Shown piece after piece: positions 1 to 28,933 of a DNA stretch of 28,933 bases. A program made the position numbers and the translations under genes. Under the pieces are notes generated by a model that was not told the DNA's origin, did not search any database, and saw nothing but the letters and a program-made list of their open reading frames with translations. How positions within the stretch are numbered: the first letter of the stretch is position 1; each line of letters opens with the position of its first letter. This stretch comes from a virus: IMG/VR virus record IMGVR_UViG_3300014720_000134, positions 1 to 28,933 of that record; one strand, written 5' to 3'.

Positions 1-653
1 GCATATGCATCATCCCAATCTCTAGAGTTGTTTGTTGTGCCATACCAGCTAGACGCAGTATAAACTGGGTCAGTCTCATTATATGACTCAAGATATCTCC
101 CGTCAAGGTCGACAGTTAGCGTACCTCCGTCTTGCTGAGTCAGGGTCAATACGCCATTAGCCGTAGAAAATCCTACATCACGAATAGAGTCATTGTATCC
201 AGCATTCCAGTTTGTGATGTTTGTTGTACTGATACTCTTAACGTGAGAAGGGACAGTTGGGTCGGTCTCAGTGAAGCTAGTTAAGAAGTTGTGAGTCCAG
301 TTTACCCAAGCACTTCCGTTCCATCTAAGAAGCTGTCCCGTCGCTGCGCTGGTAATCGTAACATCTCCAAGATTGTCAATAGATGAAGAAGGAGTAAGGT
401 AGTTTGGCGTGAAGTTGTGCCAAAATGGGTTAGATTCTCCCGAGCCAGGAGGAATGCCGTATCTAAGCAGTTGCCCAGACGATGGCGTTGTAATGGTTAC
501 GTCCGAAAGACCACCAAGAGTCAGCGACCCAGCGCTAATAGTGCCCCAATAGACATTGCCGTTGCCATCAGATGTCAACACCTGCCCATTCGTTCCATCA
601 ACTATCGGCAGGGTATACTCCGTGTTGACGTTAATCTGAGATAAAAACTTCAT
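1..653 (-). CDS. Partial phage tail-fibre / receptor-binding type protein (N-terminal 217 residues)
   Basis: Open reading frame running off the left edge with no stop; the start ATG is at 651-653 and the protein begins MKFLSQINVNTEYTLPIVDG. It is low in charge and rich in T, S, G and N. It carries fibre-type units: 'NGQVLTSDGNGNVYW' near residue 25, then two copies of a unit resembling 'SDVTITxxxxGQLLR' followed by an 'NFxxxYLT'-like segment. Such short repeats are typical of trimeric phage fibre shafts. A terminator and a promoter-like element separate it from the next upstream gene, so it probably has its own transcript. The C-terminal part that would carry receptor binding is outside the window. 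Assignment rests on composition and repeats, not on a named family. Confidence 0.75.
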   Translation of the reverse strand, partial: MKFLSQINVNTEYTLPIVDGTNGQVLTSDGNGNVYWGTISAGSLTLGGLSDVTITTPSSGQLLRYGIPPGSGESNPFWHNFTPNYLTPSSSIDNLGDVTITSAATGQLLRWNGSAWVNWTHNFLTSFTETDPTVPSHVKSISTTNITNWNAGYNDSIRDVGFSTANGVLTLTQQDGGTLTVDLDGRYLESYNETDPVYTASSWYGTTNNSRDWDDAY

Positions 654-678
654 AGTTTACCAGCCTAATACAGTATAA

Positions 679-687
679 GCAAAAGTA
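679..687 (-). promoter_or_regulatory. Bacteroidota-type -7 promoter element (TACTTTTGC)
   Basis: On the minus strand TACTTTTGC matches the Bacteroidota -7 consensus TAnnTTTG(C) and lies about 25 bases before the ATG at 653, just after a terminator. No TTTG is seen at the usual upstream distance, as at the other minus-strand copies in this window. Confidence 0.45.
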
Positions 688-688
688 C

Positions 689-719
689 GAAAAAGAAAGG
701 GGAGACTATTGCCTCCCCT
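689..719 (-). terminator. Rho-independent terminator after the 387-aa fibre gene
   Basis: Minus-strand stem AGGGGAG/CTCCCCT (arms 713-719 and 698-704) is followed by a T-rich run at 691-697. It lies 26 bases beyond the stop of the gene ending at 745 and closes the upstream late operon. Confidence 0.8.
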
Positions 720-744
720 CGCTCATCTGTTATGCGTTAAAAAC

Positions 745-1908
745 TTAGTCGTTTGAAGTCTGAGGCTGTTCGCCGGGGGCCGGAGCCTCCACAAAGTTGG
801 TATCACCACTACGCTTGGTTCCTGAAAGCACAACGTAGTATTCGTTATCAGTAACGGCACTACCGAAGGTGATAACAACGGTGTTCCCAGAGGGTCTAGT
901 TACATCAACAATAACAGTCTCTTGAGTTGAGTACTTAATGACCTCGGCCGTAACAGCCCTAGTTCCGAAGTTGTGCGTTACCGTGTATGAGTTACCTGTT
1001 TTTGATACATTTTCCTGAATAGCATCAAGCGAGAACAAGATTGGGAGACCCAGGTAGTTGGCAACAGCAGTAAACGTGGCAAGTCGAAGCTCGCCAGCAT
1101 TGGCGTTGCTCTGCATAATGAAGTGGTCTTGAGTCGTAATGCTCGGCGTGAGCGACGGAAGACTTCCTACGTGCAGGGGCTGGTCTACAGTGGTAAAGCG
1201 GTCGTTAGTCTCATCCCAAAGGAACGATACTGAGGCTGCATTGCCACGCTTTACTGAGAATCCACCGTTCTCGGTCGGGGCAGTGCTAACACTAATGTCA
1301 GAGTTAAGCAGGATGATGCTATCACCGATGTTAACCTCATTAGAAGTAATAGAGGTCAGTTGACCATTTACCGTGAGGTTACCGCTGATTACTGTTTCCT
1401 CTGCGTCAATGGTTACGGTGTATACCGTTCCAGATTGAGTACTTGCCGCAGTTTGAAGAATCTTAGCGTTCTCAAGTTGAGTGCTAAGGTCATTCCACAT
1501 CATTAGTCTACCCTCAGAAAGACCAGTGGCATTCTTAAATCTTACGTTATTGCCAGTGATTTCAAGACCATCGCTTACTCCTACGTTAAGGATTCCAGTT
1601 GTGGTTGCGTCCCAAGTAAGACCGTTACCAGCAATGGTTGAAGCAACACTAATGGTTACGTCTCCATCGCTGCCTCCACCAGTAAGGCCAAGGCCAGCAG
1701 TTACGCTGCGGATATCACCAGTGATGTCGTGCCAAGCGGTTCCGTCGTAGTATTTTACTTTGTTGACTGTAGAGTCGTATACGATTCTACCAGTGTAAAG
1801 TGAGCCACCAGACAGAGCTGTAATCTGAGAGGTAGAAAGATGCTCTGGACGAAGACCAAGTACGGGGAATCCGTTGAGCTGAAGTGAAACTAAATGACTT
1901 AGTGCCAT
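745..1908 (-). CDS. Tail fibre / structural shaft protein (387 aa)
   Basis: The protein is beta-rich with several fibre signatures. Near residue 40 is 'GRIVYDSTVNKVKYYDGTAW', a common start-of-shaft motif in phage fibres; near residue 72 is 'GLGLTGGGSDGDVTISVAS'. Around residues 180-240 is a 'NEVNIGDSIILLNSDIS ... ENGGFSVKRG ... LWDETNDRF' domain that recurs in long tail fibres of myo- and podoviruses of marine bacteria. The C-terminal part (about 295-365) has the 'YTVTHNFGTRAVTAEVI' sandwich-like pattern, also seen in the next gene upstream. Transcription follows portal and terminase genes on the same strand, which fits a late virion component. Exact position in the virion cannot be told from sequence. 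Confidence 0.8.
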   Translation of the reverse strand: MALSHLVSLQLNGFPVLGLRPEHLSTSQITALSGGSLYTGRIVYDSTVNKVKYYDGTAWHDITGDIRSVTAGLGLTGGGSDGDVTISVASTIAGNGLTWDATTTGILNVGVSDGLEITGNNVRFKNATGLSEGRLMMWNDLSTQLENAKILQTAASTQSGTVYTVTIDAEETVISGNLTVNGQLTSITSNEVNIGDSIILLNSDISVSTAPTENGGFSVKRGNAASVSFLWDETNDRFTTVDQPLHVGSLPSLTPSITTQDHFIMQSNANAGELRLATFTAVANYLGLPILFSLDAIQENVSKTGNSYTVTHNFGTRAVTAEVIKYSTQETVIVDVTRPSGNTVVITFGSAVTDNEYYVVLSGTKRSGDTNFVEAPAPGEQPQTSND

Positions 1909-1915
1909 ATCATTT

Positions 1916-2242
1916 TTAGTTTAGGTACGCCTTCCCACTGAATGGGTCAACGAAGGTTATGGTTAAAGTGTTTAAAGAGTTATACTGGATGTCACCAATT
2001 ACAACATTTTCTGTACTGTCTACAACAACAGCAGCGGGCTTTTTCCCAAGGTTGTGATTGATTACCCAGGTAGCGGCTGGCATATTCTGTTCGTAGACAA
2101 AGTGTGCGTCACCGCCACCGCCAGTAACCCCTTTTACTGATAAAGAAGTGGTAGGGCGTGGGACGACAACAGTTGTCTGAAGCGAAGGCTGCTGTACGCT
2201 TACGTTTATTTGGTCGCCACTATTGATGGTTATATCGCTCAT
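1916..2242 (-). CDS. Small fibre-associated beta-sandwich protein (108 aa)
   Basis: Begins MSDITINSGDQINVSVQQPS. The second half reads 'MPAATWVINHNLGKKPAAVVVDS' (given as a motif from residue 53) followed by 'NTLTITFVDPFSGKAYLN', the pattern of a small C-terminal domain found in many phage fibre proteins ('W.I.HNLG..P.V...D'). A related pattern occurs at the end of the 387-aa protein downstream, so this may be a short paralogue or an accessory subunit of the same fibre. Its start overlaps the stop of the upstream gene by four bases (ATGA), implying translational coupling. Function is inferred from pattern and position only. Confidence 0.7.
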   Translation of the reverse strand: MSDITINSGDQINVSVQQPSLQTTVVVPRPTTSLSVKGVTGGGGDAHFVYEQNMPAATWVINHNLGKKPAAVVVDSTENVVIGDIQYNSLNTLTITFVDPFSGKAYLN

Positions 2243-2598
2243 AACGTAACGTCCTCGTTTACTTTAAATATCCCGTAAAGCCACGTCTTAACAGCTCCAG
2301 AGTTCGTGCTCTGTAGGTCGTATACGTAAAGTCCTCCGTTCACTCCAGCCATCGTAGCGGCAGGAGCGGTAATGGTTAGTACGCCCTGAGTGGTTCCGCT
2401 GTAAGAAAATACGTCATCCTCAAGGATAGCGGAAGACGAGGTGTCCGTCTCACGTACATCAAGCTTCCACGTGTATCCAGTAAGGTTGAGCACAGCACCA
2501 GTGTCGTCTTTGAACGTGAGCTCAAGACGAAAAGAGTCACCCTTTCTGCAAGTGATGTCTACTCTTTGCGATGTATCTAAGTTAACTTGAGCTGCCAT
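2239..2598 (-). CDS. Ig-like/beta-sandwich phage structural protein (119 aa)
   Basis: The sequence 'ITCRKGDSFRLELTFKDDTG' followed by 'LNLTGYTWKLDVRETD' is the pattern of small beta-sandwich proteins found near baseplate and fibre genes in many phages (BppU/LtfC-like families). The C-terminal half alternates strands ending 'TWLYGIFKVNEDVTL'. It is the first gene of a three-gene set with the 108-aa and 387-aa fibre proteins and has a TAnnTTTGC element right before its start. Likely a minor virion protein linking fibre to tail or neck, but the family assignment is tentative. Confidence 0.65.
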   Translation of the reverse strand: MAAQVNLDTSQRVDITCRKGDSFRLELTFKDDTGAVLNLTGYTWKLDVRETDTSSSAILEDDVFSYSGTTQGVLTITAPAATMAGVNGGLYVYDLQSTNSGAVKTWLYGIFKVNEDVTL

Positions 2599-2602
2599 AC
2601 TG

Positions 2603-2610
2603 CAAATTTA
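2603..2610 (-). promoter_or_regulatory. Bacteroidota-type -7 element (TAAATTTGC)
   Basis: Minus-strand TAAATTTG followed by C lies five bases before the start codon of the 119-aa gene. It is a perfect TAnnTTTG match; the equivalent -33 position reads TTTC. If used, the mRNA leader would be very short or absent. Confidence 0.45.
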
Positions 2611-2620
2611 TGTCTTTTAA

Positions 2621-5065
2621 TCAAGCGTTAGAAAGGAGTGATGCTATTACGTCTTCGTTCGTATCTTCCTGGAGCTCACCACGTTCTCCCTTGCGCTGGG
2701 ATATGAGTTTGCTTTGCTCAACAGCTTGTTTTTTAACTCGTGAATCTTTGCGGTCTTCACGCTCTGACTCAAGGTCAGTTCGGACTCCTGATTCAATTTG
2801 TTGTTGCTGTAGGTCATATTTTCCTTGAAGGTCAGCCAATCGCATCTTCAAATCGTATTCTACTTGTAGCAACTGAGATTTCATTTGACCCTCGAGCTGC
2901 ATCTTTTGAGCCTCCAGTTGTGCCTTCATCTGCTCCTCCTGCATCTTAGCTTGAGAAGTGGCTTGAGCAACTTGAGCATTAGCCTGAGCTTGCATCTGTG
3001 AGTTCTGCTGAGCCATTAGTTGTTGCTGCTTCAAACGCTTTTTACGACGAACAATAAGTAGTTGTTCAGCTTGGTTTACATCTTTTAGCTTGCGAATAGC
3101 AATTGCATCTTCAAGGTCAATTTCCTTCTGTAGTAATGACTGTTGGATATTAGCCTCCAAATAGGCTTTATCCATATCCTCCATTTCTGCAACCACACGA
3201 ACACCAAAGTTGTACATCGGTAAATCAGCAAATGATGAAATAATATCCATACTGCTAGTTCCTAATGCCTTCTCGTACGTACGGTATAGCACACTATCCT
3301 TCGGAATGATTTGCAAGCATCGTACGATGTCGTCGCATACTTTCTTGAATAGAACCATAGCGGCATTAGTGATGTCGTACGTAGCGTTGTTGGAGGCCTC
3401 AATAGCCTGTTGACGAACGCCAACAAGCTGCTCACCCTTAGGCGTACTTCCATCTACAATTTCGTTAAGACCCGTTGCATCACGAATCATACGCAAGTAG
3501 TGGTTGTATAGATTAATCAGCTCGTTAATGTTACGAATCTGGTTGTTGATTTCACGTACAGGAGGATTCTGGAATCCACCTTCTGGGTTCTTAGAGCGGT
3601 AGTAGAAGATACCAGTCTGCTCGTAGATGTCCTGGATGTCCAAAGGCTGAAGCTCACCACCACGTCCAAGCTGTACATTCTCCAGCCCTTCGATGTCAAT
3701 CATAAGACCGTCGGGTTTAGCCTTGGCAATAGCCTGCTGAATCTTAAGGTGTGTAATCTGTAGCTGGTCAGCAAAGCTCTTCACCATCGACACCATTGAC
3801 TTAGGAATCATACGGCGAAGGTTCGTAGCTACAACACTGTAACTAAGGCGAGCTCGAGTAAGGTCGTGTACGTTGCGAGGTATATTTTTCTTTACCCCGT
3901 AGTCAAACAAGAAATTTGTCCCGATAATATATTTACCCCCATATACCGTGGCAGTCTGCATACGGTATGGCTTTCGGTCATATACGCTTTCGCGAGGAGG
4001 CTCGTACTTGAATCCTTTGTAGTAGAACCCGACATTTCCAAATCGAGACTCTTTCTCTTCAAAGTACACATCGTCAACACTTAAGAACTCAAAGTCTAGA
4101 ACTTCAACGATGAACTCGTCGTATCCGTATGCAACAGACTGAAGATTCTTATCGTAGTAAGACTGAGTAAGGCGTGAAGAATTGTTGTTGTACTGATACT
4201 GGACCATAGTGGCCAGTTTTTGATATTCCTCTTCAGTAAACTGGTCCCCGGCTTGGCGCTTTAGGTCCATAATGCTCATACGGCGTACGTGTCCAGCATA
4301 GATGAGGTCCGACATATTTGGGTCCTCGGTGTAGCTATGAATGAAGTATGCCGGGTCTACGTAGTTCTCTACGATTCCGTAGTTAGGGTCGTTTTCACGC
4401 TTAACGACAGCCATACCAATAGACACCAAATCATTTACGCAACGGCGATAGATGCGCTCTCCGAACTCATTCCAAGTAAGCGTAAGTTCAGTAGCGATTT
4501 GGGTAGCTATCTCGCTAGCAATTTTGATGTTTGTGTCCAAGAAGATTTCAGCCTCTTCAATGCTGTCGGGTATCGCCTCAACATCATATCCGGTCTTAAC
4601 ACCAACGCCTTCAAGTTCACCAAGAAGATTTTTCAGTTCGACTCCAGCTTTAACCTCTGCCTTTTTCTTCTCCTTTTCAGATACTGAAAGAGGGTCAACA
4701 GCCTCGATATTTGGATACGGATTGCGAGAAAGGATTTTGTTGACTACAATCTTTACAAACTTAGGAACGATAGGCACTGGAGACCAGTCAATATTCAGAA
4801 GAGTTCCGTCACCGTTATTGGGGTCTAGTGAGTTAAGAATCTGCTTGTAGATAGCAGTATCCTGCGTTCCGTTTGCATAGTCTCGGTTTTGCTCAAACTC
4901 CTTGAGACGGCGGCGGAACAAGCTACCTTCATCTTCTGGTCGGCCCCATTGAGTCTCTATGCTTTTCGCATACTGAAGACCGTAATCCTTTGACTGCTTG
5001 ACCTCATAGGATGCCAGCGGGTCAGGGAAATTATTAATGGGATTCGGATTTTTCCCGTTATACAT
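2621..5065 (-). CDS. Portal protein (814 aa)
   Basis: The protein forms the dodecameric DNA entry channel at the capsid vertex. Its size, its place directly downstream of the large terminase, and its architecture support this: a mixed alpha/beta N-terminal half, a central region with 'YRSKNPEGGFQNPPVREIN' near residue 500 and 'LRMIRDATGLNEIVDGSTPK' near residue 540 (typical of portal crown/stem segments of Bacteroidota podoviruses), and a long C-terminal Q/A/M/K-rich coiled coil at about 680-759. This is followed by a charged tail. Similar glutamine-rich coiled coils form the barrel of podovirus portals. It is separated from TerL by 54 bases containing a promoter-like element. Confidence 0.88.
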   Translation of the reverse strand: MYNGKNPNPINNFPDPLASYEVKQSKDYGLQYAKSIETQWGRPEDEGSLFRRRLKEFEQNRDYANGTQDTAIYKQILNSLDPNNGDGTLLNIDWSPVPIVPKFVKIVVNKILSRNPYPNIEAVDPLSVSEKEKKKAEVKAGVELKNLLGELEGVGVKTGYDVEAIPDSIEEAEIFLDTNIKIASEIATQIATELTLTWNEFGERIYRRCVNDLVSIGMAVVKRENDPNYGIVENYVDPAYFIHSYTEDPNMSDLIYAGHVRRMSIMDLKRQAGDQFTEEEYQKLATMVQYQYNNNSSRLTQSYYDKNLQSVAYGYDEFIVEVLDFEFLSVDDVYFEEKESRFGNVGFYYKGFKYEPPRESVYDRKPYRMQTATVYGGKYIIGTNFLFDYGVKKNIPRNVHDLTRARLSYSVVATNLRRMIPKSMVSMVKSFADQLQITHLKIQQAIAKAKPDGLMIDIEGLENVQLGRGGELQPLDIQDIYEQTGIFYYRSKNPEGGFQNPPVREINNQIRNINELINLYNHYLRMIRDATGLNEIVDGSTPKGEQLVGVRQQAIEASNNATYDITNAAMVLFKKVCDDIVRCLQIIPKDSVLYRTYEKALGTSSMDIISSFADLPMYNFGVRVVAEMEDMDKAYLEANIQQSLLQKEIDLEDAIAIRKLKDVNQAEQLLIVRRKKRLKQQQLMAQQNSQMQAQANAQVAQATSQAKMQEEQMKAQLEAQKMQLEGQMKSQLLQVEYDLKMRLADLQGKYDLQQQQIESGVRTDLESEREDRKDSRVKKQAVEQSKLISQRKGERGELQEDTNEDVIASLLSNA

Positions 5066-5105
5066 ATAGTAATTCCTTTATATGAGCAGATTATGCTTTC
5101 AAATG

Positions 5106-5113
5106 CAAATATA
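5106..5113 (-). promoter_or_regulatory. Bacteroidota-type -7 element (TATATTTGC) before portal
   Basis: Minus-strand TATATTTG followed by C sits about 40 bases upstream of the portal ATG in the short gap between terminase and portal. It is a perfect -7 match with no evident -33 TTTG. Confidence 0.45.
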
Positions 5114-5119
5114 AAGTAA

Positions 5120-7243
5120 TTAGAAACGCGCCTTATACCGTCTAAAGAATACTTTATCGGTCATATCGGTATGCTTCTTCTCCTTGATTATGGTCTGAGC
5201 GCCAAGAAGCGCAAGGCCAGAACTAATGGTCAAGTCAAATTTTGTGCGGTCGCTAATCTTGTATCCAATCCAGTCTTGCAAAGTCCTATCGAAGTACATT
5301 TTACCGTATTCATCGCTGTCGATACGATATCCGATATGCTCGTGTATGAATGCCTCAATAGCCTGAGCGTGAGCTTGTATAAACTCTTGTGAGTTAGATG
5401 GAACACCCTTAGTGCGCACGTTGGCTCTCTGGTTTGGTGGAGTAAGGTGCGGGGGCCTATCCATAATATAATTATCATAACCTCTAGACTCGAAGTATCT
5501 AACTATACCATACTTGTTGTTTTCTACTAGTAGTGGATAACCGTAGTAGACAGCGGCCATAAGGACGTCCTCGTAAAATACTCTAGCTAGGTCTGGTCGC
5601 TCAGCATACTCAAGAACGAATCTGTTGCTGGGGTAGTTCATATTGAACTTATTGAAGAAGTGGAAAGCCCCTTTAGAACCTCTTCCGTCTGCAGTCTCAT
5701 CAATGTCGTACGAGTCAACACCTCCTACGCCAACGTGAACATTTCCTGGGGCGCGCTTCCCAAGCTGTATTACTTGCTTGTTTGACTCTTCGAACGGAGG
5801 GAGCCAAGACACATAAAACTTACCGTTAGGGTCCGGGCTAAATGTTACCTTAGTATCTTGTTGTCCGTTGTTCCAAACGAAATTTCCTCGAACTACTGGA
5901 TTCGGAAACAGATTGCTATTGTGCTCTATCTGCTCGTATATCCTAGAGATATTAAAGTGAGATGTCTTTGTAGAGTCACGGAACGCTTCCTCTTCAGTCC
6001 ACGGGAACTGACGTATAACTTCATTAAGTTCGTAAGGGTCGCTCATCAAAGCTTTACGCTCATTGTTGAGGTATGTCTTAGCACCAATCTTAGTGATATC
6101 TCCCTCCATTGTGTTTAATGGCTTCTCAGGGTCGTTCACTATAGGTAAACCGTATTGGTCAAAGAAACCCTCTAGAGCTTCATAAGCTGGGATGAATATC
6201 TTGTAAAGGCCACTCTTGGTTCTACCGTTCTCGTTTCTTTTCTTCGGGTCAGAATCGTAGTACAGCTTACGAAAGTTAGCTCCGCCTTTATCTAGCGGGT
6301 TTACGGTAGAGCCGACGAGTGCTTTTCCTACGACCTTCTTACCTACGAGTAGACACGTGCGGTGGATACGCCAAAGCTCGTTTACGTCAATAGGAGACTC
6401 GTACTTACCAGACTCGTCAAGAAACAGCGTGTGTAGTTTTTCACCGTCATATGCGTTGTTTACGGTGTTCTTCCAGTTGATTACAGTATCAAGGGCCTGC
6501 GTCATCATAACAGCCTTGTTGTTTTTCGTAATCCGCTTTGAAGGCTCACGGAACGCTAGCTCCATACGCGGGTTTGTGGTACCGTCCTGTACTGGCTTAA
6601 AGAAGAACGGGTAGCTGCGGAACATCGGGAACACCTTCTTCATAAAGACGTTCTCTTGAGCATCCTTACCAGTCTTCGATATGATTCCTAGTAGCTTTTC
6701 AGCAACCTGAGTACCTTCGTCCACAAGTATAGATGACGATACATTTGTGTATCCAGAACGACGACACTTCACGTATACTTGTCCGATTGACCTTGGGTCA
6801 GACTCACAAGCTGCGTAATGAATAAACAGCTTCCTCTGGAAGTCTAAGTAACTAGCGTATCCAATGTCCATCTTGCTCCATTGAAGGAGCATATAGTGGT
6901 GTCCAGTTATGTACGTGGGGATGCCGTTGTTGTAGAACCAAAGACCTTTTCGTCTACGAATAAACTCGCGTTCAATATAAGGAGTATACCTATCTCTAAA
7001 CTCCTTTGGAGCTTCAGACCACTCGTCCATAGTGCGGATACGCTCGAGCTCTTTCGGTACAGATAGCCTTCTCCAGTGCTGCTCCTCCTTTGGTAGCTCG
7101 CTAAACAGTACGCTCTTGTCGTCTGGTTTTTCTGGTAACTGTATGTATAGCCCAGCAATCTCGACAATTTCACCTTCGGTGCCGTCTGGACATATGTTTA
7201 TGACAAAGTCGTCATATCCTTCTATGTCTCTTATACCTGCCAT
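5120..7243 (-). CDS. terL: Terminase large subunit (707 aa)
   Basis: DNA-packaging motor with ATPase and nuclease. A deviant Walker A is seen at 160-168 ('CRRSGYTNV'), Walker B at 273-277 (LFLDE, with D276 and catalytic E277), and the coupling motif GST at 311-313. The C-terminal RNase H-like nuclease shows D510 ('VGGVDSYD'), E574 ('LLVENNKYG') and D670 ('KFDLTISSG') in the expected order. At 707 residues it is longer than the usual 450-600, like terminases of other Bacteroidota phages. Its start overlaps the stop of the 98-aa gene by one base (TAATG), and the portal follows, which is the standard packaging order. Confidence 0.93.
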   Translation of the reverse strand: MAGIRDIEGYDDFVINICPDGTEGEIVEIAGLYIQLPEKPDDKSVLFSELPKEEQHWRRLSVPKELERIRTMDEWSEAPKEFRDRYTPYIEREFIRRRKGLWFYNNGIPTYITGHHYMLLQWSKMDIGYASYLDFQRKLFIHYAACESDPRSIGQVYVKCRRSGYTNVSSSILVDEGTQVAEKLLGIISKTGKDAQENVFMKKVFPMFRSYPFFFKPVQDGTTNPRMELAFREPSKRITKNNKAVMMTQALDTVINWKNTVNNAYDGEKLHTLFLDESGKYESPIDVNELWRIHRTCLLVGKKVVGKALVGSTVNPLDKGGANFRKLYYDSDPKKRNENGRTKSGLYKIFIPAYEALEGFFDQYGLPIVNDPEKPLNTMEGDITKIGAKTYLNNERKALMSDPYELNEVIRQFPWTEEEAFRDSTKTSHFNISRIYEQIEHNSNLFPNPVVRGNFVWNNGQQDTKVTFSPDPNGKFYVSWLPPFEESNKQVIQLGKRAPGNVHVGVGGVDSYDIDETADGRGSKGAFHFFNKFNMNYPSNRFVLEYAERPDLARVFYEDVLMAAVYYGYPLLVENNKYGIVRYFESRGYDNYIMDRPPHLTPPNQRANVRTKGVPSNSQEFIQAHAQAIEAFIHEHIGYRIDSDEYGKMYFDRTLQDWIGYKISDRTKFDLTISSGLALLGAQTIIKEKKHTDMTDKVFFRRYKARF

Positions 7244-7539
7244 TACTTACGGAATCTCTCAGCAAAACCTCCAGCAAAGTCGGAATGCTCGGCGATGCTG
7301 TCGGTATCCTCAAGGTCTTTAATCATCTGCTCCAAACGCTGGCGCTCCTGGAGTAGCTCCCGAGCATCTACAACAGACTGCTTGATACTCTGAAGCTCCG
7401 CTTTTCGCTGAGAGCCAGACAACTCTAAGTCAACGGGCTTCTGTATTTCCTCAATGATGTTATTGATAGCCGTTTCGGTTGCAGTAAGCAATCGTTTAGT
7501 GGCATCAATAGTAGTAAACAGATTAGTTCTCTTCGACAT
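7243..7539 (-). CDS. Small helical protein upstream of terL (possible small terminase subunit or helper)
   Basis: 98 residues, almost entirely predicted alpha-helical with heptad-like L/I spacing ('LLQERQRLEQMIKDLEDTD' near 67-85) and a basic C-terminus (FAERFRK). Position immediately before terL, with overlapping stop and start, is where small terminase subunits lie, but no DNA-binding helix-turn-helix is obvious, so this role is only a guess. It overlaps the GroES-like gene upstream by 17 bases. Confidence 0.65.
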   Translation of the reverse strand: MSKRTNLFTTIDATKRLLTATETAINNIIEEIQKPVDLELSGSQRKAELQSIKQSVVDARELLQERQRLEQMIKDLEDTDSIAEHSDFAGGFAERFRK

Positions 7540-8089
7540 ACATAATCTCGTGTAAAAGCATACGAAGCATCAACTCACCATCAACTTGCATTTCGTAGTC
7601 TGCTTTGTCACCATATCCAACAACGTCTCCGGCTTTGACTCCCATCTCAAGAAGAGCCGGGTGGTCATAGGCTAATATGCCGCGGTTTTGACGCTTCTCC
7701 TCTTGAATCAGGATGATGCTGTCAGATTTTACTTCCTGTTCCTTAATCTCACGAAGAAACACCCAATCACCTAGCATATGCATACCATCTTCGTTCTTGT
7801 ACGCGATTGCGTGATTGCTGTATGCCCCATTAGGGTCGAACATAACGATGTATCTCCCTTTCTCGATTTCAAGGCCGGGATTCATCACAACGTGGTGGTG
7901 AAAGTAAATGGTGTCTCCTGGCTTTGCTCCAGTCTGTGCGCACTCTGGAACAGCTACTATCTCGCCAGAAGTCATTCGGTTGTTAAACTCGTCAAACTTT
8001 GATGCCAAGTAAAGAGTCTTTCCACCAACTTCGATGGTGTCTTTAAACTTCTTTGGTAGCTCTACGATAAAGTGATGTAATGGTTTCAT
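7523..8089 (-). CDS. Two-domain GroES-like co-chaperonin
   Basis: Likely assists the host GroEL in folding phage structural proteins, as gp31 does in T4. Numbering here counts from an upstream ATG at 8101. Two consecutive Cpn10-type domains are visible: one at about 5-118 (start 'MKPLHHFIVELP' like GroES 'MxIRPLHDRVIV', then 'TSGEIVAVP' and 'AKPGDTIYFHHH'), and one at about 125-191 ('RGILAYDHP', 'VKAGDVVGYGDKADYEMQVD', 'ELMLRMLLHEIMYVEE', matching the GroES 'VKVGDxVLF ... YLIxREDDILAVxE' end). Single-domain GroES is about 97 residues, so the length of about 190 fits a duplication. I chose the ATG at 8089 because it matches the family start; the one at 8101 adds four residues. Confidence 0.75.
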   Translation of the reverse strand: MKPLHHFIVELPKKFKDTIEVGGKTLYLASKFDEFNNRMTSGEIVAVPECAQTGAKPGDTIYFHHHVVMNPGLEIEKGRYIVMFDPNGAYSNHAIAYKNEDGMHMLGDWVFLREIKEQEVKSDSIILIQEEKRQNRGILAYDHPALLEMGVKAGDVVGYGDKADYEMQVDGELMLRMLLHEIMYVEEN

Positions 8090-8126
8090 ATTAAATTCCA
8101 ATAAAATTAGTGAGGCGTGAGCTTCG

Positions 8127-8363
8127 TTATTCGAAGTGACAGTCGTACTCCGCTAACGTAGGCATATTCTCCACTCGCTTCCACAGCATAGTGCCGGAAT
8201 TGCTAGTGATGTATATGTCGTAGCATCGATGACCGTTCTTCAAATATGTGCGCTCATCGAATTCGATTACCGACACATATCCAGCTCCAGCCTTCATATC
8301 CAGTACGTAAGCAAGAGCGTCCTTCGGGTTTTGCCCGATGATTATCTTTCTGATGATGTTCAT
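8127..8363 (-). CDS. Conserved-looking small phage protein, unknown function (78 aa)
   Basis: Starts MNIIRKIIIGQNPKDALAYV and contains 'VSVIEFDERTYLKNGHRCYD', a compact alpha/beta pattern. It follows the 102-aa gene directly, with its start codon abutting the upstream stop codon, so the two are probably co-translated. No family or catalytic motif recognised. Its place between co-chaperonin and the small-gene chain suggests a late, virion-associated role, but nothing in the sequence proves it. Confidence 0.7.
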   Translation of the reverse strand: MNIIRKIIIGQNPKDALAYVLDMKAGAGYVSVIEFDERTYLKNGHRCYDIYITSNSGTMLWKRVENMPTLAEYDCHFE

Positions 8364-8672
8364 TTAATTCAGGTATTGGTCCGGGTCTCCTCCGAAGAGT
8401 CGAATCCAGAAGTCTACATTTTTTGGTTCGTTAAGATGCGACTTGATAGAGTCGTATAACGAATTCGTTATATCTTCAAGCTCTTCCTCGTCGCTAATGT
8501 TAGTAGCGAATGACATCTCTATCTCGTCGGATTCGTCACCTTCGATATATCGACCTACTGCAATAAGAGAGAAGAACTCTCCGTCTTTATCTCGCTCAGA
8601 GATAAAGTCCTGAAGGGATGTGTAGCGTTCGCGGAGCTCTTTGTAGAACTCTTGCGCTTCGTGTTCTTCCAT
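8364..8672 (-). CDS. Acidic hypothetical protein (102 aa)
   Basis: Rich in D and E (for example 'YIEGDESDEIEMSFATNISD' near residue 43) with helical ends and a C-terminal 'FWIRLFGGDPDQYLN'. No recognised family. It is the first gene after a promoter-like element plus inverted repeat (8675-8711) and is followed without gap by the 78-aa gene. Confidence 0.7.
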   Translation of the reverse strand: MEEHEAQEFYKELRERYTSLQDFISERDKDGEFFSLIAVGRYIEGDESDEIEMSFATNISDEEELEDITNSLYDSIKSHLNEPKNVDFWIRLFGGDPDQYLN

Positions 8673-8674
8673 AT

Positions 8675-8711
8675 CCGTAGTTTTATTCGTTACTAAACTA
8701 CGGCAAAGATA
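8675..8711 (-). promoter_or_regulatory. Promoter-like -7 element with 9-bp inverted repeat (operator or 5' UTR hairpin)
   Basis: Minus-strand TATCTTTGC (8703-8711) is a perfect -7 match. Directly downstream is a perfect inverted repeat CCGTAGTTT / AAACTACGG (8695-8703 and 8675-8683, 11-nt loop) ending two bases before the start codon at 8672. With no T-run it is not a terminator; it could be an operator or a structured leader that masks the start. Confidence 0.5.
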
Positions 8712-8713
8712 CT

Positions 8714-8944
8714 TTACTTCTTTGAGCGGTTTCTCCGGGCAGAAATCATACGACGTTCGCCGTGGTCGTAGTCCATATCGTCCCCGTTACCATAAGTTCC
8801 AGCCTCACGGTTTTTTTTGTTGAGGTACGCACGGTACTTCTTACGCTCCTCGGTTTTGTTGTATTCACGCTGATACTTCCGGCGCTTTTCAGCAGCTTCT
8901 GGATTCTCAGCATAGAATTTGGCTGTTTTACTTCTTGCTTTCAC
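8714..8944 (-). CDS. Small basic phage protein with GTG start (76 aa)
   Basis: I place the start at GTG 8942-8944, giving (M)KARSKTAKFYAENPEAAEK, because it restores the MKA(K/R) N-terminus shared with neighbouring genes; a longer reading from an ATG at 9055 would overlap the real gene at 8928-9083 throughout. The core 'YQREYNKTEERKKYRAYLNK' followed by 'NREAGTYGNGDDMDYDHG' resembles a small protein conserved in many marine and Bacteroidota phages, of unknown function. It is strongly basic and ends SARRNRSKK, compatible with nucleic-acid binding. It overlaps the upstream gene by 17 bases. Confidence 0.75.
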   Translation of the reverse strand: MKARSKTAKFYAENPEAAEKRRKYQREYNKTEERKKYRAYLNKKNREAGTYGNGDDMDYDHGERRMISARRNRSKK

Positions 8945-9083
8945 GACGAATCTTTTTTTCTTGCTCGAGCATTTCTTTAGTTGGTGCCTTTCCGGAACCT
9001 TTGTTGTTTCGAATATTATCCCACAGTCCGCGTGGTGAGTAAGACCCGTCAGCACGCTTAATCATTTTCTTCTTGGCTTTCAT
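8928..9083 (-). CDS. MKAKK-family micro-protein (51 aa)
   Basis: Reads MKAKKKMIKRADGSYSPRGL, then WDNIRNNKGSGKAPTKEMLE and a lysine-rich end. Very basic, no cysteine or membrane segment. The 'KRADGSYSPRGLWDNIR ... GSGK-PTKEML' pattern recurs in small proteins of Bacteroidota phages, as far as I recall; function unknown. Start overlaps the upstream stop (TGATG). Location amid late genes suggests a minor virion or cargo protein. Confidence 0.75.
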   Translation of the reverse strand: MKAKKKMIKRADGSYSPRGLWDNIRNNKGSGKAPTKEMLEQEKKIRRESKK

Positions 9084-9247
9084 CAGTGAGATTTCTTTAT
9101 TCGGAAGCTAGCCTCAAGCGAAGCACCTTCGTGCGGTACAAATCTACCTTCGTGCTCCATAAGGAAGTAACGACCCTTCTCAAGCATCCAGTGGTATCCA
9201 TCTGGAGCCTTGACCATAACCTTGTCTACTTTCTTCTTAGCCTTCAT
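9083..9247 (-). CDS. MKAKK-family micro-protein (54 aa)
   Basis: Reads MKAKKKVDKVMVKAPDGYHW, then MLEKGRYFLMEHEGRFVPHE and ends ASFRIKKSH. The 'VMVKAPDGYHWM ... GRFVPHEGASLEASF' pattern looks like a small protein widely shared among Bacteroidota phages. No known function. Stop overlaps the next start (TGATG), and the start overlaps the upstream gene by 11 bases. Confidence 0.75.
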   Translation of the reverse strand: MKAKKKVDKVMVKAPDGYHWMLEKGRYFLMEHEGRFVPHEGASLEASFRIKKSH

Positions 9248-9359
9248 AAGCAATTTTGTTTATAATATCAAGGTTACGAATGCCAACAGCAGAACGCCCG
9301 GCGCTTACTTTTTTTACGCCACGCTCACTTTTAATACGCTTCTTAGTAGACTTAGCCAT
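9237..9359 (-). CDS. Basic micro-protein (40 aa)
   Basis: Reads MAKSTKKRIKSERGVKKVSA then GRSAVGIRNLDIINKIAYEG. About one third of residues are K or R in the N-terminal half, suggesting DNA, RNA or capsid-interior binding. It overlaps neighbours on both sides by 8-11 bases. Not in a family I can name; support comes from tight packing in the operon and lack of any other gene in this stretch. Confidence 0.6.
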   Translation of the reverse strand: MAKSTKKRIKSERGVKKVSAGRSAVGIRNLDIINKIAYEG

Positions 9360-9522
9360 TGATGGTAACGTATTTTATTAGCTCTTTTACGCTCTGGTGA
9401 AAAGTAGTTCGGTCGTAGATGCCGTTGAAGTAGTCGAGATATGCTTCACGAGGAATAGCGGCCCACATATCCTTGTAGGGATTGTAGTGGAACACGTAAT
9501 CCATCAATGACTCATTCTTCAT
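9352..9522 (-). CDS. Small phage protein 'SLMDYVFHYNPY' family (56 aa)
   Basis: Reads MKNESLMDYVFHYNPYKDMW, then AAIPREAYLDYFNG, ending KELIKYVTING. The 'SLMDYVFHYNPY ... WAAIPR' pattern is one I associate with short proteins in other Bacteroidota phages, function unknown. It is neutral and aromatic-rich, unlike its basic neighbours. Overlaps the upstream gene by 11 bases and the downstream one by 8. Confidence 0.7.
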   Translation of the reverse strand: MKNESLMDYVFHYNPYKDMWAAIPREAYLDYFNGIYDRTTFHQSVKELIKYVTING

Positions 9523-9688
9523 CTTCGTAGAAGCAAGCCTTGAACTTGTAGCTAGTCGGCTTCTTTCCTGAAGCCTTAACAGCTGCTTCGAGCTGTTTTA
9601 CTCCTGATGCCATATCCGTAGACTTGATTTCGATTTCCTCTCCGGACATCTCCATTTTGCCTCCTTCGTAGTACTTTTTAGCTTTCAT
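9512..9688 (-). CDS. MKAKK-family small protein with YEGGK motif (58 aa)
   Basis: Reads MKAKKYYEGGKMEMSGEEIE, then IKSTDMASGVKQLEAAVKAS and ends acidic (ACFYEDEE). It shares the MKAKK N-terminus followed by Y-x-GG with the 197-aa protein at 10168-10761. First gene of the small-gene chain, preceded by a TAGTTTTG element. Function unknown; possibly packaged with the virion. Confidence 0.7.
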   Translation of the reverse strand: MKAKKYYEGGKMEMSGEEIEIKSTDMASGVKQLEAAVKASGKKPTSYKFKACFYEDEE

Positions 9689-9692
9689 ACTA

Positions 9693-9700
9693 CAAAACTA
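9693..9700 (-). promoter_or_regulatory. Bacteroidota-type -7 element (TAGTTTTG), minus strand
   Basis: Perfect TAnnTTTG match five bases before the start of the 58-aa gene, in the gap between divergent genes. Confidence 0.4.
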
Positions 9701-9719
9701 AAAAATATTTCGTCACACT

Positions 9720-9751
9720 CTTGACAACGGCATTTCAATGTCGTATACTTG
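9720..9751 (+). promoter_or_regulatory. Promoter for the signal-peptide gene
   Basis: CTTG, 20 bases, then TATACTTG fits the Bacteroidota -33/-7 layout with one mismatch in each element. The same bases also read as TTGACA, 17 bases, TATACT, a near-perfect sigma70 pattern. The start codon follows 27 bases later at 9778. Confidence 0.55.
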
Positions 9752-9777
9752 TATCAACAATCAACAATTTATCAACA

Positions 9778-10143
9778 ATGAAAAATTTAATCACTGCCGC
9801 GCTGCTCTTCTCTGGAAGCCTCTTTGCTCAGAACGTATTCCTTGGAGATAGAGAATGCTACGACCACAAATACAAGTCTGTAGTCAACACCGACGAATAC
9901 GCTAAATGGGTTATCGACGAAGAAAAGGAATGGTACCTTGCTCCCGACAGCATCGAGTCACGCATTATGACGGTAAAACAGTGGAGTGTAAAACGCCAGC
10001 AACTTAAGTCCGCCGGATTCAATGAGCTCGACTCGGAGTACTACTGGAACCCAATGACTAAAACAGTTGTATTGGTCTTCCGAACAAAGCTTGGAGATGA
10101 CAAGCGATGCATTACTACTGAGCACGGAACCGACATTAGATAA
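9778..10143 (+). CDS. Secreted or periplasmic protein of unknown function (121 aa), moron-like
   Basis: Starts MKNLITAALLFSGSLFAQNV, a clear Sec signal peptide (one K, hydrophobic core, likely cleavage after FAQ or near residue 18). The mature part is hydrophilic with two cysteines (in 'DRECYDHKYK' and 'DDKRCITTEH') that could form a disulfide in the periplasm. An upstream in-frame ATG at 9721 is less likely because it would hide the signal peptide behind 19 residues. This is the only plus-strand gene inside the minus-strand late block, with its own promoter and terminator, which is the pattern of a moron (an accessory gene expressed independently). No known family recognised; lysogenic conversion, superinfection exclusion or lysis timing are possible but unproven. 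Confidence 0.75.
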   Translation: MKNLITAALLFSGSLFAQNVFLGDRECYDHKYKSVVNTDEYAKWVIDEEKEWYLAPDSIESRIMTVKQWSVKRQQLKSAGFNELDSEYYWNPMTKTVVLVFRTKLGDDKRCITTEHGTDIR

Positions 10144-10148
10144 AAAAA

Positions 10149-10163
10149 GGGGGCGATGCCCCC
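10149..10163. terminator. Bidirectional Rho-independent terminator
   Basis: GGGGGC-GAT-GCCCCC stem, with a T-rich run following on the plus strand (TCTTTTATTT) and seven Ts following on the minus strand. It lies between the convergent ends of the signal-peptide gene and the 197-aa gene and can serve both. Confidence 0.88.
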
Positions 10164-10167
10164 TCTT

Positions 10168-10761
10168 TTATTTAGAGCCGGACGAAGCGGCTCCCTTTCT
10201 GTATTCTGCAACAGCTTCTTGCCTAGCTTGGTCGTACACACCGTACTCCTTAGCTTTATTGATGGCTAGCTCGTAGTTGTTATCAAGTACGTTAGCGTTT
10301 CCTTGGCCGAGAATCTTAGTAGAGCGATTGGACTGGTCAACCATAGATACCCCACGCCTGTCAAGGGCCTCAACAGCTTTCTGCCAAGTGAGACGCTCTA
10401 GATATTCTTCGGACGTCATAGCTCCCTTGGCCTCTGGGTCCTGAGGCTGACGTCCTTTACCTACCCAAGTATCTTTTCCGGGAACAGTACCACCTTCTTT
10501 GTACTTAGCCATCATTCCTCCAGATTTCATCTTCTTTACTGGACGCTGAATGACTTTGAAACCTTTAGCTTTCAGCTCGGCGTCGAACTTAGCTACAGCC
10601 TCCTTGCCCTCCGGCTTAAGTGCGTTACGCATCTCGGTGAGGTTCTCAGCTTCACGAGCTTTTGCGTTAGCATTGAACTTCTCGTCAGCTGTCATAGGCT
10701 TCTTCTTTCCTCCGGTAGGAGTCTTACCGCCGTTCTGGTAAGTATTCTTTTTTGCTTTCAT
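10168..10761 (-). CDS. Virion-type protein with MKAKK N-terminus and glycine-rich patches (197 aa)
   Basis: Begins MKAKKNTYQNGGKTPTGGKK and has a second basic Gly patch 'KKMKSGGMMAKYKEGG' near residues 77-92. The rest is charged and helical ('NAKAREAENLTEMRNALKPE', 'EEYLERLTWQKAVEALDRRG'). The N-terminal tag links it to the small-protein chain at 8714-9688. Encoded just downstream of the endolysin on the late strand. It could be an internal virion or scaffold-like protein, but no family is recognised. Overlaps a 41-aa gene at its 5' end. Confidence 0.7.
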   Translation of the reverse strand: MKAKKNTYQNGGKTPTGGKKKPMTADEKFNANAKAREAENLTEMRNALKPEGKEAVAKFDAELKAKGFKVIQRPVKKMKSGGMMAKYKEGGTVPGKDTWVGKGRQPQDPEAKGAMTSEEYLERLTWQKAVEALDRRGVSMVDQSNRSTKILGQGNANVLDNNYELAINKAKEYGVYDQARQEAVAEYRKGAASSGSK

Positions 10762-10849
10762 AGTCTTTTTTTGCTTCGGACTCTACTTCCTTGAGCATTT
10801 GCTCTTGTATGAGTTTATAGTCTATCCGTTGCTTAGCAAATTTAATCAT
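10724..10849 (-). CDS. Small charged helical protein (41 aa)
   Basis: Reads MIKFAKQRIDYKLIQEQMLK then EVESEAKKDYESKKEYLPERR. A single amphipathic helix with many K and E. Its ATG overlaps the endolysin stop (ATGA), and its end overlaps the next gene by 38 bases. Proximity to the endolysin raises a lysis accessory role, but there is no membrane segment or lipobox, so it is not a recognisable spanin or holin. Confidence 0.6.
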   Translation of the reverse strand: MIKFAKQRIDYKLIQEQMLKEVESEAKKDYESKKEYLPERR

Positions 10850-11310
10850 TTATAAGGTACGTACTTTGTCTTGCCGCCTTCTTTGATAGCACGAAGAATC
10901 TGTTTGCGGTTTGCACCCTTGCGGTACCCTACGTGAACCCAATCTGGATTTTGGCTAGAACCAAATTCCCAGATAAGCTGGTCAAATTCAAGATTATTCT
11001 TGATGTAATCAAAAACCTGGCGGTTTGTCACACCATTACTGTGACCGTCTTGGTCAAGGTCAAGAGCACGTCCATTACTGTGGTCCGAAGTATTGCTACC
11101 CCCAATAGCCTTGTTCAAGGCAGCAGAACGATATCCGCTAGAGATAAAGATAGGTACGCCAAAGTGCTCACGAACCTTGTCGAACACCTCCGTGCAGATT
11201 ACTTTCAGATTTTCAAGATGTTCAGGCGTGGGGTTGTTATCAACACCTTTGCGCTTGGCAGTGTCGCTCCGCGTCACTTCAGCCAACGATACGTAGATAC
11301 TCAGTTTCAT
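10846..11310 (-). CDS. Endolysin, peptidase M15 family (154 aa)
   Basis: Zn-dependent D-Ala-D-Ala type peptidase that cuts peptidoglycan peptides for lysis. Motifs in order: 'ISSGYRSAALN' (57-67), 'SDHSNGRALDLD' (75-86) with ligands H77 and D84, and 'DWVHVGYR' (123-130) with ligand H126, matching SxHxxGxAxD and the WxH motif of M15A enzymes. The length is usual for single-domain endolysins and there is no signal peptide, so export needs a holin that is not evident beside it. It is the first gene of the minus-strand late block, next to the divergent region. Confidence 0.88.
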   Translation of the reverse strand: MKLSIYVSLAEVTRSDTAKRKGVDNNPTPEHLENLKVICTEVFDKVREHFGVPIFISSGYRSAALNKAIGGSNTSDHSNGRALDLDQDGHSNGVTNRQVFDYIKNNLEFDQLIWEFGSSQNPDWVHVGYRKGANRKQILRAIKEGGKTKYVPYK

Positions 11311-11314
11311 ACTG

Positions 11315-11322
11315 CAAAAATA
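11315..11322 (-). promoter_or_regulatory. Bacteroidota-type -7 element (TATTTTTGC) before the endolysin
   Basis: Perfect TAnnTTTG followed by C, five bases before the endolysin ATG on the minus strand, in the 46-base gap shared with the divergent plus-strand gene at 11357. No upstream TTTG at the usual distance. Confidence 0.45.
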
Positions 11323-11356
11323 ATCACAGTATCTTTACGTAATAATTCAATACACT

Positions 11357-11881
11357 ATGCCGAGCTATAGAAAAAAGCCGTCTCGTAGCGAGAAGCTTCG
11401 CCGTATGGCAGAACTACAAGCCAAACGCATTGACGAGTATAGAGAGCGTAAAGACCTGGTCAACGACCCGTACAACATACTAAAGCTGTTGAACCACGTG
11501 TTCATCGACGCCAAGCATAACTACAACATAGACCAGAGACAGCTGATGTTCCTGTTCTTCATCTACGACCTGGAGATATTCTCGATACGTTACGCTATGA
11601 GCGCATTCGGACACGTAGGAAGACTAGATAACTTTATGGATATGGTCGTACAACCAATGGTAGATGGCGGACAAATCAACCAGTACTCACCAGCACAAGA
11701 CTACGACCTCCCTATCATAACGGCCAGAAACAACAAACAAACAGCTAGGTTCAACATAACCACAAGAGGAAGACAAGTAGTAAAGCGATACCTAGACAAG
11801 ATTCACGGTAAACTACCTATCCTTGTCGACGAACGTACCCATTTCCGGATGTTCCTGGAAAAACAAGAAAACATCAAGTAG
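11357..11881 (+). CDS. Winged-helix-like protein of unknown function (174 aa)
   Basis: N-terminus is strongly basic ('YRKKPSRSEKLRRMAELQAK'). The middle 'QRQLMFLFFIYDLEIFSIRY' followed by an AFG/GRL helix and 'ARFNITTRGRQVVKRYLDKI' has the spacing of a MarR-type winged helix: helix, recognition helix, beta wing, then a C-terminal helix starting at 'T-x-x-G'. This is inference from pattern; no known phage regulator is matched by name. As the first plus-strand gene at the divergent switch point it is well placed to be a transcription regulator, but many Bacteroidota phages carry similar proteins without assigned role. Confidence 0.7.
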   Translation: MPSYRKKPSRSEKLRRMAELQAKRIDEYRERKDLVNDPYNILKLLNHVFIDAKHNYNIDQRQLMFLFFIYDLEIFSIRYAMSAFGHVGRLDNFMDMVVQPMVDGGQINQYSPAQDYDLPIITARNNKQTARFNITTRGRQVVKRYLDKIHGKLPILVDERTHFRMFLEKQENIK

Positions 11882-11897
11882 CACTTTGATAGCCATT

Positions 11898-11957
11898 ACC
11901 TATCATAACAGCCATAAACCTTATAGTTACTTACTATAAGCCTACTGATTGATAGGT
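11898..11957. repeat. Nested inverted repeat after the winged-helix gene
   Basis: Outer 8-bp arms ACCTATCA (11898-11905) and TGATAGGT (11950-11957) enclose inner 8-bp arms CTTATAGT (11920-11927) and ACTATAAG (11933-11940, 5-nt loop). TTTT follows the outer arm. It could be an AT-rich terminator for the gene ending at 11881 or a binding or recombination site. Confidence 0.6.
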
Positions 11958-11965
11958 TTTAACTA

Positions 11966-11997
11966 TTTGACTTTGTCATTTTTTTGCCGTAACTTCG
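11966..11997 (+). promoter_or_regulatory. Bacteroidota-type promoter driving the noncoding region and early operon
   Basis: TTTG (11966-11969), 20 bases, TAACTTCG (11990-11997) followed by C. The 20-base spacing is the same as at 18754 and 24578. Expected transcription start is near 12003, which would place the whole 1.3-kb noncoding stretch in the leader of the ribozyme-containing operon. Confidence 0.55.
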
Positions 11998-12770
11998 CAA
12001 AGAGCGAAAGCAGCGCGAGCAGTGCTCGGCGAGCGCGTACCACTCCAAAAGCTTATAAAGCCGAAAACGAATGAACCGCTTAATGACGGCGGGAAAAGCG
12101 GGCGGCCAAACCGCCCCGCGCTAAAGGAGCCGTCTCAAGCTCGCTTCGGTTTAATCGAAAGCTACTTCACTCAGTTACTCCGTGATAACGAGGGCCACTA
12201 TACCCTGCCGGGAACAAGCTGTTCACCTGCTGATGCTTGCTTTTTTGTAGCGAACAGATTGGCGCTATACACTCTGGGGATTTTTTTGTGTTATACAGAT
12301 TGTGGGGATAATCGTATTATAAAAACGATTTCAATCGAAAACCGAAACGCAATGCCGAACCCAAGCCCCCTCGTGCAAATCGATTCGTTCCCAATGTTTT
12401 AGCGTTTTTGTAGCCAATACTAGTGACGCAACTATTCTAGAGCGTGCCTATGTTTCAGCCGAGGTTGCAATCGGTAGCCAAAAGCATCCTATAATATATA
12501 TTATGTTAACTAGCGTCTTTACAGGACCTTCTGCCCTACCCTATTCAGAGCGGTAACTGAGGTTTGGTTCGAGTCGTATTCACTCCTCCAACAACCCCCC
12601 GAACTACCCTGCTAGTACTCCCACAACGTCCCACATCTGCCCACATCCCTCCACTACGCTCAAGGTCAAATCGTTAGGTGCTATAATATAATAATGACAC
12701 ACGTAAGAAGACGCATTTAAACTTAGTGTGAAAATTTTTCTCGGTGATTATCAGCGACTTACAACTTTTT
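11998..12770 (+). other. Noncoding stretch with local hairpins, AT-rich patches and a C-rich tract
   Basis: No reading frame here looks like protein. Hairpins include CGAGC-AGT-GCTCG (12016-12028) within an outer GCG/CGC pair, and a strong GCGGGCGG / CCGCCCCGC stem (12098-12105 with 12111-12119, one bulge). AT-rich patches TATAATATATATTATG (about 12490-12505) and TATAATATAATAATG (about 12681-12695) flank a C-rich tract (12580-12660). TTATACAGA near 12292 is one base from a DnaA box. The combination would fit a replication origin or a long RNA leader; neither is proven. Confidence 0.45.
12620..12649 (-). repeat. G-quadruplex motif / 10-bp CCCACA repeats
   Basis: On the plus strand four CCC runs start at 12620, 12630, 12640 and 12647, separated by 7, 7 and 4 bases; the first three begin CCCACA at a 10-bp period. 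The minus strand therefore meets the GGG-N1-7 quadruplex pattern. It lies between two AT-rich patches. Confidence 0.6.
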
Positions 12771-12837
12771 TTTGAAGTATGCTTGACTTTCGAGTTTCGA
12801 TTATCGTACGTTTGTCTTGTCACCGACCGACAGCGCC

Positions 12838-13132
12838 CACCGAGATAGGGAAACGAGTCAGGGTCACTGCGAGGACGAAGCCTTAGGGCGGGCCGCAGAA
12901 GATGTGTAAGCGAAAAGCGTGCCTTGGGGCTGTCCCCATAACCATAGTGACCACTGAGCGAGCGGGGTTCCGCACTGCTCGGCTGAATGACCTGACGGCA
13001 CTTTGATGTACGGATGGCGGCTGAGGGTGCAGGAGTTCGGGTTTGTGGATGTGTAGCGGAGCGGCCTTGGCCGTATGAGTTCCTAGAACATATGCTACAC
13101 GGATGCAACGATGTTCACTTGCTTGCTCGGTG
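12838..13132 (+). ncRNA. Candidate structured RNA with long-range and branched helices
   Basis: A long-range 7-bp pairing CACCGAG (12838-12844) with CTCGGTG (13126-13132) encloses several mutually compatible helices. These are: GGTCACT (12862-12868) with AGTGACC (12946-12952), around a CTGCG/CGCAG helix that shares two bases with it; TGGGG-CTGT-CCCCA (about 12925-12938); CTGAGC-GA-GCGG-GGTT-CCGC-ACT-GCTCGG (12954-12982); and a three-way junction with outer stem GTGTAGC/GCTACAC (13051-13057, 13094-13100) holding CGGC-CTTG-GCCG (13062-13073) and GTTC-CTA-GAAC (13079-13089). No convincing protein frame covers it. Large structured RNAs such as GOLLD and ROOL are known from phages; membership cannot be judged by eye. 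Confidence 0.5.
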
Positions 13133-13156
13133 CCCTCAGGGCCTGACGGCCTCGTT

Positions 13157-13180
13157 GCGGTGAGACCACGGCATCACTGC
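13157..13180 (+). ncRNA. Hairpin in the structured leader
   Basis: GCGGTGA (13157-13163) pairs with TCACTGC (13174-13180) over 7 bp (one G-U), with a 10-nt loop. Upstream, GCCC-TCA-GGGC (13132-13142) and GGCC-TGAC-GGCC (about 13140-13151) are competing small hairpins. Probably part of the same RNA as 12838-13132. Confidence 0.45.
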
Positions 13181-13223
13181 GCATAACGACATAATAAGAC
13201 AACCCTGAGGAGAGCGTTCGATT

Positions 13224-13270
13224 GGGGGCGTAGCACTTCAGGTGCCGTTGGTTCGTGACCAAACGCCCTC
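13224..13270 (+). ncRNA. Compact three-way-junction RNA element in the leader of the first early gene
   Basis: An outer 8-bp stem, GGGGGCGT (13224-13231) with ACGCCCTC (13263-13270, one G-U), holds two hairpins: GCACT-TCA-GGTGC (13233-13245) and TTGGT-TCGTG-ACCAA (13248-13262). The second stacks directly on the outer stem as in a tRNA T-arm, but anticodon arm and CCA are absent. It ends 36 bases before the ATG at 13307, a position like that of the hammerheads farther on, but it has no CUGANGA or GAAA core. Confidence 0.55.
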
Positions 13271-13306
13271 TCAAATTTCACTTCACTAACACTAATTCTA
13301 AACACT

Positions 13307-13495
13307 ATGAACACTTACAATTTCTTTTACCGCGAGTACGTTAACGGAGTAGCCGTTGACAAAGCCTTTTATAGCGTAGATGCTGTTGTCCCCGCACACG
13401 AGACATCAGAGTACAAAGTTCTAGAACAACTTCAGCGTCGCGGTATCGTGACGTTATTTGGTTGGACCACGCTCACTGCGTGGGAGGTTAACTGA
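13307..13495 (+). CDS. Small hypothetical protein (62 aa), stop codon inside a hammerhead
   Basis: Reads MNTYNFFYREYVNGVAVDKA and ends LTAWEVN. Compact alpha/beta pattern with 'YRE-VNGVAVD' hairpin and a helix 'EYKVLEQLQRRG'; no family recognised. First gene after the 1.3-kb noncoding leader. Its last codons (GGTTAAC) form stem I of the first hammerhead and its TGA stop is part of the catalytic core, so ribosomes finishing this gene must melt the ribozyme. Confidence 0.7.
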   Translation: MNTYNFFYREYVNGVAVDKAFYSVDAVVPAHETSEYKVLEQLQRRGIVTLFGWTTLTAWEVN

Positions 13496-13535
13496 TGAGT
13501 CCTTAATGGACGAAACGCTGTGAAGCGTCTTAACC
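13486..13535 (+). ncRNA. Hammerhead ribozyme 1 (type I)
   Basis: Stem I GGTTAA (13486-13491) with TTAACC (13530-13535); core CTGATGA (13492-13498); stem II GTCC-TTAAT-GGAC (13499-13511); core GAAA (13512-13515); stem III CGCT-GTGA-AGCG (13516-13527) capped by a GNRA loop; then U13528 and C13529. Cleavage is expected after C13529. All invariant core bases of the hammerhead are present. The element opens in stem I, hence type I. It leaves a 21-nt leader before the ATG at 13551. Confidence 0.95.
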
Positions 13536-13550
13536 AAACACACACTAAAA

Positions 13551-13763
13551 ATGATTTTTATTCCTGCAAAGCAGTCGGACTACAATCGTCTGACGAGCAT
13601 ATCTCGTAAAAGCAGTTCGTTCAAGCGTTCTGCCGCAAATTTCGTAGCACGTGAGCGTGATATTATAGTCGGCAACACTCGTGCTGTCGTGAACTCAGTT
13701 CGCTCTTTATCACCTGACTTCAGCAACACCCGCTTGGTTTACTCTTGCGGACCTTTAGTTTAA
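13551..13763 (+). CDS. Small basic hypothetical protein (70 aa)
   Basis: Reads MIFIPAKQSDYNRLTSISRK, then a run rich in S, R and K, ending RLVYSCGPLV. Basic and with no recognised motif. It is the first gene on the RNA released by hammerhead 1. No ribozyme follows it: the 37-base gap to 13801 is AT-rich and carries two TTAACC-like words but no hammerhead core. Confidence 0.55.
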   Translation: MIFIPAKQSDYNRLTSISRKSSSFKRSAANFVARERDIIVGNTRAVVNSVRSLSPDFSNTRLVYSCGPLV

Positions 13764-13800
13764 CCATCAATCAATTAACCAACATTTAAATTTATTTCTT

Positions 13801-14388
13801 ATGAAAACTTTCAAAACAGGAGACCGCGTAGTTTATAACCGCAAATCAACCGCAATCGCACCCCGCGGAATTTATGATGGAGCCAAGGGAACCATCGCAG
13901 ATGTTGATTCCCTACTCGTAGAGTTTGACGATAACGTCAGAGGCCACAATGGTGGTCTTGATGGGGTTGTGGTAAAAGAAGGTCACGGATGGTATGTAAA
14001 CAGCGCTGACATCAAAAAAGTCCGTGGACGTAAGAAAAAAGTAGATGCTGTTCAATCTGCTAAAGAAGTACTAGACGATTTGTTCGGCAAACTCTCTTCT
14101 CTACCTGATGATGAGATTCAAGAACTCTTCGGGATGGTAACCGCCAAAAAGGCTGAGAAAAAGCAAGCCTACTTTGATTTCGATAATGAGTGCGTCATCA
14201 ACGGAAAAATATCAAGTAAGCCGTTATACATCCGTATAGGACTAGCAAACGATGGCTTCGAGAGTAAAGAAATCGGCTTCGATAGCACCTTCACTCCGAT
14301 TGTCTGCAAAGGCTATGGAGACGATATTGAAGAGATTGAACTCACTTCAGACCACTACATTCGGTTCAGGTTAACTGATGAGGCTTAA
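13801..14388 (+). CDS. Hypothetical protein with SH3-like N-terminal domain (195 aa)
   Basis: Residues 1-75 ('FKTGDRVVYNRKSTAI', 'GAKGTIADVDSLLVEFDDNV', 'GHGWYVNSADIKKV') have the five-strand pattern of an SH3/KOW-like barrel. A basic linker (RGRKKK) and a helical part (about 80-120, 'SAKEVLDDLFGKLSSLPDDE') follow, then a beta-rich C-terminal part from about 125. Possibly a nucleic-acid or protein adaptor, by fold pattern only. Its TAA stop (14386-14388) lies in the stem II loop of hammerhead 2, so its last six codons encode stem I, core and half of stem II. Confidence 0.75.
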   Translation: MKTFKTGDRVVYNRKSTAIAPRGIYDGAKGTIADVDSLLVEFDDNVRGHNGGLDGVVVKEGHGWYVNSADIKKVRGRKKKVDAVQSAKEVLDDLFGKLSSLPDDEIQELFGMVTAKKAEKKQAYFDFDNECVINGKISSKPLYIRIGLANDGFESKEIGFDSTFTPIVCKGYGDDIEEIELTSDHYIRFRLTDEA

Positions 14389-14418
14389 ATAGCCGAAACC
14401 CCTTCGGGGGTCTTAACC
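14369..14418 (+). ncRNA. Hammerhead ribozyme 2 (type I)
   Basis: Stem I GGTTAA (14369-14374) with TTAACC (14413-14418); core CTGATGA (14375-14381); stem II GGCT-TAAAT-AGCC (14382-14394); GAAA (14395-14398); stem III CCCC-TTCG-GGGG (14399-14410) with a UUCG tetraloop; U14411, C14412. Cleavage is expected after C14412. Stems II and III differ from hammerhead 1 by compensated changes on both sides. The next ATG is 28 nt beyond the cut, at 14441. Confidence 0.95.
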
Positions 14419-14440
14419 ATAAACGCTAAAACAAAAAACT

Positions 14441-14629
14441 ATGAGCAAGAGAATTATTGAATGCCAGGATGGTCACAAGTTTATTGACGTGACTGACATT
14501 GCTAAATTGATTTGGGAATCAGTAGATGTGGAACTTTATGAACTTGATGATGATGGAACTGAACATCTGATTAATGACAAGGAACATTTTGACAGGGCAA
14601 TCAGCCAATCTAAAATCGTAATTGAATAA
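14441..14629 (+). CDS. Acidic hypothetical protein (62 aa)
   Basis: Reads MSKRIIECQDGHKFIDVTDI, then 'LYELDDDGTEHLIND' and a final helix to KIVIE. Acidic, alpha/beta, unrecognised. First gene after hammerhead 2 and ten bases before the next gene, so likely translated together with it. Confidence 0.7.
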   Translation: MSKRIIECQDGHKFIDVTDIAKLIWESVDVELYELDDDGTEHLINDKEHFDRAISQSKIVIE

Positions 14630-14638
14630 CCTAAAACA

Positions 14639-14815
14639 ATGAAGCAAATTTTAACTATTGGCGCACTTCGCAAGGCGACGGCGCACCTTAATGACGCGGA
14701 CGTTGTCGTCGTAGAAATACACGAAGGCGTTCGACACGAGGACTTGTACACGTTTAGCGTTGACGACTCAATAGAGTTGAGCGAAGGCGTGCGCGAGGTT
14801 CGTTTTTGTATTTAA
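14639..14815 (+). CDS. Small hypothetical protein (58 aa)
   Basis: Reads MKQILTIGALRKATAHLNDA, then 'DVVVVEIHEGVRHEDLYTFS' and ends EVRFCI. The pattern is a beta strand, a helix, then three strands. No known family. Its base composition is a little more GC-rich than its neighbours. It fills the gap between the 62- and 65-aa genes exactly, which supports it as real. Confidence 0.65.
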   Translation: MKQILTIGALRKATAHLNDADVVVVEIHEGVRHEDLYTFSVDDSIELSEGVREVRFCI

Positions 14816-14836
14816 TCTAAATTCCTATTTAACACT

Positions 14837-15034
14837 ATGGAAAAGTATTTATTTTATCAGTTCGAGATAAATTTTCTAGAGAGGAGTGACGAGGACTACT
14901 TTGTTTCGTACACCGATAGAAAACGAGGCAAGTACGTATCTCAAGACGAAGCCTTGATTATGGCGTACGAAGATGCCGTAAAGAAGAACTTCGGAAAGTT
15001 TGCAATTACCTACGTTAAATCATTTTTTGCCTAA
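14837..15034 (+). CDS. Small hypothetical protein (65 aa)
   Basis: Reads MEKYLFYQFEINFLERSDED, then 'YFVSYTDRKRGKYVSQDEAL' and a C-terminal helix ending KSFFA. No recognised family. It ends four bases before the likely start of the next gene. Confidence 0.7.
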   Translation: MEKYLFYQFEINFLERSDEDYFVSYTDRKRGKYVSQDEALIMAYEDAVKKNFGKFAITYVKSFFA

Positions 15035-15038
15035 CGCT

Positions 15039-15407
15039 ATGAAACTTGAAGATATGGACCTCAGCAAACTTCAGTTAACCATCACTGAAGACAAAGAACT
15101 ACAGCACTGCATCATCGAATTGTTCCACGATGGAGGTAGGCTTCAATCTTGGGATGTAAGAACAGGACTCACGACCCCTGAGTTGACGTACACCGCTACG
15201 CTAGATGAAGCCCTAGAAGATGAGTGGTTTGCGTTCGCACTCAGCGGTAAACGAGAGGAGTACGATATGAACATATGGTACAACGAAGACGGAAACATCC
15301 AAGCCGCCATCTACCCGATGGAGTATGACGAGGACGGAGATTACTGCGACACGAACACCGCTATTCTAGTACATCTATTTACCCCTGAGCAAATAGAGGT
15401 TAACTGA
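15039..15407 (+). CDS. Acidic hypothetical protein (122 aa), stop inside hammerhead 3
   Basis: I choose ATG 15039 (MKLEDMDLSKLQLTITEDKE) because the in-frame ATG at 15000 lies inside the preceding gene. Strongly acidic, with 'YDMNIWYNEDGNIQAAIYPM' followed by a YDEDGDYCD stretch in the second half; ends TPEQIEVN. No family recognised. As with the first hammerhead gene, its final codons GAG GTT AAC TGA form stem I and the core start of a ribozyme. Confidence 0.75.
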   Translation: MKLEDMDLSKLQLTITEDKELQHCIIELFHDGGRLQSWDVRTGLTTPELTYTATLDEALEDEWFAFALSGKREEYDMNIWYNEDGNIQAAIYPMEYDEDGDYCDTNTAILVHLFTPEQIEVN

Positions 15408-15447
15408 CGAGCCTTAAGTAGGCGAAACGCCGTGAGGCGTCTTAACC
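15398..15447 (+). ncRNA. Hammerhead ribozyme 3 (type I)
   Basis: Stem I GGTTAA (15398-15403) with TTAACC (15442-15447); core CTGACGA (15404-15410), where the C replaces U at the tolerated position 7; stem II GCCT-TAAGT-AGGC (15411-15423); GAAA (15424-15427); stem III CGCC-GTGA-GGCG (15428-15439) with a GNRA loop; U15440, C15441. Cleavage is expected after C15441, leaving a 21-nt leader before the ATG at 15463. Confidence 0.95.
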
Positions 15448-15462
15448 ATAAACACTAATAAA

Positions 15463-15666
15463 ATGAATACTTCAATTGATAATATCATCGCATACGAAAA
15501 CAGAGAACTAACTGACCAAGAGGTAGTGTACTTGTTCGCTGAACTCGTAAAGAGCGGTATGGCTTGGACCCTACAAGGTCACTACGGACGTACTGCATCT
15601 GCATTAATTGAGCACGGATACATTGACCGAGAAGGTAACGTATCACTTGCTGTTCTAGAACTTTAA
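15463..15666 (+). CDS. Small conserved phage protein, 'LQGHYGR' family (67 aa)
   Basis: Contains 'VKSGMAWTLQGHYGRTASAL' followed by 'IEHGYID', a pattern I recognise from short early proteins of many phages (function unknown). It is alpha-helical with a conserved core and ends shortly after. First gene on the RNA released by hammerhead 3. Confidence 0.78.
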   Translation: MNTSIDNIIAYENRELTDQEVVYLFAELVKSGMAWTLQGHYGRTASALIEHGYIDREGNVSLAVLEL

Positions 15667-15675
15667 TCCAAAACA

Positions 15676-15882
15676 ATGAAACAATTAAACAGCCTTGAGA
15701 ATATGCTGTTGTCCTACTCTTTGTTCGTGAAGGCCGCGGCTGACTTCAAAGACGACAACGATTACTCTACACTTAACAAGTTGATTGACTTCACAATCAT
15801 CGAAAGCCAAATTATGAACCTCGGTGATGACCTCGTCGCCGCTTTTAACACAATTAAAGAATCAGAAAATGGAAACCAATAA
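15676..15882 (+). CDS. Small helical hypothetical protein (68 aa)
   Basis: Reads MKQLNSLENMLLSYSLFVKA and is helical throughout, acidic towards the C-terminus. No family recognised. Its 3' end overlaps the next gene by 14 bases. Confidence 0.65.
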   Translation: MKQLNSLENMLLSYSLFVKAAADFKDDNDYSTLNKLIDFTIIESQIMNLGDDLVAAFNTIKESENGNQ

Positions 15883-16438
15883 GTGCAACAACTGCTCAGT
15901 AGATGTAGGTGACGATTACTTCGGCACTGACAAAAATGGTGAAGTGCTTTGCGAAGAGTGCTACTACTCACATTGGGAATCAGCCGTTATGGTCTACGAA
16001 TTCGACCCTGAAGACGAGATACTACTTCGTACAGACTACGCCTATACGCTAGACGTGAGCCGCTCCACCGAATCCAGTGAAGAATGCGAAGGGCCACCGC
16101 AGTGCATTGAGAGCGCGTCCTGGAAATCAACTGATGCTTGGCGTGGATACGTCAACGTAGAACTTGCTGACGGATACGAGTGCGTAGCCAACGGATGGTC
16201 TACAGGCTCTTACGATGACGTAAAATGGAAGTGGGACTTCAACGAATTCTTTGAGAATATCGCAGAAGGCAATTTAGTACCACCTGTACCTGTATGGTTT
16301 ATCTTCGCTCAAACGAGCAACGTATTTTCTACGGCTACTGATGTTGTAGTCAGAACCAACCAAGTTGGGACGTTCCTGAATTGGCTTGCCGATGAGACAG
16401 GAATGACTCGAGAGCAACTTAATTCTGCACTCTCCTAG
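15869..16438 (+). CDS. Zinc-ribbon protein of unknown function (189 aa)
   Basis: Start chosen at ATG 15869 (METNKCNNC...), since the upstream in-frame ATG would overlap the previous gene by 59 bases. Cys-x2-Cys (residues 5 and 8) and a second Cys-x2-Cys ('VLCEECYYSH', about 29-32) form a likely zinc ribbon. The remaining 150 residues are acidic and tryptophan-rich, with 'SWKSTDAWRGYVNVELADGY' near the middle. Last gene before a terminator, so it closes the ribozyme operon. Role unknown; the ribbon suggests nucleic-acid or protein binding. Confidence 0.75.
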   Translation: METNKCNNCSVDVGDDYFGTDKNGEVLCEECYYSHWESAVMVYEFDPEDEILLRTDYAYTLDVSRSTESSEECEGPPQCIESASWKSTDAWRGYVNVELADGYECVANGWSTGSYDDVKWKWDFNEFFENIAEGNLVPPVPVWFIFAQTSNVFSTATDVVVRTNQVGTFLNWLADETGMTREQLNSALS

Positions 16439-16478
16439 TATAATCGTCCGTGTAACGATGTTTAGTATTTGGTTTAAT

Positions 16479-16501
16479 GAGGGGGCACGGCCCCTCGTTT
16501 T
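16479..16501 (+). terminator. Rho-independent terminator closing the hammerhead operon
   Basis: GAGGGG (16479-16484) pairs with CCCCTC (16491-16496) across a 6-nt loop and is followed by GTTTT. It lies 40 bases past the stop at 16438. Confidence 0.75.
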
Positions 16502-16524
16502 ACCACCTCAATCAAAAAAATAAA

Positions 16525-16647
16525 ATGAAAGACGAACACATTAAGTACCTAGTACTACGAATCCAAGCCCTTGAGAAATACAACGACGAACTTCAAGAGC
16601 AAATCAAGCAACTACAATCAAAAGTCAAAGATGGCGAACTTGTGTAA
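16525..16647 (+). CDS. Leucine-zipper-like micro-protein (40 aa)
   Basis: Reads MKDEHIKYLVLRIQALEKYN then DELQEQIKQLQSKVKDGELV. A single coiled-coil helix with hydrophobic residues every 3-4 positions. Overlaps the next gene by 17 bases. Could be an oligomerisation partner, but function is unknown. Confidence 0.6.
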   Translation: MKDEHIKYLVLRIQALEKYNDELQEQIKQLQSKVKDGELV

Positions 16648-17158
16648 CAACTTTGTAACTATACGAGGAGATAGAGCGAATTTAGATTCAGTCGCTATCT
16701 TACTCCAAGCGCATAAAGAGCGCAGAGATACGGGCCTCAGGTGCGAACCTCCTATATGGGAGATTGACAGCATTGAGAGAGACGGAAACATTATTATGGT
16801 CCACGGACCAAGCAAGTGGGTTCCACCTCATAAAATGCTTAACGAAATATCTAGCAAATACGACGTATCTATTCGCAATGAGTATGATGAAATCGGGATG
16901 AACTTCGCGGGTCATACATACTACGAGCGAGGCTACGAGTTCGACTTCAATCTTCAGTTCTACGAGTACTTCTTCTTCAATAACATAGACGAATTCCAAG
17001 CGCAACTTGAGATTCTTATTATGACGATGAAGCCTGAGAGTACGTTCGATGACGTGAAAGAAATACTACTCATTGGTTGGGAGAACACTCCTGACTCTTC
17101 AGCGCTCCAAACTATGGAGCAGATGTACAACCGCTCTAAACAGAACCTTTTTCAATAA
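16631..17158 (+). CDS. Api92-like / ferredoxin-like DUF1281-type protein (175 aa)
   Basis: Start at ATG 16631, MANLCNNFVTIRG, matching the 'MANWCxNxLxVxG' start of Api92-like proteins; the longer upstream frame is unneeded. The middle 'FxSKWxPP' equivalent 'GPSKWVPPHKMLNEISSKYD' is followed by 'YDEIGMNFAGHTYY', which is also typical of the family ('YxExGxxFxG'). These proteins are common in phages and plasmids; their function is not established. Ends with an acidic helix. Confidence 0.8.
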   Translation: MANLCNNFVTIRGDRANLDSVAILLQAHKERRDTGLRCEPPIWEIDSIERDGNIIMVHGPSKWVPPHKMLNEISSKYDVSIRNEYDEIGMNFAGHTYYERGYEFDFNLQFYEYFFFNNIDEFQAQLEILIMTMKPESTFDDVKEILLIGWENTPDSSALQTMEQMYNRSKQNLFQ

Positions 17159-17179
17159 CTAATCTAAACTTAATTTAAA

Positions 17180-18082
17180 ATGGAAATCAATCAATTTGGT
17201 CAACTCGTTGACACTCACAACTCACTCGTATCTGCTAAAAACAGCGCAGAAATGCTTGACCGCTTCGGACTCAATTGGGTCGTTGAGAAGCAACCACTTC
17301 TTTTGCCCTCAGGTAATGAGTCGGGGTTCTTCGGTGTAGTTCGCAAAGACACCGAGAAGGTATTTACCACCGCTACTCAGCAGTACGAAGTGTTTCAAAA
17401 CAATGAACTTGCTGACCTTGTGCAAGAGGTCGGAAATGTTCTAGGTGTGGACGTCGCGCGAGGCGGACTCTTCAATGACGGAGGCAAAGTGTACTTGCAG
17501 ATTCCTATGGAGGATGAAGTCGTAGGTAATGACTTGGTCAAGCGTTATGCCACGGCCATCAATAGTCACGACGGAACTACAGCACTTCGTTGGGGTGCAT
17601 CTAGCATCACTATTTCTTGCTCGAATACGTTCAATGCCGCATCACGCGGCCTGAAGGACAGCGTTCGACACACGGCTAATATGCGCAAGGCCGTAGAGGA
17701 CTCTCTTCGTGCCATCAAGGGTATCACTGAAGCAGATGCTACTCTTTACGATACGTTCCGACGTATGGTAGACGTACGTGTCAATGAGCGTCGGATTCAG
17801 AAAGTTGTAGATGCTGTTGTTGGCGTAGACATCTTAAAGTCCAAGAGTATTGCTAAGGACGAGTACTCTACTCGACGCCTTAATCAAGCACAGGACCTAG
17901 TAACGTCTATCACTCGTGAGATGTCGTACAAGGGTGATAACCTGTGGGGATTATTCTCAGGAGTAACTCACTACACTAGCCACAAAGCGGGGCGCACTGA
18001 TAACCGCGGCGCGTCTAAAATGGCGGGTGCTCTTCAGAAGACGGACCAACGTGTTTACGAACTATTGACTGAGATGGTGTAG
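17180..18082 (+). CDS. DUF932 phage/plasmid-like protein (300 aa)
   Basis: Features of the DUF932 (phage/plasmid-like TIGR03299) family: N-terminal 'FFGVVRKDTEKVFTTATQQY' with 'YEVFQNNEL', central 'INSHDGTTALRWGASSI' and 'SCSNTFNAA', and C-terminal 'NLWGLFSGVTHYTSH'. Members occur widely on phages and plasmids near replication and recombination genes; molecular function is not known. The length is usual for the family. A strong terminator begins four bases after its stop. Confidence 0.88.
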   Translation: MEINQFGQLVDTHNSLVSAKNSAEMLDRFGLNWVVEKQPLLLPSGNESGFFGVVRKDTEKVFTTATQQYEVFQNNELADLVQEVGNVLGVDVARGGLFNDGGKVYLQIPMEDEVVGNDLVKRYATAINSHDGTTALRWGASSITISCSNTFNAASRGLKDSVRHTANMRKAVEDSLRAIKGITEADATLYDTFRRMVDVRVNERRIQKVVDAVVGVDILKSKSIAKDEYSTRRLNQAQDLVTSITREMSYKGDNLWGLFSGVTHYTSHKAGRTDNRGASKMAGALQKTDQRVYELLTEMV

Positions 18083-18086
18083 ATGG

Positions 18087-18109
18087 GCGGGGGCAACCCC
18101 GCTTTTTTT
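18087..18109 (+). terminator. Strong Rho-independent terminator after the DUF932 gene
   Basis: GCGGGG-GCAA-CCCCGC (18087-18102) with a GNRA loop and seven Ts (18103-18109). The clearest terminator in the window. Confidence 0.93.
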
Positions 18110-18130
18110 ACTAACTTTACAGAAAACGAA

Positions 18131-18475
18131 ATGTCTATGATTATCACCGAAGACCTGTTCAAACAAGCAAAATTTCTTGTAGGCTTTGAACATAACGGTA
18201 AAAAGCACGAGGTATCCATATCTCCAAAAGGGCACTGGCAATCTCAACTTTACGAGAGTGACGGCTTGTCGTACATATTATTCTTATCTATAGATGAGGA
18301 CGGCCTTGTGGATGCTGAAGTAGAGCAGATAACCCAAATAGACTACAACATCACTGACGAAGGTCAGGGCGAGCAGTGGCTTCAGGCTGATGACTTTAAG
18401 GTTATAGCATCCTATCAAGATGGAGACTTGGAACTTTCATTTACTATTGACTATGACAAAGGACATACTGCGTAA
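18131..18475 (+). CDS. Acidic hypothetical protein (114 aa)
   Basis: Start set at ATG 18131 (MSMIITEDLFKQAKF) because the in-frame ATG at 18083 would make the protein begin inside the terminator. MIITED two codons later is an alternative. Beta-rich and acidic, with 'YILFLSIDEDGLVDAEVEQI' in the middle. No family recognised. Overlaps the next gene by 23 bases. Confidence 0.65.
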   Translation: MSMIITEDLFKQAKFLVGFEHNGKKHEVSISPKGHWQSQLYESDGLSYILFLSIDEDGLVDAEVEQITQIDYNITDEGQGEQWLQADDFKVIASYQDGDLELSFTIDYDKGHTA

Positions 18476-18614
18476 AGCAGGATTCACAATAATCTTTGCT
18501 CTAGCGTTGCTTAGCGTAACGTCTATGCTAGATGGAAATCTTATCACAGGCTTTGCTCTTATGCTGTTAGGTGTAAGCGTTGTTGGTCTTATGGACAGAT
18601 TCGAACTACTTTAA
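18453..18614 (+). CDS. Small membrane protein with two hydrophobic segments (53 aa)
   Basis: From ATG 18453: MTKDILRKAGFTIIFALALL, then 'SVTSMLDGNLITGFALMLLG' and VSVVGLMDRFELL. Two membrane-spanning helices (about 10-25 and 32-47) joined by a short acidic loop, with a basic N-terminus. Size and topology would suit a class II holin or an inner-membrane accessory protein, but it is far from the endolysin, so a holin call is only a possibility. Confidence 0.6.
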   Translation: MTKDILRKAGFTIIFALALLSVTSMLDGNLITGFALMLLGVSVVGLMDRFELL

Positions 18615-18624
18615 TTTAAAACCA

Positions 18625-18744
18625 ATGAGAGAGCAATTTATGCGTATCGCTATGGCTAGGCTACGGAGTACGTATCCGTTTGTATTACAGCGTCGTGCGG
18701 TTGCCGCACGTATGTGGGTCGACTTCTTGGAGAGACAAAAATAG
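18625..18744 (+). CDS. Small basic arginine-rich protein (39 aa)
   Basis: Reads MREQFMRIAMARLRSTYPFV then LQRRAVAARMWVDFLERQK. Eight arginines, one amphipathic helix pair. It begins ten bases after the membrane-protein gene and ends just before a promoter. No family; support is mainly from packing. Confidence 0.45.
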   Translation: MREQFMRIAMARLRSTYPFVLQRRAVAARMWVDFLERQK

Positions 18745-18753
18745 CGTTACGCT

Positions 18754-18785
18754 GTTGCGTAGTGCTTCAACTTTTCTTATATTTG
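18754..18785 (+). promoter_or_regulatory. Bacteroidota-type promoter before the recombination gene
   Basis: GTTG (18754-18757), 20 bases, TATATTTG (18778-18785), a perfect -7 element with one -33 mismatch. The start codon at 18804 follows 18 bases later. Confidence 0.65.
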
Positions 18786-18803
18786 TATTCAAATTTAATC
18801 TAT

Positions 18804-19343
18804 ATGTCACAACATAAATTCAAGACAACTAATATCAAGGGTAAGCAGTACGTGGAGGTAAACGAGCGTGTAAAAGCGTTCCGAACCCTACCTGAATTCA
18901 AGGGTATGTCCCTAGAATCAGAAATCATTGCTGTGGATTCAGAGTCAGTAATTATCCGCGCTGTAGTCCGTGATGAAGAATTACGGATTATCAGTACTGG
19001 ATTTGCCCACGAAGAGAAGTCATCATCTAACATTAACAGAACCTCATACATTGAGAACTGCGAAACCTCTGCTGTAGGACGTGCTCTCGGTATGCTAGGA
19101 ATTGGTATCGATACTTCAATCGCTACTGCTGACGAGGTGGCAACTGCTATCGCAAAGCAAGAAGCTCCACAACCCGTAACTGAGTCTGCTGAGCCAGCGA
19201 AGGAGGAGTCTTTGTTCGAGAAGTCTGTCAACTACATCAAAGGTGCTAGCAATAAGCGTGAGGCATACAATCAAGTAGTGACTAAGTACGGAGATAAGTT
19301 CTCTGAGAAGCAAGTCGCTGCTCTAGAGAAATTCGTAAAATGA
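18804..19343 (+). CDS. Probable phage recombination / single-strand annealing type protein (179 aa)
   Basis: Start at ATG 18804, directly after the promoter; a longer frame upstream would include the promoter. The core 'VEVNERVKAFRTLPEFKGMS', a four-strand sheet to about residue 75, then 'SYIENCETSAVGRALGMLGI' and 'IATADEVATAI' (about 82-115) matches phage proteins grouped with Erf/Rad52-type annealing factors, in which this 'ENCETSAVGRALG-LGIG' motif is the most conserved part. A linker rich in E, P and A (about 117-135) and a C-terminal helical domain follow. Neighbouring SSB-tail protein and helix-turn-helix protein fit a recombination/replication unit. Family assignment is from memory of the motif. 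Confidence 0.65.
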   Translation: MSQHKFKTTNIKGKQYVEVNERVKAFRTLPEFKGMSLESEIIAVDSESVIIRAVVRDEELRIISTGFAHEEKSSSNINRTSYIENCETSAVGRALGMLGIGIDTSIATADEVATAIAKQEAPQPVTESAEPAKEESLFEKSVNYIKGASNKREAYNQVVTKYGDKFSEKQVAALEKFVK

Positions 19344-19633
19344 TTTTGCAATCTATCCCTGAACAAATCGAAGGGTTCATCTCTCGAAGTAAAGAATACT
19401 TCGGTGTTGACCCTATTTCTAAGTCGGCTCGTCGTCGTGTCGTAAGTGCGCGTATGATGCTAGTAAACTTCCTAATCCGCAACCAAGGTATAACCAATGC
19501 CACGGTTTCAGAGATTACGGGCTTACGGCACTCGCTAATCATCTACTATCTAGATAGACACGAACAACTTGTTGACTCAGATAATGTGTACCGAGATACT
19601 TACTTCTCGTACAAAAACTTTCTTTTTAATTAA
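19340..19633 (+). CDS. Helix-turn-helix protein, DnaA-C/Trp-repressor-like (97 aa)
   Basis: Starts on ATGA overlapping the previous stop. Residues 28-70, 'SARRRVVSARMMLVNFLIRN' then 'ATVSEITGLRHSLIIYYLDR', have the pattern of a DnaA domain-IV-like HTH (basic helix with arginine, 'S-x-x-x-I-x-G-x-x-H-S-x-x-x-x-x-x'). Likely binds DNA and may act as a replication or transcription factor. A second such protein lies at 27655. Distant similarity only. Confidence 0.6.
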   Translation: MILQSIPEQIEGFISRSKEYFGVDPISKSARRRVVSARMMLVNFLIRNQGITNATVSEITGLRHSLIIYYLDRHEQLVDSDNVYRDTYFSYKNFLFN

Positions 19634-19650
19634 CCAAAACCCCAAGTCTT

Positions 19651-19902
19651 ATGCAAGATAAGAAAGACGAGATGGTAGGCTACGTTGAGTCTCCCACTCT
19701 TAATCTGCGATTCTCGCTGTCAAAGCAAGATATCGAAATCATCCAGAAGAATATGACGGAGAAAGGCCGTGCATTTCTTACGGTTCGCTCAGGTGTAGCC
19801 AAGGAAAGTAAGAAGCCTTACACTATCCTCAGCGTGTGGGACCCAGCATCAAAGGGCACCACTAGCATCAAGCAAAGTAGCAACGACGATATGCCGTTCT
19901 AA
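19651..19902 (+). CDS. Small protein with SSB-like acidic C-terminal tail (83 aa)
   Basis: N-terminal part 'NLRFSLSKQDIEIIQKNMTE', 'GRAFLTVRSGVAKESKKPYT' and 'ILSVWDP' looks beta-rich; the end 'SSNDDMPF' copies the DDxPF tip by which bacterial SSB recruits partner proteins. At 83 residues it is too short for a canonical SSB OB-fold (about 110) but could be a minimal ssDNA-binding protein or a competitor for SSB partners. Stop and next start overlap (TAATG). Confidence 0.65.
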   Translation: MQDKKDEMVGYVESPTLNLRFSLSKQDIEIIQKNMTEKGRAFLTVRSGVAKESKKPYTILSVWDPASKGTTSIKQSSNDDMPF

Positions 19903-20231
19903 TGCAACTCGAAATATCGAGATTGCTATGCCTTGAGTGGGGGATGATTCCGTTATCGGATAAGTCCCCCATTTTTGTGCTAGGAAAAGATGATAAAGAA
20001 TATATAATGGGTGTAGCCGTAGCAAATAGCAATGGTAGTACACTACATTTTGAACCATTCCTAAGTGAACTAATGCCACAATTCTTGTCTATACTTGTCT
20101 TAGGAAAGAGCAATGACAACTTTATCGTAATACGAGCTGATAAGCATCACGATGGGATAAAGATTGGTAAGATAGATGCTAAAACTATTGTAGAAGACAT
20201 TATTTACAAAAACAGAATAGAATATGAGTGA
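19902..20231 (+). CDS. Hypothetical protein (109 aa)
   Basis: Reads MQLEISRLLCLEWGMIPLSD; the body alternates hydrophobic and charged residues ('FIVIRADKHHDGIKIGKIDA'), suggesting a small alpha/beta protein. No family recognised. A terminator-like hairpin lies within its first 26 codons (19939-19977). Codons are more AT-rich than in the upstream genes. Confidence 0.65.
   Translation: MQLEISRLLCLEWGMIPLSDKSPIFVLGKDDKEYIMGVAVANSNGSTLHFEPFLSELMPQFLSILVLGKSNDNFIVIRADKHHDGIKIGKIDAKTIVEDIIYKNRIEYE
19939..19977 (+). terminator. Terminator-like hairpin inside a coding region
   Basis: GGGGGA (19939-19944) pairs with TCCCCC (19965-19970); within it TCCG-TTAT-CGGA forms a second helix, and ATTTTTG follows. 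It may attenuate transcription between the SSB-tail gene and the genes beyond; translation of the 109-aa frame would suppress it. Confidence 0.5.
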
Positions 20232-20502
20232 TAAAGGTCCAGGTTCGGATATGAAGTTTGTTTTTTGGGATGACCCAGGAGATAGTCAAGACTACGTAGA
20301 CCGTCAGTGTAATTGTGCTGATTGGGAAAAAGAAATAATGGAAAAAGAACTTAGTAGAACTTGTTGTTCAAACCATTCTAGAGAAGTTGACGAGCAAGAG
20401 CGTATTGCCGAAGAGCGTATGATGATTATCATTCGAAACGGAAACGAAGGAACTCACTACCCAGAGTACGAAGACTACCTAGATGATACTGACGAAGAGT
20501 AA
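20224..20502 (+). CDS. Acidic cysteine-containing hypothetical protein (92 aa)
   Basis: Reads MSDKGPGSDMKFVFWDDPGD, contains 'RQCNC' and 'RTCCS' (four cysteines, possible metal binding) and ends in a D/E-rich tail (YLDDTDEE). Overlaps the previous gene by eight bases and ends five bases before the tRNA. No family recognised. Confidence 0.65.
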   Translation: MSDKGPGSDMKFVFWDDPGDSQDYVDRQCNCADWEKEIMEKELSRTCCSNHSREVDEQERIAEERMMIIIRNGNEGTHYPEYEDYLDDTDEE

Positions 20503-20507
20503 TCGTT

Positions 20508-20581
20508 GCCTCCGTAGCTCAGCTGGATAAAGCCTCGCACTTCTAATGCGATGGTCGCACGTTCGAATCGTGCCGGGGGCA
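20508..20581 (+). tRNA. tRNA-Arg (anticodon UCU)
   Basis: 74 nt. Acceptor GCCTCCG with CGGGGGC (one G-U), D-arm starting GCTCAG, anticodon stem TCGCA/TGCGA with loop CTTCTAA giving anticodon TCT, variable loop, and T-arm GCACG-TTCGAAT-CGTGC. Discriminator A; CCA is not encoded. It reads AGA/AGG codons and sits between small early genes. Confidence 0.95.
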
Positions 20582-20599
20582 CAAACAAAACAACACGCA

Positions 20600-20773
20600 A
20601 TGAAAATAGAACTAACAATGACCGAGCTGATGCTAATCATTGATATGATTAAGAACGGAACTGAACAGGACAACGAGGGAGATGACTTCTACTTGATGCA
20701 GGACTTCCTTGATGCAGATTCGCATCATAAGTGCACCAAATGCAACGCAACGAACCGTAAAACCACCAAATAG
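20600..20773 (+). CDS. Small hypothetical protein with C-terminal CxxC (57 aa)
   Basis: Start at ATG 20600 (MKIELTMTELMLIIDMIKNG); an earlier in-frame ATG lies inside the tRNA. N-terminal helices, acidic middle, and 'HHKCTKCNATNRKTTK' at the end, a single CxxC with adjacent histidines that may bind zinc. No family recognised. Confidence 0.65.
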   Translation: MKIELTMTELMLIIDMIKNGTEQDNEGDDFYLMQDFLDADSHHKCTKCNATNRKTTK

Positions 20774-20775
20774 AA

Positions 20776-21006
20776 ATGAAAACACCAATGCAAGAGTTGA
20801 TGGATGAGTTTGCAAAGAAAGCGGACTCACTACCTGATACGTTAGATGCAAACGCATCATACTTGGTATTCCAAGAGTGTTATGATATGGCAAAGGCAAT
20901 GCTTGAGAAAGAGAAAGAGGTGATTATGGATGCTTACGACTATGGATTCAGTGACGCCAAAAGCAATAACGACCATAACAAGCAAATACTACAACGAAAC
21001 CTTTAA
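20776..21006 (+). CDS. Small helical phage protein (76 aa)
   Basis: Reads MKTPMQELMDEFAKKADSLP and contains 'LEKEKEVIMDAYDYGFSDAK', a sequence pattern frequent in small phage proteins of Bacteroidota (function unknown). Entirely helical and acidic. Last gene before the inverted-repeat cluster. Confidence 0.72.
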   Translation: MKTPMQELMDEFAKKADSLPDTLDANASYLVFQECYDMAKAMLEKEKEVIMDAYDYGFSDAKSNNDHNKQILQRNL

Positions 21007-21260
21007 CACCAAAGAGAAATGAAGCTCACATTATTGAATAAATGAGCTACAAATTGTAAGCTTATGAGCTTTATACCCTATCGCATATAAAATATGCCAA
21101 TAACTATGCACTTATACCCTATCGCATATAGTTTCGTAACAAAAACTATATACGATTTGTTACGAGAATGTGCAATGGAGTGCACTAATTCGGATAATGT
21201 CCGATTAACTATACAAAATCCTACACATTTGTGCAGTATAATGCACATTACCTCAACACA
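21007..21260. repeat. Noncoding cluster of direct and inverted repeats
   Basis: A 19-bp direct repeat TTATACCCTATCGCATATA occurs at 21071-21089 and 21112-21130 (period 41). Inverted repeats follow: CGTAACAAA/TTTGTTACG (21135-21143, 21156-21164), GTGCA/TGCAC (about 21169-21184), TCGGA/TCCGA (about 21189-21203) and TGTGCA/TGCACA (about 21230-21247). AGCTCA/TGAGCT flanks the left side. A 60-aa frame at 21094-21276 is probably chance. Density of symmetric sites suggests operators or a replication origin. Confidence 0.65.
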
Positions 21261-21575
21261 ATGGCAAAGAGACTAACCAAACAAGAGAAGTGGAACAAGG
21301 CAACTGAAGACCTCATCAACAAGATGTTTGAGATTGCTGGATACAACGTAACCTTTGACGACATCAAGGGACGAACAGACGCTTGGTATACCGACTGGAC
21401 TATGACCGTTGCTCAGGCAGAGCAGTGGAAAGAGTGGGGGATGGAGTATCTTCAAAAGAATATGAAGCTCAACAAGAAGCTTGCAGACATAGAGATGAGA
21501 ATGTTTAACGTAATGTACGGCTTGAAATACAGCGACTGGTATGGAGACAATCAAAAAGAAACACACACTTCTTGA
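21261..21575 (+). CDS. Hypothetical protein (104 aa)
   Basis: Start at ATG 21261 (MAKRLTKQEKWNKATEDLIN), first after the repeat cluster; an earlier in-frame ATG lies within the repeats. Helical, tryptophan-rich ('DAWYTDWTMTVAQAEQWKEW'). No family recognised. Overlaps the next gene by 35 bases. Confidence 0.7.
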   Translation: MAKRLTKQEKWNKATEDLINKMFEIAGYNVTFDDIKGRTDAWYTDWTMTVAQAEQWKEWGMEYLQKNMKLNKKLADIEMRMFNVMYGLKYSDWYGDNQKETHTS

Positions 21576-21699
21576 GCAATACAAGAAGGCACAATACAAC
21601 CGCAACGTATGCCTGTACAGCCGCCGAGACACGGAGGCTAAGTATTGGGAAGGGTACGTCAATGCACTTAGTTTAATTTTAGAAACACAACAAGAATGA
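21541..21699 (+). CDS. Small basic helical protein (52 aa)
   Basis: Reads METIKKKHTLLEQYKKAQYN, then 'RNVCLYSRRDTEAKYWEGYV' and ends LETQQE. Two helices, basic N-terminus. Its stop overlaps the MazG-like start (ATGA). No known family. Confidence 0.6.
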   Translation: METIKKKHTLLEQYKKAQYNRNVCLYSRRDTEAKYWEGYVNALSLILETQQE

Positions 21700-21995
21700 C
21701 AGCAGATGAATTATTTAGAAGGGTAGAACAATGGGCCATCATTAGAGGATTGGATTCACCAGAGTTAAAAGGCCGTCAATCACTCAAGGTTATGGAGGAG
21801 GTTGGCGAGACTATGGCTGCGCTTGCTAGAGGAAACAAGAATGCTCTCAAAGATGGAATTGGTGATGCAATTATCACACTCATCATTCTTGCTATGCAGT
21901 GCGACTTGAATGCTGTTAAATGTCTTGAGTCTGCATACAATGAAATTAAAGACCGAAAAGGTAAAACTGTTGATGGCATATTCATAAAAGAATGA
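21696..21995 (+). CDS. MazG-like nucleotide pyrophosphohydrolase (99 aa)
   Basis: All-alpha NTP pyrophosphatase fold that hydrolyses (d)NTPs to monophosphates. The metal-binding motif is visible: E34-E35-x-x-E38 ('KVMEEVGETMAALARGN') and D53-x3-D57 ('LKDGIGDAIITLIILAMQ'), as in phage MazG-like proteins with the 'DGIGD' form. The length suits a single-domain protein that works as a dimer or tetramer. It may clean the dNTP pool or adjust host (p)ppGpp levels; RNR and an Nmad1-type protein nearby fit nucleotide metabolism. Confidence 0.85.
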   Translation: MTADELFRRVEQWAIIRGLDSPELKGRQSLKVMEEVGETMAALARGNKNALKDGIGDAIITLIILAMQCDLNAVKCLESAYNEIKDRKGKTVDGIFIKE

Positions 21996-22234
21996 GCTAT
22001 CCAATTTACTACTATGAGGTAGAAGTGGCTTATCGTAAGAATAAGCAGACCATAACTAAAAAAACTTGGGCTGTATCTAAGCAAGAGAGTTCATCTGATA
22101 TAATGATGAAAGACCCAAAGACTATGGAGCGTCTCAATGATGAGCTTTATGGAGATAAGTATAAAGGCGAACGTAGAATCGTAATAACTAAAATACTTAC
22201 GAGAATAAAAATTGGTGAATCACAATTCTTATGA
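21992..22234 (+). CDS. Hypothetical protein (80 aa)
   Basis: Reads MSYPIYYYEVEVAYRKNKQT, a beta hairpin followed by helix and 'ERRIVITKILTRIKIGESQF'. Linked to both neighbours by ATGA overlaps. Unrecognised. Confidence 0.68.
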   Translation: MSYPIYYYEVEVAYRKNKQTITKKTWAVSKQESSSDIMMKDPKTMERLNDELYGDKYKGERRIVITKILTRIKIGESQFL

Positions 22235-22494
22235 CAAAAAAAGAACTAATAATAGAATTTTATAGTGGACACGATGACCAAGGTATTGTGTTTGCTGATG
22301 GGCTTGATGAAGCCATCATAGGTTTTGAGCCTAATGACTTTCGTGTGGTATACTCTCGAACTAAAGTCATTGACATCCTAGCAAAAGATATGGATGGTGA
22401 TGTTGATTTAGCCTCTGAATACGCAGAGTACAATACTTTTGCAGCCTACGTCGGAAACCGAACTCCAATATGGGTAGATGATTTTAATTGGTAA
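22231..22494 (+). CDS. Acidic hypothetical protein (87 aa)
   Basis: Reads MTKKELIIEFYSGHDDQGIV; acidic, with 'AKDMDGDVDLASEYAEYNTF' in the second half, ending VDDFNW. No family recognised. Ends two bases before the Nmad1-like gene. Confidence 0.68.
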   Translation: MTKKELIIEFYSGHDDQGIVFADGLDEAIIGFEPNDFRVVYSRTKVIDILAKDMDGDVDLASEYAEYNTFAAYVGNRTPIWVDDFNW

Positions 22495-22496
22495 AA

Positions 22497-22877
22497 ATGA
22501 AAACAACAGCTGAACAAATCGTAGATGTCTCTAATTCAGTTCGAGACCTATTACTAGAGAAGAATGCTGCGTACGGTGACAGCGCGCTCAAGCCTTCCAA
22601 CATCTTTGCTCGTGGCTCTGCAGTTGAGAATATTGCTTGTCGCATCGATGATAAATTGATGAGAATCAAGAACAAGGGAATCAACGATTCCACCGAAGAT
22701 ACTGTCCAGGACTTAATCGGTTATTTAATCCTACTTAAAATAGCAATTCAAAATGAGCGCACTCAAGAATACAGTAACGATATTCAAGGATATCCTTCAA
22801 ACCAGTCAGCCACATCATATATCAGTGGACGCAGCACTTCAACGTATCAAGACTGGGAAGAGCAACGCCACGATTGA
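22497..22877 (+). CDS. Nucleotide-modification-associated domain 1 (DUF1599-like) protein (126 aa)
   Basis: ATG 22497 is preferred to a TTG three codons upstream. The motif 'LLLEKNAAYGDSALKPSNIF' then 'IDDKLMRIKNKG' and 'DTVQDLIGYLILLKIAIQNE' (about 20-93) is that of Nmad1/DUF1599, a MazG-related all-alpha family linked by genome context to base modification and dNTP handling. The last 41 codons (from 22753) overlap the primase-helicase gene in another frame and encode a low-complexity S/T/Q/Y tail. Confidence 0.78.
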   Translation: MKTTAEQIVDVSNSVRDLLLEKNAAYGDSALKPSNIFARGSAVENIACRIDDKLMRIKNKGINDSTEDTVQDLIGYLILLKIAIQNERTQEYSNDIQGYPSNQSATSYISGRSTSTYQDWEEQRHD

Positions 22878-24582
22878 ACTACTAAGGAAAGGAGATAAGG
22901 ACCAAAAGAAAAAGCTCCCTGTTGTATTATGGAGCGGAGCGTTCCTCGAACGAAAGGACTCCGCTCTTCACGACCATAGCGGCGTAATTGTTATTGACCT
23001 TGACCACGTAGACGTACAAAAACTAAAGCCAATCTTGTCTACGGACGAGTACGTATTTGCTTGCTGGGTATCTCCATCAGGTGATGGTCTAAAGGCGTTG
23101 GTTCAGGTAACAAACCCAGAGCGACACAGAGACCATTTTCGTGCGCTACAAGCGTACTTTGACAAGCAGTATGGCATCGACATTGACCCTAGCGGAGTAA
23201 ACGAATCTAGAGCGTGTTTTGAGTCTTATGACCCAGACATTGTAATCAAGGAGTTCGCTAAACCATTCGGTCATATCCTGACCGAGCAGGCGTCAGTGCA
23301 CCAAGAGACTAAGTCTGTTGACAAATACACAGACTACCATAAACTGAACATTGCGGCTCGTATGATTCGTAATGCTGCGGACGGAGAGAAGCACGCTACA
23401 CTACTGAAAGCAAGTGTTCTTTGCGGTGGTTATGTAGCGGCTGGCCGAATGGAAGAGGACGAGGTGATTCGCGTACTGCTGCGTGAGATATCAAAACGAG
23501 AGATTGAGTCTGAAGACCTGGCTCGTAAAACAATCCTAGATGGTATTGAGCAAGGTAAGAAGCTTCCTATCCGAGAAATCGTAGAACAAGAAGACAAGGC
23601 CCAGCGTGAGATGCTCATCAACGATGGTGATATGTCGTTCGTTTCATCTGATGACGAAGACTTTCGCTGGATTAATGACCTTGCTGAAGGTAAGGTTGAG
23701 ATTGGACTTGATACAGGCAACGAATACTTCGATAGGTACTTCAGGTTCAAACGTGAATTCTTTATCGTCAATGGACATAGCAACGTAGGTAAGACTACGT
23801 TTATCTTGTACCTTATGGTAACAGCTTCTATGCGTCACGGATGGAAGTGGGTTGTGTATTCATCTGAGAACAGGACAGCATCTATCAAGTATAAGCTTAT
23901 GCAGTTCGTAACAGATATGCCGTTGAAGTATATGAACTACGCTCAGCGTAAGCTAGCATTTGAATGGGTTCAAGAGCACTTCATCGTGATTTCTAATCGT
24001 CAGGTGTATTCGTACTACGACCTCATCATCTTTGCTGAGAAACTTATTAAGGGACAGCAAGTAGATGGTTTGTTTGTTGACCCATACAACAGTTTGAAGA
24101 TTGACCTAGTTAACGGAGCATCTATTGGTGTACACGAGTACCATTACGAGGCTGCATCTGAGCTATTGACATTCGCTAACGCCAAGGGTATAGCTGTTTG
24201 GCTAAACACTCACGCCGTAACTGAATCTCAGCGTAGAATCGGAGATGACGGACATCCTGTTGCTCCTATGGCTGCAGATACTGAAGGTGGCGGGAAGTTT
24301 GTCAACAGGGCTGATGGCTTTGGTACCGTTCACCGTAAGATTCAGCACGAGGACGAGCCGACTCGACGCAGTATTGAGTTCCACGTCCGAAAGGTCCGTG
24401 AGGTAGAGACTGGCGGTATGCCAACACCACTCTACTCTCCGATTACATTCGAGATGAACAAGCAGTACACATCATTTGGATGTCTTCAGGGTTCTACTTC
24501 TCGATTGTTTGTGCCATTGTTTGAGCAAAAACCAGCTCAGATTCCTTTAATCCCATCAACAGATTTATCTGAAATATTTTGA
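22753..24582 (+). CDS. Primase-helicase: BT4734/VirE_N-like domain plus RecA-type ATPase (609 aa)
   Basis: The N-terminal domain (about 1-170) matches the BT4734-like/VirE_N family: 'TIFKDILQTSQPHHISVDAA', 'IKTGKSNATIELLRKG', acidic 'VIVIDLDHVD' (D82, D84), 'SPSGDGLKALVQV', and 'NESRACFESYDP', a pattern related to archaeo-eukaryotic primases. A helical linker (about 195-300) follows. The C-terminal RecA-like helicase has Walker A GHSNVGKTT (341-349), Walker B 'DGLFVDPYNSL' (D443) and 'IAVWLNTHAVTES' as sensor strand. By analogy with DnaB-like phage enzymes it would prime and unwind at the fork. Ends beside a promoter for the nuclease gene. Confidence 0.85.
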   Translation: MSALKNTVTIFKDILQTSQPHHISVDAALQRIKTGKSNATIELLRKGDKDQKKKLPVVLWSGAFLERKDSALHDHSGVIVIDLDHVDVQKLKPILSTDEYVFACWVSPSGDGLKALVQVTNPERHRDHFRALQAYFDKQYGIDIDPSGVNESRACFESYDPDIVIKEFAKPFGHILTEQASVHQETKSVDKYTDYHKLNIAARMIRNAADGEKHATLLKASVLCGGYVAAGRMEEDEVIRVLLREISKREIESEDLARKTILDGIEQGKKLPIREIVEQEDKAQREMLINDGDMSFVSSDDEDFRWINDLAEGKVEIGLDTGNEYFDRYFRFKREFFIVNGHSNVGKTTFILYLMVTASMRHGWKWVVYSSENRTASIKYKLMQFVTDMPLKYMNYAQRKLAFEWVQEHFIVISNRQVYSYYDLIIFAEKLIKGQQVDGLFVDPYNSLKIDLVNGASIGVHEYHYEAASELLTFANAKGIAVWLNTHAVTESQRRIGDDGHPVAPMAADTEGGGKFVNRADGFGTVHRKIQHEDEPTRRSIEFHVRKVREVETGGMPTPLYSPITFEMNKQYTSFGCLQGSTSRLFVPLFEQKPAQIPLIPSTDLSEIF

Positions 24583-24609
24583 TTATTCAATTAGATTCAT
24601 TTATTTTTG
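24578..24609 (+). promoter_or_regulatory. Bacteroidota-type promoter before the nuclease gene
   Basis: TTTG (24578-24581), 20 bases, TATTTTTG (24602-24609): perfect in both elements. Expected start of transcription is near 24615, almost on the GTG start codon at 24614. Confidence 0.65.
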
Positions 24610-24613
24610 TTGA

Positions 24614-25057
24614 GTGTATAAACGAAAAAAAAATGCAAAAGGTAAAACAAGAGCCAAAGCATCGGGGGCGTACAAGTCCGGTCTCGAAGCGTACTGCGCC
24701 GAAGCGCTCAAAGAAAGTGGAATCCACTTCGAGTACGAAAAATACAAGTATGTTCTTCAAGATTCTTTTAAGGGTCCAGAGTCTTATTACAAGTCTGTTC
24801 CAAAAAAGGGAGAGCTTGTGGACAGTTCTAACAAAACAATCCTCCAAATAATCTATACACCCGACTTCGTAAGCTACGAACATAAATTCATTATAGAGAC
24901 TAAGGGATATGTGATGTCAGACGATTTTCCGCTCCGATGGAAGATGTTCTTGAAGCATTGTAAGGAGAATGGGATGTACGACTGGCATTTCTTTATACCT
25001 AAGAATAAAAGCCAAGTAGACGAAGCTATTAAAATCATATCCAATGCAAGTAAATGA
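24614..25057 (+). CDS. PD-(D/E)XK endonuclease, possible Holliday-junction resolvase type (147 aa)
   Basis: Residues E25 ('YKSGLEAYCAEALKESG'), D84 ('YTPDFV') and E95-x-K97 ('FIIETKGY') form the PD-(D/E)XK active site in canonical order. The C-terminal 'LRWKMFLKHCKENGMYDWHF' fits small phage nucleases of the T7 endonuclease I/resolvase type. The only start that keeps the basic N-terminus (MYKRKKNAKGKTRAK) is GTG 24614, right at the predicted transcript start, so translation may be leaderless. An A9 tract at codons 5-7 could also allow slippage from ATG 24633 in another frame. It probably trims branched replication or recombination intermediates. Confidence 0.8.
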   Translation: MYKRKKNAKGKTRAKASGAYKSGLEAYCAEALKESGIHFEYEKYKYVLQDSFKGPESYYKSVPKKGELVDSSNKTILQIIYTPDFVSYEHKFIIETKGYVMSDDFPLRWKMFLKHCKENGMYDWHFFIPKNKSQVDEAIKIISNASK

Positions 25058-25259
25058 GCTTTCTCGTATGTACTTTGTAGCCACAAGCTTTATAGCGCAG
25101 GCTACTGTAGAGCTATATGAATCACTTCACGACGAGCACGGCGAACCAATTGAAGACCACGAAACTGTAAAAACGCTGGTTTACAATTACGTCAAGCGAG
25201 TACGTGTGGAAGCCGAGCTTATTCGTTCGGCTATTCGTCAGCATATCGAAGGAATGTAA
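25044..25259 (+). CDS. Small helical hypothetical protein (71 aa)
   Basis: Reads MQVNELSRMYFVATSFIAQA, then an acidic loop and 'YVKRVRVEAELIRSAIRQHI'. All-alpha. Overlaps the nuclease gene by 14 bases and its last base is the A of the next ATG. ATG 25068 is an alternative start. No family recognised. Confidence 0.65.
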   Translation: MQVNELSRMYFVATSFIAQATVELYESLHDEHGEPIEDHETVKTLVYNYVKRVRVEAELIRSAIRQHIEGM

Positions 25260-26251
25260 TGTACACGATTATCTTATTGGATGACATAAACGGTGTAAAC
25301 TACCACCGAATTATGGTCCCTGCTCAGAACCTTATGAAGTATGGTTATGACAAGATACATCTTGTTAAAGACCTTAAGGAGATGGTTGATATGGACCTTA
25401 GCTTGGTGAGCAATGTAGTTATACCAAGAATGCTTAATGCTAAGAATCCAAAGCATTTTCGTTCTATTATGAAGCGTGCAAACAACATACGCATCATAGT
25501 AGACGTAGATGACCACTGGACTCTAAACAAAGACAACTTTAACTACGAGCTCTGGAATAAAGAAGTTGGGAATATGATTAAGCGTACGCTGCAGATAGCT
25601 GACGTTGTTTGGACCCCTTCTGAAATACTAGCTAAGTACGTAAAGCGCCTAGTACCAAAGGCTGAAGTTGTCATAGTACCAAACGCTATTGACCCAGATG
25701 CCGAGCAGTGGAAGCACAAGAAGACAAAGTCTAAAGAGCTCCGCTTCGGATACACTGGGGCAGGTGCTCACAACGACGACGTGAACGAAATCGGATACGA
25801 CTTTGAGGGTAAGGTTCTTTACTGCACCAACGTAGAGAAGTACGTCAAAAAACTAAACGCATCTCATCCTGTTCCTTGGACTACTATGTTTGACTACGGG
25901 GAGGTGTACAAAAACATTGACGTCCTACTTGTGCCGCTAAAGAAGAACACATTCAACGAGTGCAAGTCCGACCTAAAGCTCGTCGAAGCTGCGTTCACTG
26001 GGACAGCTGTTATAGCATCGAACGTCTCCCCATACAAAGACTTTATAGTCAACGGATACAACGGTATCCTTTGCTCAACACCAGAGGAATGGAAGGAGGC
26101 AATCGAGACTATGACTAAGAAGAAAGCTAATGAGCTAGCAGCAAACTTAGCGAAGACATACGTCGAATCAAGAAACATTAAAAAAGTAAATGAAATCAGA
26201 ATTGAAAGCCTCAACAGAGGCATTGCCGCTATCATTCACGAAGGAGGATAA
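25259..26251 (+). CDS. GT-B glycosyltransferase (330 aa)
   Basis: Transfers a sugar from a nucleotide-sugar to an unknown acceptor. Two Rossmann halves are visible: the N-terminal half ends 'IADVVWTPSEILAKYVKRLV' then 'VVIVPNAIDP', the usual hinge of GT1/GT4-type enzymes. The C-terminal half has 'RFGYTGAGAHNDDV', 'NIDVLLVPLK' and 'KLVEAAFTGTAVIASNVSPY' followed by 'VNGYNGILC', the typical donor-binding E-x7-like region (E243 in 'LVEAA'). 'IIVDVDDHW' near residue 82 is also seen in this group. No membrane segment. It sits in the replication region rather than beside surface genes, so phage DNA or a host cell-surface glycan are both possible targets. Confidence 0.82.
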   Translation: MYTIILLDDINGVNYHRIMVPAQNLMKYGYDKIHLVKDLKEMVDMDLSLVSNVVIPRMLNAKNPKHFRSIMKRANNIRIIVDVDDHWTLNKDNFNYELWNKEVGNMIKRTLQIADVVWTPSEILAKYVKRLVPKAEVVIVPNAIDPDAEQWKHKKTKSKELRFGYTGAGAHNDDVNEIGYDFEGKVLYCTNVEKYVKKLNASHPVPWTTMFDYGEVYKNIDVLLVPLKKNTFNECKSDLKLVEAAFTGTAVIASNVSPYKDFIVNGYNGILCSTPEEWKEAIETMTKKKANELAANLAKTYVESRNIKKVNEIRIESLNRGIAAIIHEGG

Positions 26252-26582
26252 CGGAAATTGGTATATTGATTTGCCCACCTGGGAAGGTGATAAAGCTTCT
26301 CTGCAAATGGTAGAAGGAGCTGATGACTTCCTAGACTTTTTATCAGATAACGGAAGCAAGTGCCACTTACTCGCTTGTTCTAATGATTGCCTACATAAAC
26401 ACGACGGCCTACTGTTGAAGGATGAAGAGACCGGAGATGGAGGAGCTTGGTATTACTTGTGGGAATATGACGGAGTGGTATACGGAAAGAACGGTTCTCG
26501 TATGTGGCTGTGCTCAGTGACTCAATATGTTTTTGGCGAACTGCCTGATATTATTAAGTTTACAGAAGTTGGTCACCATTAG
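26190..26582 (+). CDS. DUF6717-like protein (130 aa)
   Basis: The pattern 'NGNWYIDLPTWEGDKASLQM' followed by 'VEGADDFLDFLS' matches a small family (DUF6717) found in Bacteroidota and their phages; function unknown. The C-terminal part is aromatic-rich ('GGAWYYLWEYDGVVYGKNGS'). It starts 62 bases inside the glycosyltransferase gene, and a terminator follows 42 bases beyond its stop. Confidence 0.72.
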   Translation: MKSELKASTEALPLSFTKEDNGNWYIDLPTWEGDKASLQMVEGADDFLDFLSDNGSKCHLLACSNDCLHKHDGLLLKDEETGDGGAWYYLWEYDGVVYGKNGSRMWLCSVTQYVFGELPDIIKFTEVGHH

Positions 26583-26623
26583 CTGATACGGCGCCTAAAG
26601 CGTACATTCGCATTCCTTTTCCG

Positions 26624-26647
26624 CGGTCACTTTGGTGGCCGTTTTTT
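26624..26647 (+). terminator. Rho-independent terminator before nrdB
   Basis: CGGTCAC-TTTG-GTGGCCG (26624-26641, one G-U) followed by six Ts (26642-26647). It separates the glycosyltransferase unit from the RNR genes. Confidence 0.88.
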
Positions 26648-26668
26648 GTCTAACATAAATCTATAACG

Positions 26669-27664
26669 ATGGGACTCTTTGACGAACGAGTAGAGTACAA
26701 ACCATTCCAATACCCTCAATATTACAATGATGGTTGGCTTAAGCAGATGCAAGCTTTTTGGCTGCATACTGAGATTCCAATGCAGAATGATGTTAAGGAC
26801 TTTAGGGAGAATCTTACTGATGCTGAACGTAATCTTGTGGGTAACATCTTACTTGGTTTCGCACAGACAGAAACAGCTGTTGGTGATTATTGGACAGGTA
26901 TGGTAACCAAGTGGTTTCCTAAGCACGAGATTAAACAAATGGCTATGGCATTTGGCTCTCAGGAGACAATCCACGCGGCAGCATACAGCTACCTCAATGA
27001 GACTCTAGGTCTTGATGACTTCAAGGCTTTTCTCCACGAGCCAGCAACTGCCGCAAGATTCGAAAATCTAGTGAACACTAAGGCAGGGTATGACCACAGC
27101 ATCCTTAAGATTAGCCCAAAGGCTCGGCAAGATGTTGCTCGTTCAATAGCTGTGTTCTCAGCCTTTGCAGAAGGGGTTGCTTTGTACTCATCGTTTGCTG
27201 TGCTTTATTCATTTCAGATGCGAAATCTACTGAAAGGTATTGGGCAACAAATGAAGTGGAGCGTGAGAGACGAGAGCCTTCACAGTACAATGGGTATCGT
27301 TCTTTTCAATCACTTGTGTGAAGAATACCCTGAGATTCGTGAAAATGTGCGAGGAAAAGTAGAAGAAGCAGCCCGTGTAGCAGTGGATATGGAGATGAAC
27401 TTCATTGATAAGATGTTTGAAATGGGAGACCTAGAAAACCTCAAAGCAAACGACTTGAAGGAGTTCATTAAAAAAAGAGCTAACGAAAAGTTGCAGGAGC
27501 TAGGGTACGATGCTATCTTTGAGTATGATAAATCTGCATCAGGGCAACTCGACTGGTTTTATCATCTCGTTGGTGGCGTTACTCATACAGACTTCTTTGC
27601 TCTTCGCCCCACGGATTATTCGAAAGCTAACGAAGGAGAAGACTTTGAATCGATATGGGACTAA
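26669..27664 (+). CDS. nrdB: Ribonucleotide reductase beta subunit, class I (331 aa)
   Basis: Generates the radical used by the alpha subunit for dNTP synthesis. Di-metal ligands in family order: E68 ('AQTETAVGDYW'), E99 and H102 ('GSQETIHAAAY'), E168 ('FAEGVALYS'), E202 and H205 ('VRDESLHSTMG'). Y106, four residues after H102, is at the tyrosyl-radical position. The first ligand is Glu, 31 residues before E99, where E. coli-type R2 has Asp. Length is normal. Overlaps the next gene by ten bases; nrdA follows after one small gene, so RNR is made as a unit. Confidence 0.94.
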   Translation: MGLFDERVEYKPFQYPQYYNDGWLKQMQAFWLHTEIPMQNDVKDFRENLTDAERNLVGNILLGFAQTETAVGDYWTGMVTKWFPKHEIKQMAMAFGSQETIHAAAYSYLNETLGLDDFKAFLHEPATAARFENLVNTKAGYDHSILKISPKARQDVARSIAVFSAFAEGVALYSSFAVLYSFQMRNLLKGIGQQMKWSVRDESLHSTMGIVLFNHLCEEYPEIRENVRGKVEEAARVAVDMEMNFIDKMFEMGDLENLKANDLKEFIKKRANEKLQELGYDAIFEYDKSASGQLDWFYHLVGGVTHTDFFALRPTDYSKANEGEDFESIWD

Positions 27665-27984
27665 ATAGATTTCAAAATCGTATTATAAATACAGTATGTA
27701 GAGAGCTGGGGGTCAACCGACCCTCTCTCTTTTCTTCATCGCGCCGGGGTGAAGTCGTCTTGGCTCGTCACATATCGTACAAAATTCTGTACAACTACAC
27801 TAACGTCACGTTGATTACACTAGGAGAGGAATTCAAAAAGAAAAGTCATTCTAGCGTGTCCACTGCGTTAAATACGATACAGAACAGAATAGACACTGAT
27901 AAGAAGTGCGCTATTGTTTACGACACCATCATTAAAAAGATTGAAGAAATACACAATGAAGAACAACTGGCAAGCCGGGATTGA
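27655..27984 (+). CDS. Free-standing DnaA domain-IV-like DNA-binding protein (109 aa)
   Basis: Contains the DnaA C-terminal pattern: 'INTVCRELGVNRPSLFSSSR' with the basic loop RRGEV, then 'ARHISYKILYNYTNVTLITL' and 'GEEFKKKSHSSVSTALNTIQ', aligning with 'aRqiaMyL...t..sl..iG..FggrdHtTVlhA' of DnaA. H65-S-S-V68 replaces HTTV. There is no ATPase domain, so it could bind DnaA boxes as a competitor, a replication factor of the phage, or a transcription regulator. It sits between the two RNR genes with overlaps on both sides. Confidence 0.8.
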   Translation: MGLNRFQNRIINTVCRELGVNRPSLFSSSRRGEVVLARHISYKILYNYTNVTLITLGEEFKKKSHSSVSTALNTIQNRIDTDKKCAIVYDTIIKKIEEIHNEEQLASRD

Positions 27985-28933
27985 TTACCCGGAATGGGGA
28001 GACACGGAAGTCTATCTCAAAACAATTAGCAAGGGGTATCTAATTGGTGACGAATCACCAAAAGATGCGTACTGGCGTGTATCTACCACAGTAGCGAACA
28101 GACTCAAGCGTCCTGAGCTAGCCCCTAAGTTCTTTGAGTATATATGGAACAACTGGCTATGCTTGGCTACTCCTGTTCTAGCTAATACTGGTTCTGACCG
28201 TGGCTTACCGATTAGTTGTTTTGGTATTGACGTAGCAGACAGCGTGTACGACATTGGTTCTAAGAATCTAGAGCTTATGATGCTCGCTAAGTATGGTGGA
28301 GGTGTTGGAATCGGAATCAATATGATTCGTCCATCTGGCTCTCCAATTGGAAATGGTGACGGAACAACGGATGGAGTTGTGCCATTCTGTAAGATTTATG
28401 ACTCAACTATCCTGGCAACGTCTCAAGGTAACGTGCGAAGAGGGGCGGCCTCAGTTAATCTTAACATCGAGCACCCAGACTTTGACGACTGGTTAGAGAT
28501 TCGCGAACCAAAAGGTGACGTGAATCGTCAGTCATTGAATTTACATCAATGCGCAATTGTCGGAGACAAGTTTATGCGTAAGCTTGAAGAAGGTGACAAC
28601 GATGCTCGCCGCAAATGGAGCAAGCTGTTGCAGAAACGCAAGGCTACTGGCGAGCCGTATATTATGTACCGAGGAAACGTAAACAAACAAAACCCGGACG
28701 CATATAAGGTAAACGGCCTCAAGGTTTATATGACCAACATTTGCTCTGAGATTGTATTGCATACTGACGACTCGCACAGCTTCGTATGTTGCTTGTCTTC
28801 ACTCAATCTAGCTAAGTACGACGACTGGTGTAACACGGACCTCGTGTACCACAGTACGTTGTTCTTGGATGGTGTGCTTGAAGAGTTTATCCAGAAAGCC
28901 AAGAATATGAAGGGCCTCGAAAATTCGGTTCGC
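27956..28933 (+). CDS. nrdA: Ribonucleotide reductase alpha subunit, partial (first 326 residues)
   Basis: Catalytic subunit of class I RNR, cut by the right window edge. 'LATPVLANTG' and 'LPISCFG' carry the redox-active C88 (C225 of E. coli); 'TNICSEIVLHTDDSHSFVCC' has N261, thiyl-radical C263 and E265 (N437, C439 and E441 of E. coli), followed by the 'CLSSLNL' segment with the second redox cysteine. The N-terminus is short, with no room for an ATP-cone, so overall-activity control by ATP/dATP is probably lost, as in NrdE-type enzymes. It starts 29 bases inside the DnaA-like gene. Confidence 0.93.
   Translation, partial: MKNNWQAGIDYPEWGDTEVYLKTISKGYLIGDESPKDAYWRVSTTVANRLKRPELAPKFFEYIWNNWLCLATPVLANTGSDRGLPISCFGIDVADSVYDIGSKNLELMMLAKYGGGVGIGINMIRPSGSPIGNGDGTTDGVVPFCKIYDSTILATSQGNVRRGAASVNLNIEHPDFDDWLEIREPKGDVNRQSLNLHQCAIVGDKFMRKLEEGDNDARRKWSKLLQKRKATGEPYIMYRGNVNKQNPDAYKVNGLKVYMTNICSEIVLHTDDSHSFVCCLSSLNLAKYDDWCNTDLVYHSTLFLDGVLEEFIQKAKNMKGLENSVR

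Follow-up and report, generated by a model that had tools for sequence, protein, structure and literature searches.

Three type I hammerhead ribozymes between phage genes: a possible insulation of exchangeable genes

Why should a phage carry several self-cleaving ribozymes in series between its ordinary genes? According to a 2023 paper (PMC10085705), the reason for the association of bacterial and phage hammerhead ribozymes with certain genes is still unknown. The question is raised here by IMG/VR record IMGVR_UViG_3300014720_000134, of which the whole stretch of 28,933 nucleotides (the window) was analysed. The window, a phage contig, is related to Flavobacteriales phages and carries genes for terminase, portal, primase/helicase, and ribonucleotide reductase. 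It looks like a virulent-type phage, and no integrase was seen in the part of its proteins that was scanned. Three type I hammerheads lie within 1962 bp on the plus strand, between same-strand ORFs. They form an array, taken here as at least two hammerheads in one orientation flanking phage genes. The organization of the array is as follows.

13307..13495, + strand: gene A, ORF of 62 aa, C-terminus ..EVN, TGA stop inside ribozyme 1
13486..13535, + strand: hammerhead ribozyme 1, type I, with core, stems, and GUC; predicted cut 13529/13530
13530..13550, + strand: leader after cut 1, 21 nt, to ATG 13551
13551..14388, + strand: variable block 1, ORFs 13551-13763 (70 aa) and 13801-14388 (195 aa)
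14369..14418, + strand: hammerhead ribozyme 2, type I, with core, stems, and GUC; predicted cut 14412/14413
14413..14440, + strand: leader after cut 2, 28 nt, to ATG 14441
14441..15407, + strand: variable block 2, ORFs 14441, 14639, 14837, and 15039
15398..15447, + strand: hammerhead ribozyme 3, type I, with core, stems, and GUC; predicted cut 15441/15442
15442..15462, + strand: leader after cut 3, 21 nt, to ATG 15463
15463..15666, + strand: gene B, 67 aa, phrog_3908 / DUF7417, which flanks the array in relatives

An earlier note on this DNA had described a series of three type I hammerheads located between phage genes on the same strand, with substitutions between copies that are paired. Both claims are supported. 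The structural scan of the window found exactly three elements, all at the positions and with the core, stems, loops, and GUC triplet described; none was found on the minus strand, and none in 200 window-length Markov sequences. The cores are CUGAUGA, CUGAUGA, and CUGACGA in elements 1 to 3, with GAAA and GUC (an NUH triplet) in all three. Stems II and III are loop-closed and stay paired in each copy, while stem I is open, which gives the three-helix layout. The inner fragment sizes that had been proposed, 883 and 1029 nt, are exact, since they follow from the three predicted cuts; the start near 12003 and the stop near 16500 that were taken as the outer transcript ends are guesses.

The covariance-model check proposed in the note, with the Rfam hammerhead models, gave sub-threshold matches only: all three elements fall below the curated cut-offs. 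Hammerhead_1 scored 28.1 bits for element 1 (E 3.5e-4) and 22.2 bits for element 3 (E 0.032), under its cut-off of 34. Element 2 had no Hammerhead_1 match, and was found by Hammerhead_HH9 only (17.9 bits, E 0.51, cut-off 52). The gathering score is a detection threshold and no property of the ribozyme itself. No copy in 16 array loci reached it for Hammerhead_1 or HH9, which makes it a strict threshold for such a short subtype; Rfam was rejected as the sole test, since all three window elements would go undetected. Model R1 gave element 1 a score of 74.4 bits, with element 1 itself among the sequences that build R1. Compared with RF00163 (Hammerhead_1) and RF02275 (Hammerhead_HH9), the copies have the same core, three stems, open stem I, and cleavage triplet; whereas the short copies here lie below both cut-offs and show a strong UNANU in loop II, with A and AA around stem I. 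The UNANU, the A before stem I, and usually the AA after it are conserved in 291 copies, which is compatible with a tertiary contact between loop II and the stem I region. The search of the 16 array loci against Rfam for other ribozyme classes found none, and returned one DUF805b motif only.

Pairing was examined among sequences that match an unpaired-core pattern (356 distinct matches). Stems II and III, of 4 bp each, both form in 229 of them, against an expectation of 1.8 and a maximum of 6 in 200 trials in which the 3' strands were dealt anew among the matches. The stem pairing is far beyond chance; a pairing of 100% in one hammerhead set is partly due to the construction of that set. The strict scan misses variants, including those with an extra T between the core and stem II (loci L312, L319, L320, and L321) and a U4C core variant in L312. 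Variant cores are few and a minority among the copies examined, in a sample found with core-dependent searches. CcrColossus was rejected as a match, since only a hairpin matched.

The ribozymes fit closely to the gene junctions. The start codon lies 15-45 nt past the cut in 83% of 240 ribozymes (median 23 nt), compared with 15% for random positions and 4% for the antisense strand. The upstream stop codon is inside the ribozyme in 136/240 (57%), and within the junction in 220/240. All three window ribozymes contain the stop codon of the upstream gene, which the earlier note had not mentioned; the TAG of ORF 13801-14388 lies inside ribozyme 2, and the TGA of ORF 15039 inside ribozyme 3. The distances from cut to ATG are 21, 28, and 21 nt, and the predicted cuts fall shortly upstream of the ribosome-binding region and would remove the upstream leader, as in the placement of the engineered insulator RiboJ. 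Among hammerheads on bacterial genome contigs, with array L428 left out, the junction fit was found in 4/29 only.

Based on this organization, we consider it fairly probable that co-transcriptional hammerhead cutting splits a polycistronic phage transcript and thereby insulates exchangeable accessory genes. The three ribozymes would cut the transcript during its synthesis. Each lies between two genes: the stop codon of the first falls within or next to the 5' strand of the ribozyme, and the start codon of the second follows the cut by about 20-30 nt, so cutting would spare every reading frame. Downstream of each cut, the mRNA would begin with a 5'-OH and a short leader; upstream of it, the mRNA would end in a structured 3' terminus that carries a 2',3'-cyclic phosphate. 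Individual genes or small blocks of genes might then be expressed from separate mRNAs, each with a leader independent of the adjoining gene, so that accessory genes could be exchanged without disturbing one another's expression. Cutting at this locus, its timing, an effect on translation or stability, and insulation as the selected trait are what we infer. The division of a polycistronic transcript, already suggested in the note, gains support by analogy from prophage arrays, which are described by Perreault et al. as cleaving in vitro, with a triple array also cleaving in E. coli (PMC3088659). Placed likewise, RiboJ makes leaders uniform and increases expression (PMC7536230; PMC6206723). Two points may limit the proposed cutting. 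Elements 1 and 2 have the hammerhead as their minimum-energy fold; for element 3, a rival fold is predicted to be 1.6 kcal/mol more stable, which would count against the cutting model. A ribosome terminating the upstream gene could also shield the 5' part of the ribozyme and limit cutting.

The note had considered three hammerheads in series unusual. This was not borne out: 72 fetched loci have at least two hammerheads, with one strand per array in 72/72, the largest array has eight in 5.8 kb, and prophage clusters have been known since 2011. The uniqueness of the array was rejected in view of these many multi-hammerhead loci. Comparison of the loci pointed to a feature that was absent from the note. 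In this selected set of loci, fetched by hammerhead patterns or from relatives and with mechanical ORF calls, neighbours differ at 187/207 (90%) ribozyme junction comparisons and at 995/1572 (63%) other nearby junctions, a difference of 0.27 (0.21-0.33). The excess holds at 75% and 85% identity, without the group of the window, within the same loci, and against junctions of similar gap length. A uniform-position null for breakpoints (8.9% at ribozymes vs 2.0%) was rejected as unfair, because breakpoints favour gene junctions anyway and ribozyme similarity lengthens alignments; junction-vs-junction tests were used instead, and collinear split alignments were counted as intact. In several cases [ribozyme-leader-gene] units have been cleanly gained, lost, or swapped, also between the window and its nearest relatives, and in these clean exchanges homology stops at the ribozyme or inside it. 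In L124 and L127, relatives of gene A (74% identical) also directly precede a hammerhead, and variable block 1 is absent between genes A and B. A relative of ORF 14441 is located downstream of gene B in L310/L311. In these comparisons, ribozyme junctions are sites of gene-content change between related phages.

The transcript division might also be plain mRNA processing, setting relative amounts or stability through the 5'-OH and cyclic phosphate ends, with the variable genes incidental to accessory regions. Gene-length mRNA processing was proposed by Perreault et al. (PMC3088659), and phage accessory regions are variable in general, as reflected by the 63% at nearby non-ribozyme junctions. 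This explanation is nevertheless unlikely, given that ribozyme junctions keep their excess when compared within the same loci, when the identity threshold is varied, and when set against junctions of similar gap length, and that in clean cases homology breaks off at the ribozyme or inside it. Alternatively, the ribozymes might serve mainly as short homology tracts for recombination at mosaic boundaries, with cutting secondary. The outer stem I is common to copies in 51% within a locus vs 14% between loci, and the L311 ribozyme resembles the 5' half of one L310 ribozyme and the 3' half of the other. However, stems II and III diverge yet still pair and the core bases are kept, neither of which recombination alone needs, and the stop-to-start fit indicates an RNA or translation constraint; a primary role in recombination seems improbable.

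Paired cuts might instead free an RNA the size of a gene, which is then ligated through its 5'-OH and cyclic phosphate ends, either into a circle or onto another fragment, as in retrozymes. The identical stem I strands of the window array could pair in trans, and 5'-OH and cyclic phosphate ends suit RtcB-type ligases. However, normal start and stop codons remain after the cut, which would indicate linear mRNAs. Spliced or circular products were sought by Perreault et al. and none was detected (PMC3088659); ligation of this kind is thus very improbable. Chance matches or non-functional relics, with which the sub-threshold Rfam scores would agree, are scarcely credible: a chance origin was rejected by the Markov null and by the pairing test, which already contradicts it, and position and flanks are conserved.

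The array can be compared with several known systems. Clustered hammerhead arrays of prophages were reported and tested in 2011 by Perreault et al. (PMC3088659), and the window array is a good fresh example of this kind. The sections of that report on type I-III clusters describe several same-orientation hammerheads flanking single genes or short blocks of phage, propose the division of a long transcript into gene-length mRNAs, and include the triple array active in vitro and in E. coli. They concern prophage genomes, whereas the contig here is Flavobacteriales-related and virulent-type-looking, and they contain no start/stop distance counts and no gene-exchange test at the ribozymes. RiboJ is likewise a hammerhead placed directly before the ribosome-binding region, where it trims off the upstream leader, makes the 5' end uniform, and increases expression (PMC7536230; PMC6206723); however, it is engineered, has an added hairpin after the ribozyme, and sits behind a promoter, whereas the window copies lie between operon genes. 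HHphage of the haloviruses HF1/HF2, which are lytic, precedes an early helicase gene, with 13 nt between the hammerhead and the start codon, but is one copy of a structurally variant ribozyme in an archaeal virus (PMC3088659). The theta (HDV-like) ribozymes of gut phages are also self-cleaving, but have another fold and are tied to tRNA-based recoding, vs ordinary gene junctions here (PMC10879173). Retrozymes and viroid-like circular RNAs have more than one hammerhead per transcript, but their repeats bound a non-coding replicating unit; the window has no such unit, and differing protein-coding sequences lie between its copies. Integron-like cassettes use a fixed integrase site, whereas the breakpoints here are spread over several positions, inside the ribozymes or at them.

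The presumed operon has the following flanking features.

12784..12814, + strand: candidate Bacteroidota-type promoter, TTG-N21-TACGTTTG, read from sequence and alignment
12818..13278, + strand: conserved non-coding stretch, 5'-terminal in the presumed operon
16479..16501, + strand: possible intrinsic terminator, GAGGGG-loop-CCCCTC then TTTT, seen in the sequence

The candidate promoter is a match to the Bacteroidota consensus, and the stricter TTTG pattern had no match upstream of the array, including 12784..12814. The terminator scan did not report the hairpin at 16479..16501. No Rfam match was found for the conserved stretch, which is possibly a structured RNA.

The stop/start fit, together with the turnover of genes at ribozyme junctions, leads to a specific, testable proposal: the insulation of exchangeable genes. 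If true, it would provide a natural counterpart to the insulators of synthetic biology. It is quite possible, if still tentative, that phage hammerheads are natural gene insulators, with [ribozyme-leader-gene] modules shuffled via the ribozyme sequences and self-cutting freeing each mRNA from its neighbours. The insulation proposal could be tested in infection, since cultured phages carry the same small ribozyme, namely Cellulophaga phage phi19:3 and Flavobacterium phages elemoB and elemoE. Agrobacterium phage OLIVR1 and several Pelagibacter phages also have it, though in a weaker context.

The window contains three predicted type I hammerhead ribozymes in an array between genes, and all of them have a complete core.

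13486-13535, + strand: hammerhead element 1, 50 nt, predicted cut after 13529, stem III loop GTGA
14369-14418, + strand: hammerhead element 2, 50 nt, predicted cut after 14412, stem III loop TTCG
15398-15447, + strand: hammerhead element 3, 50 nt, predicted cut after 15441, stem III loop GTGA

The whole-structure scan of both strands returned these elements and no further match, and 200 Markov sequences of window length gave no hammerhead. The three type I hammerheads claimed for 13486-15447 in the earlier note were thus recovered exactly. Its shared stem I with compensating changes elsewhere was also seen: GGTTAA/TTAACC is common to all three elements, and stems II and III vary among copies yet pair. 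The RNA ends it expected at 13530, 14413 and 15442 agree with the predicted cuts. Elements 1 and 2 have the hammerhead as their minimum-energy fold; a rival fold of element 3 is 1.6 kcal/mol better in an energy model without tertiary contacts. At the curated cut-offs of Rfam 15, the window yields a tRNA only. The covariance search suggested earlier did match all three elements, but below threshold: Hammerhead_1 (cut-off 34) gave 28.1 bits for element 1 and 22.2 bits for element 3, and element 2 was weakly matched by Hammerhead_HH9 at 17.9 bits (cut-off 52). No copy in 16 array-bearing loci reached a hammerhead cut-off in Rfam. A separate model was built from 23 equal-length copies, including the three of the window.

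The 100% pairing of the scanned copies is partly circular, because the scan itself demanded pairing. Pairing was therefore tested on 356 distinct matches to a pairing-free pattern of fixed geometry, which fixes the core bases and three inner stem I bases only. Both 4-bp stems were formed in 229 of the 356; redistributing the 3' strands among the matches gave 1.8 on average and never more than 6. The pairing of stems II and III is not a selection artefact. Across 291 non-identical copies, loop II reads U-N-A-N-U (U 234/235, A 206/235, U 195/235). An A precedes stem I in 285 copies, and both positions that follow stem I are mostly A (259 and 217). These conserved bases could form a candidate contact between loop II and stem I.

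The junctions were analyzed in 240 non-identical copies with enough flanking sequence, using ORFs of at least 40 codons. An ATG opening such an ORF lies 15-45 nt past the cut in 200 copies (83%); the rate is 15% for positions drawn at random on the same strand and 4% for the antisense strand. The cut-to-start distance has a median of 23 nt (IQR 21-28) over all copies with a start. An upstream ORF terminates between -60 and +40 of the ribozyme start in 220/240, and its stop codon falls within the ribozyme in 136/240, mostly as the TAA of stem I or the TGA of the core. In the window, upstream-gene stops lie inside all three ribozymes, and the next ATG follows the cut by 21, 28, and 21 nt. Of 29 hammerheads in bacterial genome contigs, not counting those of the array L428, only 4 show this fit; the fit therefore belongs to the phage array type. 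Several Legionella loci (L415, L421, L430, L407, and others) carry chromosomal hammerheads with a longer loop II, a common downstream CCACTTCATTCCCTAACTCTG-like sequence, and no start codon nearby; these are another kind of element, a repeated one. In L308 (4035-4331; NC_062741.1), the annotated start of gp69 falls inside the hammerhead, and the true start is likely the ATG 22 nt past the ribozyme end.

Genes A (ORF 13307..13495) and B (ORF 15463..15666), which flank the array, recur in two relatives with different contents between them.

L127: A-ribozyme-B
L124: A-ribozyme-one gene-ribozyme-B
Window: A-ribozyme-2 genes-ribozyme-4 genes-ribozyme-B

L310 and L124, and likewise L311 and L127, share 98-99% identity for kilobases to the right of gene B's ribozyme. 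L311 has a single ribozyme, which matches one L310 copy in its left flank and first half, and the other L310 copy in its second half and leader (the stretch from cut to ATG). Gene B led to a second group, in which different units lie between the same flanking genes: F9 and F5, F19 and F20, or F5 alone, with a ribozyme ahead of each unit. All fetched array loci together gave four swaps of ribozyme-bounded units and eight locus pairs in which genes were cleanly gained or lost between two ribozymes; some of these pairs have a locus in common, so that they represent about seven lineages. Among representatives, the partner did not have the two flanking genes next to each other in 187/207 comparisons at ribozyme junctions versus 995/1572 at non-ribozyme junctions within 4 kb. 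This is an excess of 0.27 (95% bootstrap by locus 0.21-0.33) for mechanically called ORFs in loci that all carry a hammerhead and were mostly fetched for one, and the bootstrap corrects partly for the non-independence of comparisons within a locus. The excess persists when the identity threshold is set to 75% or 85% and when the window's group is removed; it also persists against wide-gap junctions only, being smaller at the 75% and 85% thresholds. Variant cores (L312 4559-4611 and 5005-5054, L319 4778-4828, L320 4321-4373, L136 6422-6553) show U4C, an additional T separating core from stem II, or a long ribozyme insert, and several contigs keep them at the same gene junctions.

The most likely mechanism is cutting of the nascent transcript between genes. 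The upstream mRNA would still carry its stop codon, with a 3' end rich in hairpins; the downstream mRNA would begin with a 5'-OH and a 20-30 nt leader. RiboJ, an engineered insulator, is arranged in the same way; it normalises leaders (PMC7536230), and in E. coli it increases protein 2- to 10-fold (PMC6206723). Insulation, we infer, would explain the exchangeable small genes behind the ribozymes.

Two pattern scans of viral contigs gave at least 120 and at least 119 stretches, and the majority of the matches listed form full hammerheads. Three in series, unusual according to the earlier note, proved not to be so: 72 fetched loci, some overlapping or near-duplicate, have at least two hammerheads, none with copies on both strands, and prophage arrays were reported in 2011 (PMC3088659). 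Neighbouring ribozymes have a median spacing of 505 nt. The longest array, L428 (JAAGZR010000219.1), has eight hammerheads in 5.8 kb of a contig binned as Aliivibrio; some of its ribozyme-bounded genes also occur in viral contig L019, and it is thus probably a phage contig. In Perreault et al. 2011 (PMC3088659), prophage hammerheads in multiples flank genes or short gene blocks that are not constant, and cutting into gene-length mRNAs is proposed. Three arrays were active in vitro and one triple array in E. coli; the paper reports no circular or spliced products, and places a halovirus hammerhead 13 nt ahead of a helicase start codon. A 2023 paper (PMC10085705) describes an enrichment of bacterial hammerheads and twisters close to certain genes, strongest for Mu-like phages, and also close to other ribozymes, and gives the reasons as unknown. 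Given the earlier reports of phage hammerhead arrays, the window's array is of a known kind. Weinberg et al. 2015 is the likely source of part of the gene-association statement. Neither the start/stop-codon fit nor a junction-against-junction exchange test was found in a literature search that covered a minority of subscription papers, and no priority is claimed.

Four query sequences found no cultured phage with an array. Single ribozymes of this type occur in cultured phages, with weaker examples in Pelagibacter phages HTVC019P, HTVC131P, HTVC142P, and Jormungand (one each).

NC_062741 17213-17270, - strand: Flavobacterium phage elemoB_14-3B, one ribozyme
NC_055854 16304-16361, - strand: Flavobacterium phage elemoE_6-9C, one ribozyme
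NC_021789 21769-21817, - strand: Cellulophaga phage phi19:3, one ribozyme
3960-4009, + strand: Agrobacterium phage OLIVR1, one ribozyme

The gene set of the window (terminase, portal, endolysin, primase/helicase, MazG-like, and ribonucleotide reductase) marks it as a tailed phage. Judged by terminase, the closest named phages are an uncultured podovirus (46%), Maribacter phage Panino and Flavobacterium elemo phages (39%), as well as Cellulophaga phages. The array starts the rightward gene block, and is preceded by 1.4 kb without a convincing gene. Non-coding blocks at 12818-13278 (+) are nearly identical in L124, L127, and L135, with drifting flanks and ends able to pair with one another. Rfam gave nothing for this region at E values up to 5, and its folding energy is not unusual (z -1.3); it is a candidate structured RNA heading the presumed operon, with few relatives found. 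Another stretch without a convincing gene, 9056-10167, is 70-78% identical in many relatives, and parts of it also occur in the gene-B group.
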